A stretch of 64,000 bases of DNA from Selenomonas sp. TAMA-11512 (GTDB taxonomy: Bacteria > Bacillota > Negativicutes > Selenomonadales > Selenomonadaceae), in the NCBI RefSeq assembly GCF_037076525.1, contig NZ_AP029018.1, positions 868,001 through 932,000 on the forward strand, given 5' to 3'. A program made the translations under genes and the position numbers. This document shows positions 1 through 64,000 of this stretch, in pieces. Numbering within the stretch: position 1 is the stretch's first letter; every line of letters starts with the position of its first letter. Below the pieces are notes generated by a model that saw nothing but the letters and a program-made list of their open reading frames with translations, was not told the DNA's origin and searched no databases.

Positions 1-276
1 CCGGCAGAGGGGACGGCGATCAGCACAGGTGGTATCGGCATCATCAAGGGAGCCAAGCATTTGGAAAATGCGCAGAAGTTCATTGACTTTGCGATGAGCA
101 AGGGCGTGCATGAGCGCTTCACAAATTATCAGCGCCGCTCGACACGCGGGGACATCGGTGCGCCGAGCGGTCTCCCGGCGGTCACGGAGATTGTGTATGA
201 GCCGTTCGATACGAAGCGCGCTGTAGACTATAAGGAGACATTCCTCCAGCTTTGGCGCGAGGCTGCAATGAAATAA
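1..276 (+). CDS. ABC transporter substrate-binding protein, C-terminal end (partial)
   Basis: The reading frame is open from base 1 and ends at TAA 274-276, so only the last 91 residues are visible. The sequence (GIGIIKGAKH, then an AQKFIDFAMS helix and a terminal helix ending REAAMK) fits the C-terminal lobe of Fe3+-type periplasmic binding proteins (FbpA/AfuA group). It would deliver its ligand to the ATPase and fused permease encoded next. The ligand cannot be decided from this fragment; iron is the family default, but phosphonate and spermidine binders look similar at this end. A 266-bp gap containing a repeat and a hairpin separates it from the ATPase gene. Confidence 0.75.
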   Translation, partial: PAEGTAISTGGIGIIKGAKHLENAQKFIDFAMSKGVHERFTNYQRRSTRGDIGAPSGLPAVTEIVYEPFDTKRAVDYKETFLQLWREAAMK

Positions 277-440
277 GGGAAGCGCTGATAAAATGAAGTC
301 GCCCGGATTTGCACAGATGCACTGTATCTATCTAGGAGACAAACCGCAGGCGTAGTGGTGCTATGTCGAGGATTTGTCGACGAGGAGAGGGCAGCGCAGA
401 TGTGTGAAGATGGGTGGCTGAATGCATCAGTGGTTCCTAA
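275..440. repeat. MITE-like intergenic repeat, copy 1
   Basis: A stretch of about 165 bp begins with GGAAGCGCTGATAAA (278-292) and ends with ATCAGTGGTTCCT (426-438), imperfect inverted copies of each other. A second copy lies at 35215-35378 with the same length, the same ends and shared internal blocks (ATGAAGTC, AGTGGTGCT, GAGAGGGC). It has no coding capacity. It lies between the binding protein and ATPase genes of one transporter. Confidence 0.65.
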
Positions 441-454
441 GATAAGGGTAGAGT

Positions 455-485
455 GAAAAGGGAGGGGGCAGACCGCTCCCTTTTC
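455..485 (+). terminator. Intra-operon hairpin, possible attenuating terminator
   Basis: GAAAAGGGAG (455-464) pairs with CTCCCTTTTC (476-485) around an 11-base loop, followed only by CGCG, so the T-tract lies inside the stem. Such hairpins between a binding-protein gene and its transporter genes often lower downstream expression. That role is inferred. Confidence 0.4.
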
Positions 486-542
486 GCGTATCAGAGAGCT
501 GTATGGAAGATGATATGAAACGAAGAAGAAAGGATGAGCGCG

Positions 543-1607
543 ATGAGCTATGCGGTGCATATCAAGGAGGTTGTCAAGAGGTACGGTGATTTTCACGCGG
601 TCAATCATATCACACTGTCGATCGAGAACGGCGAGTTCTTTACGCTGCTCGGTCCCTCAGGCTGTGGAAAGACAACGCTTTTGCGCATGATCGCAGGGTT
701 CAATTCAATTGATGGCGGTACAATTTCCTTTAATGATCGCGTTGTCAATGACATTCCGGCAAACTATCGGAACATCGGCATGGTATTTCAAAACTACGCG
801 GTATTCCCGCATATGAGTGTAGCGGAAAATGTTGCCTATGGACTGAAGGCGCGAAAGGTCAAGGGCGAAGAGCTGAAACGGCGCGTGCGGGAGGGCCTTT
901 CTATAATGCGCATTGAAAATCTCGCAGAGCGCATGCCGTCGCAGCTCTCCGGCGGGCAGCAGCAGCGTGTCGCGCTTGCGCGTGCGATTGTCATTGAGCC
1001 GGATGTCATGCTGATGGATGAGCCGCTTTCCAATCTTGATGCGAAGCTGCGCCTGGAGATGCGGGCAGTGATTCGAGGCATTCAGCAAAAACTGGGGATT
1101 ACGACCATCTATGTCACACACGACCAGGAGGAGGCATTGGCGATTTCGGACCGCATTGCCGTCCTGGACAGCGGAACCGTTCGTCAGGTGGGGTCGCCGG
1201 AGAGCATTTACAATCACCCGGATAATGCCTTTGTGGCGAACTTTATCGGCACCTCAAACTTCCTTCGCGGCACGCTGCAGGGAGGAGAGCTTGACATACA
1301 CGGCTATGTGATGCCCTTTGTCCCACGACAGCCCTATGAAGGAGCTGTGCGGCTCTCTGTGCGCCCAGAGCAAATCGAACTGATTCCAGCGCAAGGGGCA
1401 CCGCTTTGCGGAAAGGTGCTTCGCGATGTATTTCTCGGGAACCATCATGAATACGAGATTGAGGTATCGGACGGGACGTCCGTTCAGGTGAACACCTATC
1501 ATACGCCTGACGGAATGGAGATTCGAGAGGGAGAAACCGTCGGACTGCAGCTTTCCGAAAGGCATGTGACAGTCTATGATGAAAGCGGGGAGGTGGCACT
1601 GTCATGA
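543..1607 (+). CDS. ABC transporter ATP-binding protein, Fe3+/spermidine type
   Basis: This 354-residue cytoplasmic ATPase energises import by the permease encoded next. Walker A is GPSGCGKTT (residues 37-45), the ABC signature LSGGQQQR begins near residue 135, Walker B VMLMDEP near 155, followed by a switch His in THDQEEA. The last 120 residues form a TOBE-type domain, as in FbpC/PotA. An in-frame ATG at 534 touches the AAGG Shine-Dalgarno directly, whereas ATG 543 has 9-base spacing, so 543 is preferred. It overlaps the permease by ATGA, which suggests translational coupling. Substrate is unproven; the fused permease and the adjacent binding protein favour ferric iron. Confidence 0.88.
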
Positions 1608-3274
1608 GCACAAGTCTGAGAAAAGCCTCATGCTTTGACAAATTCAACAGCTGGGTTATCATCACGGCGGCGGCTTTGATACTGATCCTTGTGTTTATCA
1701 TCTATCCCTTTTCCGTACTGGTCATTCATTCAGTCCTTACGAATACGGGGGAGATTTCCTTTGCCAATTACCTTGTTTTTTTTCGGAGCGGCTACTACAT
1801 GCAGACGCTCTTTAACAGCTTTCTGGTCTCTTTTTCGGCGAGCATTTTGGCGCTTCTCATCGGCGTGCCTGTTGCCTACTTCCTGGCAAGGTATCGTATT
1901 CGCGGCAAGTCCGTGATCGACCATCTCTTTATTCTGGCAATGCTGTCGCCTCCCTTTATCGGCGCGTATTCGTGGATCGTGCTCCTGGGACGGGCGGGTT
2001 TTATCACGACGTTCGTGCAGGAGCATTTCGCCGTATCCATGCCGTCCATCTATGGATTTACAGGGATCCTGCTCGTGTTTACGCTGAAACTGTTCCCATT
2101 TGTCTACCTCTATGTGTCGGGGGCGCTGCGCAGCATGGATGCATCGCTGGAGGAAGCGGCAGAGAGCCTTGGCGTCAGCGGCTGGAAGAAGCTGCGTACG
2201 ATTACGTTTCCTCTGGTTCTGCCGACGATTCTCTCAGCGGCATTGATGGTCTTTATGACGGCACTCGCCGATTTTGGCACGCCTGCTTTGATCGGCGAGG
2301 GATTTCGTGTTCTGCCTGTTTCCATTTACGATGAGTACATGAGTGAGCTGGGGGGCAATACAGGGCTTGCGAATGTACTGAGCGTTGTGATGATTACGTT
2401 TGCCATGCTCGTATTGCTGCTGCAGAAAAAGGCGGTTTCGGATCGAAGCTATGCTATGAGCAATCTCCGTCCGCCCGTCGTGAAGACGCTGTCAAAGAGC
2501 AGGGAAGTCCTCGTCACCATAGGGCTGTATCTCATCGCCTTCTTGGGTATATTGCCGCAGTTCACGGTGATCATAACCTCGTTTATCAATACGAGCGGAC
2601 CTGTCTTCTTGCCCGGATTCGGGCTCAATAGCTATCGGGAGGCGTTTTCGAAGGCGTCTCTCGCCATATCGAATTCGTTCCTGTTTTCCATCATCGCGAT
2701 TACCGTCATGGTCGTCTGTGCAATGCTGATTGCCTATCTCATCGTGCGGCGCAATTCCAGGATCGTGAATCTCATCGATATGCTCGTCATGTTCCCGTAT
2801 GTCATTCCGGGCGCGGTTCTCGGCGTCATGCTCGTCAATGCGTTTAACACCAAGCCGCTTCTTCTGACGGGGACGATGGGGATCCTGATCATCTCCTATG
2901 TCATCCGAAAGATGCCCTTTACATTGCGGTCGAGCATCGGGATTTTATATCAGATTGAGCAGAGTGTCGAGGAGGCTTCGATCAGCCTCGGTGTACCGCC
3001 GCTGAAGACGTTTTTCAAAATCACGGGAAGGCTGATGCTTCCAGGGGTCATTTCCGGTGCGATTTTGAGCTGGATTGCGACGATGAATGAGCTGAGCTCG
3101 ACGATGATTCTCTATACGGGGGCGACGCAGACGATATCCGTCGCCATCTTTCACGAGGTCACGAGCAAAGCGCATTTTGGCACGGCAGCGGCGCTCGCTA
3201 CCATATTGACGGTCGCGACGATTATCTCGCTTTGGCTCTGCAAACGCCTCTCCGGAGGAAAAATTTCCTTCTGA
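1604..3274 (+). CDS. ABC transporter permease, two fused membrane domains (FbpB-like)
   Basis: This 556-residue inner-membrane protein carries two tandem BPD-type permease domains. Each has an EAA loop: EEAAESLGVSGWKKLRTI in the first half and EEASISLGVPPLKTFFKI in the second. Fusion of both halves in one chain is typical of Fe3+ (FbpB/SfuB) and some phosphonate importers. Around twelve hydrophobic segments are apparent. It starts inside the stop of the ATPase gene (ATGA overlap). With the binding protein and ATPase it makes a complete importer. A two-component system follows after about 80 bases and may control it. Confidence 0.88.
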   Translation: MSTSLRKASCFDKFNSWVIITAAALILILVFIIYPFSVLVIHSVLTNTGEISFANYLVFFRSGYYMQTLFNSFLVSFSASILALLIGVPVAYFLARYRIRGKSVIDHLFILAMLSPPFIGAYSWIVLLGRAGFITTFVQEHFAVSMPSIYGFTGILLVFTLKLFPFVYLYVSGALRSMDASLEEAAESLGVSGWKKLRTITFPLVLPTILSAALMVFMTALADFGTPALIGEGFRVLPVSIYDEYMSELGGNTGLANVLSVVMITFAMLVLLLQKKAVSDRSYAMSNLRPPVVKTLSKSREVLVTIGLYLIAFLGILPQFTVIITSFINTSGPVFLPGFGLNSYREAFSKASLAISNSFLFSIIAITVMVVCAMLIAYLIVRRNSRIVNLIDMLVMFPYVIPGAVLGVMLVNAFNTKPLLLTGTMGILIISYVIRKMPFTLRSSIGILYQIEQSVEEASISLGVPPLKTFFKITGRLMLPGVISGAILSWIATMNELSSTMILYTGATQTISVAIFHEVTSKAHFGTAAALATILTVATIISLWLCKRLSGGKISF

Positions 3275-3353
3275 TTGCAATAGAGGATTTTGTGCTCCCG
3301 ATTGCGAATGTAATAATGGTTGAAGGTGTGCGGCGGCAGTCGAGGAGGGGAAT

Positions 3354-4922
3354 ATGCAGGCGCTTCGCTATCACAAGAGATTGCAGCTCTATATGATATT
3401 TGCCGGCGTCGTGCCTGTACTGCTTCTTTCGGTCGGCGTGCTCGTATATCTGCATCAGACGACGGAGGATACGGAGGCACAGAAAGTCGGACAGAATGTG
3501 CGCAGCATTGCCTTACAGGTCGAGGCGGAAATCGATCGCTGCCGGAAAATCACCGACAGCCTCGCTGCGTCGAAGGAGCTGCGTGACTACCTCCGCGGTA
3601 CGGAACCCGATGCGGCATCCGTTTATTCGCAGCTGTTTCTCCTTCTGCGCGGGATGCAGGCGGGAGCGGGGCTGCAGGTCATCTCCGTATCGGGAGAGTC
3701 ACTTTTCTCTGCAGGGCGAACGACGTATCCGAGCGGCTATCGCTACAACACGAATTGGGGGGAATTCCGACAGGCGCAGGCCGCACAGGAGAGTGTCGTG
3801 ATCTCTGCCGATCGGGTGGAAGCGGGGAGATACGGCCCTGTTTTGATCGTTTGTAAAGCCATGCGTCAAGACGGTGAAATTCTCGGCTATATTCTCATGG
3901 CTATGTATCGACCCGCGTTGGAGGGAGCCTTGGCATCGTACGATACGCGGGGGCTTCGAATCACCGATGCGCATCACTATGTCTTTTTCACAACGGCTGC
4001 CGACGGACGTGAGGGATTTGTACCGGAGATTACAGGGACGAGCCGGTTCCGTGATCCCCTTGGCGCGTGGGCGCATTTTGGCACAGAGGATTCCGGGACG
4101 CGTCTGTACTACTATCAGGCGGAGAAATACGGTATAATGGCCGTACAGGAACAGGCGACGAACTGGGATCACTTTTATCTCCTGCGGCGCATCATCTTCG
4201 GATTTGATGCGATGATACTGCTCCTCTCCCTCCTCTTTTTGGTACCTCGTGCGCGTCGCCTGCTAGAGGAGATCAGACAGCGCGAGGAGACGCTTCGCAT
4301 GGCGCAGATCAAAGGGCTGGAGGAGCAGATCAAGCCGCATTTCATCTACAATACGCTGGATCTCATCAAGTGGATGGCGAAACGTGGAGATCAGGAATCC
4401 GTCGCTCGGATTGCCGTCGCACTCGGCCGTCTTCTGCGCAGGGTATTGGGAAGGAGCGCCTTCGTACAGGTACGGGAAGAGGCTGAGATTCTGGAAGCGT
4501 ACCTGATCATCCAGCAAAAGCGGTTTTCGGGCAGGGTGCAGGTGACGGTACAGATACCTGAAGCCCTGTACGATTGCTATTTGCCCAAGCTCATCCTACA
4601 GCCCGTGCTGGAAAATGCGCTGAAGCACGGATTGAAGGATGTGCAGGAGGAAGGACGCATCGAGATCATCGGCAGGCAGGAAGCGGCGTATATGGTATTC
4701 ACCATCCGGGATAACGGATGCGGCATAGATATTCGCGAAGTACAGCGGCAGCTCGAGGGCGGAGCGGAGGCGACGGGGGAGCACGTCGGATTGCGCAATG
4801 TGCACCTTCGGGCGAAGCTCAATGGAGACGCCTCCTGCGGAGTGTCGGTGACTTCCGTTTCTCCGCACGGCACGCAGGTTGCGATTCGACTGGTTGCATG
4901 GAAGGAGATGCCGAAGCTTTGA
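3354..4922 (+). CDS. Membrane sensor histidine kinase, YesM/LytS type
   Basis: This 522-residue sensor has one membrane segment near residues 10-35, an extracytoplasmic region to about 270 and a second segment near 277-298. The cytoplasmic part holds the His_kinase motif QIKPHFIYNTLDLIKW with the phospho-acceptor His about 329. An HATPase follows, with NALKHG near 422 and DNGCGI near 453. The start is supported by a GAGGGG Shine-Dalgarno just upstream. The response regulator gene overlaps its stop codon. Location beside the ABC transporter suggests sensing of the transported ligand or of its bound binding protein; this is inference. Confidence 0.87.
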   Translation: MQALRYHKRLQLYMIFAGVVPVLLLSVGVLVYLHQTTEDTEAQKVGQNVRSIALQVEAEIDRCRKITDSLAASKELRDYLRGTEPDAASVYSQLFLLLRGMQAGAGLQVISVSGESLFSAGRTTYPSGYRYNTNWGEFRQAQAAQESVVISADRVEAGRYGPVLIVCKAMRQDGEILGYILMAMYRPALEGALASYDTRGLRITDAHHYVFFTTAADGREGFVPEITGTSRFRDPLGAWAHFGTEDSGTRLYYYQAEKYGIMAVQEQATNWDHFYLLRRIIFGFDAMILLLSLLFLVPRARRLLEEIRQREETLRMAQIKGLEEQIKPHFIYNTLDLIKWMAKRGDQESVARIAVALGRLLRRVLGRSAFVQVREEAEILEAYLIIQQKRFSGRVQVTVQIPEALYDCYLPKLILQPVLENALKHGLKDVQEEGRIEIIGRQEAAYMVFTIRDNGCGIDIREVQRQLEGGAEATGEHVGLRNVHLRAKLNGDASCGVSVTSVSPHGTQVAIRLVAWKEMPKL

Positions 4923-5695
4923 AACGTGTTGTGGTCATTGACGATGAATCCATACAGAGGCAGAGTCTGGTATCGCTGACGCCCTGGAGCGATGTGGGAT
5001 GCCGGGTCGTCGGTGAGGCGGAGAATGCGGAGTCGGGGGCAGCTCTGATCCGTCAGCTGCAGCCGGACATTGCGCTGGTGGATATCACGATGCCGGGACG
5101 ATCAGGGTTGGACATGATTGAAGAATTGATGGAGGAATGTTCCGTTGAATATGTGGTCCTGTCGGGCTATGGAGAGTTTTCCTATGCGCAGCGGGCGATG
5201 CAGCTAGGCGTGCGGAACTATCTTCTGAAGCCCGTGGAGGACGAGGAACTCTTAGAGGCGATGCGAAAAGCCGCAGAGCATGTGGACGGGGAGAAAAAGA
5301 GGCGTGCGCTGGAGCTGGGACTGCGCGAGGAACGACCTTTCTATGAGCACTTCGGTAGAGGCGAGAGCAAGAATAAGTATCTGGAGAAGGCGATTCGATA
5401 CATGGAGGAAAACTGTTCCTTGAACCTGACGATACAGGAGGTTTCCCGTATTGTCGACATCAGCCCGTCGTATTTGCATCGCCTGTTTACGGAGCATACC
5501 GAGTACACCTTTGGCGAATATTTGACGCTTTGCCGCATGCGGAAAGCCATCCGCCTCCTATCGGCGGGAGAGCTCCGCATCTATGAGGTGGCGGAGGCCT
5601 GCGGCTATAAGGATACGCGATACTTCAGCAATGTCTTTCGGCGAGTCACGGGCGTCAAACCCACAGAGTACAGAGATGGAAAAATAATGTCATAG
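4919..5695 (+). CDS. Response regulator with AraC-type DNA-binding domain (YesN-like)
   Basis: This protein of about 258 residues has a receiver domain (VVVIDDE at the start, phospho-acceptor Asp55 in LVDITMPG, Lys104 in LLKPVED). A C-terminal AraC/XylS double helix-turn-helix spans about residues 155-255. I place the start at TTG 4919: it overlaps the kinase stop (TTGA), has AAGGAG 11 bases upstream, and gives the usual short N-terminus before the receiver. An ATG at 4898 would add seven residues. It should act as a transcription factor phosphorylated by the adjoining sensor. The preceding ABC transporter is the obvious candidate target, but no binding site could be identified. Confidence 0.87.
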   Translation: MKRVVVIDDESIQRQSLVSLTPWSDVGCRVVGEAENAESGAALIRQLQPDIALVDITMPGRSGLDMIEELMEECSVEYVVLSGYGEFSYAQRAMQLGVRNYLLKPVEDEELLEAMRKAAEHVDGEKKRRALELGLREERPFYEHFGRGESKNKYLEKAIRYMEENCSLNLTIQEVSRIVDISPSYLHRLFTEHTEYTFGEYLTLCRMRKAIRLLSAGELRIYEVAEACGYKDTRYFSNVFRRVTGVKPTEYRDGKIMS

Positions 5696-5705
5696 AGATC
5701 GCTGT

Positions 5706-5736
5706 AAAATCCATGTATATCTTTACATGGATTTTT
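5706..5736 (+). terminator. Rho-independent terminator after the two-component genes
   Basis: AAAATCCATGTA (5706-5717) pairs perfectly with TACATGGATTTT (5724-5735) around six bases, and the 3' arm runs into T residues. It separates the transporter and regulator genes from the def operon. Confidence 0.7.
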
Positions 5737-5790
5737 CAATGTATGTGTGGTAGAATGTATAGCATTATATGGATAGGTTAGGAGATTTAC

Positions 5791-6258
5791 ATGGCAGTAT
5801 TGGATATAGTCAAGGCAGGCGCGCCTGTCTTGAAGGAGATTGCGGCTCCGATTGAAAAAATCGACGGCGAGCTGAAGCGTCTCCTGGACAATATGGCAGA
5901 GACGATGTATGCCGCGGACGGCATCGGGCTCGCCGCGCCGCAGGTCGGCAAGTCGATCCGCGCAGTCGTCATAGATATCGGTGACGGCATCTTGGAACTC
6001 ATCAATCCGCGCATCATCTTTAAAGAGGGGGCGGTCGTGGACTCGGAAGGATGCCTCTCTTGTCCGAATCTCTATGGTGAAGTGGAGCGCGCGGAGACGG
6101 TCAAGATCGTCTATCGGGATCGCCGCAATAAGCAGAAGCACCTGACGGCGAAGGGGCTCTTAGCCCGCTGCATCCAGCATGAGATTGATCACTTGGACGG
6201 TGTGCTCTTCATTGACATCGCGCAGAGCATCCGTCTGGAGGAGGCAAAAAAGGGATGA
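5791..6258 (+). CDS. def: Peptide deformylase
   Basis: Removes the formyl group from the initiator methionine of nascent proteins at the ribosome exit. All three metal-site motifs are present in 155 residues: GIGLAAPQVG (44-53), EGCLSCP with metal ligand Cys88, and HEIDH with His130, Glu131 and His134. The start has AGGAG at a proper distance. It is the first gene of a long co-directional run. The formyltransferase gene overlaps its stop by ATGA, pairing addition and removal of the formyl group. Confidence 0.96.
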   Translation: MAVLDIVKAGAPVLKEIAAPIEKIDGELKRLLDNMAETMYAADGIGLAAPQVGKSIRAVVIDIGDGILELINPRIIFKEGAVVDSEGCLSCPNLYGEVERAETVKIVYRDRRNKQKHLTAKGLLARCIQHEIDHLDGVLFIDIAQSIRLEEAKKG

Positions 6259-7202
6259 GTAAGCTGCGGACGATTTTCATGGGAACGCCCGAGTTCGCTG
6301 TGCCCTGTCTCCAAAAGCTTCTTGAACGGACGGATGTGCAGCTTGTCGTTACGCAGCCGGACCGACCGAAAGGGCGCGGACAAAAAATGGTGCCGCCTCC
6401 TGTCAAGATCGTCGCCGAGGAGGCGGGAATTACCGTATTCCAACCCGTGAAAGTACGCGAGGCGGAGGCTGTCGAGCGGATACGAGCCGTAGCCCCGGAT
6501 CTCATCGTCGTCGTTGCTTTCGGACAGATCCTGCCGAAGGATATCCTCGACATTCCGGTATACGGATGTATCAACGTCCACGCGTCACTCCTGCCGAAGT
6601 ACCGCGGGGCCGCCCCCATGCAGTGGGCAATTCTCCATGGTGAGACGGAAACCGGCGTCACGACGATGTTCATGGATGAAGGACTCGATACGGGCGATAT
6701 GCTTCTTTCGGAGAAGTTTTCCATCTCGCCGGATATGACGGCAGAGGAACTGCATGACGCGATGATGCCGCTGGGCGCGGACGTCTTGGCACGGACCGTT
6801 TCCGCCGTCGAGGCGGGGACGCTCGAGCGAACGCCGCAGGACGACGCGGCGTCATCATACGCGTCCATGCTCACCAAGGAGCTCGGCGCAATCGACTGGA
6901 CAAAGCCGGCACAGGAGCTGCACAATCTGGTGCGGGGTCTCAACAGCCGGCCGGGTGCATATGCGGTGCTTGCCGACGAAGACAAGCTCAAAATCTGGCA
7001 CACGAGACTGCCGGCAGCCACGCCGGAGGGACTGGCGGAGGGCGGCATCGGCGATATCGTCGGCCGCTCCAAGGACGGTTTTTACGTCAAGACGGGGGCG
7101 GGACTTCTCGAGGTTGTCGAGGTGCAGCCGCCCAACAGGAAGAAGATGCGCGCGGCGGATTATTTGAGAGGTTTGTCGGGCAGCTTGCAGTTTGCGAAGT
7201 AA
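6255..7202 (+). CDS. fmt: Methionyl-tRNA formyltransferase
   Basis: Formylates initiator Met-tRNA using 10-formyl-tetrahydrofolate. The 315-residue length is normal. The N-terminal Rossmann part begins IFMGTPEFAV, with the formyl-folate site HASLLPKYRGAAP near 109-121 and the SLDTGD-like segment read here as GLDTGDM. The C-terminal OB-like tRNA-binding domain begins near residue 205. It starts within the def stop codon. A gap of about 55 bases follows before the DUF116 gene. Confidence 0.96.
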   Translation: MSKLRTIFMGTPEFAVPCLQKLLERTDVQLVVTQPDRPKGRGQKMVPPPVKIVAEEAGITVFQPVKVREAEAVERIRAVAPDLIVVVAFGQILPKDILDIPVYGCINVHASLLPKYRGAAPMQWAILHGETETGVTTMFMDEGLDTGDMLLSEKFSISPDMTAEELHDAMMPLGADVLARTVSAVEAGTLERTPQDDAASSYASMLTKELGAIDWTKPAQELHNLVRGLNSRPGAYAVLADEDKLKIWHTRLPAATPEGLAEGGIGDIVGRSKDGFYVKTGAGLLEVVEVQPPNRKKMRAADYLRGLSGSLQFAK

Positions 7203-7256
7203 TCGATGCAAAGGCTCCGTTCGGCGGAGATTATATTATAGAGAGCAGGTGACGGA

Positions 7257-8120
7257 ATGGCAGCGATACCGGGAATGGCGAAACCGCATAAGCGGCTTTT
7301 TATGATGCTTTTATGCCTGAGCTTTATCGGTATGTCAACGATTGCCTTCTTGATTTGGCGCGTCAGCTATCTGGGGCTGCTGGAGATCAATGTCTATCTG
7401 CCGACGCTCCTCGGCGCCCTGATTGCCGGGGCTGCGCTCCTGACGGGCTTCGGCATTCTAAGCATGGTGGGAGCGATTCTGGGAATGCCGTTTTTCAGCG
7501 TTTTTCAGCGGCGCACGTACACGCTCATCAACATGCTCTTTCCGGTCGTCGTCATGCTGGGGAAGTCGTTTGGCATCAGCCGCCGCAAGATCGAGCGCTC
7601 GTTCATTGAGGTCAGCAATCAGATCATCCATCACCGCCACATCAAAGTGCGCGCAAGCGAATTGCTTGTCGTGACACCGCATTGCCTGCAGCTTGCCTCA
7701 TGCCCGCACAAGGTCACGCGAGATCCGAACAACTGCAAGCGCTGCGGCGGCTGCGATGTGGGCGCTCTCGTCAAATTGGCGGAGGAAATGGGATTCCACT
7801 TCTTCATCGTGACGGGCGGTACGCTCGCTCGTCAGACGGTCAAAAAGCTTCGTCCCAAGGCTGTGCTTGCCATTGCGTGTGAGCGCGATTTGACGAGCGG
7901 CATACAGGATGTCTATCCGCTTCCCGCGGTCGGGGTGATGAACCTTCGCCCCAACGGCCCCTGCTATAACACGCACGTCGATATCGAGGCCGTGCGCGCG
8001 GAGGTTGAAAAAATCCTGGTGCCAGAGGATATCCGTCCGAAAGAGGATGAGCCAATCATGGCACAAGAGCCGCAGGCGCAGGATGAGAAACCGGGAGCAA
8101 CGAGGAGAGAGGCTGTCTGA
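7257..8120 (+). CDS. DUF116 family membrane protein
   Basis: This 287-residue protein has two or three hydrophobic segments in the first 90 residues. A cytoplasmic domain follows, with the cysteine cluster CPHKVTRDPNNCKRCGGC near residues 145-163 and a further segment AIACERDLTSG. The layout matches DUF116 proteins, which recur in Firmicute def-fmt-rsmB clusters and have no established biochemical role. The cysteines could hold a metal centre; that is inference. Its stop overlaps the rsmB start (TGATG), so co-translation is likely. The acidic, low-complexity C-terminus is probably disordered. Confidence 0.75.
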   Translation: MAAIPGMAKPHKRLFMMLLCLSFIGMSTIAFLIWRVSYLGLLEINVYLPTLLGALIAGAALLTGFGILSMVGAILGMPFFSVFQRRTYTLINMLFPVVVMLGKSFGISRRKIERSFIEVSNQIIHHRHIKVRASELLVVTPHCLQLASCPHKVTRDPNNCKRCGGCDVGALVKLAEEMGFHFFIVTGGTLARQTVKKLRPKAVLAIACERDLTSGIQDVYPLPAVGVMNLRPNGPCYNTHVDIEAVRAEVEKILVPEDIRPKEDEPIMAQEPQAQDEKPGATRREAV

Positions 8121-9484
8121 TGGATAAAGCTAGAGCGACCGCGCTTCGCGTACTGCAGGCGGTGCATGAGAGGGCCGCCTACGCAAATGTGGCGCTGGCG
8201 CAGGCATTGCAGAGGGGAGAACTGTCGGATCAGGATCGCCGCTTTGTGACGGAGCTGGTCTACGGCACGGTCAAGGCCGGTGAAACGCTGGATTGGATGC
8301 TCGCGAAATACATGCGCCGACCGCTGAAAAAAGTCCCGCCCGTCGTGCGGGATATTTTGCGTTTGGGTATGTATCAGATCTTCTTTCTGGAGAAGGTTCC
8401 CGCTTCGGCCGCCTGCAACGAGTCCGTCAAGCTTGCCAAGAAGTATGGGCATGCCGGGACGGTGAAATTCGTCAACGCCGTGCTTCGGGCGGCTGTTCGG
8501 GAGCCGGAGAAGGCCGCGTTCCCCTCCAAGGAGGAAGATTTTCCCGCCTATGTGGCGCTGACGACGTCGCATCCCCTATGGCTGGTGAAGAAGTTCATCG
8601 CCCTCTTCGGCGAGGCGGAGGCGGAAGCGCTGTGCCGATATAATCAGGAGGAGCCGCAGCTCACCGTTCGCACGAACACCTTGAAAGGCACGAGAGAAGA
8701 GCTCCTCGGACGTCTCTCGGAAGAGGGCGCGCAGGGGAGACCGTCGTCTTGGACGCCGGAGGGCGTCGTGCTCACGGAGCACGGCTCGCTCACCGCGCTC
8801 AAGAGCCTGCAGGACGGCTATGCGCAGGTGCAGGATGAGAGCTCCATACTCGTCGCGCACGTCTTGGATCCGCAGCCCGGAGAGATGGTCATCGACGCCT
8901 GCGCGGCTCCTGGAGGCAAGACGACGCACATCGCGGCATTGATGGAGAACCGAGGCGACATTTACGCCTGCGATATCTATGCGCACAAGATCCGGCGCAT
9001 CGAGGAAAACGCCGAACGCCTCGGCATCACGATCATTCATCCGCAGCTCTTGGATGCGCGCGAGGCGGGAAAGAAGTACAAGGGAGCGGCGGATCGTATC
9101 CTTGTCGACGCACCCTGCTCCGGACTCGGCGTCCTGCACCGAAAGGCGGACGCCCGCAGGAACAAGACGGAGGACGAGCTCGCGGCCCTTCCCGCGCTGC
9201 AGCTCGCCATATTGGAGAGCGCGGCGGAGGCTCTTAAGGCGGGCGGTATCCTCGTCTACAGTACCTGTACGATTGTGCCGGAGGAAAATGAGCTCGTGGT
9301 GGAGCGATTTTTGGAAACACATGGGAATTTTGTGTTGGAAGAGGTTGAAATCCCCGGGGAGAAGAGCGCGTATGTCAAGGAGACGCTTCGGGCGGAAAAC
9401 AGGAAGACGCTGACGCTCTATCCGCAGCGAGACGGCACGGACGGCTTTTTCATCAGCCGTCTCAGAAAGGCGGCGAAAGGATGA
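8120..9484 (+). CDS. rsmB: 16S rRNA (cytosine-967 C5)-methyltransferase
   Basis: Methylates C967 of 16S rRNA with S-adenosylmethionine. The 454 residues consist of an N-terminal NusB-like RNA-binding domain (about 1-140) and a C-terminal Rossmann methyltransferase. The SAM site is DACAAPGGKTT near 258. The two catalytic cysteines lie in DAPCSG (about 331) and STCTI (about 383). The start ATG overlaps the preceding stop by one base, and rlmN overlaps its end by four, so this is a tightly packed operon. Confidence 0.94.
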   Translation: MDKARATALRVLQAVHERAAYANVALAQALQRGELSDQDRRFVTELVYGTVKAGETLDWMLAKYMRRPLKKVPPVVRDILRLGMYQIFFLEKVPASAACNESVKLAKKYGHAGTVKFVNAVLRAAVREPEKAAFPSKEEDFPAYVALTTSHPLWLVKKFIALFGEAEAEALCRYNQEEPQLTVRTNTLKGTREELLGRLSEEGAQGRPSSWTPEGVVLTEHGSLTALKSLQDGYAQVQDESSILVAHVLDPQPGEMVIDACAAPGGKTTHIAALMENRGDIYACDIYAHKIRRIEENAERLGITIIHPQLLDAREAGKKYKGAADRILVDAPCSGLGVLHRKADARRNKTEDELAALPALQLAILESAAEALKAGGILVYSTCTIVPEENELVVERFLETHGNFVLEEVEIPGEKSAYVKETLRAENRKTLTLYPQRDGTDGFFISRLRKAAKG

Positions 9485-18482: not shown

Positions 18483-19169
18483 ATGAGTGAAAAGGTAAAA
18501 GCGGTCGTCCTCCTGTCCGGAGGATTGGACTCGACGACGTGCATGGCCGTCGCGCAGAATGCCGGTGAAGAGCTCTATCCCATCAGCTTCAACTATCATC
18601 AGAGGCACAGCATCGAGCTGGAATCGGCAAAGAAGGTCGCCGCGCATTATGCGGTGAGCAGGCACCTGATCGTCGAAACGAATATGGAGGCGATCGGGGG
18701 ATCCGCGCTGACGGACGAATCTATAGAAGTGCCCGAGGGCGACGTCCATCGGGAGGATATTCCCGTGACGTATGTGCCCGCGCGCAACCTGATCTTCCTT
18801 TCCTATGCGCTCGGCTACGCGGAGACGCTGGGCGCGGGCAAGGTCTACATCGGGGTGAATTCCGTGGACTACTCGGGGTACCCCGACTGCCGTCCGGAGT
18901 TTATCGAGAAGTTCCAGGCGATTGCCGACTACGCGACAGCGGCGACGGCGGTCAAAGGTGCGAAGATTACGATTGCCGCGCCTCTGCAGAACATGTCCAA
19001 GGCGGAGATCATCCGGCTTGCCGCCAGGCTGAAGGCGCCTTTGGAGCATACGCACAGCTGCTATCGCGGCGGCGATACCGCCTGCGGCGTGTGCGACAGC
19101 TGCAAGCTTCGTCTGCAGGGCTTTGCGGCCGCCGGCATAAAAGACCCCGTTTCATACGAAAATCGATAG
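18483..19169 (+). CDS. queC: 7-cyano-7-deazaguanine synthase
   Basis: Converts 7-carboxy-7-deazaguanine to preQ0 with ATP and ammonia, on the route to queuosine in tRNA. The 228-residue protein has the PP-loop VLLSGGLDSTT near the start, VPARNLIFLS in the middle, and a C-terminal zinc site of four cysteines (CYRGGDTACGVCDSCK, about 193-208). ATG 18483 has GAGGTGA upstream. It is followed by folE2, which makes the first intermediate; queD and queE are not in the window. Confidence 0.95.
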   Translation: MSEKVKAVVLLSGGLDSTTCMAVAQNAGEELYPISFNYHQRHSIELESAKKVAAHYAVSRHLIVETNMEAIGGSALTDESIEVPEGDVHREDIPVTYVPARNLIFLSYALGYAETLGAGKVYIGVNSVDYSGYPDCRPEFIEKFQAIADYATAATAVKGAKITIAAPLQNMSKAEIIRLAARLKAPLEHTHSCYRGGDTACGVCDSCKLRLQGFAAAGIKDPVSYENR

Positions 19170-19177
19170 GATATGAC

Positions 19178-19966
19178 ATGAAGGATATTCAGAAGACGAC
19201 CGATATGCGCGGCATAGCCATTCAGCGGGTAGGCGTCAAAGATGTGCGGCTGCCGTTCCGCATCAAGACGCTCTCCGGAGGAGAGCAGCAGGTCCTGGCG
19301 ACGATTCAGTTTACAGTGGCATTGCCCCAAGAGTACAAGGGGACCCACATGAGCCGGTTTATCGAGATACTGAGCCGGTGGCAGGATCAGCCTCTCGCGG
19401 AGCCCGAGATGGAAGCCATCCTGGAGGAAGCCTTGGAGAAGCTGGAGGCGGAGTCTGCCGACCTGCATATCGCTTTCACCTACTTTGTGGAAAAGTGCGC
19501 GCCTGTCAGCGGCATGAAGTCCGTCCTCGATCTGGACTGCTTCTTCCATGGAACGAAAGAGCGAGGGGAGGCGATGCAGTTTCGCCTCGGCGTCTCCGTG
19601 CCGGCGACGTCGCTCTGCCCATGCAGCAAGGAGATCTCCGCTTACGGCGCGCATAATCAGCGAAGCCGGCTTGCCGTTGCCGCTGAGTTCAACGCGGAGA
19701 CACCCTGCATCTATATTGAGAATTTGGCGAAGCTCATGGAGGAGGAGGCATCGTCTCCCGTCTATCCTCTCTTGAAGCGGACAGATGAGAAGTATGTGAC
19801 GGAATATGCCTACGACCATCCGAAGTTCGTGGAGGATATCCTGCGGGATCTGGTGCTTCGTATGCGGGGGATTGAGGGCATGCGGTGGTTCTCGGTGGAC
19901 TGCGAGAACTTCGAGTCCATTCATAACCACAATGCCTTTGCCGCGCACGAAGAATTTGTAAAATAG
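19178..19966 (+). CDS. folE2: GTP cyclohydrolase FolE2 (type IB)
   Basis: Converts GTP to 7,8-dihydroneopterin triphosphate, first step to folate and queuosine. This 262-residue protein belongs to the metal-flexible IB family, with the conserved LCPCSKEISAYGAHNQRS around the catalytic Cys and the C-terminal WFSVDCENFESIHNHNA. I place the start at ATG 19178, nine bases past the queC stop. Type IB enzymes are often used when zinc is scarce; whether that holds here is unknown, as no Zur site could be identified. Confidence 0.93.
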   Translation: MKDIQKTTDMRGIAIQRVGVKDVRLPFRIKTLSGGEQQVLATIQFTVALPQEYKGTHMSRFIEILSRWQDQPLAEPEMEAILEEALEKLEAESADLHIAFTYFVEKCAPVSGMKSVLDLDCFFHGTKERGEAMQFRLGVSVPATSLCPCSKEISAYGAHNQRSRLAVAAEFNAETPCIYIENLAKLMEEEASSPVYPLLKRTDEKYVTEYAYDHPKFVEDILRDLVLRMRGIEGMRWFSVDCENFESIHNHNAFAAHEEFVK

Positions 19967-19980
19967 GGAGGTGTATGCGC

Positions 19981-20835
19981 GTGAAACGCTTGATTATCAA
20001 TGCGGATGACTTCGGCATCCATACGTCTGTCAATCAGGCGGTGCTGCGCGCATACGAGTACGGTCTCCTGAAGAGCACGTCTCTGATTGCCGGCGGAAGA
20101 GCCGCCGAGGAGGCGGCGATGCTCGCGCGTGAAGCGCACGGCTTAGGCGTCGGTGTCCACTTGACATGGGTCGCGGAGAGTCCTGTATCGGATGCCGCGA
20201 AGGTGCCGAGTCTCGTCGATGGGGAGGGCCGGTTTCTTCCGCATCATATCGCCTTTATCAAGCGGTTTTTGACGGGCGCTGTCCGCAGAGAGGAGCTCCG
20301 CCTGGAGGCGGAGGCACAGATCAAAAAGATTCTGCAGCTCGGCGTTACGCCGACCCATATCGACAGCCATCAGCACCTCCATGTGCTGCCGGGAGTCATC
20401 GATATGGTGCTGGAGCTCGCCGCGAAATACGGGATCAGAAAGCTGCGCATCCCCTGTGAGCCCTTCCTTTTTCGGGGGAATTATCCCGCGGCGTTCGCTC
20501 GTCTGCTGGCGAAGTGGGGCCTGTTAAGCTGTGCGTTCATGGCAAGGCAAAAGGCGCGGCGCAGGGGATTTTCCTTTCCGCACAGCTTTTATGGAATGCT
20601 TGCCGGAGGGCATCTCGAGGAGCCGTACCTCTTGTCGATGCTTGCCGCGCTGCCTGCGGGGACGAGTGAGATCATGATGCATCCCGCGGCGGATGACCGC
20701 GCCATGTCTTCTGTCTATGACTGGCAGTATCATTGGCAGGGAGAGCTGGCGGCGCTGCAGTCGCCGACGGTGAAGGCCTGCATAAAAGAAAAAGATATAC
20801 AGTGCATATCGTATCGGGAGCTGAAAGATGAGTAA
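19981..20835 (+). CDS. YdjC/ChbG-family carbohydrate deacetylase
   Basis: This protein of about 284 residues starts LIINADDFG, the metal-binding Asp pair of the YdjC fold. THIDSHQHLHVLPG carries the metal His, and EIMMHPAADD lies near the end. Family members remove acetyl groups from N-acetylated sugars; HpnK-type members act in lipid pathways. GGGAGG is three bases from ATG 19975 but nine from GTG 19981, so GTG is preferred. The next gene overlaps its end by eight bases and encodes a membrane flippase-like protein, which suggests a role in modifying an envelope glycolipid. Substrate unknown. Confidence 0.82.
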   Translation: MKRLIINADDFGIHTSVNQAVLRAYEYGLLKSTSLIAGGRAAEEAAMLAREAHGLGVGVHLTWVAESPVSDAAKVPSLVDGEGRFLPHHIAFIKRFLTGAVRREELRLEAEAQIKKILQLGVTPTHIDSHQHLHVLPGVIDMVLELAAKYGIRKLRIPCEPFLFRGNYPAAFARLLAKWGLLSCAFMARQKARRRGFSFPHSFYGMLAGGHLEEPYLLSMLAALPAGTSEIMMHPAADDRAMSSVYDWQYHWQGELAALQSPTVKACIKEKDIQCISYRELKDE

Positions 20836-21817
20836 ATTTTATCAGCGGTTCCTGCTGCTCTTCCTGCTTGTCTGCAGTATTTCAGGAGTTGTTATCTACA
20901 CGACGGTGGATATCAATACGCTGCACAATCTGACGGCGTTTCAGCCGTGGTCTGTGGCACTTGCCGTCGTGAGCCTTTCGATCGGGCTTGTGCTGGACGG
21001 GACGCGGCTCATGCATCTCGTCAAGGTCGCGAATGAGAAGATCACGTTTAAGCAGGCGGTGCACGTCGTCTTCGGAAACTACTTTTTGGCGCTCCTGACG
21101 CCCGGAGCGACGGGCGGCGCCGTGGCACAGGTCATGTTTCTGCGGCACGCGGGCGTCCCGATGGGGAAGGCTACGGTGCTCGTCATTGTGCGCACGCTTG
21201 TCTCCATTTTCTTCCTGCTCTGCTGTATGCCCTTTATCTTTCTTCACGACGCGGGCATCCTGCCGGGCGTGGATAATGAAACGCTTATGGTTGTGTCTCT
21301 GCTTCTCTTCTTGGGTATTATCGGGATCGTGCTCGCGTCGAGAACACGCTCGCTCGACACCCTGATCGGGCGGATCACGGGGCGGCTGTCTCCGCATCGG
21401 AAGCGTGTCATCGTCGCCTTTTACCGCGATATCAAGATTGGCGTGAGGCTGTTGGCGGCCTCGCCCAAAAGCATGGTGCGCATCTTCTTTGAGTCGGGAC
21501 TGAGCCTTCTGTTCATCTACGGCATTGTGCCGTGTCTGCTCTTGGGGCTGGGCGTTACCGACGCGGACTGGTACACCGTGATGGGGCGGATGTTTTTCCT
21601 GAATATGCTCCTCTACGTGTCTCCGACGCCCGGAGGCTCCGGGATTGCTGAGGGCGGCTTTGTCTGGCTCTTCGCGGATTCCGTACCGGCAGGCACGGTC
21701 GGTATCCTCGCCGTATCGTGGCGGCTTATCGCGGAGTACATCCCTTTCCTGATCGGGTTCTACTACACCATTCGCGTCTTCGGACGGGACTTCCTGAATC
21801 AACAGCTTGGAAAGTAA
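20828..21817 (+). CDS. Flippase-like membrane protein (LPG_synthase_TM / UPF0104 family)
   Basis: This 329-residue protein has about eight hydrophobic segments and the family hallmarks GNYFLALLTPGATGGAVAQV and SPTPGGSGIAEG. It resembles the membrane half of MprF and YbhN/AglD-type proteins, which are thought to move or modify lipids. No catalytic cytoplasmic domain is attached. It is coupled to the YdjC-like gene and ends the co-directional run; a strong terminator follows at once. Confidence 0.82.
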   Translation: MSKFYQRFLLLFLLVCSISGVVIYTTVDINTLHNLTAFQPWSVALAVVSLSIGLVLDGTRLMHLVKVANEKITFKQAVHVVFGNYFLALLTPGATGGAVAQVMFLRHAGVPMGKATVLVIVRTLVSIFFLLCCMPFIFLHDAGILPGVDNETLMVVSLLLFLGIIGIVLASRTRSLDTLIGRITGRLSPHRKRVIVAFYRDIKIGVRLLAASPKSMVRIFFESGLSLLFIYGIVPCLLLGLGVTDADWYTVMGRMFFLNMLLYVSPTPGGSGIAEGGFVWLFADSVPAGTVGILAVSWRLIAEYIPFLIGFYYTIRVFGRDFLNQQLGK

Positions 21818-21861
21818 AAAACCTTTCTCACCGGTTGAACATCGGTAAGAAAGGTTTTTTT
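21816..21861 (+). terminator. Rho-independent terminator, possibly bidirectional
   Basis: AAAAAACCTTTCT is followed by CACCGG, a short loop, CGGT and AGAAAGGTTTTTTT, a long stem with T-runs on both strands. It closes the def-to-flippase run and faces the minus-strand mmuM gene. Confidence 0.85.
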
Positions 21862-21919
21862 GCGTGTGTGGAAGCGGTGCATGGATGCATTGTCTGCCGG
21901 ATAAAGAACCGCACGCGGA

Positions 21920-22855
21920 TTACATTAAAGTTTTGCGGAAGCCGGCAATATCACGGATGGTATCGGGAGTAGTGCGGCAGCAGCCGCCGATGAGACGGGC
22001 GCCCGCCTCGTGCCACTGCTTAACGTAGTCGGTGTACGAGGTAGCTGCTCCGTGCCACGTCTTGGTCACGGCATTGTATGTCTCGCCTGTGTTCGGATAG
22101 ACGACGATGGGTTTATCGCTGACGGAGCGAATCTCCCGGATGAGCGATGTGACATAGTCGGGCGCTGTGCAGTTGAGGCCGATGGCGACGATCTGCGGCT
22201 CTTTGTCCAAGATACGAGCGGCTTCCGCGATCGGCTCGCCGCTGGAGATATGCTTCTCGTCTTTGCAGGAGAAAGAGCACCAGGCGGCTGCGTCGCCCCG
22301 GCGCTTGAGATCGGAGACGAGGACAAGCGCCTCGTCAAGCAAAGGCAGCGTCTCAAAGGCAAGGAGATCCGGCTGCGCCTCTATGAGCAGGGCAAGCCGC
22401 TCTTCGTGAAAATCAGAGAGCTCCGCTCGTGAGAGCGTGTAATCGCCCCGATACTCGGAGCCGTCCGCGAGGTAGGCTCCGTAGGGACCTACGGACGCGG
22501 CGGCAAGAGGTGCCGGTCGATTCCGGAGCGCCGTGTCCGCGGTATCGCGCAGGAAGGCGTCGCGCGCGGCGCGGACGAGCGCCACGGAGTCCTGAATGAG
22601 TTTTTTCGATTCACTTCGGCTGTAGCCTTTTTTCTCAAAGCCCTCGACACTTGCCTGATAGCTGGCGCTCGATACGATATCCGCGCCTGCCCGATAGTAG
22701 TCGTAGTGGACGGACCGGACAAGCTCGGGGCGTTCAAAGAGCGCCTTTGCCGCCCAGAGCTCGTCGTTCGTGTCAAAGCCCCGATTCGTAATCTCGGTGC
22801 CGAAAGCGCCGTCGAGGACGAGAAACGGGTATTTTTGAAGAAGCTTCGTAAGCAT
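21920..22855 (-). CDS. mmuM: Homocysteine S-methyltransferase
   Basis: Transfers a methyl group from S-methylmethionine (or SAM) to homocysteine to make methionine. This 311-residue TIM barrel shows LVLDGAFGTEI at the start, LNCTAPDYV with the first zinc Cys, and GGCCRTTP with the paired zinc cysteines near the C-terminus. No cobalamin or folate domains are attached, so it is the short MmuM type. It lies nine bases downstream of an amino-acid binding lipoprotein gene, which may feed it. Confidence 0.91.
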   Translation of the reverse strand: MLTKLLQKYPFLVLDGAFGTEITNRGFDTNDELWAAKALFERPELVRSVHYDYYRAGADIVSSASYQASVEGFEKKGYSRSESKKLIQDSVALVRAARDAFLRDTADTALRNRPAPLAAASVGPYGAYLADGSEYRGDYTLSRAELSDFHEERLALLIEAQPDLLAFETLPLLDEALVLVSDLKRRGDAAAWCSFSCKDEKHISSGEPIAEAARILDKEPQIVAIGLNCTAPDYVTSLIREIRSVSDKPIVVYPNTGETYNAVTKTWHGAATSYTDYVKQWHEAGARLIGGCCRTTPDTIRDIAGFRKTLM

Positions 22856-22864
22856 AGTAAACCC

Positions 22865-23668
22865 TCAATTCAATAATTCTGCGGGCGGCTCTTCACCGAA
22901 CCACTTCTTGTAAATGGCCGCGAATTCACCGTTCGCCTTGATTTTCGCAAGACCGGAGTCGATCTTCTTCAGGAGCTCGTCATTGCCCTTATCGACGGCA
23001 ATGGCGAGGTCTTCTTTGGTGAGGGCGAGATCGGCGACGCGGACGTTCTCGTTGTTGGAATGGCTGACATAGTAGGCGTTTGTCGGGATGTCGTTAATGA
23101 CGGCATCGACGCCTCCGTTGTTGAGCTCCAAAAAGGCTTCATTGATGGCGTTGAAGACGCGCACATCGGCATTGGGAATCTTGCGCGCCGCTTCTTCACC
23201 GGTGGAGCCGATGGAGACACCGAGACGCTTTCCTTCCAAGTCCTTCTCCGTATGAATGGCATCATTGCCCTTGGCGATGACAGCGCCGAGTCCCGCGATG
23301 TAGTAAGGCTTAGAGAAGGATACGCTTCTTGCGCGGTCTTCGGTGACGGTGATATCGTTGATGGCGACGTCAATGCTCTTGGACTGGAGCGCGGGAATGA
23401 GCCCGTCAAAAGCGAGATTTTTAATCTCGACATCAAAGCCTTCCGCGGCGCCGATCGCGCGGATGATATCGACATCAAAGCCGACGTAGTCGTTCGTCTC
23501 CTTATCGATGGAGCCGAACGGGGGATAGGCGGCATCCATGCCGACGCGGAGCGCGGTCTTCTGATTGTCTTTCTTCGGCGCGGATGCCGTATCCTGACCG
23601 CAGCCGGCCAATGTGAAGAGTGAGAAGACGAGGAGCAGAACGGGGAGAATGTATTTGTGTTGTTTCAT
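22865..23668 (-). CDS. Amino-acid ABC transporter substrate-binding lipoprotein
   Basis: This 267-residue protein has a signal peptide with lipobox LAGC. A bacterial solute-binding family 3 domain follows: LRVGMDAAYPPFGSID, GFDVDIIRAIG, DVAINDITVTEDRARSVSFSKPYY and GGVDAVINDIPT. It resembles cystine, arginine and glutamine binders. GGAGG precedes the start. No permease or ATPase gene lies beside it; its partner in the operon is mmuM, so a sulfur amino acid such as S-methylmethionine, methionine or cystine is a reasonable guess. Confidence 0.88.
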   Translation of the reverse strand: MKQHKYILPVLLLVFSLFTLAGCGQDTASAPKKDNQKTALRVGMDAAYPPFGSIDKETNDYVGFDVDIIRAIGAAEGFDVEIKNLAFDGLIPALQSKSIDVAINDITVTEDRARSVSFSKPYYIAGLGAVIAKGNDAIHTEKDLEGKRLGVSIGSTGEEAARKIPNADVRVFNAINEAFLELNNGGVDAVINDIPTNAYYVSHSNNENVRVADLALTKEDLAIAVDKGNDELLKKIDSGLAKIKANGEFAAIYKKWFGEEPPAELLN

Positions 23669-23690
23669 AGTGTTGCCTCCTTTTTTAGAC

Positions 23691-23719
23691 AGTATAAGCC
23701 ATAAAACATAGTATGTAAA
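23691..23719 (-). promoter_or_regulatory. Promoter of the binding protein-mmuM operon
   Basis: On the minus strand TTTACA (23719-23714) and TATACT (23696-23691) are separated by 17 bases, about 22 bases before the start codon. The leader is too short for a SAM riboswitch. Confidence 0.6.
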
Positions 23720-23790
23720 TATGTTTTATAAACAAAATAAGGACTTTTAGGCTTAAAAATAAAATTAATATACATATAGGTAAAAATAAT

Positions 23791-23820
23791 TTGACTAAAT
23801 TTGAGAAAAAAGTATATAAT
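23791..23820 (+). promoter_or_regulatory. Promoter of the diguanylate cyclase gene
   Basis: TTGACT (23791-23796), an 18-base spacer and a perfect TATAAT (23815-23820) precede the GGDEF gene in an AT-rich divergent region of about 230 bases. Confidence 0.65.
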
Positions 23821-23895
23821 GACTCGTCCATATAGGAAATAAGATTGGTTGCTTTATAGAATGATATACGAATCATACAGATAAGGAGACTGCAC

Positions 23896-25653
23896 TTGAA
23901 ATCGTACCTCAATATTGCAATTATGGTTTTTGTGCTCATGACGAGTGTTTTTGTTGCTGCCAATATTATAACAGGCGGAAAAATTATGTCAACGGATAGT
24001 CATTATACGGCAACTATCATTTCCATAAAAAACGAACTCAAGGATTGGCGTTATCGCACAGAAGCGCTGTCCTATGATGGTCAGAAACTGCCTGCAAATA
24101 TGTGGGAAGAGCAGCAGCAGGACGGACTGTGGAAGCCGTATCCTTTCCCCGACCGACCTCCTGTGGAGGACGATGCAAAGTATGTCTGGCTGCAGACTCG
24201 GCTGCCGGACAATGTGGAGCCGGGGGACGCGCTCTTTTTCAGTACGACGGATCAGGCGTTTCGAATCTGGGTCGGAGACAGGCTCATAGAAGAATACGGA
24301 ACGATGCAGGAAGGCGAGTACACGTGGGGGCGTCGGTGGCACGTCGTACGTCTTCCCAACTATGTCGGGGGACAGCTGCTGACCGTCGAAGCGCATTCGG
24401 ATGTGGAGGCCCGTCTGGGCGTGTTTGATCGCTTTTCCGTACGCAACCGGGGGGTCAGCTATCTCCTGCTGTTCGTCTATGATATTCCGTTTTTCATTGG
24501 CATGTCGTCGGTAATATCGCTTCTCTTCCTTGTATTCACGTACCTGTCGAAGTCCATGAGGTATGACGGCATTTACCGCGGGTTCTTCATATTTCAAACC
24601 ATATATTTCTTTTGGATGATTGCCTCGAGCAACTTTCGTACGCTTCTCTTTGATGCGCCCGAATTTTGGTGGAACGCGCAGCTCATTGCGATATACGCGT
24701 TTTTGCCGGCGGCGCATTACATGATTGCGCAGCTGGTTGAGCCGCGGTATAAAAAGTGGTCGATGGGATTCTTCCGGGTGCATATCGTGTATATGGCGGC
24801 TGCCGCATTTGCCCAGATATTCATTTTTCGAGATTCTTTTCTTGTCGCTTTGAACGCATACTATATTCTTGTCGCCGCGGGCGGTGCGGTATCCGGTGTT
24901 ACGCTCTACCGCTCCATGCGGTCGGGCAATCCTTACAGCCGCGCGATGCTCTTTCCCGTGAGCGTCATGTTTGTGACATGTATGGCCGATGGACTCACTA
25001 TGCAGTACCGTCTGCTGACATGGCCGATCTGTGTCATGGCGCTGGCGGCACCGACGTTTTTCAGCTTTGCTGTCGGTGTTCTCAGTGAGCAGATACGCCA
25101 AGAGCGCACCGCGGCACTGCACATGCAGAATCTCCGAGGAGAGGTCGATGAGTTCAAACAGCAGGCGCAGATTGACCCGTTGACGGGAGTCTTCAATCGA
25201 TATAAGTTCGATGACGCCTATCGTGAATATACGGCAATCGCGAAGCGCACGAATGCAAAGCTTTCTCTCTGTATGCTCGATATTGACTTCTTTAAGCGTG
25301 TCAATGATGACTACGGGCATGACATCGGGGATGTCGTTCTGCGGGGCTTCGCGGAGCTCATCCAAAATGCGATTGAAGCGCGCCGCCATGTCCTGATTCG
25401 CTGGGGAGGCGAAGAATTCGTCATTCTCTGTCTGCATCAGTCCGCCGCTGAGGCCGCTCTGTTCGCGGAGAGCCTTTGCAAAAAGGTGGAGGCGGCGGCT
25501 ATCTGTCCGTATCGTTCGGTGACTTGCTCGGTCGGTGTCGCGGAATGGATGGAGACGGATGAACATGCGGAGGCGTTTGTCAAGCGCGCCGATGAAGCGC
25601 TGTATCAGGCGAAGGAAGGCGGGCGCAACTGCGTTAGGGTATATAAAGCATAA
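23896..25653 (+). CDS. Membrane diguanylate cyclase with extracytoplasmic sensor
   Basis: Makes cyclic di-GMP. The 585-residue protein starts at TTG with AAGGAG seven bases upstream. It has an N-terminal membrane helix and an extracytoplasmic domain to about residue 190. About seven membrane segments follow (190-400), a 7TMR-DISM-like plan, then a short coiled linker and a GGDEF domain (LTGVFNRYKFDD, LDIDFFKRVNDDYGHDIGD, GGEEF at 504-508). The active site is intact. The inhibitory RxxD five residues before GGEEF is absent, so product feedback at the I-site is unlikely. It stands alone between two promoters and a terminator. Confidence 0.9.
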   Translation: MKSYLNIAIMVFVLMTSVFVAANIITGGKIMSTDSHYTATIISIKNELKDWRYRTEALSYDGQKLPANMWEEQQQDGLWKPYPFPDRPPVEDDAKYVWLQTRLPDNVEPGDALFFSTTDQAFRIWVGDRLIEEYGTMQEGEYTWGRRWHVVRLPNYVGGQLLTVEAHSDVEARLGVFDRFSVRNRGVSYLLLFVYDIPFFIGMSSVISLLFLVFTYLSKSMRYDGIYRGFFIFQTIYFFWMIASSNFRTLLFDAPEFWWNAQLIAIYAFLPAAHYMIAQLVEPRYKKWSMGFFRVHIVYMAAAAFAQIFIFRDSFLVALNAYYILVAAGGAVSGVTLYRSMRSGNPYSRAMLFPVSVMFVTCMADGLTMQYRLLTWPICVMALAAPTFFSFAVGVLSEQIRQERTAALHMQNLRGEVDEFKQQAQIDPLTGVFNRYKFDDAYREYTAIAKRTNAKLSLCMLDIDFFKRVNDDYGHDIGDVVLRGFAELIQNAIEARRHVLIRWGGEEFVILCLHQSAAEAALFAESLCKKVEAAAICPYRSVTCSVGVAEWMETDEHAEAFVKRADEALYQAKEGGRNCVRVYKA

Positions 25654-25660
25654 AACAAAG

Positions 25661-25691
25661 GGGCGATGCAGCGGCTGTATCGCCCTCTTTT
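25661..25691 (+). terminator. Rho-independent terminator after the diguanylate cyclase gene
   Basis: GGGCGAT (25661-25667) pairs with ATCGCCC (25679-25685), followed by TCTTTTT. Confidence 0.75.
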
Positions 25692-25739
25692 TACGAAGCT
25701 GTGCGAATATATGGAAGCAATATTTTCACATAAGGACTA

Positions 25740-25768
25740 TTGCAATGAGGAAAGGATAGAATTATAAT
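25740..25768 (+). promoter_or_regulatory. Promoter of the dicarboxylate carrier gene
   Basis: TTGCAA (25740-25745), 17 bases and TATAAT (25763-25768) lie about 80 bases before the carrier's start codon. Confidence 0.6.
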
Positions 25769-25851
25769 ATGTAGCTGTATTATGTTTCATGTGTGCCGTT
25801 TGATGGAGTGCGGGTTTCTGTCGGATGGTGCAGAGAGAAGGGAGTTATTTT

Positions 25852-27189
25852 ATGGAAATTGCAGCAGCATTTATAGTGCTCCTCGCCTGTCTTTTGGTGG
25901 GCGTGCATCATGGCGGCATCGGTCTTGCCGTCATCTCCGGATTCGGTCTTGTCATCTATGTTTTCGGTTTCGGGTATCAGCCGGGCGTGCCGCCTGTCGG
26001 CGTCATGCTCACGATTTTGGCGGTCGTCACCTGCGCGGGATTCCTGCAGACATCCGGCGGTCTTACGGTCATGCTCAAGTATGCGGAGAAGTTCCTGCGC
26101 TCGAATCCGAAGCGTGTCACCATCTTTGCGCCGTTGACGACGTGGTTCCTCACGGTTCTCTGCGGGACGGGACATGTCTGCTACACGATGTTCCCGATCA
26201 TCTATGATATCGCCATCAAGCAGAACATTCGTCCGGAACGTCCGATGGCGGCATCTTCGATCGCCGCGCAGATGGCTATCTGCGCCTCGCCGGTCTCGGT
26301 CGCGGTCGTTTCCATGCTCGCGTTTATGCATCAGTTCGGCTATGAGTACACGATCCTGCAGATTCTCGGTGTTTCGATTCCCGCAACGTTCACCGGGGTA
26401 CTCTGCGCAGCTCTTTACAGCTACAATCGCGGCAAGGATCTCGACAAGGATGAGGACTTCCAGAAGCTCATCTCCGACCCTGAGCAGAGGGAATATGTCT
26501 ATGGCAACACGGAGAGCCTGATGGGCAAGGAGCTTCCTTCGTCCTATTACCGCGCAATGATGATTTTCTTTATAGGCATTCTCGTCATCGCTTGCCTCGG
26601 CAACTTCCCTGACCTGCTCCCGTCGTTTGAGAAGGGCGGCAAGATGGTGCATCCTTCCATGACGGACATCATTCAGATCATCATGCTTTCGATTGCGGCT
26701 ATCATTCTCTATGCTTGTAAAGTCAAAGCTTCCGATGTCGGCAACAGCCAGGTCTTCCGTGCCGGCATCGTTGCGCTCGTCTCCGTGTACGGCGTCGCCT
26801 GGCTTGCAAATACGGCTTTCGCGTCTCATATGACAGTCATGAAGGAAGCTCTCGGCGCGGCTGTCCAGGATTATCCTTGGGCATACGCGATTCTCGCTTT
26901 CTTCACGTCAAAGCTCGTTAACTCACAAGCGGCGGCCATTGCCATCGTTGTTCCGATGGCTCTTGGTATCGGGATGGATCCGGTGCTTGTCATGTCGTTT
27001 ATCTCGGCTTGCTACGGTTACTTCTTCCTTCCGACATATCCTTCCGACTTGGCTTGTATCGGCTTTGACCGTTCGGGTACGACGAAGATCGGTAAGTTCA
27101 TCATCAATCACAGCTTCATGATACCGGGGCTTATCGGAGTTATTGCGGGCTGCGGCATGGGCTACGTCGTCGCGCATATCATTCTCTAA
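25852..27189 (+). CDS. Anaerobic C4-dicarboxylate transporter (DcuA/DcuB family)
   Basis: This 445-residue inner-membrane carrier of fumarate, succinate, malate or aspartate has ten or more hydrophobic segments and family stretches such as TCAGFLQTSGGLTVML, CGTGHVCYTMFPI and AASSIAAQMAICASPVS. ATG 25852 has AAGGGAG eight bases upstream; an upstream GTG-like extension from 25825 lacks a site. It should exchange fumarate for succinate during fumarate respiration, fitting a fermentative anaerobe. An ISLre2-like element begins about 27 bases after its stop. Confidence 0.9.
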   Translation: MEIAAAFIVLLACLLVGVHHGGIGLAVISGFGLVIYVFGFGYQPGVPPVGVMLTILAVVTCAGFLQTSGGLTVMLKYAEKFLRSNPKRVTIFAPLTTWFLTVLCGTGHVCYTMFPIIYDIAIKQNIRPERPMAASSIAAQMAICASPVSVAVVSMLAFMHQFGYEYTILQILGVSIPATFTGVLCAALYSYNRGKDLDKDEDFQKLISDPEQREYVYGNTESLMGKELPSSYYRAMMIFFIGILVIACLGNFPDLLPSFEKGGKMVHPSMTDIIQIIMLSIAAIILYACKVKASDVGNSQVFRAGIVALVSVYGVAWLANTAFASHMTVMKEALGAAVQDYPWAYAILAFFTSKLVNSQAAAIAIVVPMALGIGMDPVLVMSFISACYGYFFLPTYPSDLACIGFDRSGTTKIGKFIINHSFMIPGLIGVIAGCGMGYVVAHIIL

Positions 27190-27216
27190 GGAAACCATTT
27201 CCGCAAGGAATACACA

Positions 27217-28852
27217 AACCTCCCTGTCTTATAACGATGCAGTCGACAAATTGCACGTTAGTAAGTGTAAAATAGTTCTCGGAGGGGGTTGCAAAAAGAG
27301 AAAGAGACCAGTACCCTAAAGTGTATGCTAACGAGGCGAATACACAAGAAGGAAGGTCTCTTATGGAAACTATTGTAACAGAAATCCTGGAAATAATAAA
27401 GGGTACAAAAGACAATATCTCCCAAGAAGAACAACTGCGCAGTTACTTTGAAACCCTGATATGCCGTGCAGTTAGTGAGGCATTCGAACGAATTGACAAA
27501 GAACTGGCAAAGCGATACGCAGCCAAAGGCTGGCACGTGGAACGGCTTGATGCACGGTGCGTGCAAGCAAGCTACGGAACGATTCAAATCCGTCGCAGGC
27601 GCATGAAAAAAGAAGGAGAAGCCAGTATATACCCCTTGGACAAAGAAGTGGGTATTCGCCCTTACCGGAGATACACCGCCTATTTGGAATACGTTATTGC
27701 CTGTATTGCAGCCAAGAGCGTCTACCGTGATACAGCCGCTGTCGTCAACCTGCTGAGTCCCGTCACGATAAGCCACCAACAAGTTGCACATGTCGTGAGA
27801 CGAGTAGGAGAAACCTATGGTGCTTGGGAGAAATTGCAGGAAAGCACCGATCCCATGGAAGAGACAGAACTGCGCCGACCGGAAGTTCTCTACATCGAAG
27901 GGGATGGACTCATGCTGCACGGGCAGAATAAGAAACAGATCGAGCTCCATCGATTCCAAATCGCCGAAGGCGTGCAAGAAAACGGCAACCGTCGTACCCT
28001 TATTGGCACCCACTATGTAGCGAATCTCGATCACGAGAAAGCCAAAGAGAGTCTGCTGCACTATCTGGGGAGCCACTATGATCTAACCCATACCCTGGTT
28101 CTGAGCAACAGTGATGGAGGTGCCGGTTACACCTGCGGCGTCTTTGAAGAAATCCTTGGAAGCGTCGGCCAGCATGAGCACTTTCTGGATTGGTACCACG
28201 TACAAAGGAAATGCAGAGAACGCCTTTTATGGGCGAATTCGACCCTGTGTAAGAAACTACACAAAGCGCTGTATATACATGAGCGTGAGGAAGTGAGCCT
28301 TGTATTGGATACCGTGGAATCTATGTCCCAAGATGAGCGACAAACGGAACAAGTGGAGCTTCTTCGAAAGTACATAGAAAGAAACTGGATATACCTTGCC
28401 GGCTTGGAAGAACGAGGGATCGGGGAATACAGGAAGCTTTTGGGGACGTGTGAAAGCAACCATAGGCTCTACAGCTACCGGATGAAGAAGCAAGGCAGAC
28501 GATGGAGTCGAGCCGGTGGCGAAGCGATGGTAAAGATCATCACTGGATTGAAGAACGGTGATCTGCGAGAGGCCATGGCGGCGAAGGCGGAGTGGTTCAA
28601 TGCGAAGGTAGGAAGAGACTTCCGCGGAGCCGTGCGAGAGGCATTGAAAAGAAGAAAAAGCACGACATATGACGGGGTCCGACATGGGAGGATTACAGTA
28701 AGTGCGCCGATGAGCAGTGGGATTGGACATTTGTCCAAATGCTTTGCTTAGAGGCAAAAAAAGACTATGCCACGAAGGCAGACACATCAAGGGTGAAAAC
28801 TCACCACCGAGAAAATCTTGACACATACTGCACGTTACTTTTCAGGGAGGTT
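27217..28852 (+). mobile_element. ISLre2-like insertion sequence
   Basis: The ends share an imperfect inverted repeat: AACCTCCCTG, then TAACG and TGCAGT blocks, at 27217-27243 and inverted at 28825-28852. One transposase gene fills most of the 1.64 kb. I found no flanking target duplication, so the exact ends could be off by several bases. Confidence 0.7.
27363..28751 (+). CDS. ISLre2 family transposase
   Basis: This 462-residue protein has an N-terminal zone (GWHVERLDARCVQASYGTI), a central YIEGDGLMLHGQNK with a likely catalytic Asp, SNSDGGAGYTCGVFEEI and DWYHVQRKC, and a C-terminal ESNHRLYSYRMKKQGRRWSR. These are hallmarks of ISLre2 (UPF0236) transposases. ATG 27363 is preceded by GGAAGG. 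Length is normal and no stops interrupt it, so it may be active. Confidence 0.85.
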   Translation: METIVTEILEIIKGTKDNISQEEQLRSYFETLICRAVSEAFERIDKELAKRYAAKGWHVERLDARCVQASYGTIQIRRRRMKKEGEASIYPLDKEVGIRPYRRYTAYLEYVIACIAAKSVYRDTAAVVNLLSPVTISHQQVAHVVRRVGETYGAWEKLQESTDPMEETELRRPEVLYIEGDGLMLHGQNKKQIELHRFQIAEGVQENGNRRTLIGTHYVANLDHEKAKESLLHYLGSHYDLTHTLVLSNSDGGAGYTCGVFEEILGSVGQHEHFLDWYHVQRKCRERLLWANSTLCKKLHKALYIHEREEVSLVLDTVESMSQDERQTEQVELLRKYIERNWIYLAGLEERGIGEYRKLLGTCESNHRLYSYRMKKQGRRWSRAGGEAMVKIITGLKNGDLREAMAAKAEWFNAKVGRDFRGAVREALKRRKSTTYDGVRHGRITVSAPMSSGIGHLSKCFA

Positions 28853-28864
28853 TTATCTATTTTG

Positions 28865-28873
28865 TGCTATAAT
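28865..28873 (+). promoter_or_regulatory. Extended -10 promoter element before the molybdenum cofactor genes
   Basis: TGCTATAAT matches the extended -10 consensus (TGnTATAAT) about 120 bases before the first cofactor gene, just outside the IS right end. No convincing -35 is seen, so the IS may have displaced upstream control. Confidence 0.4.
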
Positions 28874-28995
28874 AATGGTGCAAAGATGTGACATTGCAGT
28901 TGAAAAATAGTAACATTTGTCCTACCTTATTTATGGGAAATAAGCTATACTGTAAGTATTCCGCACTTTATCGTGTGTATTTTAGGAGAGAAATC

Positions 28996-30027
28996 ATGCA
29001 GGAAGTAAGAACCGAGGACTCTGTCGGGCGTATACTGTGTCACGATCTGACACAGATCATTCGCGGCGTAACGAAGGATGCGCGCTTTCGCAAGGGCCAT
29101 GTTGTGCAAAAAGAGGATATACCGATTCTCTTATCCATGGGTAAAGAGCACCTCTACGTATGGGAAGAGGATGCAGCGATGCTGCATGAAGAGGATGCGG
29201 CGGCGATCCTGCGCGATCTGTGTCTCAATGCAGGGATGTCCGCGGGTGAACCGAAGGAAGGAAAAATTGAGATCAAAGCCGAAATCGACGGCGTTTTTTA
29301 TGTGGATCGCAAACGATTTCAAGCAGTCAATATGCTTCCCGATATGAGTATGGCGACCATTCCCCAGTATATGCCTGTCAAAAAGGGGACGAAGCTCGCC
29401 GGCATGCGCATTGTTCCGCTCATGATTGAGAAGGAGCGCATGGAGCAGGTTAAGCGTGTTGCCGGCAAGGAGCCGCTTTTCACTCTGCGGCCCTATAAGG
29501 CGATGAAGGTCGGAGTAGTCACAACGGGGTCGGAAGTGGCAAAGGGGCTTATAAACGACGGCTTTACACCCGTGCTCGCACAAAAGCTGAAGGCATTCGG
29601 ACTTGCCGTTGACGCGCATCGCATTTCCGATGACGGCATCGAAAATACGAAGGCGGCCATTTTGGAGCTCTTGGATCTCGGCATGGATATGATTCTCTGT
29701 ACGGGCGGCATGAGTGTCGATCCGGATGACCGCACGCCTGCGGCAATCCGTGACAGCGGGGCGGAGGTCGTATCCTACGGCGCTCCGATCCTGCCGGGAG
29801 CGATGTTCCTTGTGGCGTATATGGAGCGCGATGACAGGGTGATCCCGATACTGGGACTGCCCGGCTGTGTCATGTTTGAGACGGCGACGGTCTTTGACAT
29901 ATTCCTGCCGCGCATATTGACGGGCGAGCGGCTGCGCCGCGAGGATATCGTCGGTCTCGGTATCGGCGGGCTGTGCATGCACTGTAGGGTCTGTCATTTT
30001 CCCGTGTGCGGGTTCGGTAAGGAGTGA
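28996..30027 (+). CDS. Molybdopterin-binding protein, MoeA/MoaB-like domain with Cys-rich tail
   Basis: This protein of about 343 residues has an N-terminal region unlike standard MoeA and a MoCF_biosynth domain from about residue 170 (VVTTGSEVAKG, ILCTGGMSVDPDDRTP, LPGCVMFETATVFD). The C-terminus is cysteine-rich (CMHCRVCHFPVCGFGK). ATG 28996 has AGGAGAG upstream; an ATG at 28888 has none. It heads the cofactor operon, five bases before moeA. Paralogues with this tail occur in Firmicutes that use molybdenum hydroxylases or formate dehydrogenase. Its exact step is not established; the tail could bind metal. Confidence 0.78.
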   Translation: MQEVRTEDSVGRILCHDLTQIIRGVTKDARFRKGHVVQKEDIPILLSMGKEHLYVWEEDAAMLHEEDAAAILRDLCLNAGMSAGEPKEGKIEIKAEIDGVFYVDRKRFQAVNMLPDMSMATIPQYMPVKKGTKLAGMRIVPLMIEKERMEQVKRVAGKEPLFTLRPYKAMKVGVVTTGSEVAKGLINDGFTPVLAQKLKAFGLAVDAHRISDDGIENTKAAILELLDLGMDMILCTGGMSVDPDDRTPAAIRDSGAEVVSYGAPILPGAMFLVAYMERDDRVIPILGLPGCVMFETATVFDIFLPRILTGERLRREDIVGLGIGGLCMHCRVCHFPVCGFGKE

Positions 30028-30031
30028 TACG

Positions 30032-31237
30032 ATGCAGGATATATCACTGGAGCAGGCAATCTCCATGCTCTTGGAGCATACGGAGGCAATCGGGGAGACA
30101 GAGACGGTTCCTCTTTTGGAAGCTGCGGGACGAATTCTCGCCGAGGAGGTGAGAGCGCCTTTTCCGCAGCCTCCTTTTGATCGATCCCCGCTTGACGGCT
30201 ATACGTTTGCGGCGGCCGCTACAGACGGCGCAACAGAGGAAAAACCTGCGACACTTTGCATCATCGGTGAGGAATGTGCGGGCGATTTCTTTCATGGCAC
30301 CGTCGCCTGCGGCGAGGCTGTGCGCCTCATGACGGGGGCGGCAATTCCCACGGGGTGTGACTGCGTCATCCGGCAGGAGGATGTCCGTGTGGAGGGCGAT
30401 ACGCTCTATGTGCCCTATGCGCTCGCGCCGTATGAAAACTACTGCTTTAAGGGCGAGGATATGGAGGAGGGGGCGCTCGTCGCCGAGGCGGGCGCCAAGA
30501 TTACCTCCGGTCTCATCGGGCTGCTCGCGAGTCTGGGCAAGGCCGAGGTCAGGGTGTATCAAAAGCCGCACATCTTTCTCGCCAGTACGGGCGACGAGCT
30601 GAAGATGCCCGGGGAGGCGCTTGCTCCCGGGAAAATCTACAACAGCAATCTCTACCTCCTTGCCGCGCGTCTGCGGGAATGGGGATTTCAGCCGCGCGTC
30701 TATGGCATTTTGCCGGATGACGCGGCGCTTGCCGCGGATGCTTTGAAAGAGGCGGCGGCATCGTGCGATTTGCTCCTGACGACGGGCGGAGTCTCGGTCG
30801 GCAAGAAGGACATCATGCATGAGGTCCGGCAGCGCATGGGGGCGGAGCGCCTCTTCTGGCGTGTCGCTATGAAGCCCGGTGCGCCTGCCATTGCCTATCG
30901 GACGGGCAGGACGCTGGGCGTTGCGCTCTCGGGGAATCCCTTTGCGGCGTTCGCGACGTTCGAGATGATGGTCAGGCATGTGCTCGCGAAGGCCTCGCGC
31001 GATCCCTCTGTGCTCTACAGAACGGGCCGAGGAAGACTTGCCAACGGCTTTGCAAAGGTCAGTCCCGGCAGGCGCATCATCCGCGCGCATTACGATGAGG
31101 ATGGAACGGTGCGTCTCTTTGAGAAGAACGCCTCGGGCGTACTTGCGGGACTTTCGGATACAAATGCCTTTGTCGATATACCGGCAGGCTCTCCGCCGCT
31201 TGAGCCCGGGGAAGAAGTCACGGTCATCCGACTGTAG
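30032..31237 (+). CDS. moeA: Molybdopterin molybdenumtransferase
   Basis: Inserts molybdate into adenylylated molybdopterin. This 401-residue protein has the normal MoeA plan: FDRSPLDGYTF in domain I, MTGAAIPTGCDCVI, the MoCF domain with STGDELKMPGE and LLTTGGVSVGKKD, SGNPFAAFATFE, and a C-terminal beta domain. It follows the cysteine-tailed paralogue and precedes moaC after 66 bases. Confidence 0.93.
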   Translation: MQDISLEQAISMLLEHTEAIGETETVPLLEAAGRILAEEVRAPFPQPPFDRSPLDGYTFAAAATDGATEEKPATLCIIGEECAGDFFHGTVACGEAVRLMTGAAIPTGCDCVIRQEDVRVEGDTLYVPYALAPYENYCFKGEDMEEGALVAEAGAKITSGLIGLLASLGKAEVRVYQKPHIFLASTGDELKMPGEALAPGKIYNSNLYLLAARLREWGFQPRVYGILPDDAALAADALKEAAASCDLLLTTGGVSVGKKDIMHEVRQRMGAERLFWRVAMKPGAPAIAYRTGRTLGVALSGNPFAAFATFEMMVRHVLAKASRDPSVLYRTGRGRLANGFAKVSPGRRIIRAHYDEDGTVRLFEKNASGVLAGLSDTNAFVDIPAGSPPLEPGEEVTVIRL

Positions 31238-31303
31238 GGCGGGCCGCAGCAAAGAATCGAAGGCGGAGCATATCTGCCGGAAGCAAATGTAAAGGATACG
31301 TAT

Positions 31304-31780
31304 ATGGAACAGGAAATGACGCATTTCGACCGAAAGGGTGCCGCCGTCATGGTGGATGTCAGCGAGAAGGACATAACGACACGAGAGGCGACAGCTGCGG
31401 GAAAAATCACATTGAGTGAAGAGGCGTACCGAATCGTTGTCGAGGGCAGCGCGAAGAAAGGGGACGTTTTCGGCGTGGCTCGCCTCGCAGGCATCATGGC
31501 GGCCAAGAAGACAAGCGACCTCATACCGCTCTGTCATCCGCTGCCGCTCGCGAAGTGCTCGGTGGAGTTTATTCCGCACGAGGAGGAGCACGCGATCGAG
31601 GTGCAGTCGACAGTCAAGACAACGGGGAAGACGGGCGTGGAGATGGAGGCCTTGACCTCCGTGAATATAGCGCTTCTCACGATCTATGACATGGTGAAAG
31701 CCATTGATCGGGGCATGGTTATGAGTGATATCGTACTCCTGGAAAAATCGGGAGGGCGCAGCGGCCGCTATGTGCGGTAG
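31304..31780 (+). CDS. moaC: Cyclic pyranopterin monophosphate synthase
   Basis: Works with MoaA to turn GTP into cyclic pyranopterin monophosphate. The 158 residues include THFDRKGAAVMVDV, the substrate site LIPLCHPLPL, KTGVEMEALTSV and the catalytic DMVKAIDRGM. An AAAGGA site precedes the start. moaA follows after about 18 bases. Confidence 0.95.
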   Translation: MEQEMTHFDRKGAAVMVDVSEKDITTREATAAGKITLSEEAYRIVVEGSAKKGDVFGVARLAGIMAAKKTSDLIPLCHPLPLAKCSVEFIPHEEEHAIEVQSTVKTTGKTGVEMEALTSVNIALLTIYDMVKAIDRGMVMSDIVLLEKSGGRSGRYVR

Positions 31781-31798
31781 ACGAATGAGGTGAAGACA

Positions 31799-32791
31799 TT
31801 GCGGGATCAATTTGACCGTGAAATAGAATATATGCGCATCTCGGTCACCGATCGATGCAACCTTCGCTGTCAATACTGCATGCCCGCGACGGGTGTGAAG
31901 CACCTTCTGCACAGTGAGATTCTCTCCTACGAGGAGATTCTGCAGATCGTGCGGGCGGCGGCACGCTTGGGCGTGCACAAGATCCGTGTTACGGGCGGCG
32001 AGCCTCTCGTGCGGCGCGGCATCATCGATTTCATCCGTCAGCTTAAGGCGACGGAGGGGATTGATAAGGTCGTCATCACGACGAATGGTGTTCTCCTTGA
32101 TGAAATGGCGGCGGATTTGCTTGACGCGGGCATTGACGGCGTCAACTTGAGCCTCGATACCTTGGATGCCGCGGAGTTTCATCGCATTACGGGCAAGGAC
32201 GGGCTGGAAAGCGTTCTCAAAGCGTTGGATACACTTCTTGCCGCGCCGACGTGCAAGGTCAAGGTCAACTGCGTGCCGATCCGCGGATTCAATGAGGACG
32301 GGCTCATGGATGTGGCAGGGCTGGCAAGGGATCGAGCGATTTCCGTCCGATTCATCGAGCTGATGCCCGTCGGGTTCGCATTTGAACAGGGCATGCGGGG
32401 AATCCCGATGACGCGGGTCGAGCAGCTGCTGCAGGAGCGATACGGTCCGTTTCGCGCGGAGGGTGACGGGTTGCCGAAGGGAGACGCAGGGCCTGCGCGC
32501 TACGTTCGACCGATGAATTTTCAAGGCGAGCTCGGCTTCATCGACGCGCTCGGACACAAGTTCTGCGCCAGCTGCAATCGCGTGCGGCTCACGGCGGACG
32601 GCTTCCTGAAGCTCTGCCTCAACGCCCGGACGGGGCTTGATCTGAAGGCTCTGCTGCGGCAGGGGGCGGATGCGGCGGAGATCGAGGAAAAGATGCGGAC
32701 GGCAATCTATAGAAAACCGCGCGAGCACTACTTCTTGGAAAAAACACATGACGAAGCGGATACGCGCCGCATGTATCAGGTCGGAGGCTGA
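31799..32791 (+). CDS. moaA: GTP 3',8-cyclase, radical SAM
   Basis: Carries out the first step of molybdopterin synthesis. The N-terminal cluster motif is CNLRCQYC and the C-terminal second cluster is FCASCNRVRLTADG with a later Cys in LKLCL. GGEPLVRRG lies between them. I take TTG 31799 as start because GAGGTGA lies at the right distance and the protein then begins LRDQFDRE, as in homologues; the GTG at 31790 overlaps that site. About 330 residues, normal length. Confidence 0.94.
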   Translation: MRDQFDREIEYMRISVTDRCNLRCQYCMPATGVKHLLHSEILSYEEILQIVRAAARLGVHKIRVTGGEPLVRRGIIDFIRQLKATEGIDKVVITTNGVLLDEMAADLLDAGIDGVNLSLDTLDAAEFHRITGKDGLESVLKALDTLLAAPTCKVKVNCVPIRGFNEDGLMDVAGLARDRAISVRFIELMPVGFAFEQGMRGIPMTRVEQLLQERYGPFRAEGDGLPKGDAGPARYVRPMNFQGELGFIDALGHKFCASCNRVRLTADGFLKLCLNARTGLDLKALLRQGADAAEIEEKMRTAIYRKPREHYFLEKTHDEADTRRMYQVGG

Positions 32792-32845
32792 CTGTGCCTC
32801 TATGCGTCCTGCAGCCGGGTAAATAGGGAAAAGGAGCACATCGCT

Positions 32846-33772
32846 ATGGGAAAAATACACGCACTTTGCATAAGTGAAAAGAAGGGTACGCAAAAACATG
32901 TGATTGACGCGGCGGTACTCGTTGTCGAGCACGGTCTGCAGGGGGATGCGCACGCCGGCCGCTGGCACCGGCAGGTCAGTCTGCTGGGGCTCGAAGAGAT
33001 TGAAGCCTTTCGGCAGAAGGGCGCCGATGTCGCCTTCGGCGCATTTGGTGAAAACATTGTCGTCGAGGGCTTTCATCTCCGGGAGCTTCCCGTTGGCACG
33101 CGGCTTCGATCGGGTGAAGTGCTCCTCGAGATCACACAGATCGGCAAGGAGTGTCATGCGCACTGCGAAATCTATCACAAGGTCGGCGACTGCATCATGC
33201 CCCGCGAGGGCATCTTTGCGCGCGTCCTGCACGGCGGCGAGCTGAAGGCGGGGGACGGCATCGAACTCGCGCAGGGGGCGGCTCCTCTTGAGGCGGCCGT
33301 CATCACGGCAAGTGATAAGGGCTCGAAGGGGGAGCGCGCCGATCAGAGCGGCCCGAAGGCTGCCGCGATGCTGGAGGCGGCCGGCTATAAGGTAGCGGAA
33401 GTCACTGTCCTGCCTGACGAGCAGAAGCTTTTGGAGAAGAAGTTCCGGGAGCTCGCCGACGCGGGCGTCAACCTCGTCGTGACGACGGGCGGTACGGGCT
33501 TCTCGCCGCGGGATGTGACGCCCGAGGCTACGCTCGCCGTCGCGGAGCGCATGGTGCCGGGCATCCCGGAAGCGATGCGGGCGCTGTCGCTCAAGATTAC
33601 GGGACGGGCAATGCTCAGCCGCGCGGCTGCCGGCATCTGCAAGCGTACGCTGATCGTAAATCTTCCGGGCAGCCCGAAGGCGGTCGAAGAGTGTTTGGAC
33701 TTCATCCTGCCGCAGCTTGGTCACGGGCTTGACATTCTGATGGGAAATGACGGAGAGTGCGCCCGACAGTAG
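32846..33772 (+). CDS. MOSC domain fused to MogA/MoaB-type molybdopterin adenylyltransferase
   Basis: Of the 308 residues, about 1-145 form a MOSC domain (GDAHAGRWHRQVSLLG, FGENIVVEG, ECHAHCEIYHKVGDCIMPREGIF with its likely cofactor Cys). Residues 150-308 form a MogA-like domain (AAVITASDKGSKGERADQSG, VVTTGGTGFSPRDVTPEAT, LPGSPKAVEECL). The MogA half should adenylate molybdopterin; the MOSC half may carry sulfur or cofactor to target enzymes. AAAGGAG precedes ATG 32846. It closes the operon, with a terminator just after. moaE, moaD and moeB are not in the window. Confidence 0.9.
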   Translation: MGKIHALCISEKKGTQKHVIDAAVLVVEHGLQGDAHAGRWHRQVSLLGLEEIEAFRQKGADVAFGAFGENIVVEGFHLRELPVGTRLRSGEVLLEITQIGKECHAHCEIYHKVGDCIMPREGIFARVLHGGELKAGDGIELAQGAAPLEAAVITASDKGSKGERADQSGPKAAAMLEAAGYKVAEVTVLPDEQKLLEKKFRELADAGVNLVVTTGGTGFSPRDVTPEATLAVAERMVPGIPEAMRALSLKITGRAMLSRAAAGICKRTLIVNLPGSPKAVEECLDFILPQLGHGLDILMGNDGECARQ

Positions 33773-33798
33773 ATGATTGCAAAGTATATACAGCATAG

Positions 33799-33834
33799 AA
33801 AATCGTCCTTTGTGCGGCAGAGGACGATTTTTTT
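33799..33834 (+). terminator. Rho-independent terminator of the molybdenum cofactor operon
   Basis: AAATCGTCCT (33800-33809) pairs with AGGACGATTT (33821-33830), followed by TTTT. Confidence 0.85.
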
Positions 33835-33921
33835 GCGTCAGGCAGGAATTTAACGGAAGAATAAAGAAGATAAGAGCAGATAAAAGTTTTCCGAAAGTTT
33901 TAACTATAAGGGGGATGCTGC

Positions 33922-35169
33922 ATGATTGGAATCAAAAATGTTGTTGCCATCGTCTGTGGAGGAGGACCCGCGCCGGGTATCAACAGTGTCATTTCCGCGG
34001 TCACGATAGAAGCGGACCGCAACGGCTGGGATGTCCTCGGCATATATGACGGATTTTCAAGATTGGCGCGCGGTGAAAAAAAGTATATCCGCCTCGATCA
34101 GGATAAGGTCAATCGCATTCATCTGACAGGCGGCTGCATTCTCCAGATGTCCCGCTACAATCCGACAAAGAAAGAATCCGATCTCCGCACGGTCGTGGAG
34201 ACGTTGACAGAGCTGGGCGTTACGCATCTTGTCACCATCGGCGGTGATGATACGGCATTCAGCGCTATGGGCGTATCCAACTATGCGCGCGGGATGGGAC
34301 GCACAATCAACGTCGTCCACGTGCCGAAGACGATTGACAACGACCTGCCGCTTCCCGAGGGGGTTCCAACGTTCGGCTTTGAGACGGCTCGCGCCTTCGG
34401 CACAACCGAGATCGAAAACCTCATGGAAGATGCCAAAACGACGAACAATCGCTGGTACTTCGCCATTGCTATGGGCCGTACGGCGGGTCACCTCGCGCTT
34501 GGTATGGGACGCTCGGCCGGCGCCGCCATCACGATCATTCCGGAGGAGTTCCCGCAGGACGCAATTCCTCTTCAGCAGGTCGTCGACATCATCACGGGCG
34601 CGGTTGTCAAGCGCTATCTGACGGGCCGCAACTACGGCGTCGCCGTCATCGCTGAGGGTGTCATTGAGAAGATTGCCGAGGAGGACTTCCAGAAGCTCGG
34701 CAATGTCGTGCTCGATGAGCACGGGCACATCCGCTACTCGGAGCTGGACTTCGGTGAAATCCTCAAGCAGTCGGTGCTCAAGGAAGTCCAGAAGCTCGGC
34801 ATCAAGATCTCCGTTGTCGATAAGGAAATCGGCTACGAGCTTCGCTGTGCCGCGCCGATCGCCTATGATATCGACTATTGCCGTTCGCTCGGATACGAAG
34901 CGGTACAGTTCCTGCGCCGTGGGGAGACGGGTGCGCTCATCACCCTGCAGGACAATCAGGCGGTGCCGATGTTCTTTGATGATATACGGGATCCTGAGAC
35001 GGGCAAGACGAAGGTGCGCTATGTCAATATCGAGTCCGTTCACTACAAGATTGCGCGCGGCTTTATGATGCGCATGGAGAAAGCGGATCTCGACGATCCG
35101 GGCCTTGCCAATGCCTACCACATGGAGCAGGAAGAGTTCAAGGATAGATACGCGTATCTCTTTGAGTAA
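33922..35169 (+). CDS. 6-phosphofructokinase, pyrophosphate-dependent type
   Basis: Phosphorylates fructose 6-phosphate in glycolysis. The 415-residue length and the motifs GGDDT (107-111) and PKTIDND (135-141) mark the PPi-using clade; ATP enzymes have GGDGS and GTIDND. The second Asp of GGDDT blocks ATP and the Lys of PKTIDND favours pyrophosphate. An MGR motif (AMGRTAGHLA) binds the sugar. Use of PPi makes the step reversible and saves ATP, useful in a fermenter. No ribosome site stronger than AGGGGG is seen. A very strong hairpin follows the gene. Confidence 0.88.
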   Translation: MIGIKNVVAIVCGGGPAPGINSVISAVTIEADRNGWDVLGIYDGFSRLARGEKKYIRLDQDKVNRIHLTGGCILQMSRYNPTKKESDLRTVVETLTELGVTHLVTIGGDDTAFSAMGVSNYARGMGRTINVVHVPKTIDNDLPLPEGVPTFGFETARAFGTTEIENLMEDAKTTNNRWYFAIAMGRTAGHLALGMGRSAGAAITIIPEEFPQDAIPLQQVVDIITGAVVKRYLTGRNYGVAVIAEGVIEKIAEEDFQKLGNVVLDEHGHIRYSELDFGEILKQSVLKEVQKLGIKISVVDKEIGYELRCAAPIAYDIDYCRSLGYEAVQFLRRGETGALITLQDNQAVPMFFDDIRDPETGKTKVRYVNIESVHYKIARGFMMRMEKADLDDPGLANAYHMEQEEFKDRYAYLFE

Positions 35170-35172
35170 ACA

Positions 35173-35213
35173 GGGCACAAAAAAACCTCCGAACAGGAGG
35201 TTTTTTTGTGCCC
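35173..35213 (+). terminator. Strong bidirectional terminator
   Basis: An 18-bp perfect stem (GGGCAC, seven A, CCTCC; loop GAACA; GGAGG, seven T, GTGCCC) works in both directions. It ends the phosphofructokinase gene and could also insulate it from the minus-strand aminotransferase. Confidence 0.85.
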
Positions 35214-35214
35214 T

Positions 35215-35378
35215 AAGGAAACGCTGATAAAATGAAGTCTGTCAGATTGGTGTAGATTTTTTCGTCCGAACAAGGCGGAAAACCGGACACAGAGTGGTGC
35301 TCTATGGAGGATGGAGGGCAAAGAGAGGGCGGAAAAGATGCGCCAAGATGGCTATGCTGCATTTATCAGTGATTCCTA
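35215..35378. repeat. MITE-like intergenic repeat, copy 2
   Basis: It begins AAGGAAACGCTGATAAAA and ends TTTATCAGTGATTCCT, inverted copies of each other over about 15 bases. Length and internal blocks match copy 1 at 275-440. It lies exactly between the terminator above and the aminotransferase stop codon and has no coding capacity. Confidence 0.65.
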
Positions 35379-36680
35379 TTAATACCCGTGTGCCGTCATT
35401 ACGTCGTCAAGCGCGTTCAGCACATGGCTGATGTCGCTCTCGGTGATGACGAGGGGCGGCTGGAAGGCAATGACGTTGCGGGCAAGTCCATTTTTCCCGA
35501 CGATGAAGCCCCTGTCTTTGAGGTCTTCCAAGATGGTATCGACCGCTTCCGGATAGGGGGTCTTTTTCGCATCCTTGATGAGCTCGGCGCCGACCATGAG
35601 TCCGAGACCGCGGACATCGCCGATGGTACGGTGCTTCTTTTGCAGCTCGAGGAGACCGGCTTTCAGCTGTGCACCGCGCTCCTGTGCATGCTGTATGAGG
35701 TTGTGCTTTTCAATGTAGTTGAGGACAGCAAGCCCTGCTGTCGAGGAGACGGGGTTGCCGCCGAGGGTCGAGGCGCCCGGCTTTGTGTATGTGTCGGCAA
35801 CCTTTGCCGTTGCGATGAAGGCAGAGATGGGCTGACCGTTGCCGAGTGCTTTTGCCATGGTCATGATATCCGGGGCAATGCCGCTGTGCTCGATGGCAAA
35901 CATCCTACCCGTGCGGGCAAAACCGGTCTGCACTTCATCGGCGATGAGGAGGGCATCATGTGCTTTGAGAATTTCGCTGACACGCCGAAAGTAGCCTTTC
36001 GGCGGGATGATGATGCCGGCGTTGCCCTGGATGCTCTCCGCAATCATGGCGGCAGGCCTGCCTGTCGTCGAATAGGCAATCGTATGCTCGACCATATCGG
36101 CGCAGGCGAGATCACAGGTCGCGGGCTTTTTTTTCAACGGACAGCGATAGCAATAGGGATGGGGAGCGAAGTGAATGCCGCCGACGGGATGCGGATCGGT
36201 ACGCCACATGGAAATGCCCGTCAGGCTCATCGTGAGTTTGGTGCGTCCGGAGAGTCCCCCGGTGAGAGCGATGTACTCGTCTCTGCCTGTTGCGATGGAG
36301 GCGAGGAGAAGAGCGCCCTCATTTGCCTCCGTACCCGTCGAACAGAAAAATGTCTTCTGCAAATCACCGGGCGTGACTTTTGCCAGGCGCTCGGCGAGAT
36401 TGACGAAATCTTCGGTGAGGTAGATGTTGCAGACATGCTGCAGCTCGTCTATCTGCGCTTTGAGCGCGTCAATGATCTCGGGGTTGGCATGGCCGCAGTT
36501 CATGACGGAGACGCCCGCGAAGCAGTCAAGGTATTTCCTGCCTTCGCTGTCGTAGAGGTACTGCATCGAGCCTTTGACGAGCTGCATGGGCTTTTGATAA
36601 AAATGCCCCAGACAGGGCATGATGTACTGTTTCTTTTTAGCGAGGATGGCGTCCGCGCCGATGAAGCTCTTGGTTGACAA
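35379..36680 (-). CDS. Class-III pyridoxal-phosphate aminotransferase
   Basis: This enzyme of about 433 residues is of the acetylornithine/GABA/AGXT2 group. STGTEANEGAL binds the cofactor phosphate, ADEVQTGFARTGRM is the class signature and the Schiff-base Lys lies in TMAKALGNG. A cysteine group in CYRCPLKKKPATCDLAC is unusual for the family. I place the start at TTG 36680, nine bases past AAGGAG; a GTG at 36701 lies before that site. Amino donor and acceptor cannot be told; beta-alanine/pyruvate or alanine/glyoxylate types are closest by eye. It stands alone, downstream of the U32 peptidase gene. Confidence 0.85.
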   Translation of the reverse strand: MSTKSFIGADAILAKKKQYIMPCLGHFYQKPMQLVKGSMQYLYDSEGRKYLDCFAGVSVMNCGHANPEIIDALKAQIDELQHVCNIYLTEDFVNLAERLAKVTPGDLQKTFFCSTGTEANEGALLLASIATGRDEYIALTGGLSGRTKLTMSLTGISMWRTDPHPVGGIHFAPHPYCYRCPLKKKPATCDLACADMVEHTIAYSTTGRPAAMIAESIQGNAGIIIPPKGYFRRVSEILKAHDALLIADEVQTGFARTGRMFAIEHSGIAPDIMTMAKALGNGQPISAFIATAKVADTYTKPGASTLGGNPVSSTAGLAVLNYIEKHNLIQHAQERGAQLKAGLLELQKKHRTIGDVRGLGLMVGAELIKDAKKTPYPEAVDTILEDLKDRGFIVGKNGLARNVIAFQPPLVITESDISHVLNALDDVMTAHGY

Positions 36681-36710
36681 TGAGGAAAGCTCCTTTCCCA
36701 CAGAATTGTG

Positions 36711-36741
36711 TCACCCCTGTCGCTTAAGGCTTCAGGGGTGA
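36711..36741. other. Hairpin between U32 peptidase and aminotransferase genes
   Basis: TCACCCCTG and CAGGGGTGA form a nine-base perfect inverted repeat with a 12-base middle. There is no T-run on either strand, so it is not a normal terminator. It could be an operator or RNA structure in the aminotransferase leader. Confidence 0.35.
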
Positions 36742-36768
36742 TGAAGAACGAAAGGGATGTGAAAATTT

Positions 36769-38718
36769 TTAGATGGAATTTCTGGATTCGCGGAAGCGAT
36801 AGACGCCTAGACCGAACGTGCGAGGACTTGCTTCCTGCATGCGTCGGAGTGCTTCCTCGCTTGGCCGGAAGGTCCCTTTTCGCAGAGCATCCAGTGCCTC
36901 ACGATACGTCTTTGTGACGAGTGCGACGAGAGCGGGCTCATAGTCGTGCAGCTCAAGGCGATAGGAGGCAATGCCTGTGAATTGTGCAAGATAGCTGTAG
37001 AGGCAGAGGTCTTTGCCGAAGTAGAGATGCTGGCGCTCGAACTGGTCGATGCGGAGGCTGTGAATCTCACCCGCGCTGTCCTTGAGCGCGTAGCGTCGAT
37101 CAAGGAAGGCCGGATTCTGCAGATGGTTGTATTCTCCGAGGCTCATGGCCGGAAGATTGTGATCGAGAATCATGGACTCATAGGAGCCGTGGACGACCGC
37201 CTCGATGGGGAGGTCGGATGCGCGGACAAGGCGGGCAAGCTGCCCGAAGGAGAGCTCGTAGGAGGAGGTTGCCTGCACAGCGCCGTTTGTCTGCAGGAAG
37301 CCTGCCGCCTCATGGTTGAAGAGGTTGAAGGAATGGTCGGCAAAGAGCGGGATACCTGTTGCTGCCGCCAGACGCAGAGAGCCGAGGTTGGAGACGAGAA
37401 TGCCGTCCGGACAGAAGGCCTTGGCTTGGGCGAGGAATTGCTCGAGCTCGCTGAATTCGCGGCGCATCGTCGTACGAGGCGTGTTGAGGACGACGTGGAC
37501 GCCCTTGGCATGTCCTTCCTCTATGACGGTCTCGATATCCTTAAGCTTCCACGGACGATGAGGCTTGAATGCCTCACCGCCGATATAGATGGTTTCAGCG
37601 CCGTTTTCGATAGCCTTGCGAGCGCCCTCGATCGTACTGACGCGGACGGATAGACGCGCTTCCGGGTGCATGGAATCAGCGATGGGGGACGCTGCCCGAA
37701 TGTGTGCATCCTGTGTGAGCAGCGCCTCTTCCCGCGCTTCACTGAAGAAGCGCGGCTCACGTGTGCCGTCAAAACCGATGTCCTTTGCCGTCGGCTTGCC
37801 GAGAGCAAACGTTGTCGTAAAGTCACGAGCCCGATTCTGATAGAGCGCCTGCCAGCCTTCCTCGTCCACAGTATAGCCCATGGGATCGTCAATGTAGGCA
37901 TTGATTTCTTTGCGATACGTCGAAACAATGCGACGGATGAACTCCGGGGGACGCATGCGGCCTTCAATTTTGAAGGAATAGACACCTGCCTGAATGAGGT
38001 CCGGAATGTTGCGGTACATGCACATATCCTTGAGAGCCAGCTTGTAGGGGCCGGGGCTGTCGGCATCCAGCACCTCTTCCGTATCCTCGTCGATGAGCTG
38101 GAATGCCCAGCGACAGGCCTTGAGACAGCGCCCGCGATTGCCGCTCTGCCCGAAGAGCACGCCGGAGTGGATGCACTGGCCGCTTTCGGATATGCACATG
38201 TCGCCGTGCATGAAGTATTCAATCTCCAGACCCGTGCGCTCCTTGAAGAGAGAGAGCTCGGAGAGCGTCATCTCACGGCCGACCACGATGCGCGTGATGC
38301 CGTACTCCTTCATCTTTTCAATGGCGCCTTCATTGTGCGTATTCATCATGACCGAGGTATGGATGGGAATGTCGATGCCAAGCTTCTGCTTGAGCGCAAG
38401 CACGGCGAAATCCTGCACGAGGATCGCGTCCGGCTTGATCTCGTTGAGGTATTGGAGATATTCCTTTAAAGGCTCAACCTCCTCTTCGCTGATTAAATTA
38501 TTGAGTGTGATATAGAGCTGCACGCCGCGCTCATGTGTATATTCGACGGCTTTTTTGAGCATTTCGTTATCAAAGTTGAAATCGCCTTCATGCAGGCGCA
38601 TATTGAAGTGTTTGCCGCCCAGGTAGATGGCATCCGCCCCGGCATCGACACCGGCTATGAGGGCATCGAATGTACCGGCGGGAGCGAGCAGCTCAACAGA
38701 CTTCCGATGTAAAAGCAT
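36769..38718 (-). CDS. U32 family peptidase-like protein
   Basis: The 649-residue protein begins with a TIM-barrel-like half (ELLAPAGTFDALIAGVDAGADAIYLGG). The U32 cysteine region is FMHGDMCISESGQC then GNRGRCLKACR, and a second repeat-like half starts with VSTIEGARKAIENGAETIYIGG. Long U32 proteins in Firmicutes are linked to rRNA or tRNA hydroxylation (RlhA, TrhP) rather than to proteolysis; which applies here is open. AAGGAG precedes the ATG. Upstream lies an AT-rich gap and then the tandem IS481-like insertions, so its promoter lies within about 100 bases of an IS. Confidence 0.82.
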   Translation of the reverse strand: MLLHRKSVELLAPAGTFDALIAGVDAGADAIYLGGKHFNMRLHEGDFNFDNEMLKKAVEYTHERGVQLYITLNNLISEEEVEPLKEYLQYLNEIKPDAILVQDFAVLALKQKLGIDIPIHTSVMMNTHNEGAIEKMKEYGITRIVVGREMTLSELSLFKERTGLEIEYFMHGDMCISESGQCIHSGVLFGQSGNRGRCLKACRWAFQLIDEDTEEVLDADSPGPYKLALKDMCMYRNIPDLIQAGVYSFKIEGRMRPPEFIRRIVSTYRKEINAYIDDPMGYTVDEEGWQALYQNRARDFTTTFALGKPTAKDIGFDGTREPRFFSEAREEALLTQDAHIRAASPIADSMHPEARLSVRVSTIEGARKAIENGAETIYIGGEAFKPHRPWKLKDIETVIEEGHAKGVHVVLNTPRTTMRREFSELEQFLAQAKAFCPDGILVSNLGSLRLAAATGIPLFADHSFNLFNHEAAGFLQTNGAVQATSSYELSFGQLARLVRASDLPIEAVVHGSYESMILDHNLPAMSLGEYNHLQNPAFLDRRYALKDSAGEIHSLRIDQFERQHLYFGKDLCLYSYLAQFTGIASYRLELHDYEPALVALVTKTYREALDALRKGTFRPSEEALRRMQEASPRTFGLGVYRFRESRNSI

Positions 38719-38814
38719 AAAAGAACTCCTTCTATATAGCAGGTGCTGAAAATATCACCTAATATTTAAGATACAACCACTAATATATCATTTTTTTCAA
38801 AAATAATAAAGGGG

Positions 38815-38840
38815 TTTTCTATTAGATGTCGTTTATGGCT
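38815..38840. repeat. 26-bp direct repeat, copy 1 of 3 (IS target duplication)
   Basis: TTTTCTATTA...TATGGCT, 26 bases, recurs identically at 39897-39922 and 41081-41106, flanking two IS481-like elements in a row. Confidence 0.9.
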
Positions 38841-39896
38841 GTAGGTTTACAATAGATATGTTACACAAGTAAATGAAAAGAAAGCCTTTTTGTGATATGC
38901 TCTATCTACGAAAACAAACCATACACAAAGGAGGCTTTCTCATGAAGAGCATAACACAGGACCTCAAGTATTATCAAGCGATTCTTTCCTACGCAGATAA
39001 GCACGGCGTCACAAAGGCTGCCATCAAGTACCGTACCTATCGCCAATTCATCTACCGACTGCGCAACCGCTACGATGGTACTTTGGAATCCCTTGCCCCT
39101 AAGTCTCGTCGTCCACATCATCATCCCAACGAGCACGCAGACGAGGAGATCGCTCTCATTCGTCGGATGCGCAAACGTCACACCAATACAGGTCTTGTCC
39201 GCTTCTGGGTGTGCCTACGCAAAAAGGGCTATACTCGATCCATCGCAGGTCTTTACCGCTGCATGAGACGCCTCGGGCTCCAAACGGTCAAACCCAAGAA
39301 GCCCGCATATAAACCAAAACCCTATAAGCAGGCAACCTTCCCCGGAGAAAAGGTACAGATTGATGTCAAAGTCGTTCCCTCTGCCTGCATTGTTGGAGAT
39401 GCAAAGGAACAGGGCGAGAAAATGTACCAATATACAGCCATTGATGAATGTACGCGTTTCCGCTTTATCGCAGCATTTAAGGAGCAATCCACCTACTCGT
39501 CCATGCGCTTCCTGCAGCAGCTGATCCAACGTTTCCCGTTCAAGATACACAAGGTACAAACGGATAATGGAGTGGAATTTACGAAGCGTTTCCAAGCGGC
39601 AGATGAGGAAAATCTGACGCTGTTTGAAAGAGAACTGAAGCGCCTTGGCATTGCGCATCAGAAGATTCGCCCCTATACCCCGAGACATAACGGTAAGGTA
39701 GAGCGTTCACATCGAAAGGACAACGAGGAGTTTTACGCCACGCATACGTTTTATTCGTTTGAGGATTTCAAGGTGCAGCTTGCCCGACGCAACAGGGAGT
39801 ATAACAACTTCCCTATGCGTCCCCTCGGATGGAAGTCTCCTCGTGAGGCGCTTTCTCTGCTCCTCTCTTGTGTAACATATGATTGACAAACCTACA
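38841..39896 (+). mobile_element. IS481-like element A
   Basis: The 1056-bp element has terminal inverted repeats: left (T)GTAGGTTTACAATAG then ATATGTTACACAAG; right end, inverted, TGTAGGTTTGTCAATC then ATATGTTACACAAG. The outermost T on the left coincides with the last base of the flanking 26-bp repeat. It carries one transposase gene, and its ends resemble those of element B. Confidence 0.85.
38942..39886 (+). CDS. IS481-like transposase (element A)
   Basis: This 314-residue protein has an N-terminal helix-turn-helix (TKAAIKYRTYRQFIYRLRNRY) and an rve-type catalytic core. The three acidic residues appear in QIDVKVV, VQTDNGVEF and HNGKVERSHRKDNEEFY. ATG 38942 follows AAAGGAGG; the in-frame ATG at 38873 has no site. 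It is about half identical by eye to the element B transposase. IS3 relatives are an alternative, but the single ORF and TGT ends favour IS481. Confidence 0.82.
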   Translation: MKSITQDLKYYQAILSYADKHGVTKAAIKYRTYRQFIYRLRNRYDGTLESLAPKSRRPHHHPNEHADEEIALIRRMRKRHTNTGLVRFWVCLRKKGYTRSIAGLYRCMRRLGLQTVKPKKPAYKPKPYKQATFPGEKVQIDVKVVPSACIVGDAKEQGEKMYQYTAIDECTRFRFIAAFKEQSTYSSMRFLQQLIQRFPFKIHKVQTDNGVEFTKRFQAADEENLTLFERELKRLGIAHQKIRPYTPRHNGKVERSHRKDNEEFYATHTFYSFEDFKVQLARRNREYNNFPMRPLGWKSPREALSLLLSCVTYD

Positions 39897-39922
39897 TTTT
39901 CTATTAGATGTCGTTTATGGCT
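39897..39922. repeat. 26-bp direct repeat, copy 2 of 3
   Basis: Identical to 38815-38840; it is shared as the right flank of element A and the left flank of element B. Confidence 0.9.
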
Positions 39923-41080
39923 TGTAGGATTACAATAGATGTGAGACTGGAACAGGATATACAAAAGCGATGAAATCCTTTAGAATGTGTTTAGCACCAA
40001 CAACATGACCAAAGGAGGTTTCATCGCCATGTCCAGTATAACACAAATCAAACGCTATCTGCCACATGAACTTAAGACACGCATCTATGCCGTCCAGCTT
40101 TATCGCCATGAAGAGGATATATCCTTTGTCTGCCGTCGTTACAAAATCTCCAAAGCCTCACTTATGCGTTGGAACAAAAAATATGACGGCACGCCGGAAT
40201 CCTTGATGGACAAATCCCATCGACCACACACACAACACCCGAAAGCACATACCGAAGAGGAACAAACTTGGATTTGCAACCTCCATAGGCGCAACCCGCA
40301 TATTTCCGTCGGAGAAATGTATGGTAAACTCAAAATGCACAAAGGCTATCAACGCCACCCGGGCTCGCTCTACCGCGTACTTATCCGTCTTGGCTTGCGT
40401 CCGTCACGCACCGACACCAAAACAGCATCCAGGAAACCGCAGCCCTATCATACCCCGCAACAACCCGGCGTAAAATGGCAGATGGATGTCAAATATGTTC
40501 CCTCTGCCTGTTATGTCGGAAGTACGCCACAAGCATTTTTTCAGTACACCGTTATAGACGAGGCCTCCCGCGAGCGTTACATCCATCCCTATGAAGAGGT
40601 TAGCAGTGCCTCCACTTGCGATTTCCTGCTCCGTGCAATCACCTTTTTCGGCTACCAGCCGCAGACCCTCCAGACTGACAATGGTCCGGAGTTTGCCCAC
40701 ACGTGCAAGACAGAACGAGTCCACCCGCTTGATGCTCTCTGCGAGAAACTCGGTATCCGGCACAAACGCATCCGACCTCGAACACCACGGCATAATGGGA
40801 AGGTGGAACGCAGCCACAGGAACGATCAGGAGCGATTTTACAACAAACTGAAATTCTTCTCCCTCGATGATTTGAAAGAGCAAATGCGCCGTTATCTCCA
40901 TCGATCTAATCGCATTCCCACCAAGGTTCTCGGATGGAAGTCTCCTTTCGAGAAACGCAAGGAACTGCTGCAAGAATATCCGGTAGTCAAAGCTAAGAGA
41001 ATTACAGTGGATGCTATGACATTTATTTATGGGTCTCCCGCTTCTTAAATTTTCGGTCTCACATCATTGACATTCCTACA
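39923..41080 (+). mobile_element. IS481-like element B, copy 1
   Basis: The 1158-bp element has inverted ends TGTAGGATTACAATAGATG then TGAGAC, and at the right, inverted, TGTAGGAATGTCAATGATG then TGAGAC. A copy of the same length, with an identical transposase sequence, lies at 57510-58667. A 26-bp direct repeat flanks it on both sides. Confidence 0.88.
40029..41048 (+). CDS. IS481-like transposase (element B, copy 1)
   Basis: This 339-residue transposase has an N-terminal helix-turn-helix (EEDISFVCRRYKISKASLMRW) and a DDE core: WQMDVKYVP, LQTDNGPEF and HNGKVERSHRNDQERFY. ATG 40029 has AAAGGAGG about eleven bases upstream; an ATG at 39987 would add 14 residues but precedes the site. The protein is identical to the one encoded at 57616-58635, which implies recent movement. 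Confidence 0.85.
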   Translation: MSSITQIKRYLPHELKTRIYAVQLYRHEEDISFVCRRYKISKASLMRWNKKYDGTPESLMDKSHRPHTQHPKAHTEEEQTWICNLHRRNPHISVGEMYGKLKMHKGYQRHPGSLYRVLIRLGLRPSRTDTKTASRKPQPYHTPQQPGVKWQMDVKYVPSACYVGSTPQAFFQYTVIDEASRERYIHPYEEVSSASTCDFLLRAITFFGYQPQTLQTDNGPEFAHTCKTERVHPLDALCEKLGIRHKRIRPRTPRHNGKVERSHRNDQERFYNKLKFFSLDDLKEQMRRYLHRSNRIPTKVLGWKSPFEKRKELLQEYPVVKAKRITVDAMTFIYGSPAS

Positions 41081-41106
41081 TTTTCTATTAGATGTCGTTT
41101 ATGGCT
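41081..41106. repeat. 26-bp direct repeat, copy 3 of 3
   Basis: Identical to 38815-38840. Its last T begins TGTAGGTTTGTC (41106-41117), a 12-base match to the inverted right end of element A. Confidence 0.88.
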
Positions 41107-41134
41107 GTAGGTTTGTCTCTTTTGGAGAAAACGA

Positions 41135-41164
41135 TTGACAAGAATCCTTTTTCTGTGATATAGT
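41135..41164 (+). promoter_or_regulatory. rplU: Promoter of the rplU-prp-rpmA operon
   Basis: TTGACA (41135-41140), an 18-base spacer and TATAGT (41159-41164). It starts only 28 bases after the last IS-associated repeat, so the insertions stopped just short of an essential promoter. Confidence 0.75.
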
Positions 41165-41279
41165 CGTACGGTAATGCACGGGAAGGTGCATTTTCCCCAA
41201 CCGCACGACGAGGCGCCGCGGGCAGAAAAGGCGTGAGCCTGCCGTAGTCGGCGAGTACACAACTCAGGGAGGTGTTTTC
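41165..41279 (+). ncRNA. Structured leader of rplU, candidate L21 leader
   Basis: The 115-base leader contains a hairpin ATGCAC/GTGCAT (41174-41191) and a second GGCAG...GGC GTGA GCC...CTGCC region (41221-41243) before GGGAGGTG. L21 leaders are known autoregulatory elements in Firmicutes. I could not match the consensus in detail, so this rests on position and folding. Confidence 0.4.
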
Positions 41280-41591
41280 ATGTACGCAGTTATTAAAACG
41301 GGCGGTAAGCAGTATCGCGTTCAGGAGGGCGATGTCCTCTTCGTAGAGAAGCTTGCAGCTGAAGCCGGTGAGACGGTCGTCTTCGATGAGGTCTTGACGG
41401 TCGCTGACGGCGATAACGTTAAGATCGGCACACCGGTCGTTGCCGGAGCCAAGGTTTCGGCGAAGGTCGAGGCGCAGGGCAAGGCGAAGAAGATCCTTGT
41501 CTTCAAGTACAAGGCAAAGGCTAACTACCGCCGTCGTCAGGGCCATCGTCAGCCTTATACGAAAGTCACGATCGAAAAGATTGAGGCGTAA
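41280..41591 (+). CDS. rplU: Ribosomal protein L21
   Basis: 50S subunit protein of 103 residues binding 23S r[21 protein letters not shown] at the start and [17 protein letters not shown] near the end are diagnostic. GGGAGGTG precedes it. It shares one base with the prp gene, in the standard order rplU-prp-rpmA. Confidence 0.97.
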
Positions 41592-41914
41592 TGATTGAAG
41601 TTTGCCTGTATCGGCAAAACGGCAGAATCACGGGGTATGATGTCACCGGGCACAGCGGAACGGCTGACCATGGTTTTGACATCGTTTGCGCGGGCATATC
41701 GAGCCTGGCACAGACTGCCCTTTTAGGGTTAGGGATGCATCTGCATCGCAAGGTGGATTATCACGTAGCGAGCGGAGACCTCCATGTAGAGCTCTTAGAG
41801 GCACCCGATGAAAAAACAGATGCCATATTGGAGACGATGCTATTGGGCATACGGGAGATTGTGAAGCTCCGGCCCGAAGCAGTACGGCTTCTCGAGAATG
41901 AATCTGGGAGGTGA
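41591..41914 (+). CDS. prp: Ribosomal-processing cysteine protease Prp
   Basis: Cuts the N-terminal extension of ribosomal protein L27 in Firmicutes. The 107 residues hold the catalytic pair in GHSGTADHGFDIVCAGIS (His about 21, Cys about 34). The start overlaps the rplU stop by one base and rpmA follows after five bases. The substrate encoded next carries the matching cleavage sequence, which supports an active protease. Confidence 0.94.
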   Translation: MIEVCLYRQNGRITGYDVTGHSGTADHGFDIVCAGISSLAQTALLGLGMHLHRKVDYHVASGDLHVELLEAPDEKTDAILETMLLGIREIVKLRPEAVRLLENESGR

Positions 41915-41919
41915 GATGA

Positions 41920-42201
41920 ATGTTCACTTTTGATTTACAGCTGTTCGCTCATAAGAAGGGTGTTTCCAGCACTCGTAACGGCCGCGACAGTGAGTCCAAG
42001 CGCCTTGGCGTCAAGGAGCAGGCCGGTACGGTCGTCACGGCCGGCAGCATTCTCGTTCGTCAGCGAGGCACGCACTTCCATCCTGGTCATAATGTCGGCA
42101 TCGGTAAGGACGATACGTTGTTCGCCAAGATTGCCGGTAAGGTCGCTTTCGAGAGAAAGGGCAAGTACCAGCGTCAGGTCAGTGTTTACGCTGCTGAATA
42201 A
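41920..42201 (+). CDS. rpmA: Ribosomal protein L27, with cleavable N-terminal extension
   Basis: This 93-residue protein of the 50S subunit reaches the peptidyl-transferase centre with its N-terminus. It begins [14 protein letters not shown]; in Staphylococcus and relatives Prp cuts between F and AHKKG, and the same sequence is present here. The body [21 protein letters not shown] is typical. A strong terminator follows. Confidence 0.97.
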
Positions 42202-42208
42202 TGATGTG

Positions 42209-42247
42209 AAAAAAGCTGTTGCATTGTTTTTGTGCAACAGCTTTTTT
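42209..42247 (+). terminator. Rho-independent terminator after rpmA
   Basis: AAAAAGCTGTTGCA pairs with TGCAACAGCTTTTTT around an eight-base loop, ending in T residues. Confidence 0.88.
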
Positions 42248-42276
42248 GCTTATGATAATATTTCGGAGAAATAAAC

Positions 42277-43566
42277 ATGCAGTTTATTGACAGAGCAAAA
42301 ATTCATGTGAAGGCAGGTGACGGCGGGCATGGGAAATCCGCGTTCCGCCGTGAGAAATTCATAGCGAAGGGCGGTCCCTCCGGCGGCGACGGCGGCCGCG
42401 GAGCCGACGTCATCCTGCGCGTCGTCGATAACATGAATACGCTTCTCGACTTCCGGTATCACCGCAAGTTCACAGGGGATAACGGCGGAAACGGCGACAT
42501 CAAAAACATGTACGGCAAGTCGGCATCGCCCTGCATTATCAACGTGCCGGCGGGCACCATTGTGCGTGATGCCGATACGAATGAGCTCTTAGCCGACCTC
42601 ACGGAGATTGGACAGGAAGCTGTCGTCGCCAAGGGCGGGCGCGGCGGCCGAGGCAATGCGAAGTTTGCGAACTCGGCGAATCGCGCGCCAACGTTTGCGG
42701 AGTTCGGTGAGCCCGGCGAGGGACGCACGCTTCTTTTGGAGCTGAAGCTCTTGGCAGATGTGGGCCTCTTGGGGTATCCGAGTGTGGGAAAATCGAGCCT
42801 CATACGTTCCGTGTCGGCAGCGCGTCCGGAGGTCGCGGACTATCACTTCACGACGCTCGTGCCCGTACTCGGTGTTGTCGAGACGGACTACGAGGATCGA
42901 TTCGTCATGGCGGACATCCCGGGACTCATTGAAGGCGCCGCCGACGGGGCGGGGCTCGGGCATGACTTCCTGCGTCACGTCGAGCGCACCCGTCTCCTCC
43001 TGCACGTCGTCGATGCCTCGGCACTGGAAGGACGTGATCCTGTCGAGGACTACAGGAAAATCAACGCGGAGCTCTTAAAGCACAGCGAAAAGCTGTCCCG
43101 CCGTCCGCAGGTGCTCGTCGCCAATAAGATGGACATCCCGGAGGCGGCGGAGCATCTGCCCGCGCTAAGGCGGTTGGCACAGTCAGAGGGCATTGAAATT
43201 TTCTCGATTTCGGCAGCGACAGGGGAGGGCGTCAAGGAGCTCATTGATCATGTGGCGGCTCGTCTCAAAGAGCCGATGCCTGTCGAGGAGGAGAGTGAGA
43301 AGACGGAGGGCGTCGTCTACGATGCGGATGCTGAGGCGGAGGATGATAAGATTACGATCACTCGTAACGATGCGGGCGATTACATCGTCCATGGCAAGTC
43401 GATCGAGAAGCTCGTAGCCATGACGAATTTTGCCAACGATGAAGCGCTGCGCCGCTTTCAATATATTTGGCGCATCAAGGGACTTGACGCGAAACTTCGT
43501 GAGCAGGGGATCGTAGAAGGGAAGACGGTGCGCATAGGCGACATGGAATTTGAGTATCAGGAGTAA
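42277..43566 (+). CDS. obgE: GTPase Obg/CgtA
   Basis: GTPase in 50S assembly and stress response. Of the 429 residues, 1-158 form the glycine-rich Obg fold (GGDGGRGADVIL, GGRGGRGNAKF). The G domain follows with GYPSVGKSSL, DIPGLIEGA and NKMD, then a C-terminal OCT domain (about 345-429). Length and domain order are those of Firmicute Obg. yhbY follows after five bases. Confidence 0.96.
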   Translation: MQFIDRAKIHVKAGDGGHGKSAFRREKFIAKGGPSGGDGGRGADVILRVVDNMNTLLDFRYHRKFTGDNGGNGDIKNMYGKSASPCIINVPAGTIVRDADTNELLADLTEIGQEAVVAKGGRGGRGNAKFANSANRAPTFAEFGEPGEGRTLLLELKLLADVGLLGYPSVGKSSLIRSVSAARPEVADYHFTTLVPVLGVVETDYEDRFVMADIPGLIEGAADGAGLGHDFLRHVERTRLLLHVVDASALEGRDPVEDYRKINAELLKHSEKLSRRPQVLVANKMDIPEAAEHLPALRRLAQSEGIEIFSISAATGEGVKELIDHVAARLKEPMPVEEESEKTEGVVYDADAEAEDDKITITRNDAGDYIVHGKSIEKLVAMTNFANDEALRRFQYIWRIKGLDAKLREQGIVEGKTVRIGDMEFEYQE

Positions 43567-43571
43567 CGATA

Positions 43572-43874
43572 TTGAAACGTAATACATTAACCGGAAAGCA
43601 GAAGCGATTCCTGCGTTCGCTCGGCGTTACAATGGATCCCGTTGTAATGATCGGCAAGGAAGGCGTGACTCCGGCGGTTGTGGAGTCTGCCAAGGCAGCC
43701 ATCAAAAAGCGCGAGCTCATCAAGCTTCGCGTGCTGCAGAATGCGGAGGAAGAGCCCGCCGATGTGCTCGAAGTGATGGCGGAGCGCGTAGATGCCGATC
43801 TCGTGCAGATCATCGGGCGCAACGGGCTGCTCTTTAAGAGGAACTTTGATAAGCCGAACATTGAATTGCCGTAA
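43572..43874 (+). CDS. yhbY: RNA-binding protein YhbY (CRM domain)
   Basis: This 100-residue protein consists of one CRM domain (LTGKQKRFLRSLGVTMDPVVMIGKEGVT, with GNGL-type loop read here as GRNGLLF). It associates with pre-50S particles. The TTG start has AGGAG about ten bases upstream. obgE-yhbY-proB-proA is a common Firmicute order. Confidence 0.93.
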   Translation: MKRNTLTGKQKRFLRSLGVTMDPVVMIGKEGVTPAVVESAKAAIKKRELIKLRVLQNAEEEPADVLEVMAERVDADLVQIIGRNGLLFKRNFDKPNIELP

Positions 43875-43887
43875 GGAAGCGGTCACT

Positions 43888-45042
43888 ATGGCGCATCGTA
43901 CACAACTTAAAAATGCAAAGCGTATTGTTGTCAAGGTCGGTACATCCACACTTTTTTTGGAAAACGGCAAGCCCGATCTCTATCGCATTGAGCACTTAAT
44001 ACGCGAGCTTTCCGCCCTTCGGAATGAAGGACGGGAGGTCATCTTTGTCAGTTCGGGCGCGATTGCCTATGGCATGAATGAAGCGGGGATGCGGGAAAAA
44101 CCTGCGGATATCCCGAAGAAGCAGGCGCTTGCCGCCATCGGTCAGAGCGGTCTCATGCACCTTTACAAGCGATTTTTCGCGGACTATGGGCAGACGACGG
44201 CGCAGGTTCTGCTGACAAAGGAAAATGCCGCTCGTCACCACCAGTATACGAACTCCCGAAACGCGCTTCTATCCCTGTTAGAGCTTGGCGTGATTCCCGT
44301 CATTAACGAAAACGATGTCGTTGCCATCGACGAAATAAAGATCGGAGACAATGATAATTTATCGGCGACGGTCGCGGTGCTCACCGACGCGGACGCGCTT
44401 TTGATTCTCTCCGATATCGACGGCGTCTACACAGGCAATCCGAGCAAGGATAAAGACGCGCGCCGCATCGAGGAGATCTTGGAGATCACGCCGGAAATCG
44501 AAAGGATGGCAGGCGGAGCGGGATCATCCTTCGGTACGGGCGGCATGGCGACGAAGATCGAGGCGGCCCGCATCGCGCTGAACGCGGGCGTCACGATGGT
44601 CATTGCCAAGGGGAGCGATGACGAGGTAATACGGCGTGTGTTCTCCGGAGATGTGCTCGGGACGATCTTCCCCGCGCGCGAAGCCCATCTTCGCACGCGG
44701 CAGAACTGGCTCGCCTTCGGCAAGCGCATCGAGGGAACGATCGCTGTGGATGAGGGCTGCGCAAATGCCATTCTCACAGGCAAATCCAGCCTTCTGGCCG
44801 CGGGAATCGTCTCGGTGGAGGGGGACTTTCCCGCCGGCAGCAGCGTTCGCATTCTTGCGCCATCAGGGCAGGAAATCGGCCGCGGCATCACGAATTATAA
44901 CGCAAGTGATATGGAAAAGATCAAAGGCTTGAAAAGCCGGGATTTTAAGGCGATTTTGGGAGCGTCGGCGCGCGATGAGGTCATTCATCGGGATAATCTC
45001 GTCCTCCTGGCGCAGGGAATGGAGGCGGCTGCATGGCGATAG
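43888..45042 (+). CDS. proB: Glutamate 5-kinase
   Basis: First enzyme of proline synthesis. In the 384 residues, an amino-acid kinase domain (IVVKVGTSTLF, VSSGAIAYGM, NENDVVAIDEIKIGDNDNLSA) is followed by a C-terminal PUA domain (about 285-384). ATG 43888 has AAGGAAG upstream. It overlaps proA by ten bases. Feedback inhibition by proline is expected for PUA-bearing enzymes. Confidence 0.95.
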   Translation: MAHRTQLKNAKRIVVKVGTSTLFLENGKPDLYRIEHLIRELSALRNEGREVIFVSSGAIAYGMNEAGMREKPADIPKKQALAAIGQSGLMHLYKRFFADYGQTTAQVLLTKENAARHHQYTNSRNALLSLLELGVIPVINENDVVAIDEIKIGDNDNLSATVAVLTDADALLILSDIDGVYTGNPSKDKDARRIEEILEITPEIERMAGGAGSSFGTGGMATKIEAARIALNAGVTMVIAKGSDDEVIRRVFSGDVLGTIFPAREAHLRTRQNWLAFGKRIEGTIAVDEGCANAILTGKSSLLAAGIVSVEGDFPAGSSVRILAPSGQEIGRGITNYNASDMEKIKGLKSRDFKAILGASARDEVIHRDNLVLLAQGMEAAAWR

Positions 45043-46289
45043 ATGATGAAGTACGACGAATAGCGGGCGAGGCGAAGGCGGCCGGCCGCACGCTTGCCGC
45101 TGCCGCACCGGAGCGGAAAAACGCCGCGCTGGAGCAGATGGCGGATGCTCTTATAGAGCGGGCGGAGCTCATACTCGCGGCAAATGCCGAGGATATGGAG
45201 AAGGCTCGCAAAAATCCCGATATGAAACACTCGTATCTCGATCGGCTGCTGCTAGATGAGAATCGCATCCGCCAGATGGCAGAGGGACTGCGCCAGGCGG
45301 CCAAGCTACCCGATCCCGTCGGTCGGGTGGACTTCTCCGAGGTACGTCCCAATGGGCTGGAGATACGCCGCGTACGCGTGCCGCTCGGCGTCATAGGCAT
45401 CATCTACGAGGCGCGTCCCAATGTGACGGCGGATGCGGCAGGTCTCTGCATCAAATCGGGAAACGCTGTCGTCCTGCGCGGAGGGTCGGATGCGCTTTCC
45501 TCCAATCAGGCGATTGTTGAAATCCTGCAGGCGGCGATTGAAAAGGCCGGCTTCCCGAAGGAGTGCATCGGCTTTTTAGCGAGCGCGGATCGCAGCGCGG
45601 TGGGCGTGCTCCTGCAGGCACGCGGTCTTGTGGATGTCATCATTCCCCGCGGCGGTGCGGGGCTGATCCGGCGTGTGCTTGAGGAGAGCGCCGTGCCCGT
45701 CATAGAGACGGGCAGCGGTATATGTCACACGTATATCGATGCGGGGGCGGATCACGATATCGCGATTGCGGTCTCCCTTAACGCGAAGACATCGCGTCCC
45801 TCCGTGTGCAACGCGATGGAAACGCTTCTCGTGCATCAGGATGAGGTTTCCATCCTGCCTGCGCTCATCCGCGCCATGCAGGAAAAGGGTGTGGAGATAC
45901 GCGGATGCGCGCGGACACGCACGCTGGTTCCCGAGATCGGGGAGGCGACCGAGGAGGATTGGGCGACGGAGTATGACGAGCTCATCCTGTCGGTGAAGGT
46001 CGTCGAGGATATCGACGCGGCAATCGCGCATATCAATCGATACAACACGCAGCACTCGGAAACCATCATGACGAACGATCTCAAGCGGGCACATCGCTTT
46101 CAGACGGAGGTGGAGGCGGCTGCGGTCTATGTCAACGCTTCGACACGCTTTACGGACGGCTTCGAGTTCGGCTTCGGAGCGGAGATCGGCATCAGCACGC
46201 AGAAGCTCCACGCGCGAGGCCCGATGGGGCTCAATGAGCTCACGACGACGAAGTATCTCGTCTACGGTGAAGGGCAGATTCGTCTGTGA
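45033..46289 (+). CDS. proA: Gamma-glutamyl phosphate reductase
   Basis: Second enzyme of proline synthesis; reduces glutamyl-phosphate with NADPH. The 418 residues show PLGVIGIIYEARPNVT, VVLRGGSDA, the catalytic Cys in GSGICHTYID and the closing GPMGLNELTTTKY. It starts within proB. A tiny membrane-protein ORF starts inside its stop codon. Confidence 0.95.
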   Translation: MAIDDEVRRIAGEAKAAGRTLAAAAPERKNAALEQMADALIERAELILAANAEDMEKARKNPDMKHSYLDRLLLDENRIRQMAEGLRQAAKLPDPVGRVDFSEVRPNGLEIRRVRVPLGVIGIIYEARPNVTADAAGLCIKSGNAVVLRGGSDALSSNQAIVEILQAAIEKAGFPKECIGFLASADRSAVGVLLQARGLVDVIIPRGGAGLIRRVLEESAVPVIETGSGICHTYIDAGADHDIAIAVSLNAKTSRPSVCNAMETLLVHQDEVSILPALIRAMQEKGVEIRGCARTRTLVPEIGEATEEDWATEYDELILSVKVVEDIDAAIAHINRYNTQHSETIMTNDLKRAHRFQTEVEAAAVYVNASTRFTDGFEFGFGAEIGISTQKLHARGPMGLNELTTTKYLVYGEGQIRL

Positions 46290-46435
46290 GACGTGTGGCC
46301 GGCTATTTGCGGAGCCTGTACCGCTATTATCGATACGATAAAAAGGGTCGGTTTGATTTTTTCGATCAGCTGAAGGCGATTGCGATTATCCTGCTGACCA
46401 TAGGAATCGTGTGCATTTTATTCTATATACTGTAG
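46286..46435 (+). CDS. Small single-pass membrane protein, 49 residues
   Basis: GTG 46286 overlaps the proA stop (GTGA) and the frame runs to TAG 46433. The product is basic and aromatic at first (RRVAGYLRSLYRYYRYDKK), then has FDFFDQLKAIA and ends in a membrane helix (about 31-49: IILLTIGIVCILFYIL). The GTGA coupling, absence of any other gene in this gap and the clean topology argue it is real. AAGGGC lies about twelve bases upstream. I recognise no family. nadD starts 16 bases later. Confidence 0.55.
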   Translation: MRRVAGYLRSLYRYYRYDKKGRFDFFDQLKAIAIILLTIGIVCILFYIL

Positions 46436-46451
46436 TAGAGGAGGGGAACGC

Positions 46452-47054
46452 ATGGCGAAGGAACGTGTCGGCATTATGGGCGGTACGTTTGACCCGATTC
46501 ACAATGGCCATTTGGTGATCGCGGAGTCGGTGCGGGATGCGTTTTCCCTTTCCAAGGTGATCTTCATTCCCGCCGCCGATCCGCCGCACAAGCCTGCGAT
46601 GATCGATGCGGTACACCGGCTGCGCATGGTGTGGCTGGCGACGAACTCCAATCCGTATTTTCAAGTGCTGGATATCGAGCTCAAGCGGGAAGGCCCTTCC
46701 TACAGTGTGGATACGATTCAATCGCTTGTCGAGCAGTGTGAGGATCGCTGCGAGTTCTATTTTATCATCGGCGCGGATGAGCTGAACATCCTTCCGGAGT
46801 GGCATAAAATTGAAGAGCTCGTCACGCTTTGCCGCTTCATCATCGCCAAGCGCCCGGGCGTTGAGGCGGATATGAGCCGTGTCTGTGAAATGTTGGGAGA
46901 GGCGGCGCAGAGACGGTTTTACTTCTGCGATACGCCGGAGCTGGAGATTTCTTCAACGGATATACGAAAGCGTATACGGGATCGTCAGTCGGTACGCTAC
47001 ATCCTTCCCCAGGAAGTCGAAGCCTATGTAAGGAAAGAAGGGCTGTACCTATGA
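46452..47054 (+). CDS. nadD: Nicotinate-mononucleotide adenylyltransferase
   Basis: Makes nicotinic acid adenine dinucleotide for NAD synthesis. The 200 residues contain GGTFDPIHNGHL at the start, the central DELNILPEWHK and the C-terminal SSTDIRKRI. GAGGAGGGG precedes it. The yqeK gene overlaps its end by ATGA. Confidence 0.95.
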   Translation: MAKERVGIMGGTFDPIHNGHLVIAESVRDAFSLSKVIFIPAADPPHKPAMIDAVHRLRMVWLATNSNPYFQVLDIELKREGPSYSVDTIQSLVEQCEDRCEFYFIIGADELNILPEWHKIEELVTLCRFIIAKRPGVEADMSRVCEMLGEAAQRRFYFCDTPELEISSTDIRKRIRDRQSVRYILPQEVEAYVRKEGLYL

Positions 47055-47617
47055 CGGCAGAAGAAATGAAGGCGGAGCTGGAAAGGCGAATACTCAAGAA
47101 GCGGTATCTGCACTCCCTCGGTGTTATGCATACAGCAGTGGAGATTGCCGAACGCCTCGGGATGCCGGCGGAACAGGTCAGAACGGCAGCACTTCTGCAT
47201 GATTGCGGACGGGAGATCGCCGTGGAAAACATGGTCGAAGAGGCGGAAAAGCGAGGGATCGAGGTAGGGGAAATCGAACGCGCAATGCCGCTTCTCCTGC
47301 ACGCGCCGCTGGGCAGTAAAATCGCCGAAGAGGTCTACGGTGTGCAAGACCCTGTCATCCTGCAGGCGATTGCCCTCCATACGGTGGGGGCAGCTTCGAT
47401 GACGGATCTCGATAAGCTCATCTATTTTGCCGATATGATTGAGCCCATGCGTAAGTATCCGGAGGTGGAGGAGCTTCGTCGCTTTGGGCGCGAAGCCTTG
47501 CTGGACGAGATGTTCTTCGCGGGGGTATCGGCTTCCATTGCCTTTGTCATTGAAAAGAAGGGGCTGCTGCACCCTGCGACCGTTGCCGCTCGAAACGCGC
47601 TCTTATTAAAGAGATAA
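47051..47617 (+). CDS. yqeK: HD-domain bis(5'-nucleosyl)-tetraphosphatase YqeK
   Basis: Splits Ap4A symmetrically into two ADP, as shown for YqeK of several Firmicutes. The 188 residues hold the HD motifs: YLHSLGVMHTA, LLHDCGREI, HAPLGSKIA, ALHTVGA and YFADMIEP. The nadD-yqeK pair with LCP and rsfS genes following is typical. Confidence 0.92.
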   Translation: MTAEEMKAELERRILKKRYLHSLGVMHTAVEIAERLGMPAEQVRTAALLHDCGREIAVENMVEEAEKRGIEVGEIERAMPLLLHAPLGSKIAEEVYGVQDPVILQAIALHTVGAASMTDLDKLIYFADMIEPMRKYPEVEELRRFGREALLDEMFFAGVSASIAFVIEKKGLLHPATVAARNALLLKR

Positions 47618-47664
47618 ATTCATTTGCCCGCGGAAAAAGATGAGAGAAAGGAGGGACGCCGCTG

Positions 47665-48657
47665 GTGACAAGCGCGAGAGAGAATATAAAGCGAAAGCGC
47701 AAAATAAAAACACAAAGACGACGTTTGAAGCTGTTTCGATTCTTTGTATTTCTGCTTTTCCTGACGATTACACTGTCCTTGTTCGGCGTTCTTTCCTACT
47801 TTATCTATGGTGTCGCGCATGAGGCGTATCAGCGTTTCGACGCGATGTATCAAGGCTACCAGGAGCGACGCCTGGAGAGAAATCAGGCGGTGGATGAAAA
47901 ATTTGAAGGCTATACGAATATCCTTGTGATCGGTCTTGATGAAGGAGCGGACACCTCCGGGGTGGAGGCGACATTTGCCGATTCGCTGCTCTTTGTCAGC
48001 ATGGATAATGCGACGGGGAATGTACGTGTCATCAATATTCCCGGAAATACGCTCGTCCCGTATCCCAGCGGCGTTACGGGACGGATCAACGGCCTTTATG
48101 GCATAGGAGGCCCGCCGCTTCTCGTACAGTCCGTACATCAGCTGTTGGGCGTATCGGTACACCACTACATCGCTTTATCACCTTCCGCGCTGGCCGAGCT
48201 TGTTGACATTTTGGGCGGTATCGACCTCTACGTTGAGGATGAGATGGACTACGAAGACCCGGAGAGCGGGTTGTCCATCCACATTCAGAAGGGCTATCAG
48301 CACGTTGACGGTGACACGGCGCAGAAGTATCTGCGCTATCGCGGGACGGCTCTGGGGGAGGTCGGAAGACTCTACAGGCAGCAGCGGTTTGTCAAGGCGA
48401 TCTATGAGCAGAGTTTCACGGTCGATACGGTTTCGAAGATTCCCGATATCGTCCGGCTTTTTGATGAAAAGATGAAGACAAGCGCGGAGGTTTTTGATAC
48501 GGCACGCCTGACGAAGGTCGTCAAGAGCCTCAACGCGCATCCTCCGCAGACGAGTCTCCTGCCTGGAGCGGTGAACGACTACGGATGGCAGCCGGATGCG
48601 GAGGCCATTGCACAGAAGATGAAAGAGCTCTTCCCTGAGCCCGTAACAGAAGAATAG
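47665..48657 (+). CDS. LytR-CpsA-Psr (LCP) family protein, atypical
   Basis: This 330-residue membrane protein has one N-terminal helix (about 24-48) and an extracytoplasmic LCP domain. It starts at GTG with AAAGGAGGG upstream. Family members attach glycopolymers to peptidoglycan or process polyprenyl-linked chains. Conserved parts are ILVIGLDE, FADSLLFVS and the arginine-rich YLRYRGTALGEVGRLYRQQRF. The usual IPRD sequence, which supplies a phosphate-binding Arg and an Asp, reads IPGN here, so activity may differ. It sits between yqeK and rsfS, as in other Firmicutes. Confidence 0.83.
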   Translation: MTSARENIKRKRKIKTQRRRLKLFRFFVFLLFLTITLSLFGVLSYFIYGVAHEAYQRFDAMYQGYQERRLERNQAVDEKFEGYTNILVIGLDEGADTSGVEATFADSLLFVSMDNATGNVRVINIPGNTLVPYPSGVTGRINGLYGIGGPPLLVQSVHQLLGVSVHHYIALSPSALAELVDILGGIDLYVEDEMDYEDPESGLSIHIQKGYQHVDGDTAQKYLRYRGTALGEVGRLYRQQRFVKAIYEQSFTVDTVSKIPDIVRLFDEKMKTSAEVFDTARLTKVVKSLNAHPPQTSLLPGAVNDYGWQPDAEAIAQKMKELFPEPVTEE

Positions 48658-48667
48658 GAGAATGACA

Positions 48668-49015
48668 TTGACAGCACCGGAAATTTTGAGTAAAAAAATA
48701 GCCAAGGCGGTAAGTGATAAAAAGGCCTCGGATATCGTCATCATGGACATGAAGGCATTGACGAGTGCGACGGACTACTTTGTCGTGGCAAGCGCCAATA
48801 CGGCAACGCAGGTGCGTGCGATCGCCGATCATATAGAAGATGAGCTTCGCAAGGACGACATTGACTTCCTGCACAAGGAAGGATATCGAGAGGGCGAGTG
48901 GGTTCTCTTGGATTACGGCGATGCCGTAGCGCACATCTTCATGCAGGAGGCGCGCGAGTTCTACGCGATCGAGCGACTTTGGAGCGATGCTCCGCTCACG
49001 ACGTATGAGGATTGA
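48668..49015 (+). CDS. rsfS: Ribosomal silencing factor RsfS
   Basis: Binds L14 and blocks subunit joining when nutrients are short. The 115 residues include KKASDIVIMDM, TDYFVVASANTATQVRAIAD and WVLLDYGDAVAHIF. TTG 48668 lies seven bases past AGGAG, whereas ATG 48662 is only one base from it, so TTG is preferred. Confidence 0.94.
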   Translation: MTAPEILSKKIAKAVSDKKASDIVIMDMKALTSATDYFVVASANTATQVRAIADHIEDELRKDDIDFLHKEGYREGEWVLLDYGDAVAHIFMQEAREFYAIERLWSDAPLTTYED

Positions 49016-49019
49016 TTCC

Positions 49020-49907
49020 ATGTCGGAAATGAAGAAATACGGCCCTTCACGCGTCGTGACCATGCGAGTGAGCCGTGTCAACGAAGTGGGCGCATTCCTC
49101 GACGCGGAGACAGGAAGCACCTCGGACGATATCCTGCTCCATGCATCGCAGCAGACAAGTCCCGTCAAAGAAGGCGACAGCGTCGAGGTATTTCTCTACC
49201 TGGACCCGAAGCGAAGACTGACCGCGAGCATGCGCACGCCGAAGCTCAAAGAGGGGCAGATCGCCCGCATGAAGGTCATGAATGTCATTCGTGACGGCGC
49301 TTTTCTGGATGTCGGCGCGGAGCGCGGAATTTTCCTCCCATTTGCGGGCATGCGCGGACGTCCGCAGGTTGGAGAGACGGTGTGGGCGAAGCTTTACACG
49401 GATAAATCGGGGCGTTTGGCGGTTACGATGGAAGTCGAGGATGAACTGCGCCGTTCCTCCAAGCCGGCGGCCGGGGTCAAGGTCGGTGACAAGCTGCACG
49501 GATCCGTCTACAACATCAATGAAAGCGGCGCGTTTCTCTTCACGGATGAGCGGTATATCGTGCATATAGCGCACAAGGAAATGCCTGTGCGGCCGAAAGT
49601 GGGCGAAGAGGCAACGGTTCGCATCACCTATATTCGAGAAGACGGCAGGCTCAACGGATCATTCCGGGAAATCAAGGAAAAAGCCATCCTGACGGATGCT
49701 GAAAATATTTTGAAAATCCTCAAGGAGCGAGGCAAGATGCCCTATGATGATAAGACCTCGCCGGAGATCATCAGCCGGAAGTTTCAGATCAGCAAAGCGG
49801 CGTTCAAACGCGCTTTGGGCCATCTCTTGAAGGAAGGACACATTGAGATGCGGGACGGCTGGACGTATATAAAAGAGAACCGGCAGGAAAGAAATTCTTT
49901 GGGATAA
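49020..49907 (+). CDS. S1-domain RNA-binding protein, CvfB/YitL family
   Basis: This protein of about 295 residues contains three S1-like domains (about 8-70, 72-135, 150-215; RVNEVGAFLD, VIRDGAFLDV and NINESGAFLF mark their starts) and a C-terminal winged helix (KTSPEIISRKFQISKAAFKRALGHL). CvfB affects virulence and RNA stability in Staphylococcus. The start ATG 49020 follows the rsfS stop after four bases. Confidence 0.88.
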   Translation: MSEMKKYGPSRVVTMRVSRVNEVGAFLDAETGSTSDDILLHASQQTSPVKEGDSVEVFLYLDPKRRLTASMRTPKLKEGQIARMKVMNVIRDGAFLDVGAERGIFLPFAGMRGRPQVGETVWAKLYTDKSGRLAVTMEVEDELRRSSKPAAGVKVGDKLHGSVYNINESGAFLFTDERYIVHIAHKEMPVRPKVGEEATVRITYIREDGRLNGSFREIKEKAILTDAENILKILKERGKMPYDDKTSPEIISRKFQISKAAFKRALGHLLKEGHIEMRDGWTYIKENRQERNSLG

Positions 49908-49973
49908 AAGAAGGACTTTTTCCCTTTTTAACGAATTACCCAATATAGCGATAGAAATGGGGGTCGAGTATTC

Positions 49974-50939
49974 ATGTCAGAAGATAATGAGAAGAAGGGT
50001 ATACTTCTCGAAACAGGTACGAATGAATTTGAGATCATCGAGTTCAATATAGGTGCGGTCAACTACGGTATCAACGTAGCAAAGGTTCGCGAGGTCATCA
50101 AAGCCTCCGATTTTCCCGTGACGGAGATGCCGCAGGCGCATCCTTACATTGACGGTCTCTTTACATTGCGCGGCCGCGCCGTCCCGCTCGTAAATCTCCC
50201 GCGTGCGCTTGGCGTTTCGAGCGGACAGATGGAGGGGCGCTCACAGAACATCATTGTCACGGAAATCAACGGTTACGATATGGGGTTCCTTGTCGATAAC
50301 GTATCCCGCATTCACCGCATTTCCTGGGAAAACATGGAGCCGGCTCCGGAAGTCAGCGATCATTCCCGCGTGGTCGGTCTTGTCAAGATGGAGGGCAAGA
50401 TTGTCCTGCTGCTCGACTTTGAGACCATCATGGCGGAGATTAATCCGGAGATCAATCAGAAGCTCACCACCGTTGAAGAGTCGACGGAAGATGTCAAGAA
50501 GATGCGCTCCACGCAGCACGTCGTTGTAGCGGAGGATTCGCCGCTCCTGCGTGACCTTCTCGTCAATACGCTTCAGGAGAACGGATATACATTCATTCGT
50601 GACTTCGGCAACGGTGAAGATGCATGGAACTACCTCAAGGGGATTGCGGAGAAGACCCAGGGGAACAATGTCTTTGACAAGGTGCGTATCGTTATTTCCG
50701 ATATCGAGATGCCGAAGATGGATGGGCACCGCCTCCTGAAGTTCATTCGAGAGGACAACCGTCTTCGTCCCGTGCCGGTCATCCTCTTCTCGTCGCTCAT
50801 TTCTGAAGAAATGCGCCGCAAGGGCGAGGAGCTGGGCGCTTCCGGACAGATTTCCAAGCCGGAGATCAATCAGCTCATTCAGTTGATCGATAAGCTCATT
50901 TTCAACATCGAACCCGGGACGAAGGATGACGATGATTGA
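49974..50939 (+). CDS. cheV: Chemotaxis coupling protein CheV
   Basis: The 321 residues join an N-terminal CheW domain (about 15-165, NYGINVAKVREVI, LRGRAVPLVNL) to a C-terminal receiver domain with phospho-acceptor Asp in IVISDIEMPKMDG and Lys in GQISKPE. It couples receptors to CheA and helps adaptation. It is the only chemotaxis gene in the window, transcribed alone and closed by a terminator. Its presence fits a motile organism. Confidence 0.94.
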   Translation: MSEDNEKKGILLETGTNEFEIIEFNIGAVNYGINVAKVREVIKASDFPVTEMPQAHPYIDGLFTLRGRAVPLVNLPRALGVSSGQMEGRSQNIIVTEINGYDMGFLVDNVSRIHRISWENMEPAPEVSDHSRVVGLVKMEGKIVLLLDFETIMAEINPEINQKLTTVEESTEDVKKMRSTQHVVVAEDSPLLRDLLVNTLQENGYTFIRDFGNGEDAWNYLKGIAEKTQGNNVFDKVRIVISDIEMPKMDGHRLLKFIREDNRLRPVPVILFSSLISEEMRRKGEELGASGQISKPEINQLIQLIDKLIFNIEPGTKDDDD

Positions 50940-50954
50940 TTTTTGAAGATGCAG

Positions 50955-50985
50955 ATGGAGCCATCGTGAGATGGCTCCATTTTTG
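50955..50985 (+). terminator. Rho-independent terminator after cheV
   Basis: ATGGAGCCATC (50955-50965) pairs with GATGGCTCCAT (50970-50980) around GTGA, followed by TTTTT. Confidence 0.9.
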
Positions 50986-51037
50986 TGTAATGAAAAGCAC
51001 TCTGATTGACGGACAAAGGATGTCTTCGGAGATATCT

Positions 51038-51428
51038 TCAGCGAAGCTTCTTCAGATAGTCGGCGACAGCGCTGCGGGCAGACGGAACATTGCTGCTGTA
51101 CACGGCACGGCAAGTCCGTTGGCAACATCCGTATCCGTGTGCGCATGCAGGGTTTGAATCGCGTCGCCAAGGCCCCCGCCGCCGTGCGTGACGATCGGCA
51201 TATAATCGCCGCCTGCCGTGTCCTGTGCCATGAGCGCAAGCACCTGTGCGTTGGAGGAGTTCTCCGTCATCCATCATGAGAGAGGCGCGGCACGACCATG
51301 CCGGCTAGACCTGAGATGAGTAGGCTCGGCGAAGCGGTCGAGATCAAGAGAGGAAACATGCCGGCGAGACCTGAGATGAGTAGGAGCAGCAGGGCGGCCG
51401 TCAAGATGCTGCGATATCGTTGCTTCAT
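51038..51428 (-). pseudogene. Remnant of a secreted flavodoxin
   Basis: On the minus strand an ATG at 51428 (GAGGAAG upstream) opens a signal-peptide-like stretch (LTAALLLLLISGLAGM) that stops after about 53 codons. A second frame continues NSSNAQVLALMAQDTAGGD, joins PIVTHGGGGLGDAIQTL directly, and a third frame ends ARSAVADYLKKLR. The first part resembles the flavin-binding start of flavodoxins and the second the C-terminal part, so a large internal deletion and at least two frameshifts are present. The family call is by eye. It cannot make a working protein. Confidence 0.6.
51302..51390. repeat. Short direct repeat inside the flavodoxin remnant
   Basis: CATGCCGGC, one variable base, then AGACCTGAGATGAGTAGG occurs twice, about 60 bases apart. 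On the minus strand both copies encode LLISGLAGM in the signal peptide, so part of the signal sequence was duplicated. Confidence 0.6.
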
Positions 51429-51548
51429 TTTTCTTCCTCTCTGTGATTCACTTCTTGATGTTCCGTGTTCATACTATCATGAGACGTATATTTTGAAAAG
51501 TCCTCGCTTGTTCGTTTGTCACTTATATGGAGGAAAGTATCGGTCAAC

Positions 51549-51587
51549 AGAAAGACGACCACGCAACAGGCGCGTGATCGTCTTTCT
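51549..51587. terminator. Terminator-like inverted repeat in the decayed region
   Basis: AGAAAGACGA (51549-51558) pairs with TCGTCTTTCT (51578-51587), with additional CACGC/GCGTG pairing inside. It lies between the two gene remnants; no functional gene ends at it now. Confidence 0.45.
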
Positions 51588-51647
51588 TCAGTTGGTGAAG
51601 ATAACTCTGTCGTGGCAAGGCTAACGAGCTGTCGCTCAAAGAATCAC

Positions 51648-52022
51648 CTAGCTGCCGATTTTCAATTTCTCGCGTGCAGAAACGTGACAATCGAAGCCGA
51701 TTTCTTCCTTCGTCATGCTGATCTCAAGCATCTGACACTCGGAAATGAAGTCGATGCCCTGCATGAGACACTGATCAAAAAGCGCGTGCACCATTGCGTG
51801 TCCCGCGCGATCCTCAAAGTAGGAAGCGCGCGCGTGAGAGGAGCCGCCCATTTTGCGCTGATGGAAGTGCCCGTCCTTCTGACGGTTGTAAGGATAGCCC
51901 ATATAGTCCATCTCATAGATGATCTTGCCCGCGTTTTCCGCGAAGTACTCGACCGCGTCCTGATCGCAGAGGTAGTCGCCTCCCTTGACCGTGTCGAACA
52001 TATGCGATTCGACCGTGTCCTT
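51648..52022 (-). pseudogene. Fragment of fumarate reductase/succinate dehydrogenase flavoprotein
   Basis: On the minus strand the frame reads DTVESHMFDTVKGGDYL, DQDAVEYFAENAGK, EMDYMGYPYNR and HALFDQCLMQGIDF. These match the region around the substrate site and FAD contacts of FrdA/SdhA (usual form HMYDTVKGSD). About 120 of some 600 residues remain. The upstream part is cut where IS30 coding sequence begins (about 52022), and the downstream part runs into unrelated sequence. It is a remnant, probably created by IS-linked deletion. Confidence 0.72.
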
Positions 52023-52343
52023 CTACTACAAAATCGCGGAAATGGAAACAGCTGACAGAGCGGGAACGATATAAAATCGAAGCATATTTTCAAATGGGGC
52101 AGACGCCGCAGAAAATCGCAGAACACATCGGTTGCTCCAAGCGGACCATTGAGCGGGAACGACGGCTGGGAATGACGCCGCAGTTGAGACATGCAACCAA
52201 GGCAATCAAGAGCTGTGGAGACGTGCAGATACAATGGGTGTATCTTGCGGATGTGGCACAGAGACGGCATGAAGCGAACGCAGCGAAAAAGGAACGAAAT
52301 TTAAAAATCAGCAACGACCACCGTCTTGCGGCACATATTGATA

Positions 52344-53467
52344 CTAATCTCAAGCTAAATTGATTCGTCTGTTCTATTGTGGTATAATGCTAAAAGCGTA
52401 ATCAAAATGAATAGGAGAACTCATATGCGCAAATTCACCATAGAACCGGAAGAATATGAAAAGATCGTAGCGGCGGAGAAGGCAACACAGGACAAGAAAA
52501 CATCACGGAAATTAAGAGCACTCATGCTTCGCTATGAAGGCTTGAGTAACATAGAAGCAGCAAATAGGCTTGGCCTTGGCCGAGTGAGAGTCAGCCAACT
52601 GGTGAGCGAATACAAGAAAAACGGCCTTGCCTCCTTTCTCGAGAATAAATACAAGGGAAACAATCGCAACATGACGGAAGCCGAAGAACTGGAAATATTG
52701 GAACGTTTTCGTAAGAAGGCGGAGGCAGGTCAAGTGGTTGTTGTAAAAGACATTAAGGCAACCTTTGACGAAAAGCTGGGCAGAGATACGGGACGCGGCT
52801 ATATCTATATGTTACTCAAAAGACATGGCTGGCGTAAGATAATGCCGCGCTCCAAGCACTCGAAAAAAGCAAACGAAGAGGCGATCGAGGCCTCAAAAAA
52901 ATTAAGGGAGTCGTAGACGGGCTTTGTATACAATATCCAAGAAAAAGGATCCGCCTCCTGTTTCAAGACGAAGCCGGCTTTGGACGCATCAACAAACCGA
53001 AACATTGCTGGTGTGCTAAAGGGATTCGTCCGCAAGTACCATGTCATCATATACGGGAATACCGCTACGCTTACGGTGCGGTAGAACCGTTGACAGGAGA
53101 AAACTTCTTTCTTGTCATGCCATACTGCAATACAGCGTGCATGAATGTCTTCTTAAAAGAACTTTCTGAGGAATATAAAGATGACCACATTGTACTTGTT
53201 TGCGATGGAGCGGCGTGGCATAAATCGAACGCACTGCAAATACCAAGCAATGTGACAATCACCTATATTCCCCCATACACGCCGGAAATGAATCCAATCG
53301 AGCAGATTTGGCGTGAATTAAGAACGCAGGGGTTTTGCAACGAAGTCTTTCAGACACTGGATGCAGTCATCGACCGTCTATGCGCAACAATCCAAAAGCT
53401 TACCAGAAATACTGTATGTAGTATAACATCTAGAGAATGGATATGTAATATTTTTAATTGAGATTAG
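52344..53467 (+). mobile_element. IS630 family element inserted in IS30
   Basis: The element begins CTAATCTCAA and ends TTGAGATTAG, perfect inverted repeats, flanked by TA at 52342-52343 and 53468-53469. TA duplication is the hallmark of IS630/Tc1 elements. Length is 1124 bp. Confidence 0.85.
52425..53461 (+). CDS. IS630 transposase made by -1 frameshift
   Basis: Frame one (52425-52916) encodes the DNA-binding half (MRKFTIEPEEYEKIVAAEK, GLSNIEAANRLGLGRVRVSQL). It stops just after an A7 tract (52895-52901) read as A AAA AAA. A -1 slip there enters the second frame, encoding the DDE half: RLLFQDEAGFGRINKP, VLVCDGAAWHKS and PPYTPEMNPIEQIW. The joined product is about 345 residues, normal for IS630. 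AGGAG precedes the ATG. The slip site and the exact -1 relation suggest programmed frameshifting rather than a mutation. Confidence 0.82.
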
Positions 53468-54284
53468 TATGAGAGCAAGATCAAAGACCTGAAATGGTCC
53501 CCTGCCGCCGTCCTCGGAGACCTGGAGCAAAACGGATGGCCCTTCGATGCGCACATCTGCGTCAAGACCCTGTACAACTATATTGCGCAGAACCTTTTCC
53601 TCCATATTAGCAACGAAGACCTGCTGTTCAAAAAGGGTGCAACGAAGCGGGCGTCGGGAAAGAAGCGCACCGTCGCACTAAATAACCGCACAGGAAAAAG
53701 CATAGATGAGCGCCCCGATGAAGTGAACCGGCGAAAAGAATTCGGACATTGGGAGATTGACTCGGTTGTTGGGCGCAAGGGAACAAAGCCCATCCTTCTG
53801 ACACTGGTCGAAAGGAAAACGAGGAAATCCATCTATGTGCTGGTAAAAGACAAGAAGCAGAAGGAAGTGATACAAGCGCTCCGACGAGCACAACGGAGAG
53901 TCAAAGGAGATTTTACACAAGTGTTCAAAAGCATCACGGCAGACAATGGAACGGAGTTTCTTGACGGAGAGGGACTGCGAGAGGCAGCTAAGTGTGATGA
54001 GGTGTACTATGCGCACCCATTCAGCAGTTGGGAAAGAGGAAGCAATGAGAACGGGAACCGCATGTTGCGCCGATGGCTTCCGAAAGGGACAGATTTCAGT
54101 ACAATAAAGCCGAAGGCGCTGCAACAAATCGAGGATTGGGTCAACAACTACCCACGCAAAATCTTCGACTATAAGACGGCAAATGATATGTATGCAGAGG
54201 CTATATCATGTATCAAAGTTTAACTGAACCTATGCGACAATTAAACTTGCAATTTGCCGTAATCCTACAAGGCAAAATTTTTTC

Positions 54285-54313
54285 TTGCATTTCGTATTTC
54301 TTTATGATATTCT
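54285..54313 (+). promoter_or_regulatory. rplS: Promoter of rplS
   Basis: TTGCAT (54285-54290), 17 bases and TATTCT (54308-54313). It lies about 60 bases after the IS30 remnant. Confidence 0.55.
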
Positions 54314-54386
54314 ACTGTGGTATGTGGACGGTCCTCTGAGGGGCAAAGGGCTTTTTAAGAACGTCCGAGATGAAGGAGGAAATATA
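54314..54386 (+). ncRNA. Structured leader of rplS, candidate L19 leader
   Basis: The leader of about 70 bases can pair GGACG near 54327 with CGTCC near 54361, enclosing GGTCCTCTGAGGGGC. L19 leaders in Firmicutes autoregulate rplS. The assignment is by position and pairing only. Confidence 0.4.
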
Positions 54387-54728
54387 ATGAATATCATCCA
54401 AGCATTGGAGCAGGAGCAGCTTCGCTCTGACGTTCCCGCGTTCGCGCCGGGCGATACGCTCCGTGTCCATGCAAAGATCGTCGAGGGTTCCCGTGAGCGT
54501 ATCCAGGTCTTTGAGGGCGTCGTCATCGCTCGCAACGGTTCCGGCGTTCGTGAGAACTTCACGGTGCGTCGTATCTCTTACGGAATTGGCGTTGAGCGCG
54601 TATTCCCCGTACACTCCCCGCGTATTGACAAGATCGAGGTCGTGCGCCGCGGTATTGTACGTCGTGCGAAGCTCTACTATCTCCGTAGCCGTACGGGTAA
54701 GGCTGCCCGTATCCGCGAGAGACGCTGA
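54387..54728 (+). CDS. rplS: Ribosomal protein L19
   Basis: 50S subunit protein of 113 residues at the 30S interface. [40 protein letters not shown] and [17 protein letters not shown] are diagnostic. GAAGGAGG precedes ATG 54387. lepB follows, the usual Firmicute pair. Confidence 0.97.
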
Positions 54729-54802
54729 TCGGTGGATGAGACTGCTGGAGGAGGGCTCTTGCCTTCTTGCGGCAGTCTTATTTCTTTTTAGGAGGGTAAT
54801 GT

Positions 54803-55324
54803 ATGAGTTCTCTTGGAGAAGAGGCGAAGGATTGGATTGTATCCATTATCGTCGCTGTCGTCCTCGCGTTTTTGATTCGTCAATTTATCGTCGAGCTCTA
54901 TGTCGTTGACGGTCCGTCGATGCGTCCTACGCTGCAGTCGCAGGAGCGTCTTGTCGTCAATAAGTTTATATACAGATTCCGTACGCCGGAGCGCGGAGAA
55001 ATCTTGGTGTTCAGCTATCCGAGAGATCCGAGCCGCGATTTCATCAAGCGTGTCATTGCAGTACCCGGGGATTCCATCGAGATAAAAGAGGGAAAGGTAT
55101 TCCTCAATCAGCAGCTCCTGACGGAGGATTACATCCTGGAAAAGACGCTCTCGGATTATCCGCTTTCGACCGTTCCTGAAGGACATATCTTCGTTATGGG
55201 AGATAATAGAAATAATTCGGAGGACAGTCGCTTCGCCGATGTCGGATTTGTTCCCTATGAGCTGATCAAGGGCAAAGCGCTGCTTGTCTTCTGGCCCGTC
55301 AGTGAGCTGAAGACATTGTCTTAA
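54803..55324 (+). CDS. lepB: Signal peptidase I
   Basis: Removes signal peptides at the outer face of the inner membrane. The 173 residues have one N-terminal helix (about 12-32), the catalytic Ser39 in GPSMRPT, the base Lys82 in RDFIKRV, and the C-terminal MGDNRNNSEDSR box. Length and the single helix match the Firmicute type. Confidence 0.95.
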   Translation: MSSLGEEAKDWIVSIIVAVVLAFLIRQFIVELYVVDGPSMRPTLQSQERLVVNKFIYRFRTPERGEILVFSYPRDPSRDFIKRVIAVPGDSIEIKEGKVFLNQQLLTEDYILEKTLSDYPLSTVPEGHIFVMGDNRNNSEDSRFADVGFVPYELIKGKALLVFWPVSELKTLS

Positions 55325-55345
55325 TCGTACCTCCATATAGAATAG

Positions 55346-55399
55346 AAAAAGCCTGTTCGTGCGCGCATTGGATGGATGCATACACGGACAGGCTTTTTT
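55346..55399. terminator. Bidirectional terminator between lepB and the sulfatase gene
   Basis: AAAAAGCCTGTTCGTG (55346-55361) pairs with CACGGACAGGCTTTTT (55383-55398), with T-runs on both strands. It serves the convergent lepB and minus-strand gene. Confidence 0.85.
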
Positions 55400-57414
55400 C
55401 AGCAGGTTTTTACGAGCAGCTCCGGATGGCGGACGAGGTAGCCGGTAAGCTCGATGAGGGCATCGCGCTCTTCGGTAAAGCGTATTTCGTGATGTCTGGC
55501 CGGCAGGGAGGCTGTGGGAGCCAAATCCTCTTCGTAAGCCTCCCGATAGCTGCCGATGGTGTCGGATGTAAGATAGCCATAGGGGGTTATGACGGTATCG
55601 ATGCGCTCCGTCAGCGGCGGCATGATGGAGTGATACGCGTGTCCTGCCGGCGCGATGAGATCGATGAGCGTCGGAAGGATGTGCATGTGGGAGCCGAGCG
55701 TGTTTTGCGCGAGCGTATCCCTTTTGAGATCCGGGTGTGAGATCGCGAAGGAGGTCAGATAGTCTTCGCGCAGGACAGGCTCCGTACGAGCGAGGAGCCC
55801 TTTGTCAAAGGGCATGATGCCCATCGAATGATCGCCCGTCACGAGAAACAGACTGTCCGGATATGTCTCGCGCATCGCGTCGATAAAGCGGCAAAGCACT
55901 TGATCGGCGTACCATGCGGAGGCAAAGCGGCGCCAGAGGGCGGGCTCATTACGGAAGGTATCTGCCCGCTTCGGCATGACGGCGTCGATGTCAAAGCCCA
56001 ACGATTCGTATGGAAGAGAGAAGGGACCGTGGTTAGACGTCGTGTAGAGGAAGTGGAAGGCATAGTCGTCATTCTCCTCGCGAATGCGGGCGGCAGCCTC
56101 TTCCAGGAATATGTGGTCATAGACGCCCAGCCACGTGGACGGAGACCCCTTCGGACAGAAGGATGGCCCTCCCAGCGCGCGATCAAAGCCCTGTCCGGGA
56201 AGAAAGTGTTCCATGCTTCCGTGGTTCAGAGCGCCGCCGTACCAGAAGTACGTCTTGTAGCCGAGCGCCTTCAGCTGCAGCGGCAGGGCTGTGATCGGCG
56301 CCCGCCGCCAGAAGTCCTGCATCTCGTTGATTGCCATTTCACCGTCGTAGATGCCCGATATGACGCCGGCGAGCGAGGGGCGGGAGTTCAGCCCCGCGGG
56401 GAAGAAGTTGTCGATGGAAATCGTGGAAGGAAGGGCGCGAAACGCCTTGGATGCCGTCATCAGTCCGAGATCGTCGTAGATGGGGTCAAAGGGCGACTGC
56501 GCGTGGCTCTCGCCGAAGAGGAAGAAAATGCGGGACGGCTTCTTTATTTTTGCCCCTGTGGCTGTCCGATGGAAATGCTCAAGAGGATCTTTGTCCTCTG
56601 CAAACGCGGAGGCTGGAAGAAGCGGTGCGAGGATTTCGACGGATTCTTCATCGCTGTGTCTGAGCGCGTTGGAGAAGGGGACTTTATAGACGAGCTTCAG
56701 AGCGATGAGATCATCGACTGTGGCCTTTGCCATAAAGACGTCGTCCTTGACGAGGACGGGGATATCATCCCATTCCGGTTTGTGCCGATGCAGGAACGTG
56801 CCGCCGTAGCGAATCCAATAGAAGAGAGCGATGGAGGCGAGGAAGACAAGCAGGTTCAAAGCGTATTGCAGGGAGGTGTTTTCTACGCTGAGATAGGGAA
56901 TGGTTGGCGTGCTGAGCAGTGCGGAAGAGGCGGTATAGGAGAGTGCGGCAAAGGGAATATATCCCAGGAGAATCCAGCCGCCGTGATTTTGACGGAAGAA
57001 GATGTCAAGGAGATTTTTCTTGTCGGCGTGGCCGCCCAAGCGAACCATGTGATTGAAGATGTCGTGGAAGTGATAGTAAAAGATGAGCTTACCGACAAAG
57101 GCCGTGTACAGGATGCAGAGGAAAAGTGTGATGCCGATGCCGCGGACTGTGTCGCTTACGGCAAAGTAGGATGGGATAAAGGCTGCCGGGAGGCTGATGA
57201 GCAGAAGTGGGACAAGGAAAGCGTAGGCGTTGATGTCCATTCCCCACCAAAAGGCGTAGCGAAAACAGGTGAACCACTTTCGCCATTCGCCGACCGGCGA
57301 CTTCTTCGGGCGGAAGATGAGGATGAAGAGCAGGCGAAACAGGGCACATACGATAGGGACGAGAAGAAATATTTTCAAATCCTGTTGGAGTCCTGTGAAA
57401 AAAAGTGAAAACAT
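55399..57414 (-). CDS. LtaS-like membrane sulfatase (phosphoglycerol transferase family)
   Basis: This 671-residue protein has about five membrane helices in the first 220 residues and an extracytoplasmic sulfatase-fold domain from about 290. Metal and catalytic regions appear as FFLFGESHAQSP, FPAGLNSRPSLAGV, FLYTTSNHGPF and LFLVTGDHSMG. LtaS-type enzymes move glycerol-phosphate; others move phosphoethanolamine. The nucleophile, Thr in LtaS, seems to fall on Ser in the NSRPS segment, judged by eye only. In a diderm such enzymes may decorate lipopolysaccharide or glycans rather than build lipoteichoic acid. GAGG precedes the ATG. It stands alone between a terminator and an IS. Confidence 0.78.
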   Translation of the reverse strand: MFSLFFTGLQQDLKIFLLVPIVCALFRLLFILIFRPKKSPVGEWRKWFTCFRYAFWWGMDINAYAFLVPLLLISLPAAFIPSYFAVSDTVRGIGITLFLCILYTAFVGKLIFYYHFHDIFNHMVRLGGHADKKNLLDIFFRQNHGGWILLGYIPFAALSYTASSALLSTPTIPYLSVENTSLQYALNLLVFLASIALFYWIRYGGTFLHRHKPEWDDIPVLVKDDVFMAKATVDDLIALKLVYKVPFSNALRHSDEESVEILAPLLPASAFAEDKDPLEHFHRTATGAKIKKPSRIFFLFGESHAQSPFDPIYDDLGLMTASKAFRALPSTISIDNFFPAGLNSRPSLAGVISGIYDGEMAINEMQDFWRRAPITALPLQLKALGYKTYFWYGGALNHGSMEHFLPGQGFDRALGGPSFCPKGSPSTWLGVYDHIFLEEAAARIREENDDYAFHFLYTTSNHGPFSLPYESLGFDIDAVMPKRADTFRNEPALWRRFASAWYADQVLCRFIDAMRETYPDSLFLVTGDHSMGIMPFDKGLLARTEPVLREDYLTSFAISHPDLKRDTLAQNTLGSHMHILPTLIDLIAPAGHAYHSIMPPLTERIDTVITPYGYLTSDTIGSYREAYEEDLAPTASLPARHHEIRFTEERDALIELTGYLVRHPELLVKTC

Positions 57415-57483
57415 ATTGCAACCTCATATATATTGACAGCATTCCTCTGTATTTTAGCAAGATATGCAAGGTCGGGCAAGAGG

Positions 57484-57509
57484 GAATGGATTGCCATCGC
57501 ACATCTATT
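57484..57509. repeat. 26-bp direct repeat, left flank of element B copy 2
   Basis: GAATGGATTG...CATCTATT, 26 bases, recurs exactly at 58668-58693. Its sequence is unrelated to the 26-bp repeat at the other insertion site. Confidence 0.92.
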
Positions 57510-58667
57510 TGTAGGATTACAATAGATGTGAGACTGGAACAGGATATACAAAAGCGATGAAATCCTTTAGAATGTGTTTAGCACCAACAACATGACCAAA
57601 GGAGGTTTCATCGCCATGTCCAGTATAACACAAATCAAACGCTATCTGCCACATGAACTTAAGACACGCATCTATGCCGTCCAGCTTTATCGCCATGAAG
57701 AGGATATATCCTTTGTCTGCCGTCGTTACAAAATCTCCAAAGCCTCACTTATGCGTTGGAACAAAAAATATGACGGCACGCCGGAATCCTTGATGGACAA
57801 ATCCCATCGACCACACACACAACACCCGAAAGCACATACCGAAGAGGAACAAACTTGGATTTGCAACCTCCATAGGCGCAACCCGCATATTTCCGTCGGA
57901 GAAATGTATGGTAAACTCAAAATGCACAAAGGCTATCAACGCCACCCGGGCTCGCTCTACCGCGTACTTATCCGTCTTGGCTTGCGTCCGTCACGCACCG
58001 ACACCAAAACAGCATCCAGGAAACCGCAGCCCTATCATACCCCGCAACAACCCGGCGTAAAATGGCAGATGGATGTCAAATATGTTCCCTCTGCCTGTTA
58101 TGTCGGAAGTACGCCACAAGCATTTTTTCAGTACACCGTTATAGACGAGGCCTCCCGCGAGCGTTACATCCATCCCTATGAAGAGGTTAGCAGTGCCTCC
58201 ACTTGCGATTTCCTGCTCCGTGCAATCACCTTTTTCGGCTACCAGCCGCAGACCCTCCAGACTGACAATGGTCCGGAGTTTGCCCACACGTGCAAGACAG
58301 AACGAGTCCACCCGCTTGATGCTCTCTGCGAGAAACTCGGTATCCGGCACAAACGCATCCGACCTCGAACACCACGGCATAATGGGAAGGTGGAACGCAG
58401 CCACAGGAACGATCAGGAGCGATTTTACAACAAACTGAAATTCTTCTCCCTCGATGATTTGAAAGAGCAAATGCGCCGTTATCTCCATCGATCTAATCGC
58501 ATTCCCACCAAGGTTCTCGGATGGAAGTCTCCTTTCGAGAAACGCAAGGAACTGCTGCAAGAATATCCGGTAGTCAAAGCTAAGAGAATTACAGTGGATG
58601 CTATGACATTTATTTATGGGTCTCCCGCTTCTTAAATTTTCGGTCTCACATCATTGACATTCCTACA
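57510..58667 (+). mobile_element. IS481-like element B, copy 2
   Basis: 1158 bp, with the same ends (TGTAGGATTACAATAG; CATTCCTACA) and an identical transposase protein to the element at 39923-41080, in the same orientation. Flanked by its own 26-bp direct repeat. Confidence 0.9.
57616..58635 (+). CDS. IS481-like transposase (element B, copy 2)
   Basis: This 339-residue DDE transposase is identical in sequence to that at 40029-41048. The catalytic residues (DVKYVP, TDNGPEF, KVERSHRNDQERFY) are intact. AAAGGAGG precedes ATG 57616. Two identical intact copies suggest the family is active or was so recently. Confidence 0.86.
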   Translation: MSSITQIKRYLPHELKTRIYAVQLYRHEEDISFVCRRYKISKASLMRWNKKYDGTPESLMDKSHRPHTQHPKAHTEEEQTWICNLHRRNPHISVGEMYGKLKMHKGYQRHPGSLYRVLIRLGLRPSRTDTKTASRKPQPYHTPQQPGVKWQMDVKYVPSACYVGSTPQAFFQYTVIDEASRERYIHPYEEVSSASTCDFLLRAITFFGYQPQTLQTDNGPEFAHTCKTERVHPLDALCEKLGIRHKRIRPRTPRHNGKVERSHRNDQERFYNKLKFFSLDDLKEQMRRYLHRSNRIPTKVLGWKSPFEKRKELLQEYPVVKAKRITVDAMTFIYGSPAS

Positions 58668-58693
58668 GAATGGATTGCCATCGCACATCTATT
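58668..58693. repeat. 26-bp direct repeat, right flank of element B copy 2
   Basis: Exact copy of 57484-57509. It contains TTGCCA, the probable -35 of the recG promoter. Confidence 0.92.
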
Positions 58694-58704
58694 CCTGTTA
58701 TACT
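58675..58704 (+). promoter_or_regulatory. recG: Promoter of recG, -35 inside the IS target repeat
   Basis: TTGCCA (58675-58680), 18 bases and TATACT (58699-58704, with TG before it). The -35 and most of the spacer lie in the duplicated 26 bases, so the insertion left this promoter whole. Confidence 0.55.
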
Positions 58705-58740
58705 GGTACGCAGACAGTAACTGTGAGAGGAGGTGCACAC

Positions 58741-60876
58741 ATGACAACGGCAAAAAAAGGATTGCAGGCACCGGCGAAAAAGCCGCATGCCATGGAGGAG
58801 TCTCTGCAAAACCTCAAGGGAGTCGGATCCAAGAAGTATGAAGCGCTGACAAAGCTGCACCTCACGACGATTTACTCGCTGCTCACGCACTATCCGCGAG
58901 ACTATGAGGATCGGCGCATGGTGACCCCGATCAGCGATCTCGTCACGGATGACAGACAGTCGGTGCTGGGGACAATCATCAAGCTGGAAGAGCGGCGCAC
59001 CGCTCGCCGGATGACGATCCTCACGGCGCTGATCGGCGACGGCACCGGCTACCTGCGGCTGACATGGTTCAATCAGCAGTTTCTCAAAGACAAGCTGACG
59101 GTCGGCACCCGTATCTACGCTGTCGGGAAAATCACGCCCGCTTACGGCGGACGCGGACAGCTTGCCATGTCGCCTGTCGCGGACTACGCGATTCTCTCCG
59201 AAGGAGAGGAGGCGGAGACGGGAATCCTGCCCATTTATCCGGCGACGGCAAAGCTCAATCAAAAATTCTTCCGCGGACTCTTTGCGCAGCTTTTCGAAGA
59301 TGGCGTGGACATACCGCATCTGATTCCCGAGACGATCGAAAATAAATATAGGCTTTTGCGGAGAGAAGAGGCATTTCATGAGGTGCATTTTCCGGAGGCG
59401 TATGCCTCACTCACATTGGCGCGCGAGAGACTGGCATTTGAAGAGCTCTATCTCATTCAGTGCGGACTCCTGCTGCTTCGGCAGAAATATCTCAGTGAGC
59501 GGCAAGGTGTGCGTCATCTGATGGACGGGGAGCTCGTCCAACGCGTGCAGGCTGCGCTCCCTTTTCAATTGACGGAAGATCAGGCAAGGGCCGTTCATGA
59601 GATCAAGAGAGATATGGAAAAGGCTCTGCCTATGCGTCGCCTGCTGCAGGGCGATGTGGGCTCCGGAAAAACGGTGGTGGCGCTTCTCGCTCTCGTGAAG
59701 ACCGTCGAAAATGGCTGCCAGGGAGCGCTGCTGGCGCCTACGGAGATACTTGCAAGGCAGCATTACGAGAAGTTTGCGGAGATTTTGGCCCCGACAGAGG
59801 TGCGAGTCGAGCTTCTTGTCGGAGGGCTTGGGAAAAAGCGCAGAGAGGAAATTTATCAGGCGTTATCCGACGGAGAGATTGACCTGATCGTCGGGACCCA
59901 CGCGCTGCTGCAGGAGGGGGTGCGCTTCGCCTCCTTGGGCCTCGTGGTCACGGACGAGCAGCATCGATTCGGTGTGGAGCAGAGAGCCGCGCTTGAGAAG
60001 AAAGGGGGCGAATACCTCCGGCCGGATCTTCTCATCATGACGGCAACGCCGATTCCGCGGACGATGACGCTGACCGTCTACGGCGATCTCGACGTGTCCC
60101 GCATAGAGCACTTACCGCCGGGGCGACAGGCGGTTCGGACGTATTGTCGGCAGCAAGCGTCCCGAGGGAAGATCTACGACTTTGTGGAGAGTGAGATAGC
60201 GCAGGGGCGGCAGGCGTATGTCGTATGTCCGCTGATTGAAACCGGCGAGGAAGACGAAACGGAAACAGAGCGGGAGGAACGGCGTCTTTCTGCCGCTGTC
60301 GATGTCTATGAGGAGCTTCAAAAGGGAAAGTTTCGCAGGCGGCGAGTCGGCCTTCTGCACGGCAGGCTTCCCGCAAAGGAAAAAGAGTCCGTCATGCGTG
60401 CTTTCCATCGAGGAGAGATCGATCTTCTTGTCACGACGACCGTTGTCGAGGTCGGGGTCGACGTACCCAATGCGAGCATCATGGTGATCGAGGACGCGGA
60501 GCGGTTCGGACTGGCACAGCTTCACCAGCTGCGCGGCCGCATCGGGCGCGGAGCCCATAGGTCATATTGCATTCTTATCTCCGAGAGCAGGGGGGATACG
60601 GCGAAAGAGAGACTGACCCTGATGGAGACGACAACGGACGGCTTCAAATTGGCGGAGGAGGACCTGCGCCTTCGCGGACCGGGGCAGTTTTTCGGGAGCA
60701 TGCAGCACGGATTGCCGGATCTGAAGATGGCGAATGTCCTCGGTGATATGGATATCCTTTTAAAGGCACGGCAGGCGGCGCAGGAGACGATGGGGAATGC
60801 GGCGCTGGCGAAAGAGGCGGAGAAGAGCCTGTCTTTGATATATCAGGAATTTTTCCGGCGCATTCAGGCGGTGTAA
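58741..60876 (+). CDS. recG: ATP-dependent DNA helicase RecG
   Basis: Branch-migrates Holliday junctions and reverses stalled forks. The 711 residues comprise an N-terminal wedge/OB domain (NLKGVGSKKYEALTKL near 20-40) and two helicase lobes. Motif I is GDVGSGKTVVA near 304, motif II TDEQHRFG near 404, TATPIPRT follows, and motif VI is QLRGRIGRG. ATG 58741 has GAGGAGGTG upstream; an in-frame ATG at 58654 lies inside the IS. Slightly long at the N-terminus for RecG. Confidence 0.96.
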   Translation: MTTAKKGLQAPAKKPHAMEESLQNLKGVGSKKYEALTKLHLTTIYSLLTHYPRDYEDRRMVTPISDLVTDDRQSVLGTIIKLEERRTARRMTILTALIGDGTGYLRLTWFNQQFLKDKLTVGTRIYAVGKITPAYGGRGQLAMSPVADYAILSEGEEAETGILPIYPATAKLNQKFFRGLFAQLFEDGVDIPHLIPETIENKYRLLRREEAFHEVHFPEAYASLTLARERLAFEELYLIQCGLLLLRQKYLSERQGVRHLMDGELVQRVQAALPFQLTEDQARAVHEIKRDMEKALPMRRLLQGDVGSGKTVVALLALVKTVENGCQGALLAPTEILARQHYEKFAEILAPTEVRVELLVGGLGKKRREEIYQALSDGEIDLIVGTHALLQEGVRFASLGLVVTDEQHRFGVEQRAALEKKGGEYLRPDLLIMTATPIPRTMTLTVYGDLDVSRIEHLPPGRQAVRTYCRQQASRGKIYDFVESEIAQGRQAYVVCPLIETGEEDETETEREERRLSAAVDVYEELQKGKFRRRRVGLLHGRLPAKEKESVMRAFHRGEIDLLVTTTVVEVGVDVPNASIMVIEDAERFGLAQLHQLRGRIGRGAHRSYCILISESRGDTAKERLTLMETTTDGFKLAEEDLRLRGPGQFFGSMQHGLPDLKMANVLGDMDILLKARQAAQETMGNAALAKEAEKSLSLIYQEFFRRIQAV

Positions 60877-60928
60877 TCACATTTTCACGGCACAGGCTGC
60901 CATATGATCAGCGGCGTAAAAATTTCAT

Positions 60929-60958
60929 TTGACAAAGATCCGCGCGCTCTGCTATACT
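60929..60958 (+). promoter_or_regulatory. Promoter of tRNA-Leu
   Basis: TTGACA (60929-60934), 18 bases and TATACT (60953-60958), 14 bases before the tRNA. Confidence 0.75.
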
Positions 60959-60972
60959 CATTAGCGTTGCGA

Positions 60973-61057
60973 GCGGATGTGGCGGAACTGGCAGACGCGC
61001 TAGACTTAGGATCTAGTACCGCAAGGTGTGAAGGTTCGATTCCTTTCATCCGCACCA
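60973..61057 (+). tRNA. tRNA-Leu (anticodon UAG)
   Basis: The acceptor arm GCGGATG pairs with CATCCGC, followed by ACCA. The anticodon stem CTAGA/TCTAG holds the loop CTTAGGA, giving anticodon TAG, which reads CUA and neighbours. The long variable arm (TACCGCAAGGTGTG region) fits the class II shape and the T arm has GGTTCGATTCC. CCA is encoded. An integrase gene lies about 115 bases downstream, pointing toward the tRNA. Confidence 0.95.
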
Positions 61058-61068
61058 CTAGGAATATC

Positions 61069-61104
61069 AAGACCTCCGGGAATTTTACCTCGGAGGTCTT
61101 TTTA
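61069..61104 (+). terminator. Terminator after tRNA-Leu
   Basis: AAGACCTCCG (61069-61078) pairs with CGGAGGTCTT (61091-61100), followed by TTT. Confidence 0.85.
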
Positions 61105-61115
61105 TATTTATTTGA

Positions 61116-61139
61116 TTTTTGACAGCCTTTTTGACAGCC
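61116..61139. repeat. Tandem 12-base repeat between tRNA-Leu and integrase gene
   Basis: TTTTTGACAGCC occurs twice head to tail. Its place between a tRNA and an integrase gene suggests arm-type integrase sites or part of an attachment region; this is inference. Confidence 0.4.
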
Positions 61140-61172
61140 CGACGGGATTTTATCCGTTTCATCTGATTCTAT

Positions 61173-62279
61173 TTATCGGCCATATTTTTCGGAGATTTTG
61201 TCCATCGTCTCTGAAATACCGTCTTGCATTTTCGCGGTGTTGTGAACATATCTGTCCATCGTGAAGGAGGCGGAAGCATGTCCCATCCGGACTTGTATCT
61301 TCTTTACACCGATTTCCTGCTCTGCAAGTAGTGTCGCGTGGGTGTGTCGGAAGGAATGAAAGCGCAGATCGTCGGGCAATCCGAGACGCTTTTTCAGACT
61401 TGCGAAGATGTGCGTCAAGGCGGTCAAGGTCATCGGCTGTGTGACGTCTTTCAACGAGCGGAAAATATAATCTTCTTCAGCTAGTCTAGTGCCTTTAGAT
61501 AGCAGCGTCTCCGCAAGCTGCACCTTCCACGAGAGAAGGTTTTTGACGGCGGCGGCGGAGAGTGTCACGGTGCGGACGCTGTATGCGCTCTTTGTTTTTC
61601 CCTCGTATTCCTGTGTGCTCTTTTTCCGCGCCTTGGATACGCTGACAGTTGCGCTCTTTGCATCGAAGTCCGACCATCGAAGGGCGACGATCTCACCACG
61701 GCGCAGCCCGCTGTCCCACGCAAATTTAAAAAGGTGCTCTGTCTGTGTGCCTTGTATTTCATCCAGCAATGCGCGGTATATATCGGGCGTCACAATGGCG
61801 GCAGGTGTCGCCTCGTGCTTCGGCTTGTGGATGTAGTCAAGAGGATTGTGCTCGGCGATCTGCTCAAACTTTGCCGCCTTGAAGATGGCGTTTAAAAGTG
61901 TATAGACGGCTTGTCTCGTGCGACTGCCCGTGATTTTCGCTAAAATGTCTTTGATGACGGCCGGGCGGATGTTGCTGATTTTCATATTTTCGGGGATGTT
62001 CGGCAGTATGTGTCTGTCTAGTAAGCATTGATAGTATGCGAGCGTCGATTCTTCTAACTTGTCATCTCGGCGCTTCATTAATATGAAATCTTCTGCGAAA
62101 TTATGAAATGTCTCGATACAGAGATAATCGGCGATGTTGCCTTTAAGGAGTCGCTGCCGCTCGGCTTCCAGTTCTTTCAAGCTGTAGCCGTAGATATACT
62201 TCTTCACTTTCTCCCCGGTCAGGGGATTTTCGATGGTCACGCTGGATTGATAGCGTCCGTCTTTTCTTTTTGTTGGCAC
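61173..62279 (-). CDS. int: Tyrosine site-specific integrase
   Basis: Inserts and helps excise an integrative element. In about 368 residues, an N-terminal arm-binding zone (KRKDGRYQSSVTIENPLTGEK) and SAM-like core-binding domain (about 60-150) precede the catalytic domain. Its Arg lies in DSGLRRGEIVALRW, HxxR in HSFRHTHATLL, His in RMGHASA and the nucleophile Tyr in MDRYVHNT. GTG 62279 follows AGGAGGTG by six bases; longer starts would run into the upstream gene. The gene ends near tRNA-Leu, the usual layout when the tRNA is the attachment site. Confidence 0.9.
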   Translation of the reverse strand: MPTKRKDGRYQSSVTIENPLTGEKVKKYIYGYSLKELEAERQRLLKGNIADYLCIETFHNFAEDFILMKRRDDKLEESTLAYYQCLLDRHILPNIPENMKISNIRPAVIKDILAKITGSRTRQAVYTLLNAIFKAAKFEQIAEHNPLDYIHKPKHEATPAAIVTPDIYRALLDEIQGTQTEHLFKFAWDSGLRRGEIVALRWSDFDAKSATVSVSKARKKSTQEYEGKTKSAYSVRTVTLSAAAVKNLLSWKVQLAETLLSKGTRLAEEDYIFRSLKDVTQPMTLTALTHIFASLKKRLGLPDDLRFHSFRHTHATLLAEQEIGVKKIQVRMGHASASFTMDRYVHNTAKMQDGISETMDKISEKYGR

Positions 62280-62350
62280 GGTAAACACCTCCTGACTTAC
62301 GTTGCTCATCGTGATGGCGCACGGTGGGCGGTTTTTATTTCTGATTTCCA

Positions 62351-62665
62351 TTATCTCTGTGGCTTTAACCCCATCGCTTCCCACCGCTTATAATCTTCCT
62401 CAGTTGGTGGGGGACCTCCTCCATCAAGATCAGTAACCCTATCATCAAGATCTCTAACTTTATCTTCGAGGTCGAGTATGGAGCTCTCGATATCTCTGAC
62501 AGAGTTCTCGATGTTACCGGCCTTTAAATGCTTTTTAAAAGACGCGCGGTTCTTTTGGACAATTTTATGGAGTGATTCGATATAGTTCTGTTGCTGGTAT
62601 GTGATGACGCTGAGAGCACATATTGCGACGACCAGCAGGGTAGTAATGATGTTTTGGCGGGTCAT
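62351..62665 (-). CDS. Small membrane-anchored coiled-coil protein, unknown
   Basis: In the 104 residues, one N-terminal membrane helix (about 7-24, NIITTLLVVAICALSVIT) is followed by a heptad-rich stretch (ESSILDLEDKVRDLDDRVTDLD) and a proline/glycine-rich tail. I recognise no family. Its start overlaps the end of the next upstream gene by ATGA, so both are made together. Position in the repressor-to-integrase operon suggests expression in the integrated state, as for exclusion or maintenance proteins; function unproven. Confidence 0.65.
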   Translation of the reverse strand: MTRQNIITTLLVVAICALSVITYQQQNYIESLHKIVQKNRASFKKHLKAGNIENSVRDIESSILDLEDKVRDLDDRVTDLDGGGPPPTEEDYKRWEAMGLKPQR

Positions 62666-63165
62666 GGCGGATCTCCACCTCTTTTGTTGTTTACGACCGA
62701 ATTGTTGCGTTGATGTTTGTAGTCACCTGAAGGGAGCACCTCGAATGAGCTTTTCCCTTCATGGACGTATTTTTTAACGGGACCATATAATTCGTATCTT
62801 AGCTCGGAAATTGTGTTTTTTAGGATTCGTATTTCATCTTCGTAAGACTTACATGTGCTAATATCTTTATCTGCAAAATCTCTTTGTTTGTCTTCGTATT
62901 TTCTCTGTAATGCATCATATTCTTTTTGTAGGTTTTTATACTCTTCCGCTTGAGATTTACATGTTTTTCCCAGAGAGTTTGAAATTTCCATTCTTCCCAG
63001 ATCGGCCAGCATTCCGAGGATTGTGGCGGCACCTGCCATACTGATTGCATCGCCTGCGTCAGAAAAAAGAGAAGAGGTCAAGATGGTGAGGAGGGCTGTT
63101 CCGTGGAATAAAATAGAACCACTGTTTAAGAATAAAAGGTCGCTTTCACGCTGCCATGTGCTCAT
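62662..63165 (-). CDS. Membrane-associated coiled-coil protein, unknown
   Basis: In the 167 residues, hydrophobic segments in the first 55 residues (ILFHGTALLTILTSSLF, ISMAGAATILGMLADLG) are followed by a long charged coiled coil (about 65-125, EYKNLQKEYDALQRKYEDK). The tail is polar. AAGGAG precedes the ATG. It is coupled to the 104-residue gene downstream and lies next to the ImmA-like gene. No family recognised. The two proteins could pair through their coiled coils; that is inference. Confidence 0.65.
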   Translation of the reverse strand: MSTWQRESDLLFLNSGSILFHGTALLTILTSSLFSDAGDAISMAGAATILGMLADLGRMEISNSLGKTCKSQAEEYKNLQKEYDALQRKYEDKQRDFADKDISTCKSYEDEIRILKNTISELRYELYGPVKKYVHEGKSSFEVLPSGDYKHQRNNSVVNNKRGGDPP

Positions 63166-63410
63166 ATAGATCGCTCCTTAATATTCGATGCAGGAAAATG
63201 AGCTTCCGCCTCAATCTCGTCCGCCATCTCGGGGCGGTGAAAGTCGTTTCTTTTGATGTGCTCAAGCTCGTGTAGATATGTCTCTATATTTGTTTCTCTT
63301 CTATGGTTGGCGTTCAATACAACTGTCGGATCTCCGTTTTCATCAAGCACGGTGAATCCTCTGATCTCAACGGGAAGATTTTGCAACACTGTTCTTACAT
63401 CAGTCGTCAT
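63162..63410 (-). CDS. Short ImmA/IrrE-like metallopeptidase
   Basis: This 82-residue protein carries the zinc motif HELEH (YLHELEHIKRNDF) and a downstream Glu-rich helix (DEIEAEAHF) that could supply a third ligand. ImmA/IrrE proteases cleave phage-type repressors to induce integrative elements; the adjacent repressor is the natural target. It overlaps the repressor gene's end. ATG 63410 is about ten bases from AAGGAG, whereas GTG 63419 is too close. It is shorter than most ImmA proteins, more like a minimal domain. Confidence 0.72.
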   Translation of the reverse strand: MTTDVRTVLQNLPVEIRGFTVLDENGDPTVVLNANHRRETNIETYLHELEHIKRNDFHRPEMADEIEAEAHFPASNIKERSI

Positions 63411-63798
63411 AATCTCCACGCTCCTTCGATTTTTGGTATTCGATAAAACGCCTCACCTCTTCAATCGATTCTTTCTTTAAGCCCCGTGTCGCGTCAAAGA
63501 GGACGCGGATATCGGGGTTCTCTTTCATTTCATTTGCAATCGCCGCTACTTCCGGATCGTCGTAGTAGGAGGTTGGAAAATTTTCCTCTAAAAAGTAGCT
63601 TTTCCCCAAGTTAAAATGGTCGGCTATTTTTTGTATCACGCCCATTCTTGGAAGTGATATTTGCAACAACCATTTACCCACAGTCGATTCGCTTACATTT
63701 AGGATTTTACTTAGTTCTGCCTGATTGATGTCACGTTCATTCATTACGCGTTGCAAACGCGTACTAAAAAGCTTTTTGAGCCCCTCTGTATCTGGCAC
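63400..63798 (-). CDS. XRE-family repressor (CI-like) of the integrative element
   Basis: The 132 residues hold an N-terminal helix-turn-helix (RLQRVMNERDINQAELSKILNVSESTVGKWL) and a C-terminal tail of helices (LKKESIEEVRRFIEYQKSK) probably used for dimerisation. There is no LexA-type peptidase domain, so release would need another factor, such as the ImmA-like protein encoded next. It starts at GTG. Its promoter overlaps a perfect operator palindrome, so it should repress itself and the divergent gene. Confidence 0.85.
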   Translation of the reverse strand: MPDTEGLKKLFSTRLQRVMNERDINQAELSKILNVSESTVGKWLLQISLPRMGVIQKIADHFNLGKSYFLEENFPTSYYDDPEVAAIANEMKENPDIRVLFDATRGLKKESIEEVRRFIEYQKSKERGDYDD

Positions 63799-63821
63799 TT
63801 ACATCACCACCTTTGCCATAG

Positions 63822-63850
63822 ATTATAGAATAATATTCTATATATGTCAA
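63822..63850 (-). promoter_or_regulatory. Promoter of the repressor operon, consensus
   Basis: On the minus strand TTGACA (63850-63845) and TATAAT (63827-63822) are separated by exactly 17 bases, a perfect sigma-70 match. The palindrome at 63824-63842 fills the spacer. Confidence 0.82.
63824..63842. promoter_or_regulatory. Operator palindrome of the lysogeny switch
   Basis: TATAGAATA, one central A, TATTCTATA: a perfect 9+9 inverted repeat lying between the -35 and -10 of the repressor promoter. A looser match (TATAGAAATAAAATCTAGTA, 63887-63906) covers the opposite promoter. Confidence 0.65.
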
Positions 63851-63880
63851 ATAAAAACTAATAGGACTAGAAAAAAAATC

Positions 63881-63909
63881 TTGACTATAGAAATAAAATC
63901 TAGTATGAT
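63881..63909 (+). promoter_or_regulatory. Divergent early promoter of the integrative element
   Basis: TTGACT (63881-63886), 17 bases and TATGAT (63904-63909) read toward the Cro-like gene. A degenerate operator lies in the spacer. Confidence 0.6.
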
Positions 63910-63941
63910 TGTGTTGAAGGGGTTGAGAAAGGAGGTTAAAG

Positions 63942-64000
63942 ATGTTTCAAATATCTTTAAAGGCAGCAAGAGTAAATGCAGGACTTACCATTGTTGAGGC
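63942..64000 (+). CDS. Cro-like XRE DNA-binding protein, N-terminal start (partial)
   Basis: ATG 63942 follows AAAGGAGG. The 19 visible codons read MFQISLKAARVNAGLTIVE, the start of a helix-turn-helix domain (LKAARVNAGLT). It is divergent from the repressor and runs off the window, so only the fold class can be inferred. It is likely the first early gene of the element. Confidence 0.6.
   Translation, partial: MFQISLKAARVNAGLTIVE

Follow-up and report, generated by a model that had tools for sequence, protein, structure and literature searches.

Two predicted membrane-protein genes in the repressor operon of a Selenomonas prophage: exchangeable cargo with a plausible anti-phage function

What do two small genes do that lie between the repressor and the integrase of a prophage in Selenomonas sp. 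TAMA-11512? The source genome is a single contig of 2,593,422 bases, of which a stretch of 64,000 nt, here called the window, was analysed. A 63-bp repeat over the 3′ end of a tRNA-Leu gene (60973-61057) and its other copy, at 104223-104285 in window numbering and thus beyond the window, delimit a 43.3-kb prophage in tRNA-Leu, and the window holds only its left 3 kb. The prophage encodes a helicase, a terminase, a head-tail adaptor, tail proteins, a holin and an amidase, and from its tail-tubular and adaptor names we read it as podovirus-type; the virus is dormant in a bacterium of oral type. Among the tail genes, outside the window, there is an ORF of 3190 aa (89481-99053 in window numbering). 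The far end of the prophage, before attR, carries a SocA_Panacea antitoxin-domain gene (PF13274, 6e-18; L004:2312-3209, or 103112-104009 in window numbering) overlapped by a 149-aa gene with a weak PADLOC match to NsnC (9e-6), a candidate toxin-antitoxin or defence pair judging by these matches. The features at the left end are the following:

63822..63850, minus strand: promoter-like TTGACA-17-TATAAT pointing into the repressor operon (consensus match; function predicted)
63824-63842: perfect palindrome of 9+9, an operator candidate overlapping the promoter-like site
63400..63798, minus strand: HTH (Cro/CI-type) repressor, first gene of the operon (PF01381, 2.8e-8; PHROG 8, 1.8e-15)
63162..63419, minus strand: short ImmA-like peptidase gene, 85 aa, HExxH retained (PF06114, E 0.0015, below Pfam's cut-off; PHROG 20886, 3.3e-9)
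62662..63165, minus strand: P167, an ORF of 167 aa with two hydrophobic helices and one long charged helix predicted
62351..62665, minus strand: P104, an ORF of 104 aa with one transmembrane (TM) helix, the juxtamembrane motif ITYQQQNYI and a coiled coil; founder of a small family
61173..62279, minus strand: tyrosine integrase (PF00589, 6.1e-27), GTG start at 62279 likely by its Shine-Dalgarno sequence, ORF open to 62384
61004..61066: attL, the 63-bp repeat (2 mismatches, exact run of 56 bp) over the tRNA-Leu 3′ end

The initial annotation had placed two translationally coupled ORFs of the repressor operon at 62351-63165, between the ImmA-like gene and the integrase. This description stands: the two ORFs occupy exactly that interval and lie, like the repressor gene, on the minus strand. 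ATGA stop/start overlaps join the ImmA-like gene to P167 and P167 to P104, and Shine-Dalgarno-like sequences, TTAAGGAGCGATCTATATG and GAGGTGGAGATCCGCCATG, precede the starts of P167 and P104. The more likely integrase start is the GTG at 62279, which follows AGGAGG by 8 nt; an ORF extended to the listed start, 62384, would overlap P104. On the minus strand from 62279 to 63800 our scan reported no terminator-like site. Upstream, the sigma-70 consensus site running from 63850 into the repressor gene matches at 12 of 12 positions. The promoter scan returned five promoter-like sites against a mean of 4.3 in shuffled sequence, so that their count is ordinary, but a perfect match at the right place is not. 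Position, hydropathy and structural models together support the location of the pair in a lysogenic operon and its membrane nature.

P104 is the better defined of the two proteins. It has a single TM helix (KD 2.13) and, at residues 50-82, a nearly perfect heptad pattern (contrast 0.96) that none of 5000 shuffles equalled; AlphaFold, given a three-sequence alignment, predicts helices at 2-46 and 49-81 (pLDDT 72.5). Against the S. noxia homologue, pN is 0.34 and pS 0.88. Since synonymous change is thus near saturation while pN remains at that value, the frame is under selection, and P104 is a real gene. Five members of its family were found, P104 included, all of them in Selenomonadaceae and uncharacterised: the others are in S. 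noxia ATCC 43541 (61% over residues 21-81), in Selenomonas sp. F0473 (32%) and in G193 and G198, both genomes of a different genus. A profile search passed 29 of 189 family genomes at E 0.001, with only the five members at 2.2e-21 or better, E-values that are not independent for the three members included in the query alignment. The other 24 matches start at 6e-7 and cover mostly the coil alone. In the class sample, 61 of 380 genomes passed and the same five came out on top; weaker hits, mostly coil-only, were left out of the family count. In G322 a hit at E 1.9e-9 combines a hydrophobic helix with a coil but lacks ITYQQQNYI, and we rejected it as a relative. A looser DNA pattern matched five contigs, of which one was the S. 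noxia prophage and four had stop codons around the match. The phage collection of 50,697 records gave no match to P104, and further searches added no relative to the five.

Two properties run through the whole family. The sequence IT[YW]QQQNYI stands at the end of the TM helix in 5/5 members, and the heptad tail is significant in each of them (equalled by 0 to 2 of 1000 shuffles). In the 30 residues from the start of the motif, basic residues number 4 to 6 and acidic ones 2, against 1 to 2 and 0 to 1, respectively, ahead of the TM helix; this charge balance leans weakly towards a coil that is probably cytoplasmic. Three members (in the window, S. noxia ATCC 43541 and F0473) sit in the interval between repressor and recombinase of three prophages, with differing neighbours. 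G193 and G198 carry theirs outside such an interval (loci L073:5103-7466 and L074:827-6225). In G193 the gene is flanked by an opposite-strand PBECR1 gene and a DUF805 membrane-protein gene, in G198 by an opposite-strand LPD3 gene and a membrane-protein gene that has no family, and in both an opposite-strand sigma-factor-like gene, recognised by eye, follows the membrane-protein gene. This small uncharacterised membrane family is the most durable finding of our analysis.

Is P167 a gene of the same standing? It has two hydrophobic stretches (KD 1.51 and 1.24), and a single-sequence model gives one long helix (pLDDT 65). The protein would probably consist of two hydrophobic helices and a long charged helix with short, weak heptad runs. 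A single-register heptad test over residues 66-131 fails, 3578 of 5000 shuffles being as good, and only marginal short runs lie near 74-98 and 106-126 (the best 21-residue window was equalled by 27 of 1000 shuffles). The proposal of long coiled coils, made for both proteins, is therefore borne out in P104, but for P167 it is weak. The searches for relatives of P167 were negative throughout: none in the viral_contigs and genome_contigs sets, two scans that detect close relatives only; none better than E 0.2 among 50,697 phage records; none among 72,556 plasmid records; only weak helix-region matches among the 189 family genomes at E 0.1 (best other E 0.0018); and only its own genome among 380 of the class (1/380). 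A fold search of the model against the PDB gave no match at E 10 or better, which carries little weight with a model of such low confidence. Codon usage (-0.206 per codon) lies inside the shuffle range and below that of frame +1 (-0.124), hence not clearly coding, and G+C is 0.411 compared with 0.526 for the prophage. The absence of relatives, the codon usage and the low G+C would fit a non-functional P167, either an ORF under drift or the remnant of a gene upstream of P104. We regard that reading as highly doubtful, and P167 as probably a real gene, because the ORF is longer than the longest one (155 aa) in 300 shuffles of the region, has its own Shine-Dalgarno sequence and overlaps its neighbours by ATGA on both sides.

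The two proteins had also been said to match no known family, which our comparison with Pfam, NCBIfam, PHROGs and PADLOC bears out: no family was convincing and the weak matches resemble coiled-coil noise. Their PDB sequence matches likewise resemble generic coiled coils. The suggestion that a membrane anchor with coiled coils might be a sensor or a channel regulator found no footing, as no sensor or channel domain was detected. A SLATT 2TM effector, suggested by topology and by an NCBIfam SLATT_4 hit (E 0.049; 13.5 bits against a cut-off of 55), did not survive profile comparison by hhalign, in which the SLATT side was built from five SLATT_4-search proteins, two of them of the full-length kind over the cut-off: it gave a probability of 0.7%, for 30 columns that fall outside the TM region. 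Recurrence of the pair in other prophages had been named as one of two things whose absence would count against an anti-phage role. P104 relatives stand beside other partners, and P167 relatives were found in none of the phage, plasmid, family and class searches, so this half of the adverse outcome is what we observe; by these searches P167/P104 is not a conserved pair seen elsewhere. Taken together, the original observation was mostly right and its interpretation is partly supported.

What occupies this position in related prophages? Our search located the ImmA-like protein in 12 of the 189 family genomes, and we read the surroundings of the 11 others. By eye, seven of the 11 have a same-strand downstream recombinase, of the tyrosine type in G008 (F0473), G123, G219, G201 and G113 and of the serine type in G020 and G004. 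In the stretch read for G216, G106, G108 and G002 no recombinase was seen (IS transposases, the contig end, or none seen). These seven, the window and S. noxia (G118), which was found through P104 and in which the ImmA-like gene is longer and the recombinase of the serine type, make nine slots, filled as follows:

Window: P167 and P104
F0473: 160-aa protein, DUF805 protein, P104 relative, Beta protein; two opposite-strand ORFs
S. noxia: 173-aa protein, P104 relative, rhodanese
G123: 177-aa protein, rhodanese, 91-aa protein
G020: SIR2 protein
G004: Bro-N protein; HicAB on the opposite strand
G113: 145-aa protein; Bro-N between HTH and ImmA
G219: nothing between ImmA and integrase; NYN gene between HTH and ImmA
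G201: empty

The slot is thus empty in 2/9 and filled with differing genes in 7/9. PADLOC gave strong matches inside three of the seven filled slots, namely PD-Lambda-2_C in F0473 (1.2e-27), PDC-S25 in G020 (the SIR2 protein, 1.5e-146) and PDC-S13 in G004 (9.9e-117); G113 has a PDC-S13 match (1e-114) in the gene one upstream of its slot. As PDC models describe candidate defence systems only and Bro-N proteins are often regulators, F0473 and G020 are the firmer defence cases. The G020 SIR2 protein (L026:3050-4612), between the ImmA-like gene and the serine recombinase, matches PDC-S25 over almost its full length. In F0473 the Beta-protein gene (L020:5641-6768) lies behind an HTH/ImmA-like unit, and a HigB-like gene was not recognised. 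Other occupants do not look like defence genes: rhodaneses, and secreted proteins with apparent signal peptides (by eye) in the S. noxia and G123 slots. The prophages of the window and of S. noxia have DNA in common in the replication region (79% over 534 bp), with no match between their repressor or recombinase DNA; the window prophage and G123 have repressor/ImmA DNA in common (75% over 363 bp), but the cargo differs. Modules therefore shuffle around the slot, which is an exchangeable cargo site in Selenomonadaceae prophages, and the position of the pair is an ordinary one for accessory genes expressed in lysogeny.

Characterised systems at the same address offer parallels. According to the available excerpt of PMC3952083, int, ltp and a metalloproteinase gene are ORFs 1 to 3 of phage TP-J34 and share the minus strand; Ltp prevents the injection of DNA. 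The excerpt of PMC7693887 describes lactococcal lysogeny modules with extra genes between integrase and repressor, some of which confer superinfection exclusion; the Sie proteins encoded there are small membrane proteins, and in SieF7/2AB two adjacent genes of the module act in tandem. The same source reports that three genes at the equivalent position of phage Dub35A conferred no resistance. P104 and P167, predicted from hydropathy and models to be small, membrane-associated and hydrophobic at the N-terminus, resemble the Ltp/Sie2009 type in these traits, in lying between integrase and repressor and in sharing the TP-J34 gene order (PMC3952083 and PMC7693887, in excerpt). The likeness to Ltp is one of position and description, Ltp being a lipoprotein outside the membrane whereas P104 has a TM anchor and a coiled coil. 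SieF7/2AB is likewise a set of two adjacent lysogeny-module genes, but the window genes do not recur as a pair (PMC7693887, in excerpt). PD-Lambda-2 consists of HigB, an HTH-peptidase protein and a third component (PMC9519451, in excerpt); the HTH-peptidase protein is a point of likeness, and in F0473 the gene that immediately follows the P104 relative, encoding the Beta protein, matches the third component. The window operon differs in having neither a Beta protein nor a HigB-like toxin, and we rejected its membership: a Pfam search of the five proteins of the operon revealed no Beta protein, and PADLOC was applied to the pair only. PdpSau, a further prophage protein with a membrane anchor, is encoded in the lysis module (PMC10127798, in excerpt). 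Our searches for papers on such Selenomonas genes listed nothing but a report on prophages of two further strains (PMC13339959, in excerpt).

Several other roles have to be weighed against exclusion. In RexAB-type abortive infection one protein senses the infection, and its partner then kills or arrests the cell by depolarising the membrane. The excerpt of PMC12894663 places RexAB of lambda and the RexAB-type pair of P. putida P1 downstream of the repressor in its operon, the address of P167 and P104, which are also two adjacent genes, and the Sbash and Butters pairs are likewise expressed in lysogeny (PMC7542560, in excerpt). The known systems, however, are described as combining a cytoplasmic partner with a four-TM protein (PMC12894663 and PMC7542560, in excerpt), whereas neither P104, with one TM helix, nor P167, with probably and at most two, is plainly cytoplasmic; gene order is kept in the Butters pair and not in ours. 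We rejected membership in the RexAB type on topology, and consider abortive infection of this kind unlikely. Envelope lysogenic conversion, by membrane or surface genes that alter host fitness and play no part in phage defence, would account for the rhodanese and apparent signal-peptide proteins of the S. noxia and G123 slots and for an Adhesin_E protein near the ImmA-like gene of G216; P104 and P167 have no secreted domain, though, and the F0473 relative of P104 directly precedes a PD-Lambda-2_C Beta protein, and we consider conversion unlikely.

The coupling of the pair directly behind the ImmA-like gene, in one operon, would also suit a regulatory accessory that tethers or controls the peptidase or the repressor at the membrane for lysis-lysogeny signalling. 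The repressor/ImmA/integrase core nevertheless exists in G201 and G219 with no such pair, and elsewhere with unrelated cargo, so we judge this role very unlikely. Finally, P104 has the TM-plus-coil shape of an inner-membrane Rz-like spanin and a very weak match to PHROG 739 (Rz-like, E 0.23), and by eye no spanin was recognised beside the holin and the amidase. P104 nonetheless lies in the repressor operon, on the strand opposite to the late genes and about 40 kb from the lysis genes, with no lipoprotein-like partner seen by eye in overlapping frames; we rejected the assignment, and a misplaced spanin is extremely improbable.

The reading we prefer, tentatively, is that P167 and P104 are accessory membrane genes expressed in lysogeny from a swappable slot and that they act in superinfection exclusion by blocking genome entry. 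An exclusion or other anti-phage role is favoured because known or candidate defence genes occupy the equivalent slot of related prophages. The operon anatomy, the perfect consensus promoter, the P104 relatives in the same slot and, by analogy, the TP-J34 and lactococcal Sie systems (in the excerpts cited above) argue in the same direction. Against exclusion speak the non-defence occupants, the lack of a P167 relative, the failure of the pair to recur, the two of five P104 relatives outside the slot, the lack of a PADLOC match to either protein and the Dub35A genes that, in the excerpt of PMC7693887, gave no resistance. Of the earlier proposal of exclusion or anti-phage proteins, the operon location, the membrane nature and the defence genes among slot-mates lend support, but the pair recurs nowhere. 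An anti-phage function is plausible as a hypothesis.

How might such a pair act? We infer that both proteins would be produced in the lysogen from the repressor promoter. The single TM helix of P104 would hold the protein in the inner membrane and place ITYQQQNYI at the membrane's border; the coiled coil, which to judge from the charges around it is probably on the cytoplasmic side, would oligomerise. P167 may be a two-helix membrane partner of P104 or an independent neighbour. The target of the two proteins might be a membrane component on which incoming phages rely; by binding it they would block genome entry and so protect the lysogen and its prophage by superinfection exclusion. A broader idea, which we think improbable as it stands, sees in the P104 family a membrane adaptor that prophages reuse in their anti-phage modules, one anchor being combined with changing partners: in the window P167, in F0473 DUF805 and the PD-Lambda-2_C Beta protein, and in G193 a DUF805 protein. 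The coil of such an adaptor would bring the partner to the membrane, and the juxtamembrane motif, which is invariant, would sense or block phage entry.

Taken alone, the pair offers a hypothesis about two unstudied small proteins. The wider meaning lies in the interval between repressor and recombinase of Selenomonadaceae prophages, a cargo slot from which candidate exclusion and defence genes may be harvested, and in P104, which names one small recurring membrane family as worth testing.
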